Assembly (NCBI GenBank): GCA_015232405.1
Contig: JADFZS010000004.1
Location: 1-64,000, forward strand
DNA: 64,000 nucleotides
Source: Magnetococcales bacterium
Lineage (GTDB): Bacteria; Pseudomonadota; Magnetococcia; Magnetococcales; JADFYX01
Reading direction: 5' to 3'
How positions within the stretch are numbered: position 1 is the first letter of the stretch; each line of letters begins with the position of its first letter. This document shows positions 1 through 64,000 of the stretch, piece by piece. The notes beneath the pieces are model-generated. The model had not been told where the DNA came from. It searched no databases and worked only from the letters and a program-made list of their open reading frames with translations. A program made the translations under genes and the position numbers.

Positions 1-74
1 AACCAATCGCGCACAGGCTCTCTGTTTGAGTCAGTACGATAAAAATCAACACACAAAATTGGCTTGTCACTCAT
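1..74 (-). CDS. HigB/RelE-like toxin (Gp49-like, DUF891), 5' end only
   Basis: The minus strand opens with ATG at 74 and reads MSDKPILCVDFYRTDSNREP then VRDW before leaving the window. This N-terminus, a beta strand followed by a PVRDW segment, is typical of the phage Gp49-like/HigB group of RelE-superfamily toxins, which usually cleave mRNA and are encoded next to a Xre-type antitoxin. Only about 24 residues are visible, so no catalytic residues can be checked and the partner gene would lie outside the window. Upstream, an imperfect GTACC(N6)GGTAC palindrome at about 86-101 could be an operator. The assignment rests on pattern recognition of a short segment. Confidence 0.5.
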   Translation of the reverse strand, partial: MSDKPILCVDFYRTDSNREPVRDW

Positions 75-154
75 ACTTACATATGTACCTCATATGGTAC
101 ATTAATGCAACTCGATTTTTATATAGCTGCAAGATTTAGCTACGCTAATGGATA

Positions 155-994
155 TTAACTTGCTTTCAGCAATATTTTATCCAGCCAGCGACGGGGAATG
201 ATGCAGCGTAGAATCCAGAATATGTGGGTTGGAGTGGTAACACCGTAACGGGTTTTTGGGGTTTTGCTCTCAAGGGCTTTTATTACCTTTTCCAGCACTG
301 CCTCTGGAGGTAGGGTAAAGGGTACTTTTGTGGTTTCCTCTTTTGTGGCCTGCTTTATCCATCCTTGATATTTTTCTTTATAGGCACTTTGGTCTACCTT
401 GATAAACCTGAAAAAAGCCTCTCTGGCGTTATTGCGAAATTCTGTTTTTATGGGTCCCGGTTCTATTAATATAAATTGGATTCCACTACCATGCATCTCA
501 ACGCGCATGGCTTCTGTCATGCCATTAATAGCAAATTTTGTTGCCACATATGCTCCACGAAACGGCATGGCGACAAAACCCAAAATTGAGCTGTTTTGTA
601 TAATCCGCCCATACCCCTGCTTTCGCATGATGGGAAGCACCATGCTGGTTAGTTCATGGGTACCAAAAACATTGGTTTCAAATTGCTCACGTAGTGCTTG
701 CCTTGAGATATCCTCCATAGCTCCCGGCTGTCCATAAGCCCCATTGTTGAAAAGGGCATCCAACCTACCGCCACTTAGTTCCAACACCCACTTTACAGCA
801 GATTCTATTGAGGTAGAGCTTGCAAGATCCAACTGGTAGGATTCAAAACCTTCATCTATCAGTCTATCAACATCTGTCTTCTTGCGGGCTGTAGCAAAAA
901 CACGCCAGCCCCGCTTACGTAACCCTCGAGCAACACAACGACCTATACCTGTTGAACAGCCGGTAATCAGGATATTTTTATTGCTATCTTCCAT
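155..994 (-). CDS. Short-chain dehydrogenase/reductase (SDR) family protein
   Basis: Classical SDR of about 279 residues, an NAD(P)-dependent oxidoreductase whose substrate cannot be told from sequence. From the chosen start, the cofactor motif TGCSTGIG is at residues 11-18, the NNG motif at 83-85, the catalytic serine in NSS at about 135-136, and the YxxxK pair Y149/K153 in YVATK. The C-terminal extension with hydrophobic and basic residues is common in membrane-associated members of this family. I chose ATG at 994 over an in-frame TTG at 1009 because GAGG lies a suitable distance upstream. The gene stands alone on the minus strand. The family is certain, the reaction unknown. Confidence 0.9.
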   Translation of the reverse strand: MEDSNKNILITGCSTGIGRCVARGLRKRGWRVFATARKKTDVDRLIDEGFESYQLDLASSTSIESAVKWVLELSGGRLDALFNNGAYGQPGAMEDISRQALREQFETNVFGTHELTSMVLPIMRKQGYGRIIQNSSILGFVAMPFRGAYVATKFAINGMTEAMRVEMHGSGIQFILIEPGPIKTEFRNNAREAFFRFIKVDQSAYKEKYQGWIKQATKEETTKVPFTLPPEAVLEKVIKALESKTPKTRYGVTTPTHIFWILRCIIPRRWLDKILLKAS

Positions 995-1072
995 AATCAA
1001 TGGCCTCAAAATATATGAATATCTACTTAATGAGGCACATGATACATCCTTATTACTACATTACCCAAATTT

Positions 1073-1306
1073 TTATGATTGGCAGCAACCCATCCATCGT
1101 GTCGATAGTTGATTTTCAGTCAATACACGACAGACCGGTTTGCAAATAGCCAATTCTACAATATGAAGAACAAAACCAGAGCCAATCAAACCCCAAAATA
1201 TGATATCTACCTGAGGAGTATTCATCAAACCTTCATAACCCAAAACCAAAAATGCCCCCATACCAAAAAGAGTCGCCAGAACATAACCAACAATTATTTT
1301 AACCAT
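1073..1306 (-). CDS. Small two-helix membrane protein, unknown function
   Basis: A 77-residue protein with two hydrophobic segments: residues about 3-24 (IIVGYVLATLFGMGAFLVLG) and about 34-53, followed by a polar tail with several cysteines. A strong ribosome-binding site (AAGGAG) immediately precedes the ATG at 1306, which argues that this short frame is real. It lies about 80 bp upstream of the SDR gene on the same strand and might be cotranscribed with it. I do not recognise a named family. Confidence 0.6.
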   Translation of the reverse strand: MVKIIVGYVLATLFGMGAFLVLGYEGLMNTPQVDIIFWGLIGSGFVLHIVELAICKPVCRVLTENQLSTRWMGCCQS

Positions 1307-1657
1307 TTTTCCTCTCCTTCAACCTTGTATATTAGCATATTATGAAACTCTTATAAACTTAGAGCGCACGGTTTGAATATAGTTCAATATATTTTTAAAT
1401 ATAATTTGTGAATTATTTGCAAAAAAAAATGGTCAGTTGAGGGAACTTTTTAAGTGTATATATGTCTATGGTTGGAGTGTCTAAAGTGCAAGAATTTTTC
1501 CTACATTTTTTCTTGTTAATAAGCAAAGCAAACCTAAAAATAAATTTTTTTTATCTAAACATTCTCTACTCATAAACAGTTGTTTATATTGCAGGATTTT
1601 ATCAAACCACATAAATAAAACATGGTATTTGAAAATATAATTTATTGCTATTATAAA

Positions 1658-1672
1658 TGAGAATCCTTATCA
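1658..1672. promoter_or_regulatory. Fur-box-like site
   Basis: TGAGAATCCTTATCA matches the 7-1-7 Fur consensus TGATAATNATTATCA at all but two positions. It lies about 95 bp upstream of the LolA-like start codon. Iron (or related metal) regulation of the export set is an inference; no Fur gene is in the window. Confidence 0.45.
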
Positions 1673-1685
1673 TCTTGATTTCAAC

Positions 1686-1704
1686 TTGTAACAAGTTGTT
1701 ACAA
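1686..1704. promoter_or_regulatory. Perfect 9-1-9 palindrome, probable operator
   Basis: TTGTAACAA, one G, then TTGTTACAA: the two nine-base arms are exact reverse complements. Such symmetric sites are typical of dimeric repressors such as TetR-family proteins. It sits 14 bp downstream of the Fur-box-like site and about 62 bp before the start codon. The regulator is unknown. Confidence 0.5.
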
Positions 1705-1766
1705 ACGCAGATTGCCTCCGTTGGTATATTTGAGGCTCCCGCTAAATATTTGTATGGAGATTTTTT

Positions 1767-2714
1767 ATGAAAAGAGTGAAATGGGTAACTGGTTTGGCTT
1801 TGGCTTTAGGCATGCTTACGTCTCCTCTGTTAGCTGCTGGGGTCCCCAAAAATCTACCTTATCCCCAAGGTACTCCAACAGCAGATGAAATTGCCAAACA
1901 GGTCTATTTTGTCAACCATTTCTACGCTGTGGATAATTTCTCCATTAAACGTGTTAGCAAAAAAGAAATCACTGTCATCCTTAGTCGTTCCCAAGGCCAA
2001 AAGCCAAAAAGCAACACTGTGGAGAGACATCTAAACAATAAATATAGCGACGGTGTTGTTAAAGCTCAGGATATTGCCATTTTCCGTTCTGGTAAGCTTC
2101 GTGGTACTGGCATGTTGATTACCGATTTTGAAGATGACAACAAGAGCCAAGCCTACTCTATCTGGTTGCCAGCATTACGGAAAATTCGCCGTTTTGCACA
2201 ACCTGCCCATGATGACTCCTGGGGAGGAACAGATTTCACCTTTGGCGATGTTACCCTGCGCAAACCCCATCACGAAACCCATGAGTTGCTAGGTACAGAA
2301 GCTTTTAACAGCTGCCTTATGTCCATGGAGTTGAGCAAAAAGAACAAATATAAGAAGAGAATCCACGGCCCTGACTGTGGCCCAAAGGGTAAAGAGGTAT
2401 ACAAACTCAAAAGCACAACCAAATTTAGTAACTGGTGGTACGATCATCGTATCAGCTATATAGATACAAAAACCTTTGGTGATTATCGCACAGAATATTT
2501 TAAAGATGGCAAACAAATCAAGATAATAGACCGGGCATGGACCACAATGAACATTGATGATCCACGTGGTTTATGGTGGAGATATTGGTATGGTAAAAAT
2601 TTAACCACCGACCATGAGACAATGGCCTCGATACCAGATGCTGTTGCAGAATTCAACACCAACAGAAAGAAAAAATTCTGGTCTGAAAAGACATTGAGAA
2701 AGATCAAGCGATAA
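1767..2714 (+). CDS. LolA-like outer membrane lipoprotein-sorting protein
   Basis: Periplasmic protein of 315 residues with a signal peptide (residues about 1-23, ending LLAAG). The body resembles the LolA-like domain (PF17131 type) found beside MMPL/RND transporters: a curved sheet able to carry lipids or lipidated proteins across the periplasm. Recognisable stretches include a strand with GTGMLITDFED, then SIWLPALRKIRR and SWGGTDFTFGDV near the middle. GGAG before the ATG is a usable ribosome-binding site. It is the first gene of a set with the DUF1302 protein and an RND transporter, which suggests it is the periplasmic carrier. The cargo is unknown. Confidence 0.75.
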   Translation: MKRVKWVTGLALALGMLTSPLLAAGVPKNLPYPQGTPTADEIAKQVYFVNHFYAVDNFSIKRVSKKEITVILSRSQGQKPKSNTVERHLNNKYSDGVVKAQDIAIFRSGKLRGTGMLITDFEDDNKSQAYSIWLPALRKIRRFAQPAHDDSWGGTDFTFGDVTLRKPHHETHELLGTEAFNSCLMSMELSKKNKYKKRIHGPDCGPKGKEVYKLKSTTKFSNWWYDHRISYIDTKTFGDYRTEYFKDGKQIKIIDRAWTTMNIDDPRGLWWRYWYGKNLTTDHETMASIPDAVAEFNTNRKKKFWSEKTLRKIKR

Positions 2715-2878
2715 AATAACGATTTATAACGTGTAACTTGTAATACCCGGATATTTCATAGTTACGGTTAATATTACTTGGTCTTTGGCTTAAAAAAACT
2801 ATATTTACCAAGTGTTCGTAAGCTTGGGTCATGAATTATCTAAGATCTACTTTAAATAAAGAGTGAGAGGAAAATGCT

Positions 2879-4876
2879 ATGAAAAAATCAAATCTATTGG
2901 GTGTAGCTGCCTTGGTTACCCTGTTTGCGGCAAATCCTCTTTGGGCTGAAGAGGGGGGCAGTCTTGGTGATTGGGAGGTCTCAGGCGTTCTTAAAAACGA
3001 GACCGCAATATTTGCCAGCGATGGTCCCGTAATAGGTGAGGTGAAATCAACCACCGCCTCTACTTCTCAAGAGGCTGCTGATCTTCTAAAATTTGAAAAC
3101 TCTCTTAATCTGTTTATCAACGGTGAATTTACCGAAGATACAAATATGCACATACAGCTTAATCTTGTAGTCGATACTGAAGCTGAAGATGGATATAAAT
3201 ATCATGAAAACGATACCCAAAATGATGCTCTGCGCGAGCTATACGTAGATACCAAAGCAGGTTCCCTGGATCTTCGTATTGGTAAACAGCAGGTTGTTTG
3301 GGGAACAGCTGACGGTATTAAACTTTTAGATATTGTCAACCCAACCGATTGGCGCGAGTTTGTCCAAAATACCATGGAAGATGCTCGCATACCTGTATGG
3401 ATGATCAAAGCTGAACACGATATCGGCGAAAACGGCAATGTACAGTTTATCGTTGCGCAAAATAAAGAGAACGCTATACCCGGTATGACCGCTGATGGTG
3501 ATGTTGGTCAACCCTTTAAAATGCTGGGTGTTGACTCCATAACTGGTCCGGTAAATGGTTTTTTGAATATTGTTCCTGAAATGGGCTCTGTTGCCACAGC
3601 TTTTGTAAACGCTGCTGCTGCTGGTGCTTTTTCAGGATTTGGCAATGCTGATCTGGTTAACTTTACCTCTGGGCTTACAGTTGGTGGTTTTGCTCAGACT
3701 GCCGATATCAACGCAACATACGCGGTAGTTGATCCTACCAATAGCAATGCTGCCATCAATATGAATGGTGCTGCATTTTTGAATGTCATTGCCACAACAG
3801 GTCATGCCACATTCAGCACAAATGGCGTTACCAACATGATTGATGCTACCAGCAACACCAACTGGAATAGCACCAATGCAACATCTGCCTTTGAATATAT
3901 GCCCAACGCGACATTTGCCACCTTCGATACATTTGCTGGAGCATCTTCCAAATATGTACAGGATTATCCTGATGATCTGGACCCGAATATCGGCTTTCGC
4001 TATAAAAATAGCATAGGCAATAATTTCAACTTCTCACTGAACTATCTCTGGCATTATGACGCAAACCCATATGTTGACATTGGCTGGGAAAGCTCCACAG
4101 GAGAGGATTTAACTGTAAGCACTGGTGTTGTGTCTCTTGGTGGGGTTGATTACACAACTGTATATCTAAGAGATAGCTCAGGCAATGCATATGGTGGTCA
4201 AGCTGCAACTGATCCACTTGGTACACTGGGTGGTGCTAACTCAGCTAGAACAGCAACCCTGGTATTTACCGAAAAACTCAACCGTATCAATAGTTATGGC
4301 ACAGCCTTTGATTATGCTCTGGATTCTGCAACCGTTGGACCTGTTGTGCTCCGGGGTGAATTTCTCTATCAGCAAGATACCAAAGTTCCAGTTATTGACC
4401 GCACCAAACTTGGTTATGGTGATCTGGTGGGTGGTATGAAGATGGAAGATGCCAGTATGTTTAAATATGTACTTGGTGCTGATTTCACCTTTTTTACCAA
4501 CTTGATGGTTAGTGGACAGTTTATCCAATTTGTCAATATGGACTATGTGGATGGCAATGAAATAACAGGTCGTTACACTGCCGACCCCACAACAATGCAC
4601 TTAAGCAATGGTCTTATGAAGGCAGAAGAGTATAAAGAGTTCTACTCTATCTTTTTCTCAAAACCATTCGGCGAAGAACAAGAGGGACGCTGGAACAATA
4701 TCCTCATGCTTGAAGAGGGTGGCGGCTACTGGAACCGTTTTGATGTTGAGTACTCTTTCAGTGATGAACTAGTATTGACCACTGAGTATAACGCCTATTT
4801 TGGCGATGAAGATACAATGTTCGGTCAGTTTAAAAATAGCTCCAACCTACAGGTTGGTGCCAAATATCTTTTCTAA
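2879..4876 (+). CDS. DUF1302 family outer-membrane protein
   Basis: A 665-residue exported protein with a signal peptide (residues 1-23, ending LWAEE) and a long series of alternating amphipathic strands ending in an aromatic C-terminus (GAKYLF), as expected for an outer-membrane beta barrel. Segments such as LRIGKQQVVWG, DPNIGFRYKN and RFDVEYSFSDEL match DUF1302, a family often encoded with LolA-like or DUF1329 proteins and MMPL transporters. Residues about 240-340 are a low-complexity Ala/Asn/Thr-rich insert. GAGAGGAAAA precedes the start. Likely role: the outer-membrane part of an export path; substrate unknown. Confidence 0.8.
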   Translation: MKKSNLLGVAALVTLFAANPLWAEEGGSLGDWEVSGVLKNETAIFASDGPVIGEVKSTTASTSQEAADLLKFENSLNLFINGEFTEDTNMHIQLNLVVDTEAEDGYKYHENDTQNDALRELYVDTKAGSLDLRIGKQQVVWGTADGIKLLDIVNPTDWREFVQNTMEDARIPVWMIKAEHDIGENGNVQFIVAQNKENAIPGMTADGDVGQPFKMLGVDSITGPVNGFLNIVPEMGSVATAFVNAAAAGAFSGFGNADLVNFTSGLTVGGFAQTADINATYAVVDPTNSNAAINMNGAAFLNVIATTGHATFSTNGVTNMIDATSNTNWNSTNATSAFEYMPNATFATFDTFAGASSKYVQDYPDDLDPNIGFRYKNSIGNNFNFSLNYLWHYDANPYVDIGWESSTGEDLTVSTGVVSLGGVDYTTVYLRDSSGNAYGGQAATDPLGTLGGANSARTATLVFTEKLNRINSYGTAFDYALDSATVGPVVLRGEFLYQQDTKVPVIDRTKLGYGDLVGGMKMEDASMFKYVLGADFTFFTNLMVSGQFIQFVNMDYVDGNEITGRYTADPTTMHLSNGLMKAEEYKEFYSIFFSKPFGEEQEGRWNNILMLEEGGGYWNRFDVEYSFSDELVLTTEYNAYFGDEDTMFGQFKNSSNLQVGAKYLF

Positions 4877-4888
4877 CAAATTAAGCAA

Positions 4889-4930
4889 TTTAAGCCAGGG
4901 ACTTTTTAGGTTCCTGGCTTAATTTTAATT
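4889..4930 (+). terminator. Rho-independent terminator after the DUF1302 gene
   Basis: A hairpin with TTAAGCCAGGGA pairing to TTCCTGGCTTAA, followed by a T-rich run, lies 13 bp after the DUF1302 stop. It implies that the downstream transporter gene has its own promoter or depends on readthrough. Confidence 0.8.
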
Positions 4931-5119
4931 TAATATCACAAAAAAACCATGATATTTAAGATCAATAATCCTGACAAATTTCTGTGATATTAAAAATTTG
5001 TACAAGAAATCTTAGAACTTCAAATAATTTCCAATTTTTTACAAATTCTAGATTTGCCTAAATCCTGGCAATAAAGCGATTTTTTAAAGAATATCAAAAA
5101 TATATAGCAGGAGTATCTT

Positions 5120-7819
5120 ATGTCCAGCCAAGAGAGTCCGCGAGCAAATGAGGAGCTTTTCTCCCGACGTTATGCCAAATTTGTCATGGCTAACAGACGG
5201 ATAATCCTCGCCATTGTCGCATTAGTCACATTACTTTCTGCTTTCCAAATCCATAAACTGGATATTCGTAACGATCCCGACACCCTCCTTCCCCCTTCCA
5301 ACCGTTATGTAGCAACCAATGCTTATGCCGAAAGCCATTTTGGTATGGGTAATATGATGGTTATCGGTGTGGAGGTAAAAGATGGTGATATCTATCAGCC
5401 CTGGTTCATCAATATGATCCAGGAAATTCACCAAAAAATGGCAGCACTGCCCACATCAAGACCAGAAAATTTTATGTCTCTGGCTGCCCAAAAAGTCAAA
5501 TATATGGGTACAGATGAAAATGGATTGGTCTTCAAGCGGTTGATACCAACCCAGGGGATTAGCACCAGCGACCCTGCGTTGGCTAAAAAACAGTTGGATT
5601 TTCTCAAAGAAGGACTACAAGATAACCCGGTCATGGCCCCCATGCTCCTCTATGGTGAGGATAGCAACGGCAAGGTTTGTCAATTTTCTGATGGCGAGGG
5701 CTGCACAGCCAAAGCTGCCTTTATTATTGGTGATTACACCGACAACGTGAAGGAGATTTATGTTCCTTGGGTAGAGCAGGTACTTGAGATTGTCGCCCCC
5801 TACACCGATGATGACCGGGTGGAGATCCTTGTGGCAGGAGAACCATATTTTCTTGCCTATATGATGTTGGAATTGAAGAGAAAATGGTGGCTGTTTGTCA
5901 TCTCCATAGCCATTGTGGTTTTGATACTGTTAAAAGAGTTTGGCAGCCTACGACGGGCGGTTATCCCACTGGTTGGAGTGGGAGCAACAATTATAACCAC
6001 ATTGGGTTTAATGGGATTTTCCCAGTTTAAACTAACCACCATGATGGTCTTGACCCCAATGTTGCTTTTAGCTATCGGTATCGGACACGCGGTGCAGATA
6101 ACCCGACGCTACCTTCAGGAACGAGAAAAGGGAGATTCACCCGAAATCAGCGGTGTAAATGCCATTTCCCATACCATTGTGCCAGCCACCCTATCCATTG
6201 TTACCGACGTAGCCGGGTTTGCTACACTATCTTTGGTTGATATCTCCTTTTATAAAGCCTATGCCTATTTTGGCATGTTTGGCATGTTCACACTGTTAAT
6301 AACCACTACCACATTAATCCCCCTCCTCCTGGTAATGTTCAATAGTAAAGATAGTCAATATAAACCTATACCCAAGGAAGAGTTAAGCCGTGAGCAAAAA
6401 CTCGGCTCCTGGTTGGCGCAACTTTTAACGGGTCCATTAAAATGGATACCAGTTGGGGTTGTTATATTGATAGTGGCTGTTTCTGCCTACTTTACTGATA
6501 TTGCCAACGGTAATAAGGATGACCTCATGCCCGGCGTGGAAAAAGGCATCAACTATGCCCGTGCCGCATTTAAAGAGGAGTCAATCACAATACAACATAT
6601 AAATCGGTTAAGTGAACTGATGCCTGGGGTAATCTCTTTGAGCATCCCTATCCGGGGAAAAGAGCCGTTAAAAACCCTGTGTGAAGATATGGAAGAGGAT
6701 GTGGAACCACCATTATGTCATGACTCCGATGAGATGGGAGAGCAAGGTATATTTAACAATGCTGACGTTATTGCCGAGATCGTAGCCATGGAGGAGTGGA
6801 TGCGAAATCATCCCAACATCGGCTTTACCGGCTCTTATGCCCAATATATTCGTCTGGTCAATATGCTCATGGCTGCTGAACCGGGAGAAAAGCCCGACTT
6901 GAAAAACCTCATGGTGCAGACAAGGGCCACCATGCTAGCAGCAGACCCAGATGACGACCGCAACCCAGACGAGATTGTCGCTATGTACAACGGTCTGTTA
7001 GAGACCATGACCAGTGCTGGTGAGTTATCTGCATTTGTTAACAATGATACCTGGAATGAAGGGGTTGTGTTGGGTTTTGTCAACACCATGGATCCGAAAA
7101 AGACCCATCAAACTGTTGCCGATATCCAAGCCTATATAGAAAAACATAAAAATGATCCCGGTTTTTCCAAGGTTAATTTTGGCCTTCGTAACCAAGACAC
7201 AAGTGGAGATAACAACCACCTATCAAAACCCGGTCCCAATTATGTAGCACCAGGAATAGGCGGTTTTCTCGGAGCGACAGAGGCAACTTGGGAGGTTAGT
7301 ATAAAAGAGTGGCTACGGGGACCGTTGCAAACTGCCGGAGCTATTTTTCTTATTGCTGCCTTGATGTTCCGTTCTGTGGCAGTTGGGGGTATGTTGATAT
7401 CTGTACTAATGATAACCCTATTTGCCCAGTATGGTTTAGCTGGTTATTTTACATCTGTAGAAAACTGGTCTGGCAATCTCCACTTTGCAAATCTGGTCGC
7501 TCTTTCAATCGCCATGGGACTGGGAGTTGATTACAGCATCTATATACTGTTTAGACTAAGAGAAGAGATGCAAAATGGAAATACTGATTGGAAAGTAGCA
7601 TTGACCAACACCCTCTCCTCCACCGGTTCTGCGGTTATTGCATCTGTTATTGTGCTGTTGGGAAGTTTCATACCGTTGGTGTCTACTGAGCTTGGAAACA
7701 CATGGGGCTTGGGAATGTACATTGGAGAAGCCATCATTATTGATGTCTTTACCGCACTAACATTTCTACCTCTGTTGGTATGGCTGTTTAAACCTGCTTA
7801 TGTGTTTGGGAAAAAATAG
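5120..7819 (+). CDS. MMPL/RND superfamily transporter
   Basis: An 899-residue inner-membrane protein with the RND duplication: a TM helix near the N-terminus (about 29-47), a large periplasmic loop, five TM helices at about 255-410, a second TM (about 440-457), a second periplasmic loop, and five final helices at about 735-895. Such proteins use the proton gradient to move lipids or hydrophobic molecules. The proton-relay aspartate is present in the second half (GVDYSIY, D804), but the matching position in the first half is histidine (GIGHAVQ, H323). The LolA-like and DUF1302 genes upstream suggest a three-part envelope route. The start is supported by GGAG. Confidence 0.88.
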   Translation: MSSQESPRANEELFSRRYAKFVMANRRIILAIVALVTLLSAFQIHKLDIRNDPDTLLPPSNRYVATNAYAESHFGMGNMMVIGVEVKDGDIYQPWFINMIQEIHQKMAALPTSRPENFMSLAAQKVKYMGTDENGLVFKRLIPTQGISTSDPALAKKQLDFLKEGLQDNPVMAPMLLYGEDSNGKVCQFSDGEGCTAKAAFIIGDYTDNVKEIYVPWVEQVLEIVAPYTDDDRVEILVAGEPYFLAYMMLELKRKWWLFVISIAIVVLILLKEFGSLRRAVIPLVGVGATIITTLGLMGFSQFKLTTMMVLTPMLLLAIGIGHAVQITRRYLQEREKGDSPEISGVNAISHTIVPATLSIVTDVAGFATLSLVDISFYKAYAYFGMFGMFTLLITTTTLIPLLLVMFNSKDSQYKPIPKEELSREQKLGSWLAQLLTGPLKWIPVGVVILIVAVSAYFTDIANGNKDDLMPGVEKGINYARAAFKEESITIQHINRLSELMPGVISLSIPIRGKEPLKTLCEDMEEDVEPPLCHDSDEMGEQGIFNNADVIAEIVAMEEWMRNHPNIGFTGSYAQYIRLVNMLMAAEPGEKPDLKNLMVQTRATMLAADPDDDRNPDEIVAMYNGLLETMTSAGELSAFVNNDTWNEGVVLGFVNTMDPKKTHQTVADIQAYIEKHKNDPGFSKVNFGLRNQDTSGDNNHLSKPGPNYVAPGIGGFLGATEATWEVSIKEWLRGPLQTAGAIFLIAALMFRSVAVGGMLISVLMITLFAQYGLAGYFTSVENWSGNLHFANLVALSIAMGLGVDYSIYILFRLREEMQNGNTDWKVALTNTLSSTGSAVIASVIVLLGSFIPLVSTELGNTWGLGMYIGEAIIIDVFTALTFLPLLVWLFKPAYVFGKK

Positions 7820-7843
7820 TTATATATTTTATTCTGATATAAT

Positions 7844-7895
7844 AAATCATACACCTGTAAAAGTTTGATACTCATTCAGGTGTATGATTTTTTTT
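7844..7895 (+). terminator. Terminator after the RND transporter gene
   Basis: A 14-bp perfect stem (AAATCATACACCTG with CAGGTGTATGATTT) and a following T run, 25 bp after the stop. The A-rich left flank means it could also serve the converging SPOR gene. Confidence 0.85.
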
Positions 7896-7944
7896 AGTAT
7901 TATCAGCTTGGTAGGATATATTTCAATGGTTAAGTTTTTATTCT

Positions 7945-10452
7945 CTACGAACGGTTTTCTTCACTGATTCGCACCCATTTATTGGCCCTGTTTTTACTCA
8001 TTACCAACATGTTGGGCAGGTTTAATTTTGCCTTAAGTGCCTCTTTTGCTCTGTTGGCCTGTTTTATATCGGCAAAAGGGCCGCTATATACTCGCCAGAA
8101 TGATTTACCTTTTACCTTTATATTCTGTTGAAAGCCAACTCCACCCAAAGAAACTATCTTTCGCAACAGATTACCAGAAGAGTCAACACCCACATTTTGG
8201 AATGAACCTACCCTAACAACATATTTTTTGCCAACTTGCGACATGGTAACTTTTTTGTAGTCTCTTTTTATTGCCGATTTATGTTTTTCGTCGCTACGCT
8301 CAATACGAGAATATTTTGTAACTCCTGGCTGTAAATAGGTGACAGAACTATCTATTTTTTGTGCCTCAAACAGAGCTTGCTTAGCCTTTAATGCGCTATC
8401 ACGATTGGCAAAAGGACCAGCATATAGTCTGGTATAAAGAGCATTATTTATATTTACTGTCTGCTTTATCAGATCAAACGGCTCATTTTGTAGATTATTT
8501 GTAATATTTTGTAAATATTCTGCTTTTGACTGTCGATAAGATCCCAAAAATAGAACAAAACCCTTTGGTGAAGAGGTTTTGGCTTGCAGATGTTGTTTAG
8601 GGTTATTTTTAACTAATCTACCTTTTGCTTTAAACATAGGAGCAGGTGTTGCCATAGTTGACAATACCTGCTTTTGGCTTGTTAGTTTTCTTTTTGGTTT
8701 AGGTACTCCCAAACTTATACTGCTAGATTTTCTCAAGGGTTTTGGTGAAACCATGCCACTTGTGACTCTTTGCCTTAGGGGAGCTTTGACTGGTTGAGGG
8801 GCATTAGCCTGAGAAGATCGTTCTACCACTGCATTGGTGGGAATATTTAAAGCCATTTGTACAGGCTCTTCCACAACAATATTTAATGCTGGGGCTGGTT
8901 CTGTTTGTACAGGTTGAGCATCTTCCATTTGAACAGCTGGGGTTTCTACCATCTGAACTACTGGGGCTGGCATATCCCTCACAGGTGAAGTTACCTGAAG
9001 AGGTTTATTGAAAATTGGTGCAGTTTTTATGGTTTTTTCCGCTTTAACAGTTGCAACTTTATTGGTTAAACCGGACTGATATAGCTCAAGTGGATTTTTA
9101 GGCGGCTTAACAACAACCAACAGTTCAGAGTTCTCATTGTCAACCTTTTGATATTTTGCCTCTTTGATATCTCTCTGCTTTTGTAAAACCGCAACCTTGT
9201 TAAGAAACTTTTCCCGCCATGCACTTACCTTCTGTTTTAGATCCTCACGGATTATTTCCACCCCTTCCTGTGCCTCTTCGGGAACAAGTGTTATCTCTTG
9301 CCGGGTTTGTTTGTAAGTATCGCCTAACACATCTGGCTGCACAATATTAACTTTGCTATAATTGGGGGTAAGAGGAATTGTTACCTCACCATGGGTGTTA
9401 TTAACACCTTTAAAACTGTAACCGATAAACAGGGCCACAGGTATTGCAATAATCATCTCCATTGCAGGACGGCGAGATGTTATTATCAAGTTTAATAAAT
9501 ATCTAATTGTTCGCCAGATCGTTGCTAGTAGATTTTTACAACTATTCAAGGTGCGACCGATAAAGCCAATACCACCACACCACAATAAACGTAGACCTGT
9601 TCCCATCAACTCCCCAGAAGATGGATCTTGCTTCATATGTGGTGATAAATCTTCTGACCTGTTATCAGCATATAGATCCTCTTCAATATTGGAAAATTGC
9701 TCTTCTTCTTGAATCTGTTCAACCACCATTTCACTAACAGAGTCATGGCGTATTGGCCTCTCCTTTTCATTCTGCTGGGCAGCTATATTGTTTATAGTAG
9801 CCTGTGGGGCTGGGATATCTTCCTGTTTTGGCTCTGCCACTAAGTTTGCCACCTGACTTTGTTGGATAGCTGCCCCCTCTTCTCCTGCTTGGGCCACTTT
9901 ATTGTTATTAGAAGAGTGTTGAACTGGAACCTCAACCTGCTTTGGTTCTACCACTATATTGGCTACTGGGTTTTGTTGAACTGGAACCTCAACCTGTTTA
10001 GGTTCTGTTACTATATTGGCAACCGGACTGGGTTGAACTGGAGCCTCAACCTGCTTTGGTTCTACCACAATATTGGCAACTGGGTTATGTTGAACTGGAA
10101 CCTCAACCTGTTTAGGTTCTGTCACATAATTGGCAACCGGACTCGGTTGAACTGGAGCCTCAACCTGCTTTGGTTCTGTTAATACATTGGCAACTGGACT
10201 CTGCTCAACCCTATCTTCTTCTGGTTGTGGTTCTACCTCTCTATGAACGGTAGTATCCTGGGTTGCAAGAGTATCATCCATATTGTGATCTGCCACAATA
10301 TTGGCATCCACTATATCATGGGTGGCTTGCTCATCTTCTGTAGAATAGGTAGCACTACCCTCATCAGAAGGTTTTTCATCATCAGCATAACCGACGGTAT
10401 TACTGTGATATTGAATAAGATTTCTTTTCAGTTCCAACAGATCTTCATTCAT
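7945..10452 (-). CDS. Repeat-containing membrane protein with two C-terminal SPOR domains
   Basis: An 835-residue protein. Residues about 1-330 are acidic and cytoplasmic and contain 19-residue tandem repeats of the form PVANxVxEPKQVExPVQ (about 84-216). One TM helix follows (about 331-348), then a long Pro/Val-rich periplasmic linker. Two SPOR domains end the protein: about 640-715 (begins FVLFLGSYRQSKAEY) and about 750-830 (begins KYVVRVGSFQNVG). SPOR domains bind glycan strands stripped of stem peptides, usually at the division septum, so a cell-wall or division role is likely. It is not a standard FtsN or DamX by architecture. It is monocistronic on the minus strand. Confidence 0.8.
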   Translation of the reverse strand: MNEDLLELKRNLIQYHSNTVGYADDEKPSDEGSATYSTEDEQATHDIVDANIVADHNMDDTLATQDTTVHREVEPQPEEDRVEQSPVANVLTEPKQVEAPVQPSPVANYVTEPKQVEVPVQHNPVANIVVEPKQVEAPVQPSPVANIVTEPKQVEVPVQQNPVANIVVEPKQVEVPVQHSSNNNKVAQAGEEGAAIQQSQVANLVAEPKQEDIPAPQATINNIAAQQNEKERPIRHDSVSEMVVEQIQEEEQFSNIEEDLYADNRSEDLSPHMKQDPSSGELMGTGLRLLWCGGIGFIGRTLNSCKNLLATIWRTIRYLLNLIITSRRPAMEMIIAIPVALFIGYSFKGVNNTHGEVTIPLTPNYSKVNIVQPDVLGDTYKQTRQEITLVPEEAQEGVEIIREDLKQKVSAWREKFLNKVAVLQKQRDIKEAKYQKVDNENSELLVVVKPPKNPLELYQSGLTNKVATVKAEKTIKTAPIFNKPLQVTSPVRDMPAPVVQMVETPAVQMEDAQPVQTEPAPALNIVVEEPVQMALNIPTNAVVERSSQANAPQPVKAPLRQRVTSGMVSPKPLRKSSSISLGVPKPKRKLTSQKQVLSTMATPAPMFKAKGRLVKNNPKQHLQAKTSSPKGFVLFLGSYRQSKAEYLQNITNNLQNEPFDLIKQTVNINNALYTRLYAGPFANRDSALKAKQALFEAQKIDSSVTYLQPGVTKYSRIERSDEKHKSAIKRDYKKVTMSQVGKKYVVRVGSFQNVGVDSSGNLLRKIVSLGGVGFQQNIKVKGKSFWRVYSGPFADIKQANRAKEALKAKLNLPNMLVMSKNRANKWVRISEENRS
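9805..10203 (-). repeat. In-frame tandem repeats, 57-bp unit (19 residues)
   Basis: About seven units encode variants of PVANxVxEPKQVExPVQ in the cytoplasmic part of the SPOR protein. Central units are nearly identical in DNA and two alternating subtypes (PSPVAN and HNPVAN) are visible, which suggests recent expansion as doublets. Outer units are degenerate. Confidence 0.85.
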
Positions 10453-10790
10453 TTGTGGCTTCCAAAACCTGACGTATTTTGTAGATACAAACTACCATTA
10501 AAAATCAAGATAGCAGTGGGATTGATCTAATGGGTTCTAGGCAGTGCAACAATCAAGCCGGAAATGTATTGGGTAATAAAATGGAGTGGTTGGTTTATAA
10601 CAAATAAACAGCATATGCAACCAATAAAAGATAAAGCCCACCTTTTACAAAAGTTACTTAACTAGATATTTTTATTATATTTTTATCTGTTTTTGAATAT
10701 GGCGAGCAAAAGGTGGTTCAAGTATTGTCATGTAGATCAATAGATGTTAAAGGGTCTTTAATTTTAACTGCTTTAATTGCAACAAAAAAT
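10453..10790. other. Intergenic region, promoter of the SPOR gene and 3' end of pqiC
   Basis: This 338-bp stretch has no convincing gene. It contains a widely spaced inverted repeat, CCACCTTTT (10638-10646) and AAAAGGTGG (10708-10716), of unknown role. It must hold the promoter of the minus-strand SPOR gene to its left... that is, upstream of 10452, and the end of the pqi transcript. Confidence 0.5.
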
Positions 10791-11495
10791 CTATTTTTCA
10801 TCACCAGAAAGCTGCTGCTTGTAGACTCTCTCAACAACACGTCTAGAGAACTCCGCCCAGAGGCTGCTCATGGCTTTGACTATTGCCGGATAATCATCCT
10901 TAGCAACCTCTTGACCTGTTAAGAATATACTTTCACGAAATAGTATCTTCTTATCCTGGCTATAGAGCATCCAGCGCACAGCTAAGATCGTAATGCCATC
11001 ATGACCCCTTTCAAATTTTTTGATCCGTACAGAAACCCGAAAATTAGGATATCGGCGTTTTTTACTGGGAATTTGATAAATTTTATCAGATTCAAAAAGT
11101 ATAGAGAGATTTTCAACCAGAATGCGGGATAGATTACCCTGAAAATTCTCCCCCCACTTGTTGAACTCAGCAATATCCAGCTCATTGTCTCCGGTTCGTA
11201 CCACTATTTCAGCACGATCCAGATAAGATGGAATCTGCATTGGCTCTACAGCAACACCTATTTCTGTTTTTATCTCCTGTTGAGTTACTGATTGATCATC
11301 TGCATCTGTTTTAGAATCATCTTTTGCGGTTTTAAAAGGTTCACTTGATGAATCAAACCGTTCGATCTTATTTTCTATGGAGAGGGGAGAGAGAATAAAA
11401 TAGCGAGTAGGTGGACTGCTATCGCCAAGCATTCTGGAACAGCCACTCACAGCCAACAACATAATTATCGATCCTATTGCAGTATGCCATTTCAT
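10791..11495 (-). CDS. pqiC: PqiC-like lipoprotein (ABC-type transport auxiliary)
   Basis: A 234-residue lipoprotein with a lipobox (LAVSGC, cysteine at about residue 19), so it is likely anchored to the outer membrane. The body matches the ABC_trans_aux/DUF330 family (TRYFILSPLS near the N-terminus; strands around MQIPSYLDRAEIVVRTGDNELDIAEFN in the middle, shown here in part by position 85-110). In E. coli PqiC forms a ring at the outer membrane that receives the PqiB needle. It begins 3 bp after pqiB, so it belongs to the same operon. A Ser/Asp/Gln-rich insert at about 45-75 is not typical. Confidence 0.82.
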   Translation of the reverse strand: MKWHTAIGSIIMLLAVSGCSRMLGDSSPPTRYFILSPLSIENKIERFDSSSEPFKTAKDDSKTDADDQSVTQQEIKTEIGVAVEPMQIPSYLDRAEIVVRTGDNELDIAEFNKWGENFQGNLSRILVENLSILFESDKIYQIPSKKRRYPNFRVSVRIKKFERGHDGITILAVRWMLYSQDKKILFRESIFLTGQEVAKDDYPAIVKAMSSLWAEFSRRVVERVYKQQLSGDEK

Positions 11496-11498
11496 GAT

Positions 11499-13235
11499 CT
11501 ATCTCTTCTGCTCCCCTTTGCCAAACATCAACGATTCAGGGTTACGACTGATACTATCAATAAATGATCGAAGGGAACGGGAGGTTTCCGTCAACTCTTC
11601 AGACAGCTCCATAACCCGATAGTTCAAGGGAGCATCCGGGCCTACCACATCAATCATAACAGCCATCAACTCTTCACTCCTTGCCAGTGCAATCTTGGCT
11701 GCTTGTGCTGCTTCACCAATTTCAGTACCAACAGGGTCAATTACTCCATCCATTTTAAGTGTAGCATCTCGCACAGCCTGCAAAGCTTCATCCAACGAGC
11801 GTACTGTTGCTAATACCTCCGGGGCATTTATGGTCTTATTAGCCCCTTTGAGGGTTGCAACTAGTTCCTTACTTATCTCATCTAAAGGTATTTTTTGGAT
11901 CTTTGCCAGAAAATTATAGGCAAAAGCACTAATTTCTTCAAAATTACTCGGTACAGTGGGTAGCTCAGGAAAACGTTTATCGCTACCAACCAAAACAATG
12001 GGAGTCTCAGGTTTTAAGATCAAATTTACAAATAGCTGTCCTGTAAGATAGTTGCCAGTCTCAAGTTGAGCACGTAGACCGCGTTCAACCAATGTCTCCA
12101 ACAGCTCATAAGGAGAACCAACGTTTGAAGATTCACCTTTTGAGTTTATCTCCACCACCCGTTCAGGCTCCACCTGTACCAAAACCGCCACCCTAAAGTT
12201 GGTCTTATCACGCTCAAACTCCATTTTAATATCGGTAACAGTACCAATTTTGATACCTCTAAATTCAACAGGAGCACCAGACTTAAGTCCACGAACTGAA
12301 CCGGAAAAATAGAGCAGGAATGGGATTTTTTGACTATAAGAGTTCTCTGTGATGGACAAGCGGTCTTTATGAAGAGGAAATACAGCCTCATTAACTGCTA
12401 ATAGACTCTCCTCTAAAGTCTCAGGCGTTTCAAAGGCCACCCCACCCAAAAGTAGTGATGCCAAGGTGGCTGTCTGTATCCTTACCCCATCGGCTCCGAA
12501 AGAGACATCAATTCCACTAACAGACCAAAAAAGGGTGTTTTCACGAACCATCCAGTGGTAGGGAGATTTAATAAAAACATGTACATGTACTAGATTTTTC
12601 TCTTCTGACAGATCATAACCCAACACCTCACCCACTGGGATACCCCGATAGTAGACCGGGGAGCCTATTGAGAGAGAGCCAAGAGTTGGAGTTGTCAACA
12701 TCAGACGAATACCCTGGGAGTCTGAACGAACTAAAAGTGGTGTCTCCAGACCACGAAACTCTCTTTTTTGCTTACCCGGTTTTCCTGGCTCTAGCTCCAG
12801 ATAGGCACCAGAAACTAAAGTGCCCAGACTTGAAACCCCCTGGAGAGAAAAGCTAGGACGAACAACCCAAAACTGTGCCGATGGTGTGAGATATTTTTCC
12901 ACACCTCTAACCAAACTGGCTTTTAAAGTAACCGAGGTAAAATCTTTGCTTAGAGTAACCTCGTTGATTATGCCTATCGTTACATCTTTATGTTTAATTA
13001 GGGTTTTTCCAGCTTCAATACCTTCAGCAGATTTAAATGTAATGATGATCTCCGGGCCTTGTTCACTATAAGTTTTGTAGGCCAACCAGCCACCTACCAA
13101 AAGAGCAACAATGGGGATAAGCCATATAATAGAGACGCCTCTGGACTTCTCAACCTTGGGGCTGTCAGTCGGTAGAGGAAGCACATCTTGATAATGTTGA
13201 TCGTCGTGCTCTTCCAGTTCATCCAATGTCGTCAT
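11499..13235 (-). CDS. pqiB: PqiB, MCE-domain lipid transport protein
   Basis: About 578 residues, close to E. coli PqiB. A single N-terminal TM helix (about 38-57, IIWLIPIVALLVGGWLAY) is followed by three MCE/MlaD domains (about 62-150, 175-260 and 305-415) and a C-terminal helical region predicted to form a coiled needle. MCE proteins form hexameric tunnels for lipids between the two membranes. The first ATG is at 13244, but ATG at 13235 is better spaced from GGGA; both overlap the end of the upstream pqiA-like gene, so translation is probably coupled. Confidence 0.9.
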   Translation of the reverse strand: MTTLDELEEHDDQHYQDVLPLPTDSPKVEKSRGVSIIWLIPIVALLVGGWLAYKTYSEQGPEIIITFKSAEGIEAGKTLIKHKDVTIGIINEVTLSKDFTSVTLKASLVRGVEKYLTPSAQFWVVRPSFSLQGVSSLGTLVSGAYLELEPGKPGKQKREFRGLETPLLVRSDSQGIRLMLTTPTLGSLSIGSPVYYRGIPVGEVLGYDLSEEKNLVHVHVFIKSPYHWMVRENTLFWSVSGIDVSFGADGVRIQTATLASLLLGGVAFETPETLEESLLAVNEAVFPLHKDRLSITENSYSQKIPFLLYFSGSVRGLKSGAPVEFRGIKIGTVTDIKMEFERDKTNFRVAVLVQVEPERVVEINSKGESSNVGSPYELLETLVERGLRAQLETGNYLTGQLFVNLILKPETPIVLVGSDKRFPELPTVPSNFEEISAFAYNFLAKIQKIPLDEISKELVATLKGANKTINAPEVLATVRSLDEALQAVRDATLKMDGVIDPVGTEIGEAAQAAKIALARSEELMAVMIDVVGPDAPLNYRVMELSEELTETSRSLRSFIDSISRNPESLMFGKGEQKR

Positions 13236-13866
13236 CAATAACATCCCAAATTAAGCGTGGATCAAATGCGCGTGATGCAAACAACGTGACTATAACCACC
13301 GCTCCAAAATATAAAACTCCAATCCCCGGTTCAATGGTCGCTATAAAACCCAAGTCTACCAAAGCTACCAGAATTGAAACCAAAAATACATCTACCATGG
13401 ACCAATGACCAAACAACTCCAAAATCCGATAGAGAGAAGTACGGTCTTTAGGGTGGTTTTTAGATCTGTTTTGTACCGAATAGAGCAGATACATTAAAAC
13501 CAGCAGTTTACCAACAGGTACAATAATACTCGCCACAAAAACAATAAGTGCCAAAGGCCACATACCAGAGTGAATAAGGTGCATGACCCCACTTATAATG
13601 GTATTTGGTTCACCCTGGCCTAATTTGCTAACTGTCATTATGGGATAAATATTTGCAGGAATATAAAGAATCACTGCAGTACAAACCAAAGCCCAGGTTC
13701 GCGAAATACTTTCAACCTTACGGGAGTGGATGGGGGTGTGGCATCTAGTGCAGCTGTTATCATCTTTTAATGTCTCAAGGCTCACAACCAAATGGCAGAC
13801 ATGACATGCTGCCATGCCTGACTTTCGTGCTGAAACTCCCACATAATTTCGTTGTTTGCTAATCAT
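13219..13866 (-). CDS. pqiA: PqiA-like membrane protein, second half
   Basis: A 215-residue protein with an N-terminal zinc-ribbon-like pair of CxxC motifs (CHVC at about 20-23 and CTRC at about 38-41) and four TM helices, i.e. one PqiA domain. E. coli PqiA contains two such domains in one chain; here they are two genes. It overlaps the first PqiA-like gene by 4 bp (ATGA) and pqiB by about 17-26 bp, so the four-gene set should be translated as a unit. PqiA is the inner-membrane partner of PqiB in lipid trafficking. Confidence 0.85.
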   Translation of the reverse strand: MISKQRNYVGVSARKSGMAACHVCHLVVSLETLKDDNSCTRCHTPIHSRKVESISRTWALVCTAVILYIPANIYPIMTVSKLGQGEPNTIISGVMHLIHSGMWPLALIVFVASIIVPVGKLLVLMYLLYSVQNRSKNHPKDRTSLYRILELFGHWSMVDVFLVSILVALVDLGFIATIEPGIGVLYFGAVVIVTLFASRAFDPRLIWDVIDDDIG

Positions 13867-14582
13867 GGACTATCGGGCAGGCTTACGTTATGGCTGCCTT
13901 GTGAGCTATTATCTATCTGTTTGCTATCAACCCCACCATCCGATTTTACTTGTTGTAATCTGTCTGCTGTTTGCCAGATAATACGCGGATTTAGAGTTGT
14001 AACAGCAGCCACTGAAACCAACAGTAACGATACCAAAGCGTAGAGACCCCAGCCTGGAACTACCGTTGCCAAATCACCAAGTTTTACTATAGAAACCAGC
14101 ACACCAAGCATATAGACTCCAATCATACCCCAGGGCAGAAGAGCCAATGTAAATTTAAATATGGGAATAAAATATCGGGGTCGGCGACCTGTTTTTATCG
14201 GAATCAATACATATAATAGCCCGATCATGCTCAAAAGTGGAAACAGAATGGTAGTTAAAAAAACCACAAAGCCAACTGCTCCCAGATCAAACTTTGAGAG
14301 CACGACTGCTCCATAAAAAAGGGTATAGAACTGCTCTTGACCTGCTGCTCTTAAACCCAAAATTGGATAAGCGTTGGCAATAACAAAACAGATCAGAGCT
14401 GCCATGGTAAAAGCTAGAGTGTTATCTATACTATCACCATCACCCTCAGCCAATACAGACCCACAACGGTGACAACGGGCCAGCGTCCGCTCTTCCAAGG
14501 GTGGCAGTTTATATAGATAATCGCACTCATGACAGGCAAGTAGCTCAAAACTGTCTTGTGCATTTTCATTAGAATCTGGCAT
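13863..14582 (-). CDS. pqiA: PqiA-like membrane protein, first half
   Basis: A 239-residue protein and the first gene of the pqi operon. It has two CxxC motifs (CHEC about 17-20, CHRC about 38-41) followed by four TM helices. It corresponds to the N-terminal half of E. coli PqiA, and its paralogue directly follows. The C-terminal 25 residues are polar. The ATG at 14582 lies 268 bp from the divergent fucose-synthase gene, so the operon promoter is in that gap. Confidence 0.85.
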   Translation of the reverse strand: MPDSNENAQDSFELLACHECDYLYKLPPLEERTLARCHRCGSVLAEGDGDSIDNTLAFTMAALICFVIANAYPILGLRAAGQEQFYTLFYGAVVLSKFDLGAVGFVVFLTTILFPLLSMIGLLYVLIPIKTGRRPRYFIPIFKFTLALLPWGMIGVYMLGVLVSIVKLGDLATVVPGWGLYALVSLLLVSVAAVTTLNPRIIWQTADRLQQVKSDGGVDSKQIDNSSQGSHNVSLPDSP

Positions 14583-14756
14583 CCGTTCATTGTATTCTAC
14601 TATTGCACTGTATCAAAACCCTTAATAAGCAAATCAGTGGGTTTTTTTCTTATTTTTGGGAAATTTGGGTGGAGTTGGATACAATCAGAGCGGTTTTTTA
14701 CACTTTTGGCCTGTAAAAGCGTTTCTCCAAAACCCCACCAAGAAAAGATACTCTCA

Positions 14757-14782
14757 TCAATCTACTAAGTGGTAGATTGATT
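14757..14782. other. Hairpin before the fucose synthase gene
   Basis: ATCAATCTAC, a six-base loop, then GTAGATTGAT: a perfect 10-bp stem about 70 bp before the start codon of fcl. No T tract follows directly. It could be a 5' leader structure or an operator. The rest of the 14583-14849 gap shows nothing I can name. Confidence 0.4.
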
Positions 14783-14849
14783 AAAGTAGTTGCTTGATCA
14801 AAAAAAAAGAGGGGCCACACACCTATTTTGCCAAGGAAATGTAGCTAAA

Positions 14850-15794
14850 ATGGAACAAGATGCAAAGATATACATAACAGGCCATCGAGGTATGGTTGGC
14901 TCTGCAATATTTAACAGGCTTATTGATTCAGGCTACAACAACCTTCTTGTGGCAACCAGACAACAGCTTGATCTTACCAGACAGAGCAAAGTTGAAGAGT
15001 TTGTCTTGGATCAACGCCCTGACTATATGATAATTGCAGCAGCACTGGTTGGGGGTATCCATGCCAACAGCCATTTTCCTGCCGAGTTCATCAGAGATAA
15101 TCTACAAATATCTGTTAATTTGATTGAAGCAGCACGTTTAGCAAAGGTTAAAAAACTGATTTTTCTTGGCTCCTCATGTATCTACCCAAAAATGGCAGAA
15201 CAGCCAATTGTTGAATCATCGCTGTTAAGCGGGCCACTAGAACCAACCAACCAGTGGTATGCCATAGCAAAAATTAGCGGCATAAAGCTGTGTCAGGCAT
15301 ACAGGAAACAGTATAATTTCAATGCCATATCTGCCATGCCCACAAACCTATATGGACCCAAAGATAATTTTCATGATGAAAATTCTCACGTAATACCAGC
15401 TTTGATCAACCGTTTTCACAAAGCTAAAAACAACAATAGCCCCCATGTAACAGCGTGGGGTAGTGGCTCCCCAAAGCGAGAATTTCTCCATGTTGACGAT
15501 CTTGCACGAGCAGTTATCTATCTTATGAAAAATTATGAAGATAGCCTACCGATCAATGTTGGGGTTGGAGCTGATATTACAATAAAAGAGCTGACCGAAA
15601 TGGTAGCCCAAGTTGTGGGATATAAGGGTGAAATCGTGTGGGACAGAACAAAACAGGACGGCACACCAAGAAAATTGTTGGATGTAAGCCTTATCAATAA
15701 GTTGGGCTGGAGTGCGGAAAAAAACCTGAAAGATGGTCTAACCGAGACCTACGACTGGTATTGTAGACAGGGGAATGATATTCGCAGTAAATAG
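14850..15794 (+). CDS. fcl: GDP-L-fucose synthase
   Basis: A 314-residue extended SDR enzyme that converts GDP-4-keto-6-deoxy-mannose to GDP-L-fucose by epimerisation and NADPH reduction, giving a sugar for surface polysaccharide. Visible motifs are GHRGMVGSA (Rossmann loop, about residues 9-17), AALVGGIHAN, SSCIYP with the catalytic Ser, and YAIAK with the Tyr/Lys pair. KREFLHVDDLA near residue 215 is also typical. ATG at 14850 was chosen because AAGGAAA precedes it and the family begins here; a longer frame starts at 14790. The usual partner gmd is not in the window, so the gene stands alone and converges with yihY, 2 bp apart. Confidence 0.93.
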   Translation: MEQDAKIYITGHRGMVGSAIFNRLIDSGYNNLLVATRQQLDLTRQSKVEEFVLDQRPDYMIIAAALVGGIHANSHFPAEFIRDNLQISVNLIEAARLAKVKKLIFLGSSCIYPKMAEQPIVESSLLSGPLEPTNQWYAIAKISGIKLCQAYRKQYNFNAISAMPTNLYGPKDNFHDENSHVIPALINRFHKAKNNNSPHVTAWGSGSPKREFLHVDDLARAVIYLMKNYEDSLPINVGVGADITIKELTEMVAQVVGYKGEIVWDRTKQDGTPRKLLDVSLINKLGWSAEKNLKDGLTETYDWYCRQGNDIRSK

Positions 15795-15796
15795 TT

Positions 15797-17215
15797 TTAG
15801 AAGGGTGGTTTTACCTTTTTTGCTCCGCCTTTTTTCTGCTCTTTAATATCCTCTAAAACCAGATCCTTCAAGCTTTTTTTGCCCATGGATTGACCGATAA
15901 CATCCTCCACCCTCTCTGCTACCCTTTTTACTGATGGAGGATAGTGGATTCTTTCATCTAGTTGATATATTTGATCCTCGGCCTTGCGAATATCTTTTAG
16001 CACATCTCGAACATGGGTAACATCAAAGGGTCGGTTGGGAATATAGGTAATATCTGATCCATTTTCGCCAATTTTTGCTATTATTTGATTGTTAAATAGC
16101 ATTTCAACTATCTCTGTTACAGTTTCGGTTGGGGCATTTGTTTTACGAACAATATCCTCAATTGATGGTGGCGGGCTGTTTAAATAACTTTTTTGCCCCA
16201 CCTCTACCAATATGGATAGAGCCAATCTCTCCTTAACTCTATTGCTTATTTTGTAAGAATCCCCATCAATTGTAAGATAGCTGTTATTCTGGCAATAAAA
16301 GGTGATATTGGCCCCAATCAAGATTATAAGCCAGTTTAGTTGCAGCCAGATCATAAAGACAATCAAGGTGGCAAATACCGAATAGACAGCCACATAGTTA
16401 ACACTACCTGCAATAAAAGCGGTAAAAAACCAGCTGGTTGTCTCCCATATTATCCCTGAAACAAAACCACCAACCAAAGCACAACCCCAATTTACCCTGG
16501 TGTTGGGTACTATCATGTAAATAAAGGTAAAGGCAATTATAATCAAAATAAACGGCAGCAACTTTGCCCCCACCGCCAAAAACAGCCCAAAGGGTTCTAT
16601 GGTCGCTAGCTGCTGCATATAGCTGCTGATTTTAAAGGAGGCTGTAAGTCCTATTGCGGAAAAAATAAGGATAGGCCCCACAACTATAACACTGAGATAT
16701 TGGCTGAATTTTTGCGAAAAACGCCGAGTATTTTTTACATACCAGATATCATTGAATGACTCTTCAATTTTTTGGATAAGAGAGATAACCGTGTAAAAGA
16801 GCATGAGCAGACCCATGGAACCCAGCACACTGGCATTGATATTATTTACAAACTCTAAAATCCTAAGACGAATGACATCTCCTTGGGGACCAAGGGGAGT
16901 AAGAAAGTCTGCTAACACGGGATCAAGTTTATTATGCACCCCAAAGGCTTTTAAGGTGGAAAAGCTCACCGCCAAAAGAGGAACAAGGGATAACAAAGTT
17001 GTATAAACAAGACTGGTGGCCTGAACTGTCAGTTTTTTTGCTGACATATCCATAAAGACCCGATAGCTGATCCTGATGGTAAGGTTTAAAACCCGCTGCA
17101 ACATAGGCAATGTGGTAGTATCTGAATTCCAAAGCCATTTTTTAAATGCCGATATACTGAATATTCCCAGCATAGAGGCTAAAAATGTACCTATTACTGT
17201 ATTTTGAGAATCCAT
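15797..17215 (-). CDS. YihY/virulence factor BrkB family membrane protein
   Basis: A 472-residue inner-membrane protein. The central part (about 45-320) has six TM helices and typical motifs of the family once called RNase BN: LTVQATSLVYTTLLSLVPLLA, FNDIWYV and SVNYVAVYSVFATLIVFMIWL, each in the expected order. The C-terminal 150 residues are soluble, include a winged-helix-like region (about 330-400) and end in a basic tail. True function is unsettled in the literature; no nuclease role should be assumed. The stop lies 2 bp from the converging fcl stop. Confidence 0.88.
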   Translation of the reverse strand: MDSQNTVIGTFLASMLGIFSISAFKKWLWNSDTTTLPMLQRVLNLTIRISYRVFMDMSAKKLTVQATSLVYTTLLSLVPLLAVSFSTLKAFGVHNKLDPVLADFLTPLGPQGDVIRLRILEFVNNINASVLGSMGLLMLFYTVISLIQKIEESFNDIWYVKNTRRFSQKFSQYLSVIVVGPILIFSAIGLTASFKISSYMQQLATIEPFGLFLAVGAKLLPFILIIIAFTFIYMIVPNTRVNWGCALVGGFVSGIIWETTSWFFTAFIAGSVNYVAVYSVFATLIVFMIWLQLNWLIILIGANITFYCQNNSYLTIDGDSYKISNRVKERLALSILVEVGQKSYLNSPPPSIEDIVRKTNAPTETVTEIVEMLFNNQIIAKIGENGSDITYIPNRPFDVTHVRDVLKDIRKAEDQIYQLDERIHYPPSVKRVAERVEDVIGQSMGKKSLKDLVLEDIKEQKKGGAKKVKPPF

Positions 17216-17287
17216 TTTATAACCAATATTTTATCAAGAGAGGTTTCAATACTCAACAATTGTTTGCTTGTATAATAAAGAGCTATT

Positions 17288-20200
17288 TTAAAAAGAGAAA
17301 GTTACCCGTGGCCCCTTTTTATCATCAACGTTTGGCGGTACTGGCAAACAGGAAAAAATCCTATCCATTGATACTTTTCCTTTGGTAACCAGATAGTTTT
17401 TAACCACTGCTGCTCGCTCTTTAGCCAGAGAGTTCAACTTTTGCGTTATTAAAATATCCTCCGGCTTACTGTTATCAGAAATGACATTTGTAGATGAAAC
17501 AGCTGCCAACATTCCCAGTTTCTTGGCCTCAGCCCCCTTGACCTTAGCCACAAAAGAATCAGTTTTGTAGATTGTTTTAATTGTTCGGGATAGCTTTTTT
17601 GCCTCTTTAGAGGTGGGTAAAACTCCTATTGATACAGCATGCCACGTTATGCCACTCTTACCTTTTAGTTCTCTAATTAATACCTTGTGCCCTCTTTTTT
17701 GCCAAATATCACGTGATTTATTTGCCCGGGCTATTTTTTTAAATGAGGCAACCCGTACCGTATAGAACTTCTCCAACACTCGGCTTTTTGTCACGTCAAC
17801 CTGTTGAGATGGTTGATTATTTGTGGTTTCTGGTGAGCTATCATCTTTTGACTCTTTACCAATTTTGCTGGTTAAGACCAGTTGATCTTTTGGCACCACA
17901 ATACCACAAGCGGTGATACGCTTTTTTTTCTGTTTAGCCAAAAATGTTGCAATTTCATCCAGCACTTTTTTTTCATCTTGGTTGAGAAAGCTACTGCCAG
18001 CCTTGAAATTAACGGGTTTTAAGTTGCTTTGCTGGGCGGAATCTATAGCTGCTGATCCCACCATATCAACAGCAGCAAGGGCCAAACCTACAGGGCCAAG
18101 AGCAACAATTGCAGTAGTTTTAGCTGCTTTTACCGAAACCCCACCAACTACCTTGTTTATCGCCTCACTAAAATCAACATTCGGTTTATCTATAGTACCA
18201 GAAACAGGAATGGCCATTTTAATATCACCATTATTGCTTCTTAAAAGATTGAGAGCGGCATCCATTGGCATAGGAAGTTTTTTGCTTATCTCCTTAGATT
18301 TTAAGCTCTTGGCTGAAACCAGATTAAACATTTTCAAGTTCAGTTTGTTTTTGCCATCAATTTTATTATCAGCAACCTTGGTATCGGTGCTGATGTCCAG
18401 TGTGCCACTTTTTATAAGATAACCAAGTTCAGGAACTACATATGAGGAGTATGGCGGTAAATCAAAGGCGTTAATTGCACCTTTTACAACCAAATCAGGT
18501 GTTTCATTTAACGGTTTGGCACTGCCAGCAAAATCAAATTTGCCATATTCACCTACACCACCAATAATTTTAAAAGCTGTTTCATCCCCTGGTGCTTCAC
18601 TATCTATTGGCCCTATTTCTAATGTATCGATACGCCCATTAACCAAAACTGCCGGTTTTACCCCTTCATCAAACAGGGTAAACGTAAGACCTTTGGGTAG
18701 TGTGAGAGAGCCAAGGCTATATGCAAGAGCACTCTTTGCAGCTTGATCTTCTTGATCACTGGTTTCACCCTGATTATCAAGATCACTTTTTACAGTTTGC
18801 TCTTTAGATTCAGCATTGTCAGGGGGATCTTGTGTTAAACTCTCCTCTTTTGCTTGAGTATCACCTGGCAAGGTTTGATCTAGCTTTTCATTGTTGTCTG
18901 CAACTGCGGTTTTCTTCTCTTCCAAGGTCCAGGGCCATTTACCTGCCAAAGAGCGGTGAATATATACGCTACTATCTGTCACATTTATAGCTTGAAGAGT
19001 CAATCGGCCTTGGGAGCTGTACTGCAACTGTTGAAGATCAATCTCCTCAAGAGCCAATATTGGTTTGTTATTTCCAGTAACCTGGACATTCAACTGGCCT
19101 AGTTTAACCTCTTTAACAGCAACATTTTTATCGACACCAAATTTAAGCTCATCTAACAACAGCCTGTTGAAAGCTAATAGACTATTTTTGTCAGGTGTCA
19201 AAGCAGCAGATCCATTGACCCCGGTTAATAAAATTGAACCATTGCCGCCTTTGGGATTTACACTACCTTTAAATGAAAAATCAGTAAGGGTAACTCCCAC
19301 CGGTTTTTCTCCAGTCATATTAAATGAACCATTTTGGGTTGTCAGCTCACCCTCCACAGTACCAGTTGGGGAAGATGCTTGGGGTAGAGCAGCATATAAT
19401 CCCCCTCTGAAGATAGTTAAGGGCAGTTGTAGTGCTATATTATCCTGGGTTATTTGAAAACCCGCCAACTCAAGAGTACCATTTGCTTTTAAATTGGTAG
19501 TTTGAGTTTTTGAATAAGCGATATCAAGATCAAGGTTTGAAGAAAAACTACCCTGTAAAGAGGGTGGGATAGTGGCTACAAACTGTTTAGGAATTGCCAA
19601 AGAGAATTTGTCTATATCTAAGTGACCGTTGAACTCAACCACTGGAGTAAAAGGGGTTGCCTGACCGTATAAGGCTAAACTCCCTCTATCCAATGCCACA
19701 TCAAGTGCAAGACCTATCTGACTGGCGCTATGCAAAAGACCAGGAGAGCTTAACTGTAACCGCCTAAGAACAATGGTATTATACCTTTTTAACTCCTGTA
19801 TATTAAATGTGAGTTGCGATAGTAAAATTCCTCTAAAGCCAACTCCTAGTTCATCAATTATAAATGGGGCTTCTGCCTCTGGACTGGTGGGGGTTGAATT
19901 GTTGTTACTGGCTTCTTCCTGGCTTTTTGGTAGCTCCACTCCAGCCACCTGCCAATTCCCGCCTTCCAACTCTTTTAACCAGATTCCCCCTTTATGAAGG
20001 AGAATACGATCAACAATAATCTGTTGTTTTATTAGACTTCTTAAAGATATATCAACAGCCAACTTAGACATTTGCAAAACTGGCTCATCTTTTTGCAAAA
20101 ACTCCAAACCGATCAACTCAACCCTACCTTCAAGAGGTTTGATCTTACCCTCTTGCAAGCGAACCTCTAGACCCGGAAGCCCCTTTTCAAGTCCCCAAAC

Positions 20201-20317
20201 CATCCAGGTTGTTGCTGTGTACAAAACCCCAGCAATTGACAGTGCAATAAAAACTATTAAATAAACCAGAAATTTGCCAAAACCGGATTTTGGCTTTTCA
20301 TCCAATAAATATTCCAC
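17288..20317 (-). CDS. DUF748 (AsmA-like) protein with an OmpA-like tail interrupted by a SPOR domain
   Basis: A 1009-residue protein. An N-terminal TM helix (about 17-36) is followed by a long beta-rich DUF748 region with AsmA-like repeats (about 40-760), broken by an acidic Gln/Glu/Asp-rich linker (about 465-525). The C-terminus of DUF748 proteins is usually an OmpA-like segment. Here its first half (LNQDEKKVLDEIATFLAKQ, about 779-797) and second half (LAKERAAVVKNYL, about 963-975) are separated by a SPOR domain (about 847-926, FYTVRVASFKKI). AsmA-like proteins probably bridge the envelope to move lipids. The OmpA-like and SPOR parts suggest attachment to peptidoglycan. Confidence 0.82.
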   Translation of the reverse strand: MEYLLDEKPKSGFGKFLVYLIVFIALSIAGVLYTATTWMVWGLEKGLPGLEVRLQEGKIKPLEGRVELIGLEFLQKDEPVLQMSKLAVDISLRSLIKQQIIVDRILLHKGGIWLKELEGGNWQVAGVELPKSQEEASNNNSTPTSPEAEAPFIIDELGVGFRGILLSQLTFNIQELKRYNTIVLRRLQLSSPGLLHSASQIGLALDVALDRGSLALYGQATPFTPVVEFNGHLDIDKFSLAIPKQFVATIPPSLQGSFSSNLDLDIAYSKTQTTNLKANGTLELAGFQITQDNIALQLPLTIFRGGLYAALPQASSPTGTVEGELTTQNGSFNMTGEKPVGVTLTDFSFKGSVNPKGGNGSILLTGVNGSAALTPDKNSLLAFNRLLLDELKFGVDKNVAVKEVKLGQLNVQVTGNNKPILALEEIDLQQLQYSSQGRLTLQAINVTDSSVYIHRSLAGKWPWTLEEKKTAVADNNEKLDQTLPGDTQAKEESLTQDPPDNAESKEQTVKSDLDNQGETSDQEDQAAKSALAYSLGSLTLPKGLTFTLFDEGVKPAVLVNGRIDTLEIGPIDSEAPGDETAFKIIGGVGEYGKFDFAGSAKPLNETPDLVVKGAINAFDLPPYSSYVVPELGYLIKSGTLDISTDTKVADNKIDGKNKLNLKMFNLVSAKSLKSKEISKKLPMPMDAALNLLRSNNGDIKMAIPVSGTIDKPNVDFSEAINKVVGGVSVKAAKTTAIVALGPVGLALAAVDMVGSAAIDSAQQSNLKPVNFKAGSSFLNQDEKKVLDEIATFLAKQKKKRITACGIVVPKDQLVLTSKIGKESKDDSSPETTNNQPSQQVDVTKSRVLEKFYTVRVASFKKIARANKSRDIWQKRGHKVLIRELKGKSGITWHAVSIGVLPTSKEAKKLSRTIKTIYKTDSFVAKVKGAEAKKLGMLAAVSSTNVISDNSKPEDILITQKLNSLAKERAAVVKNYLVTKGKVSMDRIFSCLPVPPNVDDKKGPRVTFSF

Positions 20318-20804
20318 AAATATATCCTTATTTAACCAAACCTTTACTTAAAAACTTCTTTTTGGCTGTTCTTAAGAATTTAACAGTAACATGTTTATAG
20401 CATCTTTCTTTTATAAGCTACTGTTGCTACTAAGTTTTTCATATATATGTAACCAAAGATAAATACAAACACGACCAAACAGATGCTGAAGCCATATTTA
20501 CACCAAATATAACAACATGTTACGCTATATACAGCAGATCAGATCGAGCTAATGGTTTTTAAGTGTAATTAATGAACTAAAAATTGTATATAGTTAAAAC
20601 CAAAGAGGATTATTTAATCAGTTAACAGATTAATCAACAAACCCTATCCAAACCAATCGACTTATCAAACCCACAGAGTGGCAAAAAATTAACAAAAAAT
20701 CAAACTGATATTAATTAAATTTAACTCACACAATGTTAATTTTATGATGTATACTGGATTAGCAAATATATTGTGTTGAACACAGAGATTTGGGGGCAGA
20801 GGTG
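20318..20804. other. AT-rich intergenic region
   Basis: About 490 bp without a credible gene between divergent genes. A TATACT hexamer at about 20750-20755 could be the -10 box for the TonB receptor remnant, without a clear -35. I see no iron box or strong hairpin. Confidence 0.5.
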
Positions 20805-22095
20805 ATGAACAAACTGAAAACAGGTTGGTTCATGACGTTGGGGCTTATTATTTATCTCTGTTGTCCAGGATATGCTACAGCTGATAACACAGCAGTAGAT
20901 GAGGTTGATTTTTTTGACCTATCCATCGAAGAACTTTCTGAAATAACCATAACCGCTGCCTCAGAATTTACTGAAACACCATTGAGCGTTGCCTCAAGCG
21001 TATCAACGATACAGGAAAAAGATTGGCAAAAATATGGGGCCAGACGTAGTAACGATGCTCTATCCCACCTACCAGGAGTTGATTTTGTCTCCATAATTGA
21101 GGGTAGCCAGGCCATCCGAATTCGGGGGTATAGCTCTGTGGCTCCGAGGGGTCACGCCTATCTTTTGGACGGTGTTCCTATTAACTCATTCGCATTTAAT
21201 ACCAGTAGTTACAACATGAACAACGCTGGTATTTATGGGCTGCAAAATATCGAATTGATCAGGGGTCCGGTTGCTGTTCAGTACGGCACTGACGCTTTTC
21301 ACGGTGCAGTTGCCATGCAGAGCTATGGGGCAGACAGTCCTGAGACCAGGATTCATACCGCTGTTGCTTCTAACAATATGGCAACTTTAAATCTGCGCCA
21401 TACCAGCGATTTTAACAACCATATCATGAATGTATCGTTACAGTCATTAAAACAGGGAGATCAAGAACAGTCCTATTCATGGACAGACTCTTCTGCCAAC
21501 CTTTCCGGAACAGGTAGTTGGGAAAACAAAGAAGAGTTTTTTATGGGTATGGTTAAATTACGCTCTCAGATTGATTCGGGCTGGTATTATGATGTTGGGC
21601 TATATTTAAAAGAGGAGGAGTTGGATAATTTTCCCGGTTACGGCAATTTTTTCGGTACATCATTAAGGGATAGAGATCTATTTTCCAACCATAATAATTT
21701 ACAGATGGTCAGAGCAAAGGTGGGACACCATCTAGATAATGATATTGATATGGAGGTGGAGGGTTTTCACTGGCGATCTGGCATTCGTGATCACCGCTGG
21801 CGACAATACAGCGATCAACGTCAGTGGAGCAAAGATGAGTTTCGTAGCGGTATTAATTTAACGGTTAAACAAGAGGATAACCCGTTAAATACCCGCTGGT
21901 CCCTAGCGCTACCTTGATACTTTTTGGCAAACAGATCTACACGCCTCTTATCTTCATAACGAAAAATACAACTTTAGCCTTGATATCCGTAATCTGTTTG
22001 ATCGTGACAATGTACAGCCAAGTGTTTTTCTTACCCAAGATGGCCTACCTGGAGAACCTCTTTCGGTGATGCTATCTCTTAGGATGGATCTGTAG
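20805..22095 (+). pseudogene. TonB-dependent receptor, internally deleted and frameshifted
   Basis: ATG at 20805 (purine-rich AGAGGTG upstream) starts a receptor with a signal peptide, a TonB-box-like stretch (SEITITAAS) and a good plug domain (IRIRGYSSVAPRGH, LLDGVPIN, IELIRGPVAVQYGTDAFHGA). The frame ends at 21917. Directly after, in the +1 frame from 21916, come the last strands of a receptor barrel (YNFSLDIRNLFDRDNVQPS and LSVMLSLRMDL) ending at 22095. Total coding material is about 430 residues against 600-750 for intact receptors, so the middle of the barrel is missing and the ends are out of frame. The substrate class is unknown. Confidence 0.88.
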
Positions 22096-22170
22096 TAAAA
22101 AATAGTTCTTAAAAAACCCTTTGAAATTTTTTTTCTCCATGCTTTTAAAAAATGGTGCTGATCAAATCAG

Positions 22171-22440
22171 TTATTTTAAATTGTTTTTAGCATAAGCTTT
22201 CATATGATCCATCCCGCGAAAAACATCAGCCATTGGTACGGCATCGCTTTTTTCTGACTCATCGGTTTCAATCTGTTGTTCCGTCTCCTGTATGCTGGCA
22301 AACCTCTCTGCTCTGCCCTCCTCTTGATCTATCAATAGGCGCAAACCTTCACGGATCACCTCGCTAGCAGAGCTATATCGCCCCTCTTTAACTCGATCTT
22401 TGACAAATTTTTCCAATGCAGGTGGCAGACTAATATTCAT
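22171..22440 (-). CDS. ParD-like antitoxin, apparently without toxin
   Basis: An 89-residue ribbon-helix-helix protein: MNISLPPALEKFVKDRVKEG then RYSSASEVIREGLRLL, the standard N-terminal DNA-binding motif of ParD/CopG antitoxins. The C-terminal half is acidic and would normally wrap the ParE toxin. parE is expected just downstream on the same strand, but that space (below 22171) holds only the TonB receptor remnant, and no ParE-like frame is seen upstream. It is therefore an orphan antitoxin, either a relic or acting against a distant toxin. Confidence 0.82.
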   Translation of the reverse strand: MNISLPPALEKFVKDRVKEGRYSSASEVIREGLRLLIDQEEGRAERFASIQETEQQIETDESEKSDAVPMADVFRGMDHMKAYAKNNLK

Positions 22441-22961
22441 AAAAAATCCCTAAACAAAATTTACAATGTGTCGATTATAGCATTTATTGCTATTAATTGT
22501 TATATATTATATCGTTTGCATAATTTCTATCTATAATATTACTGATATCTCTAAATTCAAGATCTGATATATTTTGTTATTTCGTTAATTTATCCCGCCC
22601 CAAAGTCTAGACAAATCTGTATCTATTATTTCGCCGACAATCGTCGGACCATATGCATAAAAATAGAAATTGAAAAAGTGAGCACCCTCGCTTTTTCAAA
22701 TAATAGCAAGAAACTTGCCTACTCGAATTTGATACCTACCACCCGACAACAACAAATAATGCTATTTTCTGACATATCATGGTATATACGGTTCTTATTT
22801 GACATTATATGGCCAAAAAAAATGACCTTGTGGTTTTTGTCATCGGGCAATGTTCCACGGGCAGCACCTATCAACATGCTTTTGCATTCACTCTGTTTAT
22901 TATGCAGGAGATAGAGGACAAACAAGTGATCTATAGGAATGATCCTAGAAACAGCAGTTTT
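22441..22961. other. Intergenic region with two hairpins
   Basis: About 520 bp. Short frames on both strands lack ribosome-binding sites and family resemblance, so I read them as non-coding. CCGAC(AATC)GTCGG at about 22635-22648 is a small hairpin, and a longer one follows at 22670-22700. Confidence 0.5.
22670..22700. terminator. Strong hairpin, possible bidirectional terminator
   Basis: TTGAAAAAGTGAG, a four-base loop and CTCGCTTTTTCAA: a near-perfect stem of 12-13 pairs with A and T runs inside its arms. It may end the msrB transcript (minus strand), although it lies about 260 bp past its stop. The lack of a clean T tract lowers confidence. Confidence 0.4.
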
Positions 22962-23456
22962 TTAGCCGATAGATGCAGGAATAAACTTAAGGGCCAGCCC
23001 ATTATTACACCAACGGTCAAATGTAGGTTTGGGACCATCTTTAAATACATGCCCTTGATGTCCACCACACCGAGCGCAGTGATATTCGGTACGGGGAAAC
23101 AGTATGCGAAAATCTTTTTTGCGCCCGACATTTTTTTCAATAGCTCGATAGAAGCTAGGCCAACCAGTACCGCTATCATATTTCATATCTGAGGTGAAAA
23201 GCCTGTTATCACAACCAGCACAAACATAATCACCTTTACGCTTTTCATGGTTTAAATGGCTGGAAAAAGGTCGTTCGGTCCCCTCCTCACGTAAGATTCG
23301 ATACTGGGCTGTGGTTAGCAGCGACCGCCAATCCTCTTCACTGCGAGTTATAGGAAAGACCTTTTTTGTTGGTTTCTCCCCTGCCAGAATTTGCGGTGAT
23401 ATGGCTGCAACACCACCAAAGGCCAACAATTTCAAACAAAAATTTCTTCGTAACAT
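22962..23456 (-). CDS. msrB: Peptide-methionine (R)-S-oxide reductase, exported
   Basis: MsrB of about 164 residues, which reduces methionine-R-sulfoxide. Four zinc cysteines are seen as CAGC and CARC (followed by GGHQGHVF), and the catalytic cysteine lies in DRWCNNG near the C-terminus. The N-terminus LRRNFCLKLLAFGGVAA has a twin-arginine motif and a hydrophobic core, so it is probably a Tat substrate acting in the periplasm. I chose ATG at 23456 rather than TTG at 23468. It lies 70 bp downstream of msrA, on the same strand, and the two together would repair both sulfoxide isomers in exported proteins. Confidence 0.93.
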   Translation of the reverse strand: MLRRNFCLKLLAFGGVAAISPQILAGEKPTKKVFPITRSEEDWRSLLTTAQYRILREEGTERPFSSHLNHEKRKGDYVCAGCDNRLFTSDMKYDSGTGWPSFYRAIEKNVGRKKDFRILFPRTEYHCARCGGHQGHVFKDGPKPTFDRWCNNGLALKFIPASIG

Positions 23457-23525
23457 AATATATATCAAGCTTGTGTGTCTTGTTTACGGTAGATAAACAT
23501 CAACATACAAACCAGCTCCTGTTAT

Positions 23526-24146
23526 TTACTTGCTTTGACTCCCCCACAACTCCTTAAGTCGCTTATCCCTGCCACAATTAAATCGGTAAAATTTATATTG
23601 GTAGGGGTTGGTGTTGTGATAATTTTGATGATAATCTTCTGCTGGATAGAAAACACCAGCCTTGGTTATCTCTGTAACTATTGGTGCGGAAAAAGTTTTT
23701 GTTTTTATCACCCTTTCGCGAGATTTCTTGGCAAGCTCCAACTGCTCATCATTTACATAAAAAATTCCTGATCTATACTGCTCACCATAGTCACAAAATT
23801 GTCGTTTTGATGTAGTTGGGTCGACATTTACCCAAAAAATTTGTAATAGCTCTTGATAGCTCACCTTGCTAGGATCGAACATAACCTCAACAGCTTCAGT
23901 ATGTCCGGTTTTGCCGGAAGAGACCTCTTTATATTTTGGGTTTACTTTATGACCACCTATATAACCAGATATGGTGCTAGTAACCCCTTTTACTTCATCA
24001 TACAGATGTTCAACACACCAGAAACAGCCCCCAGCAAAAATAGCTCTCTCAAGCTTTGCCTCCTTGGTCGCTCCGTAGACTGTCGTAACAAAAAACCCCG
24101 AAAAAAACAGAGAGCAAAAAATATATAATTTTATCATGATTTTCAT
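23526..24146 (-). CDS. msrA: Peptide-methionine (S)-S-oxide reductase, exported
   Basis: MsrA of about 206 residues with the catalytic motif GGCFWCVEH, then GYIGGH and FWVNVDPTT(S)KRQFCDYGEQYRS-type segments, all family hallmarks, and a C-terminal cysteine region for recycling. A hydrophobic N-terminus (IMIKLYIFCSLFFSGFF) ending near VYGA is a signal peptide, so the enzyme works in the periplasm. ATG at 24146 overlaps the stop of the upstream gene as ATGA, better than the TTG at 24155. The order is DUF349-like, msrA, msrB. Confidence 0.93.
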   Translation of the reverse strand: MKIMIKLYIFCSLFFSGFFVTTVYGATKEAKLERAIFAGGCFWCVEHLYDEVKGVTSTISGYIGGHKVNPKYKEVSSGKTGHTEAVEVMFDPSKVSYQELLQIFWVNVDPTTSKRQFCDYGEQYRSGIFYVNDEQLELAKKSRERVIKTKTFSAPIVTEITKAGVFYPAEDYHQNYHNTNPYQYKFYRFNCGRDKRLKELWGSQSK

Positions 24147-24610
24147 GGTCCGCAAAAACTTGAAGAAAGCATAACTATTTGAGATTCAATCAACTGTAAG
24201 CTTGCAGTTTTTTGCGAAATATCCTCCTCAACCTCACGACATGACTCATTTATGAATGTCTCTATTGAAGATTGATCTACATCTCTATCTAGATTGTTAC
24301 GGCGATTTTGCAGATCTTTGATTGTGTTATGACAATTTTGGATCGACACGCGCAGCTCTTCGGCCTTATGCTGAAGATCGCTTAATTCATCTTGCAAATT
24401 GCTTCCCTTGTTATGATTACCCCGGGAGAAATAGTCGGCACGACGATCCATAAAGGTCTGCTGGGCTATGCGAAAACGGATAGAAAGAGAGTCGTCATCA
24501 GCAAGATTTAATGCATGAAATTGTTGACGCAAACCCCGCATTGCTTTTGCAGTTTTACGCCAATCAGTTGAATATGCCAGCTCTTCTGCTTGTCGTACTA
24601 TATCGAGCAT
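24143..24610 (-). CDS. DUF349-like helical protein
   Basis: A 155-residue, entirely helical, charged protein. The N-terminal half (WRKTAKAMRGLRQQFHAL, then IRFRIAQQTFMDRRADYF, about 17-80) follows the DUF349 pattern of a Trp, a basic helix and an FRxAxxxFxxRR-like helix. The second half is a coiled coil. It translationally overlaps msrA (ATGA). Some DUF349 proteins are linked to ribosomes or stress responses, but I make no functional claim. The link to exported Msr enzymes is unusual. Confidence 0.6.
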   Translation of the reverse strand: MLDIVRQAEELAYSTDWRKTAKAMRGLRQQFHALNLADDDSLSIRFRIAQQTFMDRRADYFSRGNHNKGSNLQDELSDLQHKAEELRVSIQNCHNTIKDLQNRRNNLDRDVDQSSIETFINESCREVEEDISQKTASLQLIESQIVMLSSSFCGP

Positions 24611-24863
24611 CTCTTACCTTTCGCACCAGTTTTTTTTATTTTTTAACCGCATATATAATCAGGATAAATAATACAATCTTTTAAAATTTTAAATCAATAG
24701 TAAACATTCGGACACTTTATCCCGACTACCCTTGTATACTATCTGCTGGATAGGATATGAAAGCTCACGGAATAAAACAATATTTACCGATACACCTTTG
24801 CAGCTTAAAGTGTTAGATTGCTCTATTCAAAAAAATGCTCAATAAAAAAAGGAAAAATTGTTC

Positions 24864-25604
24864 ATGAACAACGCCCCAAAAAGTGGGATGGGTTATCTTT
24901 TTTATGGTTTTAGCCTGATTAGCAAACCAGACTTACGAATTTTTGTCACCATACCCCTAATTATCAACTCCCTTTTATTTGCTACTGGTATCTGGTTTGC
25001 CTATGGGCAGCTGCAAAATTTAGTGGTCTGGGTTGAAGGTTATCTTCCAGGTTGGCTTTCATGGTTATCCTGGCTATTGATCCCTTTATTTATCATAGCC
25101 TCTATCTTGATAATATTTTTTACCTTTTCCATTGTAGCAAACTTGATTAGCGCACCTTTTAATAGCCTTTTGGCAGAAAAGGTCGAGGAGCATTTAACAG
25201 GTAACAAAATTCCCGAAGATGAAGGAGGCTGGCAACGAGTTCTAAAAGATATTATCCCTCTTTTCATGAATGAAATAGGCAAGAGTGTCTACTTTATAAC
25301 CAGGGCCATTCCACTGCTTATTCTATTTTTAATACCAGTAGTTAACTTGGTTGCCCCATTTATCTGGATGGTTTTCTCAGCGTGGATGATGGCACAGCAA
25401 TATGCAGATGTTCCCATGTCCAACCATGAGTTAAGCGGCAAAGAGGTTCGTCGTCGCCTAAACAGTGATAAATTTACATCTTTAAGTTTTGGTGGCAGTG
25501 TAATGGTGTTAACAATGATCCCAGTAATAAATTTCTTCGCCATGCCCGCAGCAGTCGCCGGAGCAACAGCTATGTGGGTTGAGAGGTTGCAGAAAATCAA
25601 ATAA
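24864..25604 (+). CDS. EI24/CysZ-like membrane protein
   Basis: A 246-residue protein with four or five long TM segments (about 30-52, 66-95, 145-175, 205-232) and an N-terminus (GMGYLFYGFSLISKPDLRIF) that fits the EI24 family. In enterobacteria CysZ of this family brings sulfate into the cell. The VANLISAPFNSLLAEKVE stretch is characteristic. No cysteine-biosynthesis genes are near, so sulfate transport is only a possibility. ATG at 24864 follows AAGGAAAA; a TTG lies six bases earlier. Confidence 0.8.
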   Translation: MNNAPKSGMGYLFYGFSLISKPDLRIFVTIPLIINSLLFATGIWFAYGQLQNLVVWVEGYLPGWLSWLSWLLIPLFIIASILIIFFTFSIVANLISAPFNSLLAEKVEEHLTGNKIPEDEGGWQRVLKDIIPLFMNEIGKSVYFITRAIPLLILFLIPVVNLVAPFIWMVFSAWMMAQQYADVPMSNHELSGKEVRRRLNSDKFTSLSFGGSVMVLTMIPVINFFAMPAAVAGATAMWVERLQKIK

Positions 25605-25718
25605 TTTCCTTAATGGGAAAAATTAATGTTAGAATATTGCAGTAAACTAACAAATGCAGTGACATTAATACAATTTGTAACTTTATGATCTAATAGTAGT
25701 AATTGCGGAGAGAACATA

Positions 25719-26051
25719 ATGACCAGACAAGCTGAGGTGGAGCTTTTAAAACAGATGCAGAGAATGAGGGATAGGTCTGGGATAAAGCCTATTCCGTTTT
25801 CTGATGCGGAGATTAACAGCGGTATGGCAGCTGCTTTTGCCTCGGCAATGGGTAGTAGTAATAAAACCCAGCAACAACAAGAACAAGAACAAGAACAACG
25901 AAAGCAACAGTTAAGAGCACTTCGTCAGGAGCTTCACACCCCTACCCCAGTTACACCTGTGACTAACGAGATTATGGAAGTATCGGAAATTCCTAAAAGT
26001 ATTGGTAGAAAACCACTGAACCACAAACGCTCATTTAGTGTAAAATGTTAG
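25719..26051 (+). CDS. Small Gln-rich protein, unknown
   Basis: A 110-residue hydrophilic protein with a good ribosome-binding site (GGAGAG). Residues about 52-72 are a run of Q, E and R (QQQQEQEQEQRKQQ), flanked by a helical N-terminal half and a Pro/Thr-rich tail with basic C-terminus. No TM or signal. It converges with the STAS gene, whose stop is 12 bp away. I recognise no family. Confidence 0.55.
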   Translation: MTRQAEVELLKQMQRMRDRSGIKPIPFSDAEINSGMAAAFASAMGSSNKTQQQQEQEQEQRKQQLRALRQELHTPTPVTPVTNEIMEVSEIPKSIGRKPLNHKRSFSVKC

Positions 26052-26063
26052 ATAAAAACTGTA

Positions 26064-26360
26064 TCACTCCATTTTAAACATTCTGTCAATATGAGCAATC
26101 TTGATTATCTCTTTAACAACATCGTTGGTGTGAGTTAACTCAATCTGCACATCTGCTCCCAATTTTTCCCGGAGCGCCAAAAGGCTGCCAATACCAGAGC
26201 TGTCAAGAAAACTGGCTTTTGCGAAGTTCACCTCACACTCGCTGATACCATGATCTCCAGCCATGATGAGTTTTTTAGGCTCTGTCCAGATTTCATGGGA
26301 ACATTTACCAATTAAATAAATAGTCAGTTTGCCACTGTCCAATACAGCCTCACAACCCAT
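26064..26360 (-). CDS. STAS-domain protein (anti-sigma factor antagonist type)
   Basis: A 98-residue single STAS domain. The key segment FLDSSGIGSLLAL (about 51-63) contains the DSSG motif whose serine is phosphorylated by RsbW/SpoIIAB-type kinases in partner-switching systems. No kinase gene is adjacent, but the receiver-ATPase gene at 49016-49927 in this window carries an RsbW-like ATPase domain and is a candidate partner (inference). Encoded about 85 bp downstream of nothing else on this strand except the coiled-coil gene that follows it. Confidence 0.85.
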   Translation of the reverse strand: MGCEAVLDSGKLTIYLIGKCSHEIWTEPKKLIMAGDHGISECEVNFAKASFLDSSGIGSLLALREKLGADVQIELTHTNDVVKEIIKIAHIDRMFKME

Positions 26361-26443
26361 GAATTTGACCTCTTAAATAAAATATAAAAACTATTCTAGC
26401 TGCTATTTTACTAGCAATCTAACACTCAGTAAATCAAGTCTTT

Positions 26444-28783
26444 TTAAAATCTTTGTGCCTCTAACAAGGAGCTTCTCACCTGGACTATGGTCTCAAGTTG
26501 AGGATGAATTAGCTCGGCTTTTGCCAGATATCTCTCTACTTTCTCCCACTCCTCAGCAGATAGAGCTGTCTGGGCCAACTCCACATAACGCTTTGCAACC
26601 CTGAGCAGACCTTCAATGGCATCTGGATTGGCGGGGTCCATAGCCAGTATATGGTATAGGTTTTTCAGCGCATTACCAGCTGCTGGAGAACTTAGCCTGT
26701 TATTTCTTATATCCCTGTTAGCAGAAGCAAGCAACGAGCCAATGGTTCTTGGAGGGTTTTGCTCTGCTTGCCGACGGGCCTTTTCTATCTGATTTTGCTG
26801 AAAATTAGCTGCTTTTAAAATAAGTTCATGGTTTACATACGGTTGTTGAGGGGCCGCCTCTGCAACAGGAGCATCCACCATAACTGGAGGCTGTGACTCT
26901 TGGACTACTTGCACATCATCATCAACCATAGCTGGCGGCTCATATTGCTCAACAACCTCTGGCTGACTCGGCTCTTCAACCTGAGTATAAACAGGAGGTT
27001 TGACCTCTTCTACCTGTGGAGGAGGAGCCACAACCTCATTTTTTGGCGTTATTTCAGGGGCAGGCTGTTGGGGTTGCTGGGTGACGACGGTTTGCTGGGG
27101 AGCAACCACAGCCTCGGCCTGCCTACTATCTTTTGGTTTAAAAAATACAGGACTAAAAGCAACAAAACATAACAGAATAAATACAGCCGCCAATATTATT
27201 GTAGTTAAACGAATTTTTTTGGCTGAAGAGGCTCTTAACTCCTCTGTTTCAACAACTACCTCTTTTAACCTCTCCTCTTCATCGTTGAGCTTTTTACTTC
27301 TACGTTGCAGAGCAGCTCCTTGTACCTCTAGATTCTCTTTGGTCTGGCGATACTCTGCCTCTTTGGCTTGCTGTTGTTTATCAAGCTCCTGCTCTCTGTT
27401 TTGTGTTTTTGTTGCCAGACTTTTCAACTCACTGTTTTGTTTATCTAAAGCCTCTTGAATCTGACGTAAAGAGGCCTCCTGCTCGCTGATATGGTCCTTG
27501 GCTGCGGCCTCAGTTGTTTTGAGAGCTGCTTCCCGGAGTTGCAGTTCAGTACGATATTCATCAAGCTCCTTCTTGCTGGCAGCACTTTTTGTTTTAAGCT
27601 CATCTTCTAGCCGTTGCAACTGGGCCTTTTGTTTGGCAAAGGTATCTTGGAGCTGTTGGTTGGCGATCTGTTGAGCTTTATCCCGTTCTTGTAGCTCGAC
27701 CTCTTTTGCCAACCTCTCAGACTCTAGACGTTGTAGTTCTGCGCTCTGTTTGGCAAGGCTATCCTTGATTTTCTGGTTGGCTGCCTGTTGCGCTGTCTCC
27801 ATCTCTTGAGCAGCAACCTCTTTCGCCAATCTCTCGGCATCTAAACGTTGCAACTCAATCTTCTGTTTAGCGAGATTTTCACTGATTTGCTGATTTGTTA
27901 GTTGTTGAGCTTGGCTGCTCTCTTGCAACTTCAACTCTTTGCTTTTTAATTCAGCTTCACGGCGTAGTAACTCTTTGCTCTGTCTATCCAAGGTCTCCTG
28001 CAGCTGTTTTTGTAAGCCCTCTTGCACCTTATAGCGTTCTTGAACTGCACTATCTTTTATTTTGCACTCGGTATTTAGCCTTTGCAGTTCCCCTGCCTGT
28101 TTAATCAGGGCCTCTTTGGTCTTCTGGTTGATTCCATCTTGGGCTTTAACTGCCACTGTACGACGTTGTAGCTCTTCTCTTTGTGCTGCCAAAGATTGTC
28201 GTTCAGCTCTTAACTTATCTAGTTCACCATTCTGCTTTGCAATATTCTCCTGACTCTGCAATAGAGCTGCTTCTTGGCTTATGATACGGGCCTGAGCTTG
28301 GGATATTTCTGCTTGAAAAGTCTCTTTTTGTTTTTCAAATGCCTCTTTTTGCTTGGCAAACTCCCCTTGGCGTTTATTTAACTCTTCACCCTGTGCCACA
28401 AGAGTCTCTTTAACCTGCTTGTAGGAGGCATACTGTTTTTTAAAATACTCCACAGCTTCAGCCTCTCTGGTGCGAAATGCTTCGTCTAACTGCCTAAGTT
28501 CAGCACTTTTTTGCTGTAACTGTTCACGGACCAGTTGATGTGATGAAGATAGTTTAACCTTGGGCTTGGGTTGGGGCTTGACAACCTGATTGGTTTCTTG
28601 CTCTGGTTCGGGTTCCGGGGTTGTTGCTGGTATAGGGGTTTCAACCTCTTTAGGCTCCGGTTTTTCCTGGTTTGAATCTGTAATCCATGGATTTGTCAGT
28701 TGTTTTCCAGAAGTTTTTTTCTGGTCTGCATATTTTCTTTCGTTATATGTCTTATTGCTGTATGTCGGCTTTTTATAGATCAT
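26444..28783 (-). CDS. Large coiled-coil inner-membrane protein with TPR-like tail
   Basis: A 779-residue protein. A Pro-rich N-terminus (about 1-75) leads to a very long Gln/Glu/Lys/Leu coiled coil (about 80-515). Within it are copies of a 39-residue repeat (LAKQxxELQRLxxERLAKEV...). One TM helix follows (about 525-547), then a Pro/Val/Gln-rich linker and a helical TPR-like C-terminus (about 690-779, with NLYHILAMDPANPDAIEGL). By topology the coiled coil is cytoplasmic and the TPR part periplasmic. It may be an envelope scaffold; no family name is certain. It is divergent from recN. Confidence 0.7.
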   Translation of the reverse strand: MIYKKPTYSNKTYNERKYADQKKTSGKQLTNPWITDSNQEKPEPKEVETPIPATTPEPEPEQETNQVVKPQPKPKVKLSSSHQLVREQLQQKSAELRQLDEAFRTREAEAVEYFKKQYASYKQVKETLVAQGEELNKRQGEFAKQKEAFEKQKETFQAEISQAQARIISQEAALLQSQENIAKQNGELDKLRAERQSLAAQREELQRRTVAVKAQDGINQKTKEALIKQAGELQRLNTECKIKDSAVQERYKVQEGLQKQLQETLDRQSKELLRREAELKSKELKLQESSQAQQLTNQQISENLAKQKIELQRLDAERLAKEVAAQEMETAQQAANQKIKDSLAKQSAELQRLESERLAKEVELQERDKAQQIANQQLQDTFAKQKAQLQRLEDELKTKSAASKKELDEYRTELQLREAALKTTEAAAKDHISEQEASLRQIQEALDKQNSELKSLATKTQNREQELDKQQQAKEAEYRQTKENLEVQGAALQRRSKKLNDEEERLKEVVVETEELRASSAKKIRLTTIILAAVFILLCFVAFSPVFFKPKDSRQAEAVVAPQQTVVTQQPQQPAPEITPKNEVVAPPPQVEEVKPPVYTQVEEPSQPEVVEQYEPPAMVDDDVQVVQESQPPVMVDAPVAEAAPQQPYVNHELILKAANFQQNQIEKARRQAEQNPPRTIGSLLASANRDIRNNRLSSPAAGNALKNLYHILAMDPANPDAIEGLLRVAKRYVELAQTALSAEEWEKVERYLAKAELIHPQLETIVQVRSSLLEAQRF

Positions 28784-28998
28784 TTTATTATTTCTATAAT
28801 AGTCTTTCGCGAAAATTTTCCCACCCCAAGAACGGCGACATTAACCTATTTTCCTTCATAATACAACTTTTTAGGCAACAGTTCTTGCCCATATTGATGC
28901 TCAATTTAATAGCGGAATGATTATCAATACCCTCATTTTTAAACAAAAACATATTTTAAATCCGGGACTCATAGCCATGAGGGAGTTAAAATTGTTTT

Positions 28999-30684
28999 AT
29001 GCTTAACCAACTAACCATAAAAAACATAGCCTTAATTGATCAGTTATCCCTGGATCTCAACTTGGGATTAACCATCCTTACTGGTGAGACCGGTGCAGGT
29101 AAATCAATTATTTTAGATGCTCTGTCGTTGGTCCTGGGCCGGAGAGCTGATAGCACATTGATACGCAACGGGGCAGATAAGGCCATGGTTACTGCTTGTT
29201 TTCAGCTAAAAAAAGACCACCCTGCCCAGCTTTGGCTTAACAGTAAAGACCTGGAGTCTGACGAAGATATTTTAACCATTCGCCGGGTAATTGGTGTTTC
29301 AACTCCTAGTCGGGCCTATATCAATGAGACAACAGTACCCTTAGCAACACTTTTGGAGCTAGGTAGCCTACTGGTGGAGATACACGGTCAGCACGATCAG
29401 CAGATCCTCATGAATAACAGCTCTCATCTGGCTATATTGGACTCATTTGCCAACCATGGTGAGCTGTTGGGCAAATTAAAAGAAAAGTTTGATAGCTGGC
29501 AGAGACAAAATAGTGAGCTGGAAAGTTTGCAAACATTGGCAAAAGAGGCGTTTGAACGCCGAGATTATCTTGCTTTTCAGTTGGATGAACTTACAGAGGC
29601 GGCAATTATACCGGGTGAGCTATTGGAGCTGGAAAAGCAAAAAACCCGTTTGGCCCACGCCAACCAGTTGCTTGGGGCAGGTAACAACAGCATTGCCCTT
29701 TTAACAGGCCATGGTGACGGTGGGGTTGCTGGTGCTGCAGACAATACCAATCAGGCAGCAGGTGAACTTGAAGGGGTTTGTGATATGGACCCAACCCTTG
29801 TTCCCATTGCCGAATCACTGCGCTCATTACATTATGAGTTGGAAGATATTGTTGAACGTATTGAGGACTACCGAAACTCCCTTGAGATAAACCCAGACCA
29901 GCTTGATAGCGTAGAAGAACGTATTGATTTAATTAACCGTTTAAGCCGTAAACATCATAAAAATGCTGATGAGTTAGAGCAACTTGCCCAACAGTGGCGC
30001 GAAGAGCTAGACACCATAGACAATGCCGATGAACGCATTGCAACTGCCCAAAAGGAGATTGCAATCACCCTTGGAGAGTATAGAGCCGTTGCCAAAAAGC
30101 TCACAGCCTCCCGGATGAAAGGGAGTAGACAGCTTACAAAAGAGGTTGAAAAACAACTTTGCGCTTTGCATATGGCTAATACACGTCTAACAATGAAAAT
30201 AAGCCCACATGAAGGCTATCCGCGTCCTGGTGGAATGGAAGATGGGCAATTTTTGGTCAGTACCAATCGAGGGGAGAGTGAAAAACCGTTAAAACAGGTG
30301 GCCTCTGGTGGTGAATTATCGCGAATTATGTTGGCTTTAAAGACAGTTATGGCTGATTTAATAACTTCCACAACCCTGATTTTTGATGAGGTTGATGTGG
30401 GGGTAGGAGGCAGAGTTGCCGCTAGTATCGGTGAAAAACTGGCCCATGTCGCCAAAAACAGGCAGGTATTGACCATCACCCATCTACCCCAAGTTGCTGC
30501 TTGGGGGAGTTATCATTTAAAAGTTGAAAAAAATTCCAGCCAAGACAAAACTCGTACCAGTATATCAACACTTGATCAAGAGAATCGTATAGAGGAGTTG
30601 GCAAGAATGCTTGCTGGAAATAGAGTTACGGCACCTGCGCGAAAAAATGCCAAGGATCTGCTACAAAGCTGCAAAACCAATTGA
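28999..30684 (+). CDS. recN: DNA repair protein RecN
   Basis: A 561-residue SMC-like ATPase for double-strand-break repair. Walker A is GETGAGKSIILDAL (about 30-43), the signature region is SGGELSRIMLALK (about 436-448), and Walker B is LIFDEVDVGVGG. The coiled-coil middle is of usual length. The ATG at 28999 follows a GGGAG placed rather far upstream. An Ala/Gly-rich stretch (GHGDGGVAGAADNTNQAAG, about 235-253) between the coils is unusual. The 5' neighbour is divergent. Confidence 0.95.
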   Translation: MLNQLTIKNIALIDQLSLDLNLGLTILTGETGAGKSIILDALSLVLGRRADSTLIRNGADKAMVTACFQLKKDHPAQLWLNSKDLESDEDILTIRRVIGVSTPSRAYINETTVPLATLLELGSLLVEIHGQHDQQILMNNSSHLAILDSFANHGELLGKLKEKFDSWQRQNSELESLQTLAKEAFERRDYLAFQLDELTEAAIIPGELLELEKQKTRLAHANQLLGAGNNSIALLTGHGDGGVAGAADNTNQAAGELEGVCDMDPTLVPIAESLRSLHYELEDIVERIEDYRNSLEINPDQLDSVEERIDLINRLSRKHHKNADELEQLAQQWREELDTIDNADERIATAQKEIAITLGEYRAVAKKLTASRMKGSRQLTKEVEKQLCALHMANTRLTMKISPHEGYPRPGGMEDGQFLVSTNRGESEKPLKQVASGGELSRIMLALKTVMADLITSTTLIFDEVDVGVGGRVAASIGEKLAHVAKNRQVLTITHLPQVAAWGSYHLKVEKNSSQDKTRTSISTLDQENRIEELARMLAGNRVTAPARKNAKDLLQSCKTN

Positions 30685-30867
30685 AAAAAAGAGCCTCCAT
30701 AACCTTTGATTTTTTATTATAATTGTAAAAATGGCATTTGTAGTTTGGGATATTTTTATAAAAAAATTTGTCTATCTTGATATTGCGGTTTGCAACCAGC
30801 CGACTTAGGAGTAAAATAAGGCTTAGATTGTTAATCGATAAATAATTTAGGGTTATACATAATTACC

Positions 30868-31182
30868 ATGAGCGAATTTAATTCTGGCGAAGATACACTG
30901 ACAGCGAATAAAACCAGGAAAAAGCTTAAAGAACCGGCTTTCTATAAGATTATTTTGTTAAATGATGACTTTACCCCCATGGATTTTGTCATCGATCTGA
31001 TCTGCAAGTTTTTTAGCAAATCAGCGGAGGAAGCAACAGAAATAATGTTAAACATCCATCATGAGGGGTATGGAGTCTGTGGTATCTACCCACTTGATAT
31101 TGCAGAGACAAAAATGAATCAAGTAAACAAATTTGCCCGTAATAATGGTCATCCATTAAAATGTCGAATAGAGAGAAACTAG
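30868..31182 (+). CDS. clpS: ClpS, ClpA adaptor for N-degron substrates
   Basis: A 104-residue adaptor with the family core: YKIILLNDDFTPMDFVIDLI (about 27-46), in which the NDDFTPM loop forms the pocket for N-terminal destabilising residues, and HHEGYGVCGIYPLDIAETK (about 66-84), which contacts ClpA. The disordered N-terminal tail needed for delivery is present. It lies 7 bp ahead of clpA, so the pair is an operon. Confidence 0.96.
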   Translation: MSEFNSGEDTLTANKTRKKLKEPAFYKIILLNDDFTPMDFVIDLICKFFSKSAEEATEIMLNIHHEGYGVCGIYPLDIAETKMNQVNKFARNNGHPLKCRIERN

Positions 31183-31189
31183 AGCCGCC

Positions 31190-33493
31190 ATGATTAGTAA
31201 ACATCTTGAGACATCACTTAACAAAGCTATAAGAAACGCCCAGTTGCGCGGACAGCAGTATGCCACAGTTGAACATCTGCTTTTGGCTTTGACTGAAAAT
31301 CCAGAGGTTACAGGTCTTCTACTCACCTGTGGCTGTGATCTCACCAAATTATCCTCGGATCTCGACAACCATCTAACCGCCCATGTTCCTGTGGCACGTG
31401 AAGATGACCCTATCCAGGAGATAACCCCAACTGTTGGTTTCCAAAGGGTAATTCAAAGAGCTGTCTTTCAAGTTCAATCCTCGGGGCGCACCATGGTAAC
31501 AGGGGCATATGTTCTGGTTGCCATGTTTAGTGAAAAAGAGTCCCATGCGGTCCATTTTCTAGAAAATCAGGATATCAGCCGCTTGGATATTCAATCTGCC
31601 ATCTCCCATGATTCAGAGGGGGCTGACTCGGGTGCTAACAGCCCCTCCGAGGAGCCTCTATCTCCTGGGGGAACAATTCCCAAGCCTGATGATAAGCAAA
31701 ATCCACTGGAGCTTTACACGGTCAACTTAAATAGGGAAGTCAAAGAGGGTCGAATTGATCCATTGATAGGCCGCGAGGATGAGATTGTCAGAACATTTCA
31801 GATTCTCTGTCGCAGGAGAAAAAACAACCCTCTGTATGTAGGTGAGGCCGGGGTGGGCAAAACCCATCTGGCTGAAGGAATTGCCCTTAAGATTGTCGAG
31901 GGTAAAGTACCTAAAGTATTGGAGAATTGTGTGATTTTCGCCCTGGATCTCGGCTCTCTTTTAGCAGGAACAAAATTTAGAGGTGATTTTGAAGCGAGGC
32001 TCAAAGGGGTATTGAAGGCTTTAAAGGATCATCCTGATGCCATTTTGTTTATAGATGAGATACACACCATTATTGGTGCTGGTTCCACAAGTGGCAGCAC
32101 CATGGATGCTTCCAACCTACTAAAACCTCTGTTGGCAAATGGCGAACTACGCTGTATTGGCTCCACAACCTATGAGGAGTTTCGCAGTGTTTTTGAGAAA
32201 GATAGTGGTCTGGCACGAAGGTTTCAAAAAATTGATGTTCCAGAACCCTCTATGGAAGAGACCATTGCTATTTTAAAGGGTTTGAAAGGTCGTTATGAGG
32301 AGCACCACGGTATCACCTACTCCCAGGACTCCATCCAGATAGCAGCAGAGCTATCTGGTCGCCATATTCATGATCGCAAGCATCCTGATTCGGCTATTGA
32401 TGTGCTGGATGAAGCAGGTGCTGCCTGTCAACTTGTGGTTGAGGAGGAGAGGCAAAAAGAGATTGGGGTAGAGAATATCGAGACTATTGTTTCACGAATG
32501 GCAAGAATACCTGCCCGTTCTGTCTCCCATGACGATAGGTTGATTTTAAAGGATTTAGAGGCCAATCTAAAGCTATCTTTATTTGGTCAGGACCCTGCTT
32601 TAACTCAGGTTTGTACAGCGATTAAGTTGGCCCGTGCAGGTTTGGGCAACCCTGAAAAACCCATGGGCTGTTTTTTGATGACTGGTCCAACGGGTGTGGG
32701 CAAAACTGAGCTTGCAAGGCAGTTGGCAATTGAGTTGGGTGTGGAGTTGGTACGGTTTGATATGAGTGAGTATATGGAGAGACACACAGTCTCTCGTCTT
32801 ATAGGTGCTCCTCCGGGTTATGTTGGCTTTGATCAGGCAGGACTTTTGACAGAAGCGGTAACCAAAAATCCCCATGCCATATTGCTGCTTGATGAGATAG
32901 AAAAGGCTCATCCTGATATTTATAATATACTTTTACAGGTTATGGATCATGGTAAGCTGACAGATAATAATGGTCGTCAGGCTGATTTTCGCAATGTAAT
33001 TCTTATTATGACCACAAACGCTGGCGCTCAGGATGTGGACCGCTCTTCGGTTGGTTTTACCACTCAAAACCATGTTGGTGATGAGATGAAGGAGATTAAG
33101 CGGCTATTTACTCCAGAGTTTCGCAACCGCTTGGATACCATCATTGCCTTTAAATCACTTGAGCCAGAGACTATTGTGAGGGTAGTTGATAAGTTTCTCT
33201 TGGTGTTGGAGGCTGATCTTGAGAAAAAAAATGTCACCCTTAATGTTAGTGCCAGTGCAAGAAACTGGTTGGCGGAGAACGGTTATGATCGTAGCAATGG
33301 TGCTCGGCCCATGGAGAGGTTGATTAAAAAAGAGATTCGCCAACCACTATCAGAGGAGCTTCTTTTTGGTAATTTGACCGAAGGTGGTTCAGTATCGTTA
33401 CGGGCGGAAAAAGATAAACTTCACTTAAACTGCAAAAAGCCCACTGCACGCAAAAAGAGAAAGTCTGCCAAGAAGGTTCCTGTAACAGCTTAA
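31190..33493 (+). CDS. clpA: ClpA, ATPase of the ClpAP protease
   Basis: A 767-residue AAA+ unfoldase. It has an N-domain (1-145), a first AAA module with Walker A GEAGVGKT and Walker [10 protein letters not shown], and a second module with GPTGVGKTE and [14 protein letters not shown]. No long ClpB-type middle coil is present, which separates it from ClpB. The IGL-type loop for ClpP docking should lie in the second module but is not obvious by eye. ClpP is not in the window. The stop codon TAA abuts the first bases of a foldback repeat (33493), and the C-terminal tail is rich in lysine. Confidence 0.95.
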
Positions 33494-33659
33494 ACCTAGA
33501 AACGGCGGTTGGCAGTGCGTACATGGCGTAACATATTGGTTTAGCTGGTGTAACAGAGCAAATCGAAGTCACCTTGTTGGTGATGAGACTTTGCTCTGTT
33601 ATGCCAGATGAATCAATAGGTTGCGTCAGGTGCGTGCTGACAACTGCTGTTTCTAGGTT
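33493..33659. mobile_element. MITE-like foldback repeat, copy A
   Basis: A 167-bp non-coding unit with inverted ends AACCTAGAAAC...GTTTCTAGGTT. The arms stay complementary for about 70 bp; most differences are G/A or C/T changes that would still pair as G-U in RNA. The tip is TCACC(TTGT)TGGTGA. It starts on the last base of the clpA stop codon. A second copy at 60457 in reverse orientation is about 97% identical, so it was recently mobile. No transposase is in the window. Confidence 0.88.
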
Positions 33660-33697
33660 AAATATAATGTAGCTACATCAAAGAATGGACAGTTAAT

Positions 33698-33749
33698 AAT
33701 CCAGCATATGGTAGAAGATGATAACTTCGACCATGTGCTGGATTTTTTT
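33698..33749 (+). terminator. Terminator downstream of clpA and the repeat
   Basis: AATCCAGCATATGGT and ACCATGTGCTGGATT form a stem with one G-T/A-type wobble, followed by a seven-T run. It is on the plus strand, 204 bp past the clpA stop, with the foldback repeat in between. This suggests the repeat was inserted between clpA and its terminator. Confidence 0.85.
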
Positions 33750-33752
33750 ATA

Positions 33753-33956
33753 TTAGTTTACAAAATATGGGTGATACAGATCGTCTTCGATAGATGGTTT
33801 TTTGTTAACTACGCCTTGGCTTGGGAACTCTCCCCGCAATAAACCAAACTCTGTCTGCTCGATGAACTCTTCCGGTGTTAGAATACCGTTTAAAGCTAGT
33901 GGAAGAGGGATATTGTTGTAAGGAACTGTGGATTGGTAAGTAGTTGACTCTTGCAT
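33753..33956 (-). CDS. Small protein of unknown function
   Basis: About 67 residues from ATG at 33956, which is preceded by TTTGGAG at good spacing; the frame could extend to 34016 without such support. The sequence is polar with YQSTVPYNNIPLPLALNG and LTPEEFIEQTEFGLLRG, ending HPYFVN. No TM or signal. It may be a cofactor-less small regulatory or peptide-precursor-like protein, but I recognise no family. It converges with clpA, with the terminator just beyond its stop. Confidence 0.5.
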   Translation of the reverse strand: MQESTTYQSTVPYNNIPLPLALNGILTPEEFIEQTEFGLLRGEFPSQGVVNKKPSIEDDLYHPYFVN

Positions 33957-34244
33957 TTTATACTCCAAATAGAGGTATGAACAGATTGTATAATTGGGGT
34001 TCAAGAGATGTGCCATTTTTTTGGTTTCATTAATTTATTTTTACAAGCGATAATAGCAGAGATGATTTGTCAAATTAAGATTTTGTAACTTACTTACTGA
34101 TCTGATACGATTTTTTGTAAAAAGACGTTTGTAGCTATTATTGGCTTATTTTATCAAGTTCCTTTTTCTAATCAGCTTGTTATGTAGTTCTATATGTAAA
34201 TTGTAATAAATTGCTTTTTTTTCTATTTTTTTAGGTCTTTTTTT

Positions 34245-34676
34245 ATGGTGGGTATTCTTTCAAAGTGGTCAAAAAACCGAGACGCGGCAAAAACTCTCAA
34301 GGTTGGGCGTCAATTTCTAAAGGAAAACGCCAAAAAGAAGGGGGTTATTACCACAAGCAGTGGTTTGCAGTATAAAGTGGTAAAAACGGGTGTCGGACAG
34401 AGAGCCAAAGGGTGGCATAAGGCTACTGTTCATTATCGGGGAACATTTATCAACGGGGTGGAATTTGATGCTACGGACCAGGAATCTGGTCCGGCAACAT
34501 TCAAGGTAAGCGAAGTTATACCTGGCTGGTCGGAGGCGTTAAAGTTAATGCAGCCTGGGAGTATATTCGAGCTATTCATACCCAGTGAGTTGGCTTATGG
34601 TAAAAAGGGAGCAGAAGATATTATTGCTCCCAACGAGACATTGATTTTTACTACTGAATTGATAAGTTTAAGCTAG
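34245..34676 (+). CDS. FKBP-type peptidyl-prolyl isomerase
   Basis: A 143-residue protein with a complete FKBP domain at about 40-143 (GLQYKVVKTG, VHYRGTFINGVEFDAT, VIPGWSEALKLMQPGS, IPSELAYG). It lacks a signal peptide. The N-terminal 40 residues are basic and helical (FLKENAKKKGVITTSSG), as in short FkpA/FklB relatives. It catalyses cis-trans isomerisation of prolines. AAAAAA-rich DNA precedes the start and no clear ribosome-binding site is seen (the upstream bases are T-rich), so the exact start is uncertain. Confidence 0.9.
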   Translation: MVGILSKWSKNRDAAKTLKVGRQFLKENAKKKGVITTSSGLQYKVVKTGVGQRAKGWHKATVHYRGTFINGVEFDATDQESGPATFKVSEVIPGWSEALKLMQPGSIFELFIPSELAYGKKGAEDIIAPNETLIFTTELISLS

Positions 34677-34740
34677 CCTAGTTAACTTTTTGTTTATATG
34701 GTAAATTCAAACCAAATCTGGACAAAAAAATATTTTTATT

Positions 34741-34880
34741 ATTAGGGGTGCAGGGGGATTATCTCCCTGCTGGGTTTGGGCGAAGCCCAAGGTTTTGCCT
34801 TTGTTTTTAAGTCTTTACATTCAAAAGTGTGGGGGTTTGGGGCCTGCAAGGCCTCCCAAGGTTTTGCTTTTGACTGTATA
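34741..34880. repeat. Arm-only relative of the 415-bp structured elements
   Basis: ATTAGGGGTGCAGGGGG begins an arm with the same two small hairpins as the elements at 35971 and 46171: GCAGGG...CCCTGC (paired changes relative to CCAGGG...CCCTGG) and TTGGGCGAAGCCCAA. A degenerate second arm (CCTGCAAGGCCTCCCAAGG) follows at about 34840. The inner long hairpins are absent. It lies between converging FKBP and ccmH genes and may act as a terminator. Confidence 0.75.
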
Positions 34881-34897
34881 TTTTTGATTTAAAATCA

Positions 34898-35374
34898 CTA
34901 TACATCGATATTTTTCAGCTCTTCATCAATTCGTGCCTGCATTTTTTTATCGGTATCGGTAGTTGGTGTTGCAGTTTTAATACTGTTTTTCTTCCATTTT
35001 TTAAATGCTGTTATCAGGGCAAGCGCACCTATGATCAGTCCGAAAGCGGGACCAAACCAGAGCAGCATGTTCATACCGGACTTTGTAGGTTTGAGGTATA
35101 TGTAGTCACCGTAGCGTTGGAAGAAATAGTCTCTTATGGAGGCTTCGCTTTCTCCGGCGTTTACTTTATCTCTGATGACCTCAAGCATATCTTTGGCGAG
35201 GTCTGAGTTAGACTCATAGATAGACTGGTTTTGGCAAACGGCACAGCGGAGATCTTTAGCGATGGTTCTTACGAGAGCTTCGCTGGGATCTTCATTTTTG
35301 GTTGTTGCAGATAGTGGCGATGCTGTTAAAAACAGTATTGCAAACAGTATTATAAGATTTAGATATCGTCTCAT
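34898..35374 (-). CDS. ccmH: CcmH, cytochrome c maturation thiol reductase
   Basis: About 158 residues: a signal or anchor helix at the N-terminus (LNLIILFAILFLTASPL), the conserved domain with the heme-handling motif RCAVCQNQSI (CxxC, about residues 42-51), and a second TM helix (about 100-122). It reduces the CxxCH cysteines of apocytochrome c and takes part in heme ligation with CcmF. ATG at 35374 lies one base past the ccmG stop; a longer frame opens at 35431 inside ccmG. The CcmI-like domain is absent from the chain and from the window. Confidence 0.93.
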   Translation of the reverse strand: MRRYLNLIILFAILFLTASPLSATTKNEDPSEALVRTIAKDLRCAVCQNQSIYESNSDLAKDMLEVIRDKVNAGESEASIRDYFFQRYGDYIYLKPTKSGMNMLLWFGPAFGLIIGALALITAFKKWKKNSIKTATPTTDTDKKMQARIDEELKNIDV

Positions 35375-35375
35375 A

Positions 35376-35927
35376 TCATGTTTTCCCACCTGAGTTTGTT
35401 CCTTGGATTTGTGGCAGAGCGATTTTTTCAAACCAGCCGAAGTATAGGGGTCCGGTATGTTTTAATCTTATCATACCTGTGGGGTCCACAAGGTAAGATT
35501 CTGGTGCACCGTATACCCCCCAATCTATTGCTATTTTTTGTTTAGGGTCAAAGGCGTGTTTATAGCCGGGGTCGCCGTGACGTTGCAGAAATCTATTGGC
35601 TCCTTCTCTGGTATCGCGAAAGTCCACACCAATTATCAGAAAATCATCTCGTTTATCGGCGATTCTAGCTAGTTCCAGCAGATATGGATGTTCGGCAACA
35701 CAGCTGATGCACCAGGAGCCCCAGAAGTTTACTAGCACCCATTTTCCTTTATAGTCAGAAAGGGAGATATTACCGTTACCTTTAAGGGTAGGTGCGGTAA
35801 AATCTGATGCTGGTTTATTTACCAGTGGCGAGGGTATATCTCGGGGATCATTGCCCAAACCTCCGGCAAACAGGGCCATGATGACAACGAGAGATAGTAG
35901 CAGGATAATTTTCCAGGAATTTTTCAT
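35376..35927 (-). CDS. ccmG: CcmG/DsbE thiol:disulfide oxidoreductase
   Basis: A 183-residue thioredoxin-fold protein tethered by an N-terminal TM helix (about 7-24). The active site is NFWGSWCISC (CxxC, about 73-76). The family's acidic groove and GVYGAPESYLVDP cis-proline loop are present. It keeps apocytochrome or CcmH cysteines reduced in the periplasm. The gap to ccmF is 485 bp and holds structured element 1, so in effect the distal operon is separated from ccmA-F. Confidence 0.94.
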   Translation of the reverse strand: MKNSWKIILLLSLVVIMALFAGGLGNDPRDIPSPLVNKPASDFTAPTLKGNGNISLSDYKGKWVLVNFWGSWCISCVAEHPYLLELARIADKRDDFLIIGVDFRDTREGANRFLQRHGDPGYKHAFDPKQKIAIDWGVYGAPESYLVDPTGMIRLKHTGPLYFGWFEKIALPQIQGTNSGGKT

Positions 35928-35970
35928 GATATCCTAATTAAAATAACAAAATAAAATAACAAAAAATAAA

Positions 35971-36393
35971 ACTAATGGGGGTCCAGGGGAATCATTTCCC
36001 TGGTGGGTTTGGGCGAAGCCCAAGGTTCTGTCTTTGCTTTAAGGCCGAATTTACAAAAGGCGTTTTTTTGCCTTTGCTTTTAAAAAAACGTCTCGGCCCG
36101 TATCTTAATTTATAAGTATATAATCCCAGTCTTTTTTGGGATTATATACTTATAAATGCTATTTACCAATCACGGGTTGGATTAAATCCGACCGTTGGTA
36201 GGTAAAGGATGCTAGCAAAGGTAGAAAACCCCCAAAAGCTGGGTTTTCTACCTTTGCTAGCGAATATACTAGCCGGGGGCTTTTTTTAAAAGGCACAAAA
36301 AAAGCCCTTTATAACTCCGGCTTTACAGCAACAGCAAAACCTTGGGCCTTGCCCAAACCCACCAGGGAAATGATTCCCCTGGACCCCCACTAA
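35971..36393. repeat. Structured inverted element 1 (about 420 bp)
   Basis: Outer arms starting ACTAATGGGGGTCC and ending GGACCCCCACTAAT are inverted over about 70 bp and themselves contain small hairpins. Inside are: a GGCCG/CGGCC stem around CGTTTTTTT...AAAAAAACG (36043-36098); long hairpin A, a perfect 21-bp stem (36108-36128 with 36137-36157) and loop GTCTTTTT; a small middle hairpin (GGTTGGAT/ATCCGACC, about 36175-36193); long hairpin B, a perfect 21-bp stem (36211-36231 with 36241-36261) and loop CCAAAAGCT; and AGCCGG/CCGGCT around GGGCTTTTTTT/AAAAAAAGCCC (36271-36322). No coding frame. Sited between ccmF and ccmG. Confidence 0.9.
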
Positions 36394-36412
36394 TACAGCC
36401 TTTTTTATATGC

Positions 36413-38377
36413 CTACTCCAGCTTTTTTTCCCTACTAATCCGCCCCTGCATAAGCGCAAATATAACACCCAACGCCATAATACCAGAACCAGTCCAAACC
36501 CAGACAATCAACGGATTTCTATAAACCCGAATAGACCAAACATCCTTCTTGACCTCATCACCCAACACCACATAGATATCCTCAAACCACGTGGTGTGAA
36601 TAGCTGCCTCAGTAGTGGGTTGCGAAGTCTCATTATAAACTCGCTTCTGCGGCCTTAACTCAACAGAAAAACCACTATCATGCTCAGCCGTTATAACCGC
36701 CTCAACCGCTCGCCAGTTGTATTTACTCGCTGTACCTACCCTGTCCAAAGTGAAATTCCAAGAACCAACCTTAACCTTGTCCCCAGATGTCATGAATAGG
36801 TTCTTCTCCTCCTGATATAAACCAGAACCGATAAAACCAGCAGCCATAACCAAAATACCAAAATGTACTACAAAACCTCCATAACGACGCTTGTTTCTAC
36901 TAATAAGCTGCCACAAAGTGGTAACAGCCGAACCCGACTCCCGGTTTTTCATACGGGCAACAACCTTCCTGCGAGTGTCCAATATATGGGTCGCCAAAAC
37001 AAAAGCCATCACCACAGATGTGCTAATTCCATAAAAATTGCCCATGCCCATAGCCCAAGCGGCAATGCCCGTAACAACAGCAAATATGGTCGGTATTAAT
37101 AAATCCCGCTTTAACTGCCTGAAACTTGCCTTGCGCCACGAAATAACCGGACCTATACCCATCATCAATATGATACCCAACATAATCGGGATGAAGACCG
37201 CATTATAATATGGAGCACCCACCGAGACCTTGGAATCAGACCAAGTCTCGACAGCTAATGGATACAACGTGCCCAATAACACCGTTAAGGTGGCAACCAA
37301 CAAAAATAGATTATTAAATAAAAATGCCGACTCCTTTGATAGTGGGTTTTCAAGCTTGATGTCGGTCTCTAGATGCTCCGATTTCATGGTCAACAGACCA
37401 AAGGAGAAAAATAGCAATACCGTCATAAATGCTAAAATATACACCCCTCGACCAGGATCAGAAGCAAAAGAGTGGACCGAAGATAAAACCCCGGATCTCA
37501 CCAAGAATGTACCCAAAATCGCCAAGGCAAACGTCATGGTAACCAAAAAGACGTTCCAGGTTTTAAACATCTGTCGCTGCTCTTGCACCATTACCGAATG
37601 TAAAAATGCCGTCGCCGTCAACCACGGCATAAATGAGGCGTTCTCCACCGGGTCCCACGCCCAATATCCACCCCAACCAAGCTCGTAATAGGCCCAATAA
37701 GCACCAAAAACAATTCCCGTCGTCAACATGGCCCATGAAAAAAGAGTCCATCTTCTCGTTGCCACAAGCCACTCTTCATCAGCCTGACCAGTTATCAATG
37801 CTGCCATGGCAAATGCATAAGGTATGGCAAAACCAACATAACCCATGTAGAGAAATGGTGGATGAAATACCATGCCTGGATCTTGTAAAAGAGGATTTAA
37901 ATCTTTTCCATCAAATGGTGGTGGTATCAATCTCTCAAATGGAGTCGATAAAAACAGCACCAACAACAAAAAGCCCACTAAAAGAGCACCCAAAATAGCC
38001 AATACATAAGGCATGGATACCGGATGGGTCTTCCAATGCCGCCATGCTGCTACACCGATATAAACAGAAAGCAACCACGCCCAGAGTAACAAAGAGCCTT
38101 CATGACCACCCCACATAGCTGTCGCCAGATAAAATATTGGTAGATCCAACGAGGCGTGTTTGGCTACATAAAGAACTGAAAAATCATGATTTAAAAAAGA
38201 GTTGACCAAACCAACAGTGGAAACAGTCAAAAGCAGTGCGACAACAACGGCAGAATGCCTGCCAACACGTATCCATGCGTTATTACCACTTGTTACCCCA
38301 TACAGAGAGGAGAATATCTGTAAAAATGTTAAGATCAGTGCCAAAAGGGCAGAAAAATGGGCAATTTCAATCCACAC
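36413..38377 (-). CDS. ccmF: CcmF, heme lyase subunit
   Basis: A 654-residue polytopic membrane protein (about 14-15 TM helices). Key motifs are WGGHEGSLLLW (about 90-100) and the WWD-type heme-handling motif GYWAWDPVENASFMPWL (about 233-249), with conserved histidines nearby. Together with CcmH it ligates heme from CcmE to apocytochrome. It lies 115 bp downstream of ccmE. In the coding strand G and T are strongly favoured at its 3' end, so the plus strand is C-rich. Confidence 0.96.
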   Translation of the reverse strand: MWIEIAHFSALLALILTFLQIFSSLYGVTSGNNAWIRVGRHSAVVVALLLTVSTVGLVNSFLNHDFSVLYVAKHASLDLPIFYLATAMWGGHEGSLLLWAWLLSVYIGVAAWRHWKTHPVSMPYVLAILGALLVGFLLLVLFLSTPFERLIPPPFDGKDLNPLLQDPGMVFHPPFLYMGYVGFAIPYAFAMAALITGQADEEWLVATRRWTLFSWAMLTTGIVFGAYWAYYELGWGGYWAWDPVENASFMPWLTATAFLHSVMVQEQRQMFKTWNVFLVTMTFALAILGTFLVRSGVLSSVHSFASDPGRGVYILAFMTVLLFFSFGLLTMKSEHLETDIKLENPLSKESAFLFNNLFLLVATLTVLLGTLYPLAVETWSDSKVSVGAPYYNAVFIPIMLGIILMMGIGPVISWRKASFRQLKRDLLIPTIFAVVTGIAAWAMGMGNFYGISTSVVMAFVLATHILDTRRKVVARMKNRESGSAVTTLWQLISRNKRRYGGFVVHFGILVMAAGFIGSGLYQEEKNLFMTSGDKVKVGSWNFTLDRVGTASKYNWRAVEAVITAEHDSGFSVELRPQKRVYNETSQPTTEAAIHTTWFEDIYVVLGDEVKKDVWSIRVYRNPLIVWVWTGSGIMALGVIFALMQGRISREKKLE

Positions 38378-38492
38378 AAAAACACCTCGGATTATCTACT
38401 TGTATTTACAAAAAAATTATTAAAAAACACTACCAGCAAGTACCGGGGTTGAATCGAAGAAAAAACCCCAAAAAAATATCACCTTCAAAAAT

Positions 38493-38948
38493 CTATTGCA
38501 TAGATTTCAAAATCGACTTCTTGGCCTTGGCAATACCCTCTTCACTCATCTCAACAGGCATATAATCCTCGGAGTGTTTAGCCAATATAGACTTAGCCAT
38601 AAAATCTTGACCACCCTGCCACATACCCTCAACAATTACACCTTGGCCCTCCCGGAAAAGGTCCGGCAGCATACCGTCATAGCGCACAGGAAACATATTC
38701 TCCCCATCTGTAACCAAAAAGCGGATTTTCAGGGTTCCCTCCTCCTTTACCAAAGAACCCTCCTGCACCATGCCACCAATTCTCACGGTTTTACCATCCA
38801 GGTTATCACTTTTTTGGATAATTTCCGTCGGTGTATAAAAATAGACCAACGAACCGGTAAATGAAGAGAATACCAACGATAACAATGCTCCACCCACAAC
38901 CAGAACCGTGAGCATGAGAAATAGCCGTTTTTGCTTTTTTTTCATCAT
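38493..38948 (-). CDS. ccmE: CcmE, periplasmic heme chaperone
   Basis: A 151-residue protein: N-terminal TM anchor (about 8-27), an OB-fold beta barrel, and a C-terminal HxxxY motif (HSEDY, about 126-130) whose histidine binds heme covalently. The ATG overlaps the ccmD stop (ATGA). It carries heme from CcmABCD to CcmF/H. Confidence 0.95.
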   Translation of the reverse strand: MMKKKQKRLFLMLTVLVVGGALLSLVFSSFTGSLVYFYTPTEIIQKSDNLDGKTVRIGGMVQEGSLVKEEGTLKIRFLVTDGENMFPVRYDGMLPDLFREGQGVIVEGMWQGGQDFMAKSILAKHSEDYMPVEMSEEGIAKAKKSILKSMQ

Positions 38949-39076
38949 GAGGTTTTCTGCTCTTTCAACTGTTGTTGCGCCCGCTTAAGACCCCTTTGCC
39001 ACTTAAGGGTGAGAACACCGTAGACCACTGTGGCAACACCATAAACAGCAATAACGTAGGGTGTGTAATCAATCAT
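38945..39076 (-). CDS. ccmD: CcmD, small heme exporter subunit
   Basis: A 43-residue protein: MIDYTPYVIAVYGVATVVYG, then a charged helix (LKWQRGLKRAQQQLKEQ). One TM segment followed by a basic, Gln-rich cytoplasmic tail is standard for CcmD. It overlaps the end of ccmC by 8 bp and ccmE by 4 bp. It stabilises the CcmABC-CcmE complex. Confidence 0.9.
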   Translation of the reverse strand: MIDYTPYVIAVYGVATVVYGVLTLKWQRGLKRAQQQLKEQKTS

Positions 39077-39764
39077 CTTCTTCCATCCTTTCAATATCCA
39101 ACGCTTCTAGCTGCCTTAATGCAGCCACCTCACGGGCCTTTACCACCACCAAATAGGCGCCCATAAGGATAAAAGCAATAGCCATTACCAGCAGAGGTGG
39201 CAACAGATCACCAGTTATCGTGGGGTTGCCAGAAGCACCACCAAACGATGGAGGCTGATGCAAAGTACGCCACCAAACTACAGAATAATGTATAATAGGC
39301 AGATCCACCGCCCCGATTATAGCTAAAATTGCCGTAGCACGGGCCGCTTTTGTCGGCTCTTCCAATGAACTACGCAGTGCCATCAAACCCATAAATATGA
39401 TCAAAAGCACCAACATGGAGGTAAGACGAGCATCCCATGCCCACCATGTACCCCACATGGGTTTTCCCCATATAGAGCCAGAAGCAAGGGTTACAGCTGT
39501 AAATGCGGCACCCACGGGAGCCGCAGCTTCCGCAATGATATCTGCTGTCTCGCTCTTTTTAACAAGATATGTGATGCTGGCAATGGTTAACAGTATATAG
39601 CTAAAAAGAGACATTTTGGCTGATGTAACATGGGCATATAATATCCGCACCGAGTTGCCCTGCTGAAAATCAATGGGGGCATTGAACACCATCCATAGAC
39701 CAACACCCAACCACAACAGAGCCATGAATCCTAACGGTCGTTGTATGCGAGCTAATAAATTCAT
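39069..39764 (-). CDS. ccmC: CcmC, heme-handling membrane protein
   Basis: A 231-residue protein with six TM helices and the WWD motif (WGTWWAWDARLTSML, about 119-133) that presents heme to CcmE. The flanking conserved histidines (YAHVTSAK about 44, HYSVVWW about 169) are present. It lies 9 bp after ccmB. Confidence 0.96.
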   Translation of the reverse strand: MNLLARIQRPLGFMALLWLGVGLWMVFNAPIDFQQGNSVRILYAHVTSAKMSLFSYILLTIASITYLVKKSETADIIAEAAAPVGAAFTAVTLASGSIWGKPMWGTWWAWDARLTSMLVLLIIFMGLMALRSSLEEPTKAARATAILAIIGAVDLPIIHYSVVWWRTLHQPPSFGGASGNPTITGDLLPPLLVMAIAFILMGAYLVVVKAREVAALRQLEALDIERMEEDD

Positions 39765-39773
39765 TGCCTAAAT

Positions 39774-40439
39774 CTACTCCTCAACCAGCCAAGAAAAACC
39801 CCAAGGGGCCAAGGCGAGATAAACCATATCAAAAATCAGCAGCAGTTTAATCCAGGGCCAGGGTTGACCATCTGCGACCATAACACCGGCTGTGGCCTGT
39901 ACTCCCGCTATTAATAGGGGAGCCACCAGAGGCAACAGAAGCAGTGCCAATAGTGTCTCTCTCGATCTTGCTGCCTGGGTCATGGCAGCCAGCAGCACTC
40001 CCAACCCGGTTAAACCCAATATTCCCAAGACCAACACCCCAAAAATATGATGTATAACATGCCATGCGTCAACATTGAAAAGGATCATGGTCAAAGGTAA
40101 AATCATAGCTTGCACAAGCAGGGTCAAAAACAGATTTCCCAACCATTTACCGAGAAAAATAATACCCCGGGGAACCGATGCCAACAACAATCCCTCAAAG
40201 GCTCCATTCTCCTCCTCGGCCTGAAACACCCGTCCCAACCCCATCAAACTGGTAAACAGAACCGTCGCCCAGACAAGACCCGGTAACAGTTTGACCGCAG
40301 CCTGCCTGTCAGGTTCAAAAGCAGCTTGAAAAACCACTAAAACTGCAATGGCAAAAAAAAGCATGGACGAAAGAGAAGAACGGCGACGAAGATCACCCAC
40401 CATATCTTTCCAGGCTATTCGATAGGCTGCTTTTAACAA
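39774..40439 (-). CDS. ccmB: CcmB, ABC exporter membrane subunit
   Basis: A 221-residue protein with six TM helices, N-terminus YRIAWKDMVGDLRRRSSLSS and internal FQAEEENGAFEGLLLASVPRG, both typical of CcmB. It pairs with CcmA to form the ABC transporter that releases holo-CcmE. It overlaps ccmA by 7 bp. Confidence 0.95.
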   Translation of the reverse strand: MLKAAYRIAWKDMVGDLRRRSSLSSMLFFAIAVLVVFQAAFEPDRQAAVKLLPGLVWATVLFTSLMGLGRVFQAEEENGAFEGLLLASVPRGIIFLGKWLGNLFLTLLVQAMILPLTMILFNVDAWHVIHHIFGVLVLGILGLTGLGVLLAAMTQAARSRETLLALLLLPLVAPLLIAGVQATAGVMVADGQPWPWIKLLLIFDMVYLALAPWGFSWLVEE

Positions 40440-41092
40440 GTGACCACCTCCCCTTCCGGCAACAGGCGACCCTTCTTTAAAAATTGTGGTTTATGATCAA
40501 GAGCAGCAACCCGTTGGGGATCATGGCTTGCCATGATAATCATACCACCACCTTTGAGAAAATCTGTCAAAATGGAATTCAACCAATTAACACCCTGAGC
40601 ATCTAAAGCGGAATATGGCTCATCCAACAGTAAAAGAGATGGTTTGGCTATTAGAACACGGGCCAGTGTCAGCCGTTTTTTCATGCCGGCAGAAAACCAA
40701 CGGCTCGGTCTGTCGGCAAAACGACCAAGACCCACCGTTTCGATTGTTTTACGAATAGCATCATCAGAAGGGGTCAGCTGTCTGAGATCGGCAAAAAAAA
40801 GTAGATTTTCAACCGGGGTAAGATGTCCATAAAGGTGGCTGTTATGGCTGACAAATACCAATTTATCGCGGATTTCATCACCATGGTTTTTTGAGTCCAA
40901 ACCATCAAGGGTGTACTGCCCTTTTTGTAGAGAAAAACGTGTGGACAAAAGGGTAAGAAGGGTGGATTTACCAGAGCCGTTATCACCAAACAGAACAACA
41001 CAATCGCCAGCGTGCATGGTCAATTCGATGCCTTGCAATACTTTATGTCTGCCAAATCGGTGATGCAAACCTGTTACTGCTAACTTAACCAT
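40433..41092 (-). CDS. ccmA: CcmA, ABC exporter ATPase
   Basis: A 219-residue ATPase, first gene of the ccm operon. Walker A GDNGSGKSTLLTLLS (about 36-50), signature FSAGMKKRLTLAR (about 134-146), Walker B LLLLDEPYSALD (about 154-165) and the H-loop in ASHD. The signature SAGMKKR is the variant usual for CcmA rather than LSGGQ. The promoter should lie in the 94-bp gap to the SPOR gene stop. Confidence 0.95.
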   Translation of the reverse strand: MVKLAVTGLHHRFGRHKVLQGIELTMHAGDCVVLFGDNGSGKSTLLTLLSTRFSLQKGQYTLDGLDSKNHGDEIRDKLVFVSHNSHLYGHLTPVENLLFFADLRQLTPSDDAIRKTIETVGLGRFADRPSRWFSAGMKKRLTLARVLIAKPSLLLLDEPYSALDAQGVNWLNSILTDFLKGGGMIIMASHDPQRVAALDHKPQFLKKGRLLPEGEVVTC

Positions 41093-41186
41093 ATATGCAC
41101 TTAGCTCGGACAGTTAAAGATATCCGGGTTGGGAATTAAATAAAGTGTAGAGATGCTTTGATCCCAAAAAATGGTAGTTGAAACTG

Positions 41187-42272
41187 TTATCGCTTAGAAG
41201 GTTTAATCAGACGGCCTTCCATACCAATTTTTTCTTTAATCAGTCGCCCTGCCTTTTCGGCCTTGGTTCTTGTGGAAAAAGGCCCCAAACGAACCCGGTA
41301 GTACGTCTTGGACCGGATATTGGCAGTCTCCTGATAAACTGGCATTCTCTTACCGTTGAACATAACAGAGCGTAGCTTGCTTTGCAACGCCCTGGACCGT
41401 TCAGCATTGGATAAGGAGGCTATCTGCATGGAGTAACCATTTTTTGGGGTTACACTACCACTGGGCTCAACAGCTCTTGCTGGCTCTTTTTTCGCAACTG
41501 GTTTTACACTGTTTAGCTGTTTTTTGGCTACATACTGTTTCGGCTGCTGATTTTGTTGCGCCTTTTTTTGTTTAGCTAAAGCGTCAGCTATAGCTTTGCT
41601 GAAATCTATATTTGTCGGTGGCAACTCTTTTGCCCTATTGGTCACAGGCTGCTGTTTTGCTGCTTTACTTCTCTCCAATGCCCTTTTACTTGCTAGCTCA
41701 GCCTCTCTTATCCTTCTGGCAGCTTCCTGTTTTGCCTCCTGGGCTTTTTTCAATTTTTCGGCATTGGCCTGTTTTAATTTATCCGCTTCGGCTTTTTTCT
41801 TTTTGGCCTCAGCCAGTTTTCTTGCCTCTTCCTTTTTAAAGGCCACCTCTTTACGAACCGCCTCTAGTTCAGCTGGAGAACGGTTCCACCCACCTTGCAA
41901 CTCCTCATCAGGAGTTTGACCACCTAGAACATGTCCCTCCTCAGGGGGAGCCTCTGCATTTTGTTGCTCTTTTGTAGGCAGACTCTCTCCAGGTTTAAGA
42001 ACAGTACGATTGTTTAATTTTTCATAATTAAGTTCATCGTTGACATGGTTACTAAACACCGCAGCTGTTCCAGACAACCCCTTATTCTGATATCTATCTG
42101 AACGCCCCATTCTGTCGGTCAATTTGACCATGGGCCGTTTTGCCACATCCTCTTCGACCAGATCTGATGGAGAGCTGACCATATTGAAGATGACAACAAC
42201 GAGTATCAACAGAAGGATGACACCGCCAGTTATCAAAAAAAGTTGCTGTTCTCTGTTGGGTGAAGCTTTCAT
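41187..42272 (-). CDS. Single-SPOR membrane protein
   Basis: A 361-residue bitopic protein: short cytoplasmic start, TM helix (about 11-32, FLITGGVILLLILVVVIFN), a long Lys/Ala/Glu-rich helical linker (about 130-220), and a C-terminal SPOR domain (about 282-358, GYSMQIASLSNAERSRALQS). This architecture resembles FtsN and DedD-type division proteins, but no specific FtsN motif is visible. It probably binds septal peptidoglycan. It is the third SPOR protein of the window and is divergent from the gcvR-like gene (66-bp promoter gap). Confidence 0.82.
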   Translation of the reverse strand: MKASPNREQQLFLITGGVILLLILVVVIFNMVSSPSDLVEEDVAKRPMVKLTDRMGRSDRYQNKGLSGTAAVFSNHVNDELNYEKLNNRTVLKPGESLPTKEQQNAEAPPEEGHVLGGQTPDEELQGGWNRSPAELEAVRKEVAFKKEEARKLAEAKKKKAEADKLKQANAEKLKKAQEAKQEAARRIREAELASKRALERSKAAKQQPVTNRAKELPPTNIDFSKAIADALAKQKKAQQNQQPKQYVAKKQLNSVKPVAKKEPARAVEPSGSVTPKNGYSMQIASLSNAERSRALQSKLRSVMFNGKRMPVYQETANIRSKTYYRVRLGPFSTRTKAEKAGRLIKEKIGMEGRLIKPSKR

Positions 42273-42337
42273 TTTAGGATATGAGACCCCTATTTTTACC
42301 TTGACGAAACAATAATTTTTCTTGCATTATTCCATCT

Positions 42338-42883
42338 ATGAAACATTGTGCACTACTAACTATTTTTGGTAACGATCGCCCAGGCATTGTTGCCCAGGTG
42401 ACCAAAGTCCTCTTTGAGACAGGCTGCAATATTGCAGACTCCAGTATGACCCGTCTGGGTGGGGAGTTTACAATAATGCTGATAGTCTGCTACCCAGAAG
42501 GTTTCACTTCTGAGCAATTATCCAATAAACTTATACCTGTCGTCAACGAAATGGCACTTGAACACCATGTCAAAGATATTGAAACTTCCGCTGCTCTAAA
42601 TCCTAATCCAACACAGCCCGAAAGGGAATGTATAATTAGCGTTCTAGGTGCGGATCAGCCCGGTATCGTCTATCGGGTGGCCGAAGCAATTCAAGATACA
42701 GGCGGAAATGTAAGCGATTTATACACGCAAGTCATTGGTTCACCTGATCGGCCAGTCTATACTATGATCATTGAAACAGAGTATTCCAGCAATATTGAGG
42801 CCATACAGAAGCGTTTAGATAAATTGGCTGTTGAGTTGCAGGTTGAAATCTCATTGCGTATTGCGCAATCGGACCCACTATAG
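42338..42883 (+). CDS. GcvR-like two-ACT-domain protein
   Basis: A 181-residue protein with two ACT domains: the first at about 4-80 (LLTIFGNDRPGIVAQVTKVL) and the second at about 97-175 (ISVLGADQPGIVYRVAEAI). Proteins of this layout include the glycine cleavage regulator GcvR of enterobacteria, which binds GcvA; no gcv gene is here, so the ligand and partner are unknown. It is followed 29 bp later by def. Confidence 0.85.
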   Translation: MKHCALLTIFGNDRPGIVAQVTKVLFETGCNIADSSMTRLGGEFTIMLIVCYPEGFTSEQLSNKLIPVVNEMALEHHVKDIETSAALNPNPTQPERECIISVLGADQPGIVYRVAEAIQDTGGNVSDLYTQVIGSPDRPVYTMIIETEYSSNIEAIQKRLDKLAVELQVEISLRIAQSDPL

Positions 42884-42912
42884 CAGACTTTTTATATTTT
42901 ATGTGATTCCCC

Positions 42913-43449
42913 ATGGCTGTGCTGGACATTCTTATCTACCCTGATGAAAGGTTGCGAGGTATTTCTGAGGAGGTTGTCGATTTTGCCGACCCCCAACTGC
43001 AACAATTCATTGATGATCTAATCGATACCATGCATGCTGGTCCCGCCTGTGTAGGAGTAGCTGCTCCCCAGACTGGAAAACAGATCCGCTTGGTTTTAAT
43101 GGACTGTTCCCTGGCTCGCAAGCCACCAGAAAATAACCATGGTCAACTTGTGGTGATAAATCCGGTAATACTTAATTGGGACGGTATGGATGTCGCTCGT
43201 GAGGGATGTCTCTCCCTGCCGGATTATACTGGTAATGTTATGCGAGCGGTTGATATCACGGTACAATTTCAAGATCGCCATGGTAAAGAACATGCCCTTA
43301 CCATGACCGAATTTGAAGCAAGGGTATTACAACATGAGATGGACCACCTTGACGGCAAGCTTTTTACCGACCGTATAGTGAGCCGTAAAGCCGACCTGTT
43401 TCGCCGTAAAGTTCGTGGAGTAAAAAAGAAAAAAACTGCTCAACAATAG
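42913..43449 (+). CDS. def: Peptide deformylase
   Basis: A 178-residue metalloenzyme that removes the N-formyl group from new proteins. The three family motifs are present: VGVAAPQTG (GxGxAAxQ variant), EGCLSLP with the metal cysteine, and HEMDHLDG with both metal histidines and the catalytic Glu. Length and motif spacing are normal. The basic C-terminal tail is typical. A gap of 239 bp to rpmH contains no further gene. Confidence 0.96.
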   Translation: MAVLDILIYPDERLRGISEEVVDFADPQLQQFIDDLIDTMHAGPACVGVAAPQTGKQIRLVLMDCSLARKPPENNHGQLVVINPVILNWDGMDVAREGCLSLPDYTGNVMRAVDITVQFQDRHGKEHALTMTEFEARVLQHEMDHLDGKLFTDRIVSRKADLFRRKVRGVKKKKTAQQ

Positions 43450-43688
43450 CTGCCTTCCTTTTTTTTAGTTAAGGACAAGTAACCATCTCTTTAATTAACG
43501 ATGTGTGGACTATTTGGTTTTTTTACAAATAGAGGCGGAAATTTGCTTGACGGCAAGCTAATATTGATTCAGAATTAACCGTTTTTCATCTAGTTGCTGT
43601 AAAAAATCATTTTTTGCTAGCTGGATACTTGACTAATAACAGACTCTTTATGGTAGTTACCATTTAAGAATTTTGTGAGGAAATAGCC

Positions 43689-43823
43689 GTGAAAAGAACT
43701 TTTCAACCCAGTACAATACGTCGTAGCCGTACCCACGGTTTTCGCTCTCGTATGGCCACAAGAGCAGGACGCAAATTGCTCTCTCGCCGTCGCGCCCGTG
43801 GTCGTAAGCGTCTCTGTCCGTAA
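43689..43823 (+). CDS. rpmH: 50S ribosomal protein L34
   Basis: A 44-residue basic protein starting [23 protein letters not shown] and ending GRKRLCP. Every family landmark (KRTFQPS, RKRTHGFR-type, GRKxLxxRRAKGRK-type) is there. TGAGGA lies upstream. It is the first gene of the conserved rpmH-rnpA-yidD-yidC block. Confidence 0.97.
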
Positions 43824-43856
43824 AGCTGTAGCTTTAAAAAATGATAGCATAGGCTT

Positions 43857-44246
43857 TTGAAGGTTGAAAAACAGGGGCTTTTGGGGGTAGGCAATAAATT
43901 TCCCAAATCGGCCCGTATATTGACCTCTGCTGGTTATCGTCATGTAACTGGTAGAAACACTAAAAAAAGCGTATCACCCCATTTTTTGCTATTTGTTTTG
44001 CTTAATAAAGGTGGTAAAGAGCCAAGATTGGGCATGACTGTAAGCAAAAAAGTTGGTAATGCTGTTGTGCGTAATCGGATTAAAAGGGTTGTCAGGGAAT
44101 TTTTCCGGCAGAACAGATCCCTGCTTACTTCCTCATTTGATTGTGTAGTTATCGCACGACCTCGTGCTGGCAAAACCAGTGGGGCTGAGTTAACAAAAAG
44201 TTTAGCTAAACTTTTTAGGCCATATCAAAAATCAATTGGTACTTAA
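43857..44246 (+). CDS. rnpA: Ribonuclease P protein component
   Basis: About 129 residues; RnpA binds M1 RNA to mature tRNA 5' ends. The RNR motif is present (VGNAVVRNRIKRVVREFFR, about 61-79), with the upstream FLLFVLL strand and RLGMTVSKK. The start is uncertain: TTG at 43857 is the most upstream in-frame option and gives the normal length, without a strong ribosome-binding site. Confidence 0.95.
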   Translation: MKVEKQGLLGVGNKFPKSARILTSAGYRHVTGRNTKKSVSPHFLLFVLLNKGGKEPRLGMTVSKKVGNAVVRNRIKRVVREFFRQNRSLLTSSFDCVVIARPRAGKTSGAELTKSLAKLFRPYQKSIGT

Positions 44247-44252
44247 GAGCTT

Positions 44253-44477
44253 GTGAAACCTGTAATTTTAGCTTTAATTAAGTGTTATCGCTATTGTATC
44301 TCGCCGATGCTACCGCGCAGTTGTAGATTTTATCCCAGCTGTTCGGAGTATGCTGCGGAGGCAGTTACGGATTATGGCGCGTTAAAAGGCAGTTGGTTGG
44401 CTATGCGTCGTTTGGCAAAATGTCACCCTTTCCATCCCGGTGGAGTAGATCCCGTTCCCGAAAAAGTCAAGAACTAG
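44253..44477 (+). CDS. yidD: Membrane protein insertion efficiency factor YidD
   Basis: A 74-residue protein with GTG start. The motif [12 protein letters not shown] (about 23-34) and the ending [12 protein letters not shown] are diagnostic. An amphipathic N-terminal helix binds the inner face of the membrane. It begins 6 bp after rnpA and ends 8 bp before yidC. Confidence 0.96.
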
Positions 44478-44485
44478 GAATTCCC

Positions 44486-46153
44486 ATGGACCAGCGTACA
44501 ATTCTGGCCATCAGCTTGTCATTTATTTTGCTGGTGTCCTATCAAACCTATATGGACACTTATTATCCACCTGCGCCTATGGAGCAGCAGATGGAGCAAC
44601 CTTTGGAGGATGAGAGCAGAAATCTTTCTGAATCTGGGCCACGTCCTAGTACTGTTGACGGGGTACGTGTTGGCAAGGGGCCTGATGGGCCGGTAGCCGA
44701 AGAGGCAGCACCTGAAATTACTACCAAGGTAGCTCCCAGCGGCCCAGGCGAAATTTTTAAATTTGAGGATGGTGTCGTAAGAGGTGAGATTGCCCAAACT
44801 GGTGGTCGCATTGCAAAGCTATCATTTTTAAAACATTTAGATGAGCTACCCCCGGAAGGGCAGCCTATTCAATATATGGATCAAGATTCCCGTGAGTTTT
44901 TCTTTGCGGAGTCTGGATTTTTAGGTTCAGCTGGTTTTGTTGCCCCGAATCGTGAGACCATGTGGCAACTAGTTAGTGGTGAGGGCCTTGTTGGTAGTGG
45001 CGACTTACATTTAAGCTGGAACAATGGCAAAGGGGTAACATTTGAAAAAATCTATTCTTTTACTGAGGATTCCTATCTATTTACAGTAACCGACCGGATT
45101 ATCAATAAAAGTCAAAAGGCCTTTGAGTTTTATCATTATTCTCAGTTTGTGCGTGTTGAGCCGGGTGTTGGTGATGGGGAGCAGATGTTAGCCATTGCTG
45201 ATTTTGAAGGACCAATGGGCTATTTGGATGAGGCGCGAGTACAGCATGAGTATTCTGATTTAAAAGAGGCGGATCAGCGTCAGAGGGCAAAATCCGGCTG
45301 GATTGGTATTAGTGATAAATTTTTTCTAGCAGCTTTAATTCCGCCCAAGGGTGAAAAAGAGAACAATTTCTATTTTGATTATGATGTCCCGGCCCATCGA
45401 GCTGGTACTGTTTCCAATAAAGAGGTTATAAGTGCTGGTGGTGAGGTATCGGTTGCCACGCAGATGTATATTGGCCCCAAGGAGGTTAAGACACTTGAGA
45501 GCCATAACCTAAATTTACAGCGAGCTATTGATTATGGTTGGTTTCATTTCCTAGCGGAGCCAATTGTTCAGGTGTTGTTGTATTTAAACGGTATTTTCCA
45601 CAATTTTGGTGTTGCCATTATTCTTTTGACCTTTGGCATCAAGATAGTTCTATTTCCATTGGCCAACAAGAGCTATGTCTCTATGAACGCCATGAAGAAG
45701 CTACAGCCCAAGATTGAGGAGTTAAAAACCAAGCATGGGGACAATAAAAAGGCTTTAAACGAAGATATGATGAAGCTTTACCAGACCAACAAGGTTAATC
45801 CGTTGGGTGGTTGTCTACCGATGATAGTGCAGATTCCGGTATTTTTTGCTCTTTATAAGGTTCTATTTTTATCGGTTGAGATGCGTCATGCGCCGTTTAT
45901 GTTATGGATAGATGATTTATCGGTGATGGACCCATATTTTGTTTTACCGATATTGATGGGTGCTTCGATGTTTTTCCAGTCTAAGTTAAACCCGACTCCG
46001 GCTGATCCGATTCAGGCGAAGATCATGATGTTTTTACCGTTGATTTTTACCTTTATGTTCATGACGTTCCCTGCTGGTTTGGTTCTGTATTGGTTGCTTA
46101 ACAATGTCTTATCCATAGCACAGCAGATGTATATTCTTAAAAAAGAAGGCTAA
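44486..46153 (+). CDS. yidC: Membrane protein insertase YidC
   Basis: A 555-residue insertase of the Gram-negative type. ATG at 44486 (AGGAA upstream) gives MDQRTILAISLSFILLVSY, the correct N-terminal TM helix. A longer frame opens in yidD but is not needed. The periplasmic P1 domain is at about 75-345, and the conserved TM core at about 350-550 (VQIPVFFALYKVLFLSVEM, LPILMGASMF, GLVLYWLLNNVLSI). A basic residue in the hydrophilic groove is expected in the first core TM segment. The stop lies 17 bp before structured element 2. Confidence 0.97.
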   Translation: MDQRTILAISLSFILLVSYQTYMDTYYPPAPMEQQMEQPLEDESRNLSESGPRPSTVDGVRVGKGPDGPVAEEAAPEITTKVAPSGPGEIFKFEDGVVRGEIAQTGGRIAKLSFLKHLDELPPEGQPIQYMDQDSREFFFAESGFLGSAGFVAPNRETMWQLVSGEGLVGSGDLHLSWNNGKGVTFEKIYSFTEDSYLFTVTDRIINKSQKAFEFYHYSQFVRVEPGVGDGEQMLAIADFEGPMGYLDEARVQHEYSDLKEADQRQRAKSGWIGISDKFFLAALIPPKGEKENNFYFDYDVPAHRAGTVSNKEVISAGGEVSVATQMYIGPKEVKTLESHNLNLQRAIDYGWFHFLAEPIVQVLLYLNGIFHNFGVAIILLTFGIKIVLFPLANKSYVSMNAMKKLQPKIEELKTKHGDNKKALNEDMMKLYQTNKVNPLGGCLPMIVQIPVFFALYKVLFLSVEMRHAPFMLWIDDLSVMDPYFVLPILMGASMFFQSKLNPTPADPIQAKIMMFLPLIFTFMFMTFPAGLVLYWLLNNVLSIAQQMYILKKEG

Positions 46154-46170
46154 AAAAATAGCTTTTAACT

Positions 46171-46586
46171 AGTGGGGGTCCAGGGGAATCATTTCCCTGG
46201 TGGGTTTGGGCGAAGCCCAAGGTTTTGTAGTTGCTGTAAAGCCGAATATTAAAAGTCGTTTTTTTGCCTTTGCTTTTCAAAAAACGTCTCGGCTAGTCTA
46301 TTAACCCCCAAAGCAATAAAACCCCGTCTTTTTGGGGTTTTATTGCTTTGGGGGTGTCCTTTACTCTCCATTGGTGGGAGTTAATTTAATCCCTTGCTAG
46401 GTATAGGACACATATCAAGAGACAAAAACCAAAAGGACGGTTTTTGTCTCTTAATATGCTAATAGATTAGCCGGGAGCTTTTTTTGAAAAGCACAAAAAA
46501 AGCTCTTTTAAATTCCGGCTTTACAGCAAAACCTTGGGCTTTGCCCAAACCCACCAGGGAAATGATTTCCCTGGACCCTCACTAAT
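46171..46586. repeat. Structured inverted element 2 (about 415 bp)
   Basis: Same architecture as the element at 35971. Outer arms run from AGTGGGGGTCC to GGACCCTCACTAAT. The inner AGCCG/CGGCT stem (46240-46294) shows a paired change relative to GGCCG/CGGCC. Long hairpin A has a perfect 21-bp stem (46305-46325 with 46334-46354) and the same loop GTCTTTTT, but a quite different stem sequence. Long hairpin B has a 20-position stem with one mismatch (46411-46430 with 46439-46458). The right hairpin is GAGCTTTTTTT/AAAAAAAGCTC (46475-46505), again a paired change. It is sited between yidC and mnmE; no coding frame. Confidence 0.9.
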
Positions 46587-46619
46587 GGGAGCATACCCAC
46601 TAGTATCGGTATATTTATT

Positions 46620-48020
46620 ATGCGTCATATTAACTCCACAGATCCCATAGCAGCCCTCGCTACCCCCCCCGGTCGCTCCGGTGTAGCCATAATCCGCATA
46701 AGTGGTAAAAATGTCTGGAAAAAATTAACCCCTCTGCTTAAATATCCAAACTCAAAACCCATAAGCCCAACACCACCAACCCCCAGAGTTTTACAACGTA
46801 TTGATCTTATAGACGCAAACAACCAAACCCTAGATCAAGCACTGGTTGTCTATTTCAAAGGACCCAACTCCTTTACAGGTGAAGACCAAATAGAGATCCA
46901 AGGCCACGGCTCCCCCGTTGTTATCGCCCGAACCATGGAACGACTTTCCCAACTAGGTATCAGACCCGCCGACCCCGGTGAGTTCTCCCGTAGAGCCTTT
47001 CTAAACGGTAAAACCGATCTGGCCCAAGCAGAAGCACTGATGAACCTAATCAATGCCTCTTCCCTAAGAGCAGCAAGAGAGGCCACTAAACAGATGGAGG
47101 GAACCCTCTCCCAAAGATTGCAAAACAACCAAGCCCTGCTACTAGAAGCTCTGGCACACCTGGAAGCAACATTAGACTTTGCCGACGAAGATATTTCACC
47201 AGATGATCAACTAGCCATAGCAGGCCGACTAACAAAAGTAGCCGAAGATATCGGTCAACTACTACAAGGATCAACACTTGGAAAACAGCTGGCCCACGGC
47301 TTTGAACTGGCAATAATTGGTAGACCAAATGTCGGAAAATCCACCCTGTTCAACCGTCTATCAGGCCATAACAGAGCCATAGTTACCCCACTACCAGGCA
47401 CAACCAGAGATATCCTGGAAAGCCCCATCGAAATACACGGTATACCCGTACAACTTACCGATACCGCTGGTCTAAGAGAAACAGACGAAATAATTGAAGA
47501 AGAGGGTATAAAAAGAGCAAAAGAGAGACTACAAAAAGCCGATGCCGTACTGCTACTGCTTGATATATCAAAAGAAATTACAAATGAAGATCAAGAGATC
47601 ATCAAGCTTGCTCCTCTCGATAGAACAATAATAGTTTGGAATAAACAGGATTTAACTGAATCCAACAAAATACCAGATACAAATAAACTAGGTGTAGATC
47701 AAGCCGTTGCCTCAGTGGTAATATCATGCAAAAAAGACAGAGGTATCAACCAACTAACCGAAAAAATAGCCAGCTTTTTCGGCTCCCAGCCCATAGATGG
47801 CGAAGGGAGCGTGGTTATGGTAGCCAGACAAAAAGAGAACCTACAAAAAACCATTTCACATCTGGCAAGCGCAGAAGCTCTCCTTCTCCACTGCGAAAAT
47901 GAAGAGCTAGTAGCAATCGCAATAAGAGAAGCCCTAAACTCCATAGGTGAACTAATAGGCAAAACTACCCATGACGACCTCCTAGACCTGATTTTCAGCT
48001 CCTTTTGTATAGGTAAGTAG
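46620..48020 (+). CDS. mnmE: tRNA modification GTPase MnmE
   Basis: A 466-residue GTPase that, with MnmG, modifies U34 of certain tRNAs. N-terminal folate-binding domain (IAALATPPGRSGVAIIRISG), helical domain, G domain with GRPNVGKSTLFN (about 238-249), DTAG and WNKQD, and the C-terminal FCIGK that carries the reactive cysteine. No ribosome-binding site stands out, and the element ends about 34 bp upstream. Codon use is strikingly C/A-rich at synonymous sites, unlike yidC just upstream. Confidence 0.96.
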   Translation: MRHINSTDPIAALATPPGRSGVAIIRISGKNVWKKLTPLLKYPNSKPISPTPPTPRVLQRIDLIDANNQTLDQALVVYFKGPNSFTGEDQIEIQGHGSPVVIARTMERLSQLGIRPADPGEFSRRAFLNGKTDLAQAEALMNLINASSLRAAREATKQMEGTLSQRLQNNQALLLEALAHLEATLDFADEDISPDDQLAIAGRLTKVAEDIGQLLQGSTLGKQLAHGFELAIIGRPNVGKSTLFNRLSGHNRAIVTPLPGTTRDILESPIEIHGIPVQLTDTAGLRETDEIIEEEGIKRAKERLQKADAVLLLLDISKEITNEDQEIIKLAPLDRTIIVWNKQDLTESNKIPDTNKLGVDQAVASVVISCKKDRGINQLTEKIASFFGSQPIDGEGSVVMVARQKENLQKTISHLASAEALLLHCENEELVAIAIREALNSIGELIGKTTHDDLLDLIFSSFCIGK

Positions 48021-48090
48021 GGATATATTTTTATAAATTTATACCATGTAAGCTTGTATACGTTTCTGGTTAACTCTCTTTACAAATAAT

Positions 48091-48144
48091 TTGACTTTTT
48101 AAGCACAAAGTATACATTGTAGTTATATGTTTACGGTTTGTGCT
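48091..48144 (+). promoter_or_regulatory. Promoter and operator of the RHH/ParE pair
   Basis: TTGACT (48091) and TACATT (about 48113) have a 16-bp spacing as -35 and -10 boxes. AGCACAAA (48102-48109) and TTTGTGCT (48137-48144) are exact inverted repeats flanking the start region, a plausible site for autorepression by the RHH antitoxin. Confidence 0.5.
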
Positions 48145-48160
48145 CAAAGGAGTCTTGTTG

Positions 48161-48442
48161 ATGTCTGCAAAACCATTCTCAGTCCGTCTTCCTGATGAAG
48201 TCCGCGCAGACCTTGCGTATCTTAGTGAGGTTACCCACCGCTCACAATCCTCTATTGCCATACAATTGTTGGCAGAAGAGGCAAAAAAGAAAAGTGACAA
48301 GTTACGCGCCATCGAGGCAGCTAAGGAGGATATCAAATCTGGGGTGCTTCATTCTGGAGAACAGATTATAGAGTGGATGGATACCTGGGGCAGCAAAAAT
48401 GAAAAACCATCTCCTAAGCCTGATATAATTGATATCAGCTAA
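48161..48442 (+). CDS. RHH-family antitoxin
   Basis: A 93-residue protein with an N-terminal ribbon-helix-helix motif (FSVRLPDEVRADLAYLSEVT, then RSQSSIAIQLLAEEA). AAAGGAG precedes ATG at 48161; a longer frame opens at 48140. The C-terminal half is acidic with a proline-rich tail likely to bind the toxin. The downstream ParE-like gene starts 7 bp later. Confidence 0.85.
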   Translation: MSAKPFSVRLPDEVRADLAYLSEVTHRSQSSIAIQLLAEEAKKKSDKLRAIEAAKEDIKSGVLHSGEQIIEWMDTWGSKNEKPSPKPDIIDIS

Positions 48443-48449
48443 TTGCATA

Positions 48450-48743
48450 ATGAAAAAAATCAGATTTTCCCGCCTGGCTAAACAAGATCTTGAAAATATA
48501 AGAAATTTCTACATTAAGATCAATCCAGAGGTGGCCGTAACTATCAAGGATCATCTAAAAAAAAGCTTCTTACTACTACAAAACAATCCTAACATTGGTC
48601 ACATAACTGGTGATTATGATGTTTTTGAATGGCATGTCCCAGGAACCAAATACTCCATTCCCTATATGATAGAGAACCAAACCGTGATCATTCTAAGGGT
48701 TTTTGATGAAAGACAAAATAGGCCAGATTCTTGGAAAATTTAA
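48450..48743 (+). CDS. ParE/RelE-family toxin
   Basis: A 97-residue protein with the typical alpha-alpha-beta order: FSRLAKQDLENIRNFYIK, then a helix, then YSIPYMIENQTVIILRVFDER. The conserved arginine/aspartate C-terminal pattern (R, then WKI) fits ParE rather than RelE, so a DNA gyrase target is likely but unproven. ATG at 48450 is preferred over the frame start at 48429, which lies within the antitoxin gene. Confidence 0.86.
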   Translation: MKKIRFSRLAKQDLENIRNFYIKINPEVAVTIKDHLKKSFLLLQNNPNIGHITGDYDVFEWHVPGTKYSIPYMIENQTVIILRVFDERQNRPDSWKI

Positions 48744-48768
48744 TTCATTACAAATTATTATAATATTC

Positions 48769-48996
48769 TCAACCTAATTTTTTTGATATTTTCTCTACTA
48801 CAGCCAACGCAGTCTCAAGCTCTTTTTCAGTTAGATCACCAGCTGATTTTTCCGCCCATGGTATATGTTTTTGAAATAGCTGAAGGTAAATATCCTCTCC
48901 TTTGGGTGTCAGCTCTATATATTTTGCCCGTTTATGGTTTGGATTGTCTATTAGATTAAGCAAGCCATCCTTGGTCATAACATCAAATGTTGCTTG
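48769..48996 (-). pseudogene. MarR-family regulator, C-terminal remnant
   Basis: Translating upstream of the ATG at 48978 gives QATFDVMTKDGLLNLIDNPN and then HKRAKYIELTPKGEDIY, the recognition-helix end, wing and dimerisation helix of MarR (LxxxGLxxxxxNPxHKRAKxxxLTxxG). The N-terminal half, including the rest of the helix-turn-helix, is missing: upstream codons become LFF and a stop appears before the neighbouring gene, 20 bp away. It is therefore a decayed 3' end. Any protein from ATG 48978 would lack DNA binding. Confidence 0.78.
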
Positions 48997-49015
48997 AAAA
49001 ACAAAAAACAGCTTT

Positions 49016-49927
49016 TTAATTTAGTTCAGCTAAACTAACAATGGCCTTAACTTCACTACCTGTACCTAAAAATTCCAACCTGTCAAATGAGATATGGTTG
49101 CTCAATGCTATACCACGTCCGTGGTTATCGAAGGCTCTTTCAGGGGCGAAATCCATGTAGGGCCGCCAATCAAACCCTTTACCCTGATCCTTGATTATAA
49201 CGGTTATCTCTTTATCATCCCTGGTAAATTGTACATCAACTATTCGATCTACATATTCCGGCATAGTTAAGCGACGCTCTAACTCTTTTGCCCATGTTCC
49301 TTTACGGTTTAACAATGTTTTTTCCCTGTAGGTTATCTCAAGATTTCCATGTTCAACAGCATTTAATAACAGCTCATGCAGACCAGTCATAACCCGCTGG
49401 GGATTGGGATATGCTTGCGCCATAATTGTTGTTATATTATTGACATCATCAATATTTTTGAATTGTAACTGCCATTTTTGCTTAAGAGCCATTAGCGACG
49501 TTATTTTTTTTGTTGATATATTTAAAAGCTCGTCACGTAGTAGAAGATAACGTTTATAATCTTCTATTGCTGAACGAACTATAGCTAGCAGTATGTCATC
49601 TTCAGGAAAAGGCTTGGTTACATAATAGAACGCTCCGGCTTGCAAACCCTCAACAACTTCATGGGTTTGTGCCAGAGCAGTTTGAAAAATAACAGGAATA
49701 TGTTTTAATCGTTTATCCCTTTTCATCCATTGCAGAACCTCCATGCCATCCATTTCTGGCATCATCCGATCCAACAGTACGGTAACAAAACGGTCCGGCT
49801 CTTTCTCCAATATAGCACACGCCTCTCGACCATTTTGCGCCATGGTGACTATAAAATTTTCATCTTCTAAAATATCCTGCAACAAAAGTCTGTTTTGGCG
49901 TTTATCGTCAACAACTAAAATATCCAT
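49016..49927 (-). CDS. Response regulator with RsbW-like ATPase domain
   Basis: About 303 residues. The receiver domain (DILVVDDKRQNRLLLQ at the start, phospho-acceptor Asp in VLLDRMMPEMDG) is joined by a helix to an anti-sigma-type HATPase_c domain (N-box HELLLNAVEHGN, G-box DQGKGFDW and HGRGIAL). Such proteins switch kinase or phosphatase activity on STAS proteins or sigma factors. It is the last gene of a minus-strand set with the HD-GYP regulator and sensor kinase. ATG at 49927 is preferred because GGAA precedes it; another lies at 49939. Confidence 0.86.
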   Translation of the reverse strand: MDILVVDDKRQNRLLLQDILEDENFIVTMAQNGREACAILEKEPDRFVTVLLDRMMPEMDGMEVLQWMKRDKRLKHIPVIFQTALAQTHEVVEGLQAGAFYYVTKPFPEDDILLAIVRSAIEDYKRYLLLRDELLNISTKKITSLMALKQKWQLQFKNIDDVNNITTIMAQAYPNPQRVMTGLHELLLNAVEHGNLEITYREKTLLNRKGTWAKELERRLTMPEYVDRIVDVQFTRDDKEITVIIKDQGKGFDWRPYMDFAPERAFDNHGRGIALSNHISFDRLEFLGTGSEVKAIVSLAELN

Positions 49928-50001
49928 TTTACATTCCATGTTATTACCATTTGCGCTGATATTATTCGATTTTTAGGGTTTTATCTTAAACTATGAATAG
50001 A

Positions 50002-51039
50002 TTAGTTGGAATAACGATCTTTTATCTCTAATATTTGTGGCAACACTCTTTTAAATGCATCAACTATCTCAGGATCAAATTGAGTACCTGCGCATTTTTC
50101 CAGTTCAATCACAGCATTTTCCACACTCCAAGCACTTTTATATGGACGGCTGGAGGTCAAAGCATCAAAAACATCTGCCACTGCAACAATTCGCCCTATA
50201 AGTGGAATATCTACCCCCTTTAACCCTAACGGATAGCCGCTTCCATCCCATTTTTCGTGATGGCAGGCAGCAACACTACGAGCCATCTTTAGCAGTTCAG
50301 TATCTCCTCCAGATAAAATCTCGTTACCTATATCTGTGTGAGTTTGCATTATCTGCCATTCGTCACGATCCAATTTGCCGGGCTTGAGAAGTATATTGTC
50401 AGGAATACCAATTTTTCCTATGTCATGCATCGGTGCGCTCTGCAATAACAGATTGCATTGGGCTCCTGAAAGTCCACACTCTCTGGCAATTATAGCCGAA
50501 AAATTCGCCATTCTTTGCACATGCATACCGGTTTCATTATCCCGATATTCTGCAGCTCTTCCAAGACGCTCCAGCACCTCAAGCTTGGTTCGCTCCACCT
50601 CTTTGGTTCCTTTTAAAACCAAATCCTGGAGATGATTTTTCAGATAAGCTGATTGTGCCTGATTGGATACCCTAACCAATACCTCCTCCTCATCGATGGG
50701 TTTGGTCAAAAAGTCCGCCGCGCCCTCTCGTAACGCACGTAAACGAACCTCCCGGTCGTTCAAAGCAGTGATAACCAATACCTGAACCTCCTCTAACGGT
50801 TTTATTTTTGCAAACCGCTTTAAAACCTCAAAACCATCAATGGCAGGCATCATTATATCAAGTAAAACCAAAGAAAAATCGTTTTGAGCAAACAGTTCAA
50901 TGGCTTCTGCCGGATCCTGACAGCAGCGTAAACTGCTATAACCATTGGAGTGGAGAATATCCTCCAAAAGTCTGATATTTGCATGTTCATCATCAATGAT
51001 GAGAATGGGTTCGTGTAGATAATCTTCTTTAATGCTCAA
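50002..51039 (-). CDS. Receiver-HD-GYP cyclic-di-GMP phosphodiesterase
   Basis: A 345-residue protein. The receiver domain (1-125; phospho-acceptor in LVLLDIMMPAIDG) leads to an HD-GYP domain with HDIGKIGIPD (catalytic HD), HTDIGNEIL, and HHEKWDGSGYPLGLKG with the GYP motif. All expected metal ligands seem present, so it should hydrolyse cyclic-di-GMP when phosphorylated. The start is TTG at 51039 (AAAGAG upstream). Neighbours: sensor kinase upstream, receiver-ATPase downstream. Confidence 0.93.
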   Translation of the reverse strand: MSIKEDYLHEPILIIDDEHANIRLLEDILHSNGYSSLRCCQDPAEAIELFAQNDFSLVLLDIMMPAIDGFEVLKRFAKIKPLEEVQVLVITALNDREVRLRALREGAADFLTKPIDEEEVLVRVSNQAQSAYLKNHLQDLVLKGTKEVERTKLEVLERLGRAAEYRDNETGMHVQRMANFSAIIARECGLSGAQCNLLLQSAPMHDIGKIGIPDNILLKPGKLDRDEWQIMQTHTDIGNEILSGGDTELLKMARSVAACHHEKWDGSGYPLGLKGVDIPLIGRIVAVADVFDALTSSRPYKSAWSVENAVIELEKCAGTQFDPEIVDAFKRVLPQILEIKDRYSN

Positions 51040-51098
51040 CGATATATACTCTTTTTAAAGTTGGTTGTTTTTATTTGTTTTATATAAACCGATCATTT

Positions 51099-54000
51099 TC
51101 AGCCTGTCTCCTCCTGATGATTTCGACACGGAAGAGCTATAGTAAAGGTTGTACCTGCTTCATTTATATTGTTTTCTGCTTTTATAGTGCCGTCATGGCG
51201 AAGCATTATCTCTTGGGAAATCGCCAAGCCAAGACCAGTACCACCAGCACTATTTTTAGTATTGCTGGATTGAACAAACTTTTTAAAAATCGATTTCAAC
51301 TCATCAGGTGGTATCCCTGCACCCTGATCTTTTACCTTAACTAATATCGCAGGGATTGGCCAACTCTCTTCAATTATACCATTTTCATCTTTTTCAATTA
51401 GTATTGATATATAACTATTCTCCGGACTGAATTTTATAGCGTTTGATACCAAATTTACAAGTACTTGAATAATCATGCCAATATCACACATTACTTTGGC
51501 ATCACTCTCTTTGCCAATAACCCGAAACTGTTGCCCTTTTTCATCTAATAAAGAGTCTGTTTCACGACATACCGTTGCCACAATATCCCCCATATTGTGC
51601 CATTGAATGTGAAATGGAGAGTGTCCTGCTTCTAGTTTGGAGAGATCCAAAAGATTGTTCAAAAGCCCCAAAAGACGTTCAGAACTACTTGCGACAAAGT
51701 TTGAATATTCCAAAAGATTTTCTTTTAATTTTGGCTCTAGATCACTGTTGCTGACCTTTTTCTTGATCCGTCGATTAAAACCGATTATGGAGTTCATGGG
51801 GCTGCGTAGTTCATGGCTCATGTTAGCCAAAAATGTACTCTTTGCCTGGTTGGCAGAGACCGCCTCCTTCTGACTTTGCAAAAGCTCTTCTTGGATCTGT
51901 TTTAGTTCGGTGATATCAACTCGAACTCCCACACGCCCACCATCGGGGGTGGAACGTTCTTGGATTCTAATCCAGCGACCATCACTCAAAAGCTCATCAA
52001 AAACTTCATCACTATTGAGGTGCTTGGACAGACGCTGTTTGATCCATCCCTCTTGATCACCTTTAGAGAGATTTTTACCATCGGCATAGTGTCCATGCTC
52101 TATACCTGTGCGAACGATCTTCTCATAACTAACCCCCTCTTTAATGATATCTTCAAATCCATGATACATTTTTTTAAAATAGGAGTTGGATAAAACCAAT
52201 CTATCATCTTCATCAAACAGGGCAAAACCATCACCAATAGCCTCCACAGCTGAGGTAAGTCGCTTTTGGTTTTTATCTAACTCTGCTGTACGAGTTTCGA
52301 CTAGCTGTTCAAGATGGTATCTATGGTTGCTCAAATTTTCATCAGCTTTATTGTGCTCTATGGCTTTTGCTAAAATATTAGCAATAATTAGCAAAAAACC
52401 ATCCTCTTCTGGGTCCCGTTGATAATTAATGGGCAGATATATGCTGATCAACCCTAGTAGCTGCCTACCAAAAAGTATGGGGACGAAATAGTGTTTATGA
52501 GGAGGTAGGCTACTGCATATACCATCAAAATTGTGTTTTTTATGCTCCATGAAATGGAGCTGTTGAGAGATACTTGAATGCCATATTTTGCTATTATTTG
52601 CTATATTTTGATTATAATCTGCTACAATATGGTCTGGCAGGTTACGATAACAGTTTAACTGCATCTGACCACTTTCACCGTCCCACATAAAAATACTGCC
52701 TCTACCTTCAATAGCAAAACCGGGAATAGACAGAACAAGCTCTAGAGCATGGTCCAATATTTCGTTTATTGTTTGGGGGTTGATTACAGCCTGTAGCAGA
52801 TGGCTTATTATTGTTTGAAACTCAAGGGCGTTATTGATCTGTTTTTCTATCTGTTTGCGTTTGGTGATATCCTCTTTAATCGATAGATAATGGGTGATTA
52901 CACCCAAAGAATTTTTAATTGGAGAGATGGATACCAACTCCCAGAACAGTTCACCATTTTTCTTTTTGTTAAAAAACTCACCACGCCACTCTCTGCCAGA
53001 GGTTATGGTCTCCCACATTATTTGGTAATCTTTTGCTGAGGTTCTTCCAGCTTTCAAAATTCGTGGATTTTTACCAATAACCTCTTGATGACTGTAACCT
53101 GTCACTTCAGTAAATTTTGGGTTTATATATTCTATGTCACCCTTGGTATCTGTGATGATAACCGAAGTCGGGCTCTGTTCTACAGCATGGTAGAGATGTA
53201 AAATTTTTTCTTTGGAACTTGTGATCTTTTTTTCTGCAGCTTGTAGTTCAGCAATGTGTCGCTGTTGCCTGTTTAAATAGAGCAACAACAATATGGTGAG
53301 CAAAATCACCAGGGCAGAAGCTAAAATATGGAGGTTTTTCAACTCTTGTCCACTACGAAAATGGGCAGTTTTAGTACTGACAAACTCCCATTGTTGATCG
53401 CCTACGCTAATAGTTTCTGTTATTTGTGGGTTTTTCCAACGTTGCCACTCTTCTATTGCTACATCTACCGATAGCTTGGAGTGACGTTTGCGACTGGAGT
53501 GAAAATAGAGAAAACTTTCATCTTTTTTAGCCCTGCTATCACGGAGAAGAAAATCTACCCCTCTGGGTGCCAGCTGTTTTATGGCATTTTCAGCAACATC
53601 CCTTATGCGAAAAACTCCAACGGCAAAACCGATTAAATTTCGTCGACGCTCAGATATTGTGGAACTAGGAAAACCGTTATGGTAAATAGGCTGTAAAACA
53701 AGAAAACCATAATGTTGTGAACTACCCTGTAGCATGGTAATTCGACTGCTAACAACAATTTTTCCACTATCACGTGCCTTTTTTATCGCTGCCAGCCGTA
53801 CAGGATTGGAAGAGAGATCAAAACCCATTGCTATTTTATTGGCTTCATAAGGCTCCATATAGTATATCGGATAATATACCTCCCGCTCCGAAGCCCTAAC
53901 CATCTCACCTTTTGGTGAATGTTCTGTAAATTGAAACCCTGGGAAATGGGCCTTTGCTTCCTTTTCATAGTTTAAACGTTGCGAAGCATAGACACGTGGA

Positions 54001-54311
54001 ACCCACTCTAAAGCTTGGATATGCTGGTTATGAGCAAAAATGGATTGGGCAAATATTTTAAACTCTGATCTGTTAACATTATCAGATGATAAAAATAGTC
54101 GATGAATACCACGTACCGCTTCAATACCCTCTTCAATCCCTTTTTGCACAGCTCTATGACGGTTTTGTGCTGCCCATTCAAACTCAACCATCAAGCCGTT
54201 ATGGGTCTGTTTCTGGATAACCACAAAAGCAATATATGAAAAAACAGCTCCCAAAAAGGCTACCAATAAAAATGAGATATTTTTTTTGAAAAACAAAAAA
54301 ATACTGTTCAT
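51099..54311 (-). CDS. Membrane sensor histidine kinase, CHASE-PAS-GAF-PAS
   Basis: A 1070-residue hybrid-length kinase without a receiver. TM helix at about 10-30, a periplasmic CHASE domain at about 75-290 (ALEWVPRVYASQR, GFDLSSNPVRLAAI), second TM at about 325-345, PAS with PAC (SVIITDTKGDIEYINPKFTE), a GAF-like domain at about 490-660, a PAS-7-type domain (FALFDEDDRLVLSN), then HisKA with FLANMSHELRSPMNSIIGF (His in the H box) and HATPase_c (N box NLVSNAIKFS). It is the first gene of the set and the likely phosphodonor to the HD-GYP protein. Confidence 0.92.
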   Translation of the reverse strand: MNSIFLFFKKNISFLLVAFLGAVFSYIAFVVIQKQTHNGLMVEFEWAAQNRHRAVQKGIEEGIEAVRGIHRLFLSSDNVNRSEFKIFAQSIFAHNQHIQALEWVPRVYASQRLNYEKEAKAHFPGFQFTEHSPKGEMVRASEREVYYPIYYMEPYEANKIAMGFDLSSNPVRLAAIKKARDSGKIVVSSRITMLQGSSQHYGFLVLQPIYHNGFPSSTISERRRNLIGFAVGVFRIRDVAENAIKQLAPRGVDFLLRDSRAKKDESFLYFHSSRKRHSKLSVDVAIEEWQRWKNPQITETISVGDQQWEFVSTKTAHFRSGQELKNLHILASALVILLTILLLLYLNRQQRHIAELQAAEKKITSSKEKILHLYHAVEQSPTSVIITDTKGDIEYINPKFTEVTGYSHQEVIGKNPRILKAGRTSAKDYQIMWETITSGREWRGEFFNKKKNGELFWELVSISPIKNSLGVITHYLSIKEDITKRKQIEKQINNALEFQTIISHLLQAVINPQTINEILDHALELVLSIPGFAIEGRGSIFMWDGESGQMQLNCYRNLPDHIVADYNQNIANNSKIWHSSISQQLHFMEHKKHNFDGICSSLPPHKHYFVPILFGRQLLGLISIYLPINYQRDPEEDGFLLIIANILAKAIEHNKADENLSNHRYHLEQLVETRTAELDKNQKRLTSAVEAIGDGFALFDEDDRLVLSNSYFKKMYHGFEDIIKEGVSYEKIVRTGIEHGHYADGKNLSKGDQEGWIKQRLSKHLNSDEVFDELLSDGRWIRIQERSTPDGGRVGVRVDITELKQIQEELLQSQKEAVSANQAKSTFLANMSHELRSPMNSIIGFNRRIKKKVSNSDLEPKLKENLLEYSNFVASSSERLLGLLNNLLDLSKLEAGHSPFHIQWHNMGDIVATVCRETDSLLDEKGQQFRVIGKESDAKVMCDIGMIIQVLVNLVSNAIKFSPENSYISILIEKDENGIIEESWPIPAILVKVKDQGAGIPPDELKSIFKKFVQSSNTKNSAGGTGLGLAISQEIMLRHDGTIKAENNINEAGTTFTIALPCRNHQEETG

Positions 54312-54780
54312 AACTTTGATATTGCCTTTTTTGTATTCTGCTGGAATTTAATTATAGTATTACCGTTTGTTACCCTGATGAATACCGCCCTATACCGAAG
54401 TATATTTTTGCTTCAAAGATGGCTGATGACCATCAAAATGAATTAATCTAGGGATCTATTAATGGAAAAATTTAATGTACACTCAAAATAATGATTTTAA
54501 GTTAGACAATTAACACAAAATTTTCAAGGAAAAATAAGTGGTGTATATTTCTTGTTAATACAATGACTTGCAATATCTCAAAAATGTGTTTTACCAATGT
54601 TTACATCACAAAACCGTAATGAAACTTCCAATATTTGATCAATCCATAAGTGGCAACCAACTATATTAATCTGTTACACTGCAATAGAATGTTTTTTCAA
54701 GCCTGAATTTAGCGGTTGATATTTTCTTTATATAACTGATGTTATATTTATAATATTGCATAGACAACAGACCGGGCAAA
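54312..54780. other. AT-rich divergent intergenic region
   Basis: About 470 bp between the sensor kinase (minus) and the PilZ gene (plus). No credible gene, hairpin or known operator. It must contain both promoters. Confidence 0.5.
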
Positions 54781-55668
54781 ATGGTTGAAGCTCAAAATCA
54801 AGGAATAGTTGTCACCGATCCTGAAGAGATTATCAAGATATTCACCCAGGCTTTATTGGAAGATAACCCTTTTCAATTACAGATTGGTAAGCAGGTCTTT
54901 GTCTACTACAGCCGTTTTACCATAGATCCCCAACTAGCAGAATATATTGAAAATGGTGAGCGGCTCCTGATTGCACCCCTTGATCCCCCCATTGGCAACA
55001 TAAAGATAATAAAAAGTAAATTTGTCACTTTGGAGCTTTTTACCGAATTTCATCTGGTCAATACCAAACTCCAATTTCTCTCTCGTCCCAACCCTGAATC
55101 CATTGAACTGAGTTTTCCCACCAAGCTACAGCTTGGTAAACAGAAAAGAGACTCCATTAGAGTTGCCATAGATCCTATATGGGGTTTGGAGGTTAAGGCA
55201 GTTCGCCCCTCTGGAATCACATTTAATGGTAGACCTACAGATTTAAGTACCGGGGGAATATGTTTTTCTACTGAAGCAGCAATTCCAATTTTAACCAAGC
55301 AGTTTCGTTTACTGCTTATAATTACGTGGCCTTCTCGAAATGTTGAGGTACAGGCAAAAGCTATTCTGATTAAATTTCATGACAAAGATGGTGATATTTA
55401 TTTTAGAGCAAAATTTCTTTTTGAAAATTACGACGAGGCCCGTGCAATGGAGGAGCTGGCCTCGGCCCTGCAATTAAGGGAGATTAAAAAACGGGAGGAT
55501 CTATTTGGCATCAAGAAGGTTATGGACAATGCCAGTAAAGAAGACAAGGCATTGATGGCTGAAGGCAGCAATAAACCGAAACCGGAAAATCAGGACAAAA
55601 AAAAGCTGAAACTAAAAAAGCTCCTAAAACTGCCCAAGCTGGCAAAAAAGAAAAAGCAGAAATCCTAA
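54781..55668 (+). CDS. PilZ-domain cyclic-di-GMP receptor, YcgR-like
   Basis: A 295-residue protein: a YcgR N-terminal-like region (about 10-105), a PilZ domain (about 115-230) with the arginine motif QKRDSIRVAI and the DLSTGG motif (DxSxxG), and a very basic C-terminus (Lys-rich, KKLKLKKLLKLPKLAKKKKQ). The motifs suggest true cyclic-di-GMP binding. The highly basic C-terminus is not typical and could bind nucleic acid or membrane. It sits beside the HD-GYP cluster, which would lower the ligand. Confidence 0.85.
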   Translation: MVEAQNQGIVVTDPEEIIKIFTQALLEDNPFQLQIGKQVFVYYSRFTIDPQLAEYIENGERLLIAPLDPPIGNIKIIKSKFVTLELFTEFHLVNTKLQFLSRPNPESIELSFPTKLQLGKQKRDSIRVAIDPIWGLEVKAVRPSGITFNGRPTDLSTGGICFSTEAAIPILTKQFRLLLIITWPSRNVEVQAKAILIKFHDKDGDIYFRAKFLFENYDEARAMEELASALQLREIKKREDLFGIKKVMDNASKEDKALMAEGSNKPKPENQDKKKLKLKKLLKLPKLAKKKKQKS

Positions 55669-55701
55669 AAAGCCACAGATATTAATTTTTTTTCAACCAA
55701 T

Positions 55702-55755
55702 GTATCATGGGAAGCACTTTATACCGTTTTACTTAAGTTAACTTACCCATGATAC
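55702..55755. terminator. Bidirectional hairpin between PilZ gene and feoB
   Basis: GTATCATGGG (55702-55711) and CCCATGATAC (55746-55755) are exact inverted repeats around an inner palindrome (TTAAGTTAACTTA-like). It is placed between converging stops, so it may end both transcripts. No clear T tract follows on either strand. Confidence 0.5.
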
Positions 55756-55760
55756 CGCAA

Positions 55761-55776
55761 TTAACCTAGAAACGGC
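55761..55776. mobile_element. Solo end of the foldback repeat
   Basis: TTAACCTAGAAACGGC matches the terminal bases of the 167-170 bp repeat. The rest of the repeat is absent. It abuts the feoB stop codon (55777-55779, minus strand), so it may be an excision scar or the original target-like motif. Confidence 0.65.
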
Positions 55777-57984
55777 TTAAAAAAACATACCTCCCACAGA
55801 GACGATAGTTGCTGAGAGAGTCCAGGCCAATAGCAGGGAGAAAAGTACCGAAAATCCTGCCCATGACCAGCCTGCCTCTCTTTTAATTGCTGCTATTGTT
55901 GACAGGCATGGACTGTATAGGAGAAGAAAAACCATCAAGGCAAATGCCGTTACCGGAGTCATTGCTTGGGAGATGGCGCTGCGAAGACCTGCCGATCCGG
56001 TCTCGCTACCGTCATCCTGTCCGTAGAGAACACCATAACTGGCTACAACCACCTCTTTAGCAAAAATACCGGAGATAATTGCCACAGAGTCCTTCCAGTC
56101 AAAACCCTGGACGCTGAACATCGGTGCTATGGATTGACCAATTCTACCCAGATAACTTTTTTCCATGCGCTCACGCTCTTTTTGATCGTTCAGCTCTGCT
56201 ACAGCTAATTCACTCTGGGTTGTATCTGGTATGGCCTGGGCCTGGGCTATGGAGCTTTCATAGTTGACGCTATAGGTGATATCCCGTGGAAATTGCTGGA
56301 GAAACCATATAGTGATGGAGCCGACAACAATCACTCCGCCAACCATACGGACAAAATCATAGGCACGTGAGCCAATGTGGGTCAATATCGACCCAAATGT
56401 TGGTAGTCGATAAGGGGGCAGCTCCATAACAAATGACTCTTTACCACCTTTTATCACCACCTTGCTCAAGAAAACAGCCGATCCCATGGCTGTTGCAATG
56501 CTGATCATATACATTATAAAAATCATGCGTCCTGCATTGTCTGGAAAAAAAGCTCCACTCAGTAGAATAAATGCTGGTAAACGTTGGGAACATGACATAA
56601 AAGGATTGATCAAAACCGCCACTAAACGGGCGCGGGGACTCTCAATGGTTCGGGTTGCCATAACCGCAGGGACGTTACAGCCAAACCCCATAACCAGAGG
56701 TATAAATGCCTTACCATGAAGACCAAAAACATGCATAATTCTATCGAGAAGAAACGATGTGCGAGCTAGATAGCCGGTCTCACTGAACATGGCGATAAAA
56801 AAGAAAAGAATCAGAATATAGGGTAAAAAGACCACCACCGCCCCAATACCCATGATCATGCCATCCATTATCAGATCTCGTACCAAGCCGTGGGGCATCA
56901 AATCCCCTACTCCAGCTGACAAAGCTCTAACTCCCTGATCAATCCAATCCGCTGGGTAGGCTCCCAATGTAAACGTGGATTCAAACATCATCCACATCAA
57001 CAAAACAAATATTGGTAGCCCTAAAAGCCTATGGAGAAAAATTTGATCGATGCGACGAGTTAACTGCATGCTTTTTTCAGGATTTTTATCAATGGTGCGG
57101 ACCTCCAAAAGCAGACCATGGATAAAACCGTATCGGGTATCGGCAAACATGCTGTCACATGACTCACCATGGCTGTGGGAGAGGTCATAGCGGGCGCGAC
57201 GAACCAGTTCAATAAGGTGGCTATGTTCACCCTCACGGCGCAATAACTCGTCATCACCCTCTAGCAGTTTTAGAGATAACCAGCGACTTTGATGCTGATC
57301 CATCTCACCCGGATGGAGTTTTGTTATTAGCTCTTGAACATTGTTAATTGCCTCTTCTAAATGGCTATCGTAAGGTAGTTTGATTGGGTGGACCTCACCA
57401 TGGGGTCTATCAGCCATCTCTATAATGGCATCCAACACCTTATCCATCCCCACACCAAGCTTGGCATTGGTCTCAACCACAGGACCATTTAACATACTAG
57501 CTAGATCTTTGGTATTTATGTGAATACCCTTCTGCTTAGCCTCATCAATCATATTTAGTACATAAACAGTCGCCTGACCCATCTCAAGAAGTTGAGTGGT
57601 AAAAAATAGGGAGCGGTCCAGATTGCCAGCATCGAGAATATTTAAAAGTACATCGGCCTCTTCGGAGTGGAGATAATCACGTCCAATGCGCTCTTCCGGG
57701 GAGGTAGATGTTAATGAGTAGATTCCTGGCAGATCAACTATACGAATCTCAATCCCTTTGTAATCGATACGACTTTCTTGGATTTCAACTGTTACCCGGG
57801 GATAGTTACCTATACTTCCCTGACTATTGGATAGTTTATTATAAAGTGAAGTCTTTCCACAGTTGGGGTTGCCAACCAATCCCACGGTAATAACCCGTTT
57901 TTTTTCTGTTGCAGCTGTTTTGCTCTCTTTTTTAGAGGGTTTTTGGAGTATGGACGGCTTGAGAGATTTTTTTTGAGCATTCAT
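55777..57984 (-). CDS. feoB: Ferrous iron transport protein B
   Basis: A 735-residue protein. The N-terminal G protein has G1 GNPNCGKTSLYNKL (about 37-50), G3 DLPG and G4 NMID. A helical guanine-dissociation-inhibitor-like part follows, then the membrane domain with the FeoB core motifs (GFGCNVPAVMATR, NPFMSCSQRLPAF) and eight or more TM helices. It imports Fe2+ across the inner membrane. There is no feoA or feoC next to it; the upstream gene is divergent. The N-terminal 25 residues are a Lys/Ser-rich extension. Confidence 0.95.
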   Translation of the reverse strand: MNAQKKSLKPSILQKPSKKESKTAATEKKRVITVGLVGNPNCGKTSLYNKLSNSQGSIGNYPRVTVEIQESRIDYKGIEIRIVDLPGIYSLTSTSPEERIGRDYLHSEEADVLLNILDAGNLDRSLFFTTQLLEMGQATVYVLNMIDEAKQKGIHINTKDLASMLNGPVVETNAKLGVGMDKVLDAIIEMADRPHGEVHPIKLPYDSHLEEAINNVQELITKLHPGEMDQHQSRWLSLKLLEGDDELLRREGEHSHLIELVRRARYDLSHSHGESCDSMFADTRYGFIHGLLLEVRTIDKNPEKSMQLTRRIDQIFLHRLLGLPIFVLLMWMMFESTFTLGAYPADWIDQGVRALSAGVGDLMPHGLVRDLIMDGMIMGIGAVVVFLPYILILFFFIAMFSETGYLARTSFLLDRIMHVFGLHGKAFIPLVMGFGCNVPAVMATRTIESPRARLVAVLINPFMSCSQRLPAFILLSGAFFPDNAGRMIFIMYMISIATAMGSAVFLSKVVIKGGKESFVMELPPYRLPTFGSILTHIGSRAYDFVRMVGGVIVVGSITIWFLQQFPRDITYSVNYESSIAQAQAIPDTTQSELAVAELNDQKERERMEKSYLGRIGQSIAPMFSVQGFDWKDSVAIISGIFAKEVVVASYGVLYGQDDGSETGSAGLRSAISQAMTPVTAFALMVFLLLYSPCLSTIAAIKREAGWSWAGFSVLFSLLLAWTLSATIVSVGGMFF

Positions 57985-58159
57985 GGGTAAACAATTCCTT
58001 GATATAAACTCTTGCTATTTTCTCTGGACAAACAGCGAACAGAATATATTTTCACTCTGCTTTATGATAGGTCTGTTATAAGTATTTTTGCTTAAGCTAG
58101 GCGAAACAATTTCTTGAAATATTGCCTAAATTAAGGTAATTTCTAGACTTTTCATCCTT

Positions 58160-59260
58160 ATGGGAGAGCAAGCTAAAGTGGAATCTTCTTCGCTAGAATT
58201 AATTGACAGACTGCTTAAAACCATCGATTCCCTCATTGCAGTAGGAGATCTCAAACAGGCTGAAGAGCTTTGCAACTCTATATTGGCTAAAGATATAAAT
58301 GCCGCTTCTGGTGAATTTTTATATCTAAAAGGGCTGATCACCCTTAAAAATGAACATTATCAAGATGCTGTTATTTTGTTGACAGAAGCTGTAAATAACA
58401 ATCCCACAAACAAAAAATTTAAAGAAGAGCTTACAGTAGCTTTGATGAAAGCAGGTCAAAGTTGCCAGGATAGTGGCTCGTTTGACGAAGCTAGAAACTA
58501 TTACCGCTGCACACTTATGATCAACCCAAACCATGAAGAGGCTCCAGAGGCTTTGGTTGCCATGGACATGTCTGGGGATTATTATTTAGATGTTCTAGAA
58601 CAAATACATATATGGCTGAAACCCACTGCTTATCTTGAAATAGGTGTATCAAGGGGAGAGTCCATGACCCTCGCCAAACCGCCAACTTTTTGTGTTGGTA
58701 TTGATCCTACACCGTTGATAAAAGTACCTTTTCACACCCAAACTGAGCTTTTTAAAATTGAGAGCGATCGTTTTTTTGCCGAGCATGATCTACCTGCTAT
58801 TCTGGAAGGTAGAAAAGTTGATTTGTCATTCATAGATGGCCTTCACACCTTTGAACAGGTTTTTAGGGATTTTATAAATGTTGAGAGTTACTGCCACCCA
58901 GATACTATTATTGTTCTCCACGACTGCCTACCTTCAGACCCTATTACCTCTGCCCGTAACAGAATCTCTGGCTGGTGGACTGGTGATGTATGGAAGGTGT
59001 TACCATGTTTAATGAAATATCGACCGGATCTTGCCATAATTATCATTCCTGCTCCACCATCTGGGTTGGCGATTATTACCAGACTTGATCCAGAATCAAC
59101 ATTATTGGAAAAAAGGTATAATGAGCTTGTTGAAGAGTTCCAAGGGCTAACATTCAAAGAGTTTGAAAAGATAAGAGATGAATCTTTCAACCTGGTAACA
59201 AATGAGTGGGAGACCATTGAAAAACATATTAAAGAGGCAAGAACCAACCATCAAAAATAG
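58160..59260 (+). CDS. TPR domain plus class I SAM-dependent methyltransferase
   Basis: A 366-residue protein. Residues about 10-135 are helical TPR-like repeats (GDLKQAEELCNSILAKDIN, NHEEAPEALVAM). Residues about 145-330 are a Rossmann methyltransferase of the Methyltransf_24 type: motif I-like YLEIGVSRGESM, acidic D in VGIDPTP, and LSFIDGLHTFEQVFRDF. The C-terminal helices are charged. The methyl acceptor is unknown; TPR-MTases often work on glycans or small molecules. It stands beside a sulfotransferase-like gene on the opposite strand. Confidence 0.8.
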   Translation: MGEQAKVESSSLELIDRLLKTIDSLIAVGDLKQAEELCNSILAKDINAASGEFLYLKGLITLKNEHYQDAVILLTEAVNNNPTNKKFKEELTVALMKAGQSCQDSGSFDEARNYYRCTLMINPNHEEAPEALVAMDMSGDYYLDVLEQIHIWLKPTAYLEIGVSRGESMTLAKPPTFCVGIDPTPLIKVPFHTQTELFKIESDRFFAEHDLPAILEGRKVDLSFIDGLHTFEQVFRDFINVESYCHPDTIIVLHDCLPSDPITSARNRISGWWTGDVWKVLPCLMKYRPDLAIIIIPAPPSGLAIITRLDPESTLLEKRYNELVEEFQGLTFKEFEKIRDESFNLVTNEWETIEKHIKEARTNHQK

Positions 59261-59307
59261 TTAAAAGAGCGTCCATTTATGTTGATAATATTGTCGGGTT
59301 ATAAATA

Positions 59308-60153
59308 TTAAACCTGATGCCCATCAATTTTGTTTAAAATTTGTTTAATTGCGGGATAGCCAATTGCGTCATAGTAGTCTACCAGTCCAGCATTGCACTT
59401 CATAATAACATAGAAAATCATTTTATTATGTTTATTCCAACTATAAAACTCAGCTAAACTGGAAGCTCTCTCTATTCTGTGGGTATTTGTCTTACCTACA
59501 GCAAAAACCTGATCCAGATAATCTTGGCTACAGGTAAGATATCCTTGGGTAAAATAGTTAAACAATGTTTTAAAATGTTCGGGGTCGGTTGTATAATCCT
59601 CCATTTTGAATGTCTCTGCTTTGGAGGCCAAGATAGAGGCTTCAAAATGCATGGCGTGGCCGACATTCCAGGTAAACAGTAGCTCCATATCTGTTGTAGA
59701 TATCTGTTCATTTTCAGCAATATTTGGAAAACAGTTTAGAGATACCAAATACTGTATCATATCAGCATTAACTCTGCTGAACTGGTCCAACATTATTTTA
59801 TAGTTATGGTGGTTTTGTGGTTTTTGGGATTCAGATAGATGGTGGTTGAACAGGGAAGATATCCTCTGTATGGGATCTCTTGTTAAAAATCCAAAGGAGC
59901 CTCCCAAATCACTAATGGGTTTTTCCATATGGCTGCCGTGATAACCATGGATACCACCCACCCATAGACCGTTTTTCGCTCTGGCTTTCAGCCCTTTAGC
60001 AAAATCTAAACAGGTTAGTTCTTCAGTATTTCCACTATCTTCAAAATGCCTGGTCCCATGATAACATTGTAAATCTTCATGTATACTCAGAACTTTAGCC
60101 AACCAACTTGTGGCTGTTCCTCCCCAGGAAGAGGCATAAAAAATGTTTCCCAT
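59308..60153 (-). CDS. Sulfotransferase-like protein
   Basis: A 281-residue protein. The N-terminal FYASSWGGTATSWLAKVL (about 5-22) fits the 5'-phosphosulfate-binding loop of P-loop sulfotransferases, and TRDPIQRISSLFNHH (about 88-102) fits the 3'-phosphate-binding RxP/S motif. Lengths between motifs suit a soluble sulfotransferase using PAPS. The acceptor is unknown. It converges with the TPR-methyltransferase; the pair could modify one cell-surface glycan or metabolite. PAPS synthesis genes are not in the window. Confidence 0.65.
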   Translation of the reverse strand: MGNIFYASSWGGTATSWLAKVLSIHEDLQCYHGTRHFEDSGNTEELTCLDFAKGLKARAKNGLWVGGIHGYHGSHMEKPISDLGGSFGFLTRDPIQRISSLFNHHLSESQKPQNHHNYKIMLDQFSRVNADMIQYLVSLNCFPNIAENEQISTTDMELLFTWNVGHAMHFEASILASKAETFKMEDYTTDPEHFKTLFNYFTQGYLTCSQDYLDQVFAVGKTNTHRIERASSLAEFYSWNKHNKMIFYVIMKCNAGLVDYYDAIGYPAIKQILNKIDGHQV

Positions 60154-60456
60154 ATCACCCTGTAATGTTTTTTTTCCATATTAAAAAAAGATTATAATCC
60201 CATGACTTAGTTTCATACTATATGCTTATAACCCACTTAGCAAAAATGTATTTGGTATTCAGTAGATATGTAAAAGAGGTTTGTATAACCTTAAATTTTA
60301 TTTACAAACGATAATAAGCCTTAAAAATAAATGCGTGTTTTTATTCCCATTTATATGAAAGTGGACTTTATTTTATAATAAATGCAGGATGGTTGTTTAT
60401 CAGGATGTTGAATTTATGAAACTGTTGGTGTGGGAGTGAGCCAATTGAATGCCATA

Positions 60457-60626
60457 AACCTAGAAACAGCAGTTGTCAGCACGCACCTGACGCAACCTAT
60501 TGATTCATCTGGCATAACAGATCAAAGTCTCATCACCAATAATAAGGTGACTTCGATTTGCTCTGTTACACCAGCTAAACCAATATGTTACGCCATGCAC
60601 GCACCGCCAACCGCCGTTTCTAGGTT
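60457..60626. mobile_element. MITE-like foldback repeat, copy B
   Basis: A 170-bp copy of the repeat at 33493, in reverse orientation and about 97% identical (three substitutions and a 3-bp insertion near the tip are seen by eye). Ends are AACCTAGAAAC and GTTTCTAGGTT. It has no stop codon in one frame, so the coding frame of the next gene runs through it. It interrupts the 5' end of that gene: a stray ATG (60416) with a short leader is stranded on its left side. Confidence 0.88.
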
Positions 60627-61728
60627 AAAAGTTTTCATCATTTTGTTTTTATTGTTAATATTCTACTCTGTTGGGGTTGTTAATGCTGCTGTAAACAAAC
60701 ATCGTATTATGATAGTCAGCAGTTATCACAAGAGCTATCTGTGGTCTCAGGACACCAACAAGGGTGTATGTGCTGCTCTGTTGGACTTTGCATATCTGGA
60801 CAGTTTGCAGCAAGCAGAGATTTTGACAAACAATAATTTTGTTGAAAGCTCCCGGGCAATTATCAAAAAATTGTGGATGGATACCAAACGCAAAAACTCT
60901 CGCCATGAGTTGGCAATAACCTCAGCAAGGATTGTTAAAGCGATAGAGCTTTTTAAACCAGATATATTACTGCTAGGTGATGATAACGCCACAAATTATA
61001 TAGGAAATTATTATTACAACACAAGCTTACCCATTGTTTTTTGGGGCATGAACGGAACCCCTCCGAAATATGGCCTTATAGATTCTGTAGCAACACCTGG
61101 ACACAACATAACAGGGGTATATCAAGCAGGATATCTAAGGGAAGGGGTTGAGTTTCTTGTAAAACTGTTGCCACACATTAAGACTATGGCTATTCTTTCG
61201 GACAAATCCCCAACTGGACGCTCAAAAACAAAAATTCTGCATAAATTGGCCCAGGATGGAAAACTACCAGTTAGATTGGTTGGTACCGTGGGAACAAACA
61301 ACCTTACAAGATGGCAAGTCAGGGCTTTGGAGTTGGCAAGTAAAGCCGATGCTTTTTTTGTACTTAATCACAACACAATAAAGGATGAAATGGGCCGCTC
61401 TGTACCACAGTTGCAGTTAGGTGCGTGGTATCTACGTAATATTAATAAACCAGATATCGGCCATGAAAAGCAGTTTGTTGAAGAGGGTCTACTGGGTGCT
61501 GTTGATGATTCTGGCTATAAGCAGGGATATGAAGCTGTCCGTATCGCCAATAGAATAATTGGCAAAGGGGCAAATCCTGCTTTTATATCATCCTACGCCC
61601 CATCAAGGGGTAAATTTATTGTTAATCTGCAACGGGCAAAAATGTTGGGGTTAGACCATTTAATTAAAGGCAACCCGATAGTTGAGGAAACAATTGAAAG
61701 AGCCTTGGCTCTGGATACATACCCATGA
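60595..61728 (+). CDS. ABC-type substrate-binding protein (PF04392 type)
   Basis: A 377-residue periplasmic protein if started at ATG 60595, which is inside the foldback repeat. The hydrophobic segment VFIILFLLLIFYSVGVVNA (about 12-30) is a signal peptide. The body has two Rossmann lobes (HRIMIVSSYHKSYLW, FKPDILLLGDDN, ITGVYQAGYLREGVEFLVKLL) as in ABC_sub_bind proteins. The frame opens even earlier at GTG 60430. No permease or ATPase is adjacent. Two genes later a sensor protein is encoded, so a sensory role is plausible. Confidence 0.8.
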   Translation: MHAPPTAVSRLKVFIILFLLLIFYSVGVVNAAVNKHRIMIVSSYHKSYLWSQDTNKGVCAALLDFAYLDSLQQAEILTNNNFVESSRAIIKKLWMDTKRKNSRHELAITSARIVKAIELFKPDILLLGDDNATNYIGNYYYNTSLPIVFWGMNGTPPKYGLIDSVATPGHNITGVYQAGYLREGVEFLVKLLPHIKTMAILSDKSPTGRSKTKILHKLAQDGKLPVRLVGTVGTNNLTRWQVRALELASKADAFFVLNHNTIKDEMGRSVPQLQLGAWYLRNINKPDIGHEKQFVEEGLLGAVDDSGYKQGYEAVRIANRIIGKGANPAFISSYAPSRGKFIVNLQRAKMLGLDHLIKGNPIVEETIERALALDTYP

Positions 61729-61822
61729 GAACTTATTGAAATATTTGACTGAATGTAGTAAAAGATCTACTTGACTTGAGAAAAGCAATCATTATCACTT
61801 AGAAGTTTATTCAGGATAACTA

Positions 61823-62848
61823 ATGAAGGCATTAAGATTTTATACATATTTGGTATTTGGATTGATCATTGCTTCTTTTCATCCAAATATTGGTCATAGC
61901 GCAGAAAACAGACTGCCACTGCAGGGAGCTGGCTTCTCTGATCCCAATGCAACTGTAAAAAAACCTTTGGCCTGGAGTCAAAAAGCTATAACCTATCCTA
62001 AATGGGCAAAGAGTGCTGATCTTGCCATGGTGCTGGATCAACAGGTCTACCACTCATTGCTAACTGATGTGCAGAGCTATGCCAAAGAGCAAAATATCAA
62101 GGTTGCGGTTTCAGAAGGTCGCTGTGGAAATACCAAAAAGCTTCTTAACAAACGAGGAGTTGATATTGGAGGTTGGTGTTGTCCACCGGGAAACTTTGAT
62201 CGACTGCCCGGCCTTAAATTCCACACCATTGGTATTGGTGCTTTGGCAATTATTGTTCATAAAGATAACCCCATAGATAACCTGACTTTGCAACAGGTAA
62301 GAGATATATTCCAGGGAAAAATTACCAATTGGAATCAGATAGTTGATGGCTCAGCTTTGAAAGGTGGCAACCTTCCTATACGTCCATCTGTTCGCCTCCA
62401 TTGCAAACCACGCCCTGGTCACTGGCGACTCATCTTGGACAACGAAAATCTTTTCGGCTTTAATGTTGAGGAGACGGGAACCATCCCCAATATGATCCTA
62501 AAGAGTGTCTCCAACTATCCCGGTTCCATAGGGTTTGAAACTTTGGGCCATCTTGACCGCTACAAGAATGAAAGTTTTTTGAAGGTTCTTAAAATAGACG
62601 GTGTTGACCCCAACGATTCCAAAGCCTTGGCCCAGGGACGCTACCCTTTTTATAGAACCCACAGCCTGACCACCTGGCAGCAAGAATCAGCAGCCAACCC
62701 CCATGCAGATAAGATGGTCTCCTATGTTATCAAACTTATAGAGTCCAAAGGTTTAATGAACAACCCCTACAAGATTGTCCCTGCAAGTTATCTAAGAGAA
62801 GCTAAATGGCAGTTTAAAGGGGAAGAGTTGGTTGGTATCCCTAAATGA
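61823..62848 (+). CDS. PstS-like periplasmic substrate-binding protein
   Basis: A 341-residue exported protein: signal peptide (about 1-26, ending HSAE) and a PBP-like body with the PstS pattern (LKFHTIGIGALAIIVHKDNP, then LTLQQVRDIFQGKITNWNQI). An unusual cysteine-rich stretch (GRCGNTKKLL...GGWCCPPGNF, about 97-130) and further cysteine (CKPRPGHW) suggest disulfides or metal binding. No pst transport genes adjoin. Its stop overlaps the start of the sensor gene as ATGA, so it is likely coupled to it. Confidence 0.82.
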   Translation: MKALRFYTYLVFGLIIASFHPNIGHSAENRLPLQGAGFSDPNATVKKPLAWSQKAITYPKWAKSADLAMVLDQQVYHSLLTDVQSYAKEQNIKVAVSEGRCGNTKKLLNKRGVDIGGWCCPPGNFDRLPGLKFHTIGIGALAIIVHKDNPIDNLTLQQVRDIFQGKITNWNQIVDGSALKGGNLPIRPSVRLHCKPRPGHWRLILDNENLFGFNVEETGTIPNMILKSVSNYPGSIGFETLGHLDRYKNESFLKVLKIDGVDPNDSKALAQGRYPFYRTHSLTTWQQESAANPHADKMVSYVIKLIESKGLMNNPYKIVPASYLREAKWQFKGEELVGIPK

Positions 62849-64000
62849 CAGAACCACAAATAGAGGTTGACTCCCCTCCAGTCAGGAAAAAGGGGCGGTT
62901 ATCTCTCACAGTAAAACTAATTTTTCCCGCTATGATAGCTGCCCTTATATCATGGTTATTACTGGACTATCTGCAAAACCAAACAACAAAAAAAACATCT
63001 GACAACCATCTAATGCAGATGATCAAGCAGCAGTCCTTGGAAGATAGAAATAAGCTGGATGGATATTTTAAACAACAGAGTGATATAGTTAAAATATTTG
63101 TGCGTTTAGCTGTATTTAGAGACTATATGGAGGAACAGGAAGCTGTAGGCTGGACAGAACAAAACCCCAGTGAAGTTTTAACCTGGACCGGATACACACC
63201 ATGGATGCCGGATCGGGCATCTACCCGAAAATTTGCTGGTGGTGCTCCTATATTTCTCCTTTTTGACCCCCAAGACAGGCTGCGTGAAATTTTTATGGGG
63301 ATGCCAAATAGAGCTTTTCAAGGATTTATAGCTGATATCGATCCCAGCATGTTGGTTTTAGAAGAGGAGGAGACCACCCTGCTGGAGCACAAAAAAAAGC
63401 TCTACCTCATTTCTACAGCCAAAGCCCCCATGAATGAAATGGGTATGCCCAGAGCCACCCTTGCTATGGTGATTCCCATTGATGACAGCTTTCTTTTGAG
63501 CTTTCACCGCCGTGAGTTGGCCAAAGGAATCGTTGCTTTTTTAGATGTACGTAACAAAAAAGTAATTGCTAGCAGCCACCCTTTAAAAGTTCCCGATGGA
63601 ATTTCAACTACCAAGCTCAAGAATACATACAATGTGGATTCCACATCCTACTTTGATTTTGATTATGCCTCGGATCTACCGATTGAATTTGCCTCCTTAA
63701 CTCCTCTTATTGATATGCAGATGTTGGCCCAGGAGATGGTCTCATCACAACGTACCTACCGTTTTTTCACGGCAGGCCTGTTAATAGTCGCCTTCGGGGG
63801 TATTTTAACCTGGGTAGCTGGCAAACTGCGCAATTTTAGCCAACAGATGATCAGCTATTCACGACAACACCTTGGCATTATCGGTCAAAGAGAAGAGGTA
63901 GAGCGGGATGAACTCGAACGAATTGGCAGCCAGTTTATCCGACTTGTGGATGAAATGGTATTGACAAGAAAGAGGGAGGAACTACAGCAGGATAAATTAA
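62845..64000 (+). CDS. Membrane-bound sensor protein, N-terminal part
   Basis: The frame opens with ATG at 62845 and runs off the window (385 codons seen). A TM helix (about 26-43, LIFPAMIAALISWLLLDYL) is followed by a large periplasmic domain of about 260 residues (begins NHLMQMIKQQSLEDRNKLDGYF; dCache-like in length), a second TM (about 306-328, FFTAGLLIVAFGGILTWVAG), and a HAMP-like or coiled linker (REEVERDELERIGSQF). The layout is that of a histidine kinase or cyclase; the output domain is outside. It is cotranslated with the binding protein upstream. Confidence 0.75.
   Translation, partial: MTEPQIEVDSPPVRKKGRLSLTVKLIFPAMIAALISWLLLDYLQNQTTKKTSDNHLMQMIKQQSLEDRNKLDGYFKQQSDIVKIFVRLAVFRDYMEEQEAVGWTEQNPSEVLTWTGYTPWMPDRASTRKFAGGAPIFLLFDPQDRLREIFMGMPNRAFQGFIADIDPSMLVLEEEETTLLEHKKKLYLISTAKAPMNEMGMPRATLAMVIPIDDSFLLSFHRRELAKGIVAFLDVRNKKVIASSHPLKVPDGISTTKLKNTYNVDSTSYFDFDYASDLPIEFASLTPLIDMQMLAQEMVSSQRTYRFFTAGLLIVAFGGILTWVAGKLRNFSQQMISYSRQHLGIIGQREEVERDELERIGSQFIRLVDEMVLTRKREELQQDKL

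Follow-up and report, generated by a model that had tools for sequence, protein, structure and literature searches.

The window analyzed here, a 64,000-nucleotide stretch of DNA from a Magnetococcales bacterium, encodes on its reverse strand a 1,009-aa DUF748 protein of the AsmA-like, EpaF type (positions 17288 to 20317, with a GTG start codon), an assignment supported by the ORF, by Pfam profiles, and by orthologs in five of five members of the genus. Unless stated otherwise, all features described below lie on this strand. Pfam searches recovered the DUF748 domain with strong significance (E = 1.6e-43; 149.4 bits against a gathering cutoff of 50), with the best stretch spanning residues 404 to 987 and reaching the end of the model, and additionally retrieved a SPOR domain at residues 850 to 914 (E = 6.9e-5; 23.5 bits against a cutoff of 21). 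A match to the OmpA domain (PF00691) in this interrupted protein covers residues 963 to 988 and, at 23.8 bits, falls below the cutoff of 27.2; a search of the protein against NCBIfam returned nothing useful. Hydrophobicity and helix H13-46 of a low-confidence full-length model predict an N-terminal transmembrane anchor at residues ~12 to 37 (20207 to 20284). This is followed by the AsmA/DUF748 periplasmic region (residues ~40 to 760; 18038 to 20200), which is delineated by the DUF748 profile, weak T2SSN matches, and a conserved core in the genus alignment and which, by analogy with the family, would form a lipid groove. The full-length AlphaFold model, built from five sequences, predicts a hydrophobic helix and a beta-rich structure, with an overall pLDDT of 42, which is too low for it to be used as evidence for the groove, and we dropped it for that purpose.

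The C-terminal tail has a nested architecture. The first half of an OmpA-like module (residues 766 to 813; 17879 to 18022), defined by alignments, the tail model, and a profile, comprises a beta-alpha-beta unit with C804. A poorly conserved linker predicted to be partly disordered (residues 814 to 848; 17774 to 17878; pLDDT <50 for tail residues 72 to 97) leads into the SPOR domain (residues 849 to 928; 17534 to 17773), and a second linker (residues 929 to 951; 17465 to 17533; pLDDT <50 for tail residues 178 to 199) leads out of it into the second, alpha-beta-beta half of the module (residues 952 to 1009; 17291 to 17464), which bears R968 and C990 and is supported by Pfam, the tail model, the homolog alignment, and the profile. 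A first-pass annotation of this DNA had proposed that a linker and a SPOR domain are flanked by two OmpA-like halves, and its coordinates proved right, with the nested part extending over residues ~766 to 1009.

The genes described next lie downstream on the same strand and include a putative lipid-transport system. The first encodes a YihY/BrkB family inner-membrane protein (15797 to 17215; Pfam E = 1.9e-51); the YihY/YhjD family has been connected with the export of lipids through that membrane. Pfam matches and synteny then identify two copies of PqiA (13863 to 14582 and 13219 to 13866), PqiB, an MCE protein with three MlaD domains (11499 to 13244), and a PqiC-type lipoprotein with an ABC_trans_aux domain (10791 to 11495; E = 3.1e-34). 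Beside pqiC lies a gene for an 835-aa membrane protein with two C-terminal SPOR domains (7945 to 10452; two Pfam stretches), relatives of which occupy the same place in genomes L032 and L033. Four genomes of the genus out of five (the window, L032, L033, and L035) share the gene order DUF748-YihY-PqiA-PqiA-PqiB-PqiC, their DUF748 proteins being 44 to 66% identical, and YihY adjoins the DUF748 gene in each of the other three as well. An fcl gene on the opposite strand separates YihY from pqiA in the window, L032, and L033; in L035 the gap is 10 bases, with no matching ORF in between. The remaining genus member, L034, lacks the pqi cluster beside its DUF748 gene, and we rejected this neighborhood as a general trait of DUF748 proteins, as it was not seen near the gene in the SPOR-free relatives examined. 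The tandem pqiA pair (13219 to 14582) is itself conserved in the genus, as compared with the single PqiA protein of E. coli. We also observed a 375-aa ORF on the forward strand (20790 to 21917) for a TonB-dependent receptor, which holds only the plug domain and is probably truncated or frameshifted. Pqi is described as a putative phospholipid transport system (PMC10897342). The conserved PqiABC/YihY cluster strengthens the lipid-transport side of the first-pass annotation.

The SPOR domain and the OmpA-like module

A model of the tail, again predicted from five sequences (pTM 0.43), has a pLDDT of 80 to 90 across the SPOR domain and of 65 to 83 in the greater part of the OmpA halves, with values <50 along much of the linkers. 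Foldseek searches with this model retrieved the SPOR domain of CwlC first, followed by those of DamX, DedD, and RlpA, with the CwlC match alone passing an E value of 0.001. The SPOR profile is recovered together with the expected beta-alpha-beta-beta-alpha-beta fold, and the best ortholog scores an E value of 7e-8. Given that the match recurs in all five genus members and in none of the 70 other DUF748 tails and that the fold matches known SPOR structures, it exceeds what chance would yield. The genus alignment, compared with the published SPOR contacts, places Arg855 (17753 to 17755) where the glycan-contacting Gln of the family resides (RlpA Q270, DamX Q351), and all five genus orthologs have Arg at this position (PMC6895207). 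The RlpA residue is the most conserved contact of SPOR domains to denuded glycan, and backbone atoms supply many of the other contacts (PMC6895207). The VRVASF pattern of beta-strand 1 is retained, as is Phe859, the equivalent of RlpA F274. We ruled out Arg855 as a unique loss because other SPOR domains of the same genome have Lys, Ser, Leu, or Arg at the Gln position, and this variability makes Arg855 compatible with membership in the SPOR family. Trp892 is presumably the kept equivalent of FtsN W283, and we take Ala894 to be a replacement at the equivalent of FtsN R285. The genome also encodes two Amidase_3 proteins, a possible source of denuded glycan.

That the segments flanking the SPOR domain form one OmpA-like fold, as the first-pass annotation had supposed, is favored by several observations. 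A profile built from 18 relatives with inserts of only ~11 to 20 residues matches OmpA-family PDB chains across both halves (best E = 1.6e-6), and an OmpA match with E up to 0.1 is found in 57 of the 75 DUF748 homologs that we compared. The tail model displays the expected order of elements, alpha-beta-[insert with SPOR]-alpha-beta-beta. Further, C804 and C990 lie in different halves and occur only together: 41 of the 75 homologs have both, 34 have neither, and none has a single one; the two may form a disulfide. As the pattern rests on just two changes on the tree, we downgraded this covariation from strong proof of a single fold to support. On the DUF748 tree, the Cys pair is confined to one of the two halves. 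The alternative, that two unrelated conserved segments happen to surround the SPOR domain, could appeal to the subthreshold OmpA match, which is confined to the second half, and to the low pTM of the tail, but the alignment of short-insert relatives to OmpA structures via both halves, the Cys pair that is never single, and the order of elements in the model render it very improbable. Among the 50 Foldseek matches listed for the tail there was no OmpA match, the credible ones being of the SPOR type only, as is expected for an interrupted domain.

The first-pass annotation went further, suggesting that the OmpA-like and SPOR domains both bind peptidoglycan, in two different modes. The binding of diaminopimelate by Acinetobacter baumannii OmpA needs D271 and R286 (PMC6572160). 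The conserved OmpA Arg, R968 in our protein, is kept in 74 of the 75 homologs, and one genus member, L009, also has an Asp at the second position, both of which would favor such binding. The equivalent of D271, however, is V808, with Val in the window protein and in all but one of its four genus relatives and Asp in just 14 of the 75 homologs, and the NxxLS stretch that precedes the OmpA Arg is replaced by the insert. As the SPOR Gln is Arg in all five genus members and the OmpA Asp is Val in four of them, two-mode binding is unsupported, and we consider it quite improbable.

Distribution and origin of the nested SPOR domain

The first-pass annotation had called for a survey of DUF748 proteins for SPOR insertions. 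We scanned with Pfam 75 DUF748 tails, those of the five genus members and 70 others from the same phylum; DUF748 was matched in all 75, and SPOR in exactly the five from the genus (0 of the 70 others). Profile searches of overlapping draws of 398, 369, and 385 genomes, covering the phylum and two classes, likewise gave matches running through the SPOR domain only in genus members, all others stopping before it; a strongly diverged SPOR domain would escape such searches, and we therefore place more weight on the Pfam scan. In all five members the alignment shows the identical order of OmpA half 1, linker, SPOR, linker, and OmpA half 2. Pairwise identity within the genus is 51% and 63% in the two OmpA halves and 53% in the SPOR domain, whereas it falls to 19% and 10% in the two linkers, which argues that the SPOR domain is maintained. 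An insert at the nested point is found in other DUF748 proteins too, with a length of 0 to 137 residues against 149 to 213 in the genus. DUF748 proteins in general have an OmpA-like tail that carries an insert here, and the SPOR content alone is peculiar to the genus.

The genus forms a single branch with 100/100 support, and its nearest relatives in the order Magnetococcales (L011 and L012) are without SPOR; the orthologs L032 to L035 are themselves Magnetococcales MAGs. The simplest history is that the SPOR domain was gained once, into an already variable loop. Donors would have been at hand, as the genomes of this order are rich in SPOR matches, with 22 in the present genome and 6 to 29 per genome across 48 Magnetococcales genomes. 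This in itself points to an expansion of SPOR domains in the order, compared with the four SPOR proteins of E. coli (PMC6895207). A further instance in the window is a 361-aa single-SPOR protein (41187 to 42272) adjoining ABC transporter genes.

The combination of DUF748, an OmpA-like module, and a nested SPOR domain is a true and conserved one and is so far undescribed: consistent with the first-pass annotation, which knew of no described case, the literature that we searched contained none of a SPOR domain nested in DUF748, and none on DUF748 combined with OmpA or on SPOR combined with OmpA-like domains. On SPOR and AsmA, the one relevant paper was a study of E. coli YhdP and DedD (PMC12977461).

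Predicted function of the fusion protein

EpaF (PA4735; PF05359), YhdP, TamB, and YdbH form a redundantly essential set in Pseudomonas aeruginosa (PMC10900882), and it is on this family evidence that we label the Magnetococcales protein a lipid bridge. Together with the genomic setting, it makes this part of the reading well grounded, with groove-based phospholipid transfer being attributed by analogy with the family. Anchored in the inner membrane, the protein would project into the periplasm and form a groove that conducts lipids. Where other DUF748 proteins carry only a variable loop, its OmpA-like module presents a SPOR domain flanked by a flexible linker on either side. SPOR domains ordinarily attach to the wall at the site of division, and this one would most likely face the wall as a tether, keeping or enriching the bridge at places with exposed glycan strands; growing or dividing wall is a probable site, and the YihY and PqiABC proteins encoded nearby would act alongside. 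That the domain positions the EpaF-type bridge at the cell wall is our leading reading, to which we would give about an even chance; the copurification of E. coli YhdP with DedD (PMC12977461) speaks for it. A narrower version, in which the domain places inter-membrane phospholipid transport and PqiABC at denuded peptidoglycan, that is, at the division site or new poles, is offered more tentatively, as a possibility that we rate as somewhat doubtful; binding to the wall, the cellular location, any septal role, and cooperation with PqiABC are all predictions. Several observations run against the leading reading, namely the replacement of Gln by Arg855, the Ala894 at the presumed FtsN R285 position, the absence of the pqi cluster beside the gene in L034, and the low pLDDT of the full-length model. 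A septal tether in particular would have to contend with E. coli YhdP, which is enriched at the poles rather than at the septum and localizes independently of DedD (PMC12977461).

Those same altered glycan residues could instead mean that the SPOR domain serves for docking to other proteins and fastens the bridge to one of them, for instance PqiC, YihY, or the double-SPOR neighbor. The presence of the double-SPOR protein and PqiABC in the adjoining cluster and the direct contact of E. coli YhdP with DedD (PMC12977461) would fit such a role. Yet the fold and the VRVASF strand are kept, many contacts of SPOR domains to glycan are made by the backbone (PMC6895207), and the basic Arg855 could still meet the lactyl carboxylate, so that we regard docking as rather unlikely, if conceivable. 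A further explanation is that the SPOR domain entered a loop of DUF748 proteins that accepts inserts and adds little to function. The range of insert lengths in SPOR-free relatives and the abundance of donors in the order make such an event easy to envisage, but the retention of the domain in all five members, at an identity far above that of the linkers, makes it unlikely. The narrower version given above, with transport placed at denuded peptidoglycan, would mean, if true, that a single protein couples the supply of the outer membrane to the remodeling of the wall. The fusion itself suggests, short of proof, that the building of membranes is physically connected with the cell wall. It bears on the cellular site at which AsmA-like lipid bridges act and on the way in which they pass or use the wall. 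The 2026 report of YhdP bound to a SPOR protein left the reason unexplained (PMC12977461), and a natural fusion of bridge and SPOR makes the question testable via a single construct.

Comparison with known systems

The protein belongs to the same Pfam family as the AsmA-like EpaF/PA4735, the member with genetic evidence for a role in outer-membrane lipid homeostasis (PMC10900882), and differs from the 70 other DUF748 tails scanned in its SPOR domain and from the SPOR-free relatives examined in its pqi cluster. Its tail shares with the C-terminal domain of OmpA, Pal, and MotB the same fold, as seen in the sequence profile, the order of elements, and the conserved Arg, and is set apart by the missing diaminopimelate-site Asp, the 149- to 213-residue insert, and the Cys pair. 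The SPOR fold is common to it and DamX, DedD, FtsN, and RlpA, in which a disordered tether usually connects the domain, as a unit of its own, to a membrane anchor (PMC6895207); in contrast, it is here inserted within another domain, and its hallmark Gln is Arg. A Pfam search of the genome did not find TamB (PF04357), and a YhdP-like protein is present. The closest published link to the fusion of SPOR and AsmA domains is indeed that of E. coli YhdP, a lipid bridge of the AsmA superfamily that copurifies with the SPOR protein DedD (PMC12977461). As here, a bridge is physically linked to a SPOR domain, but YhdP belongs to a different AsmA subfamily and the link is formed in trans by two proteins, whereas in the Magnetococcales protein the SPOR domain is built into the bridge itself.
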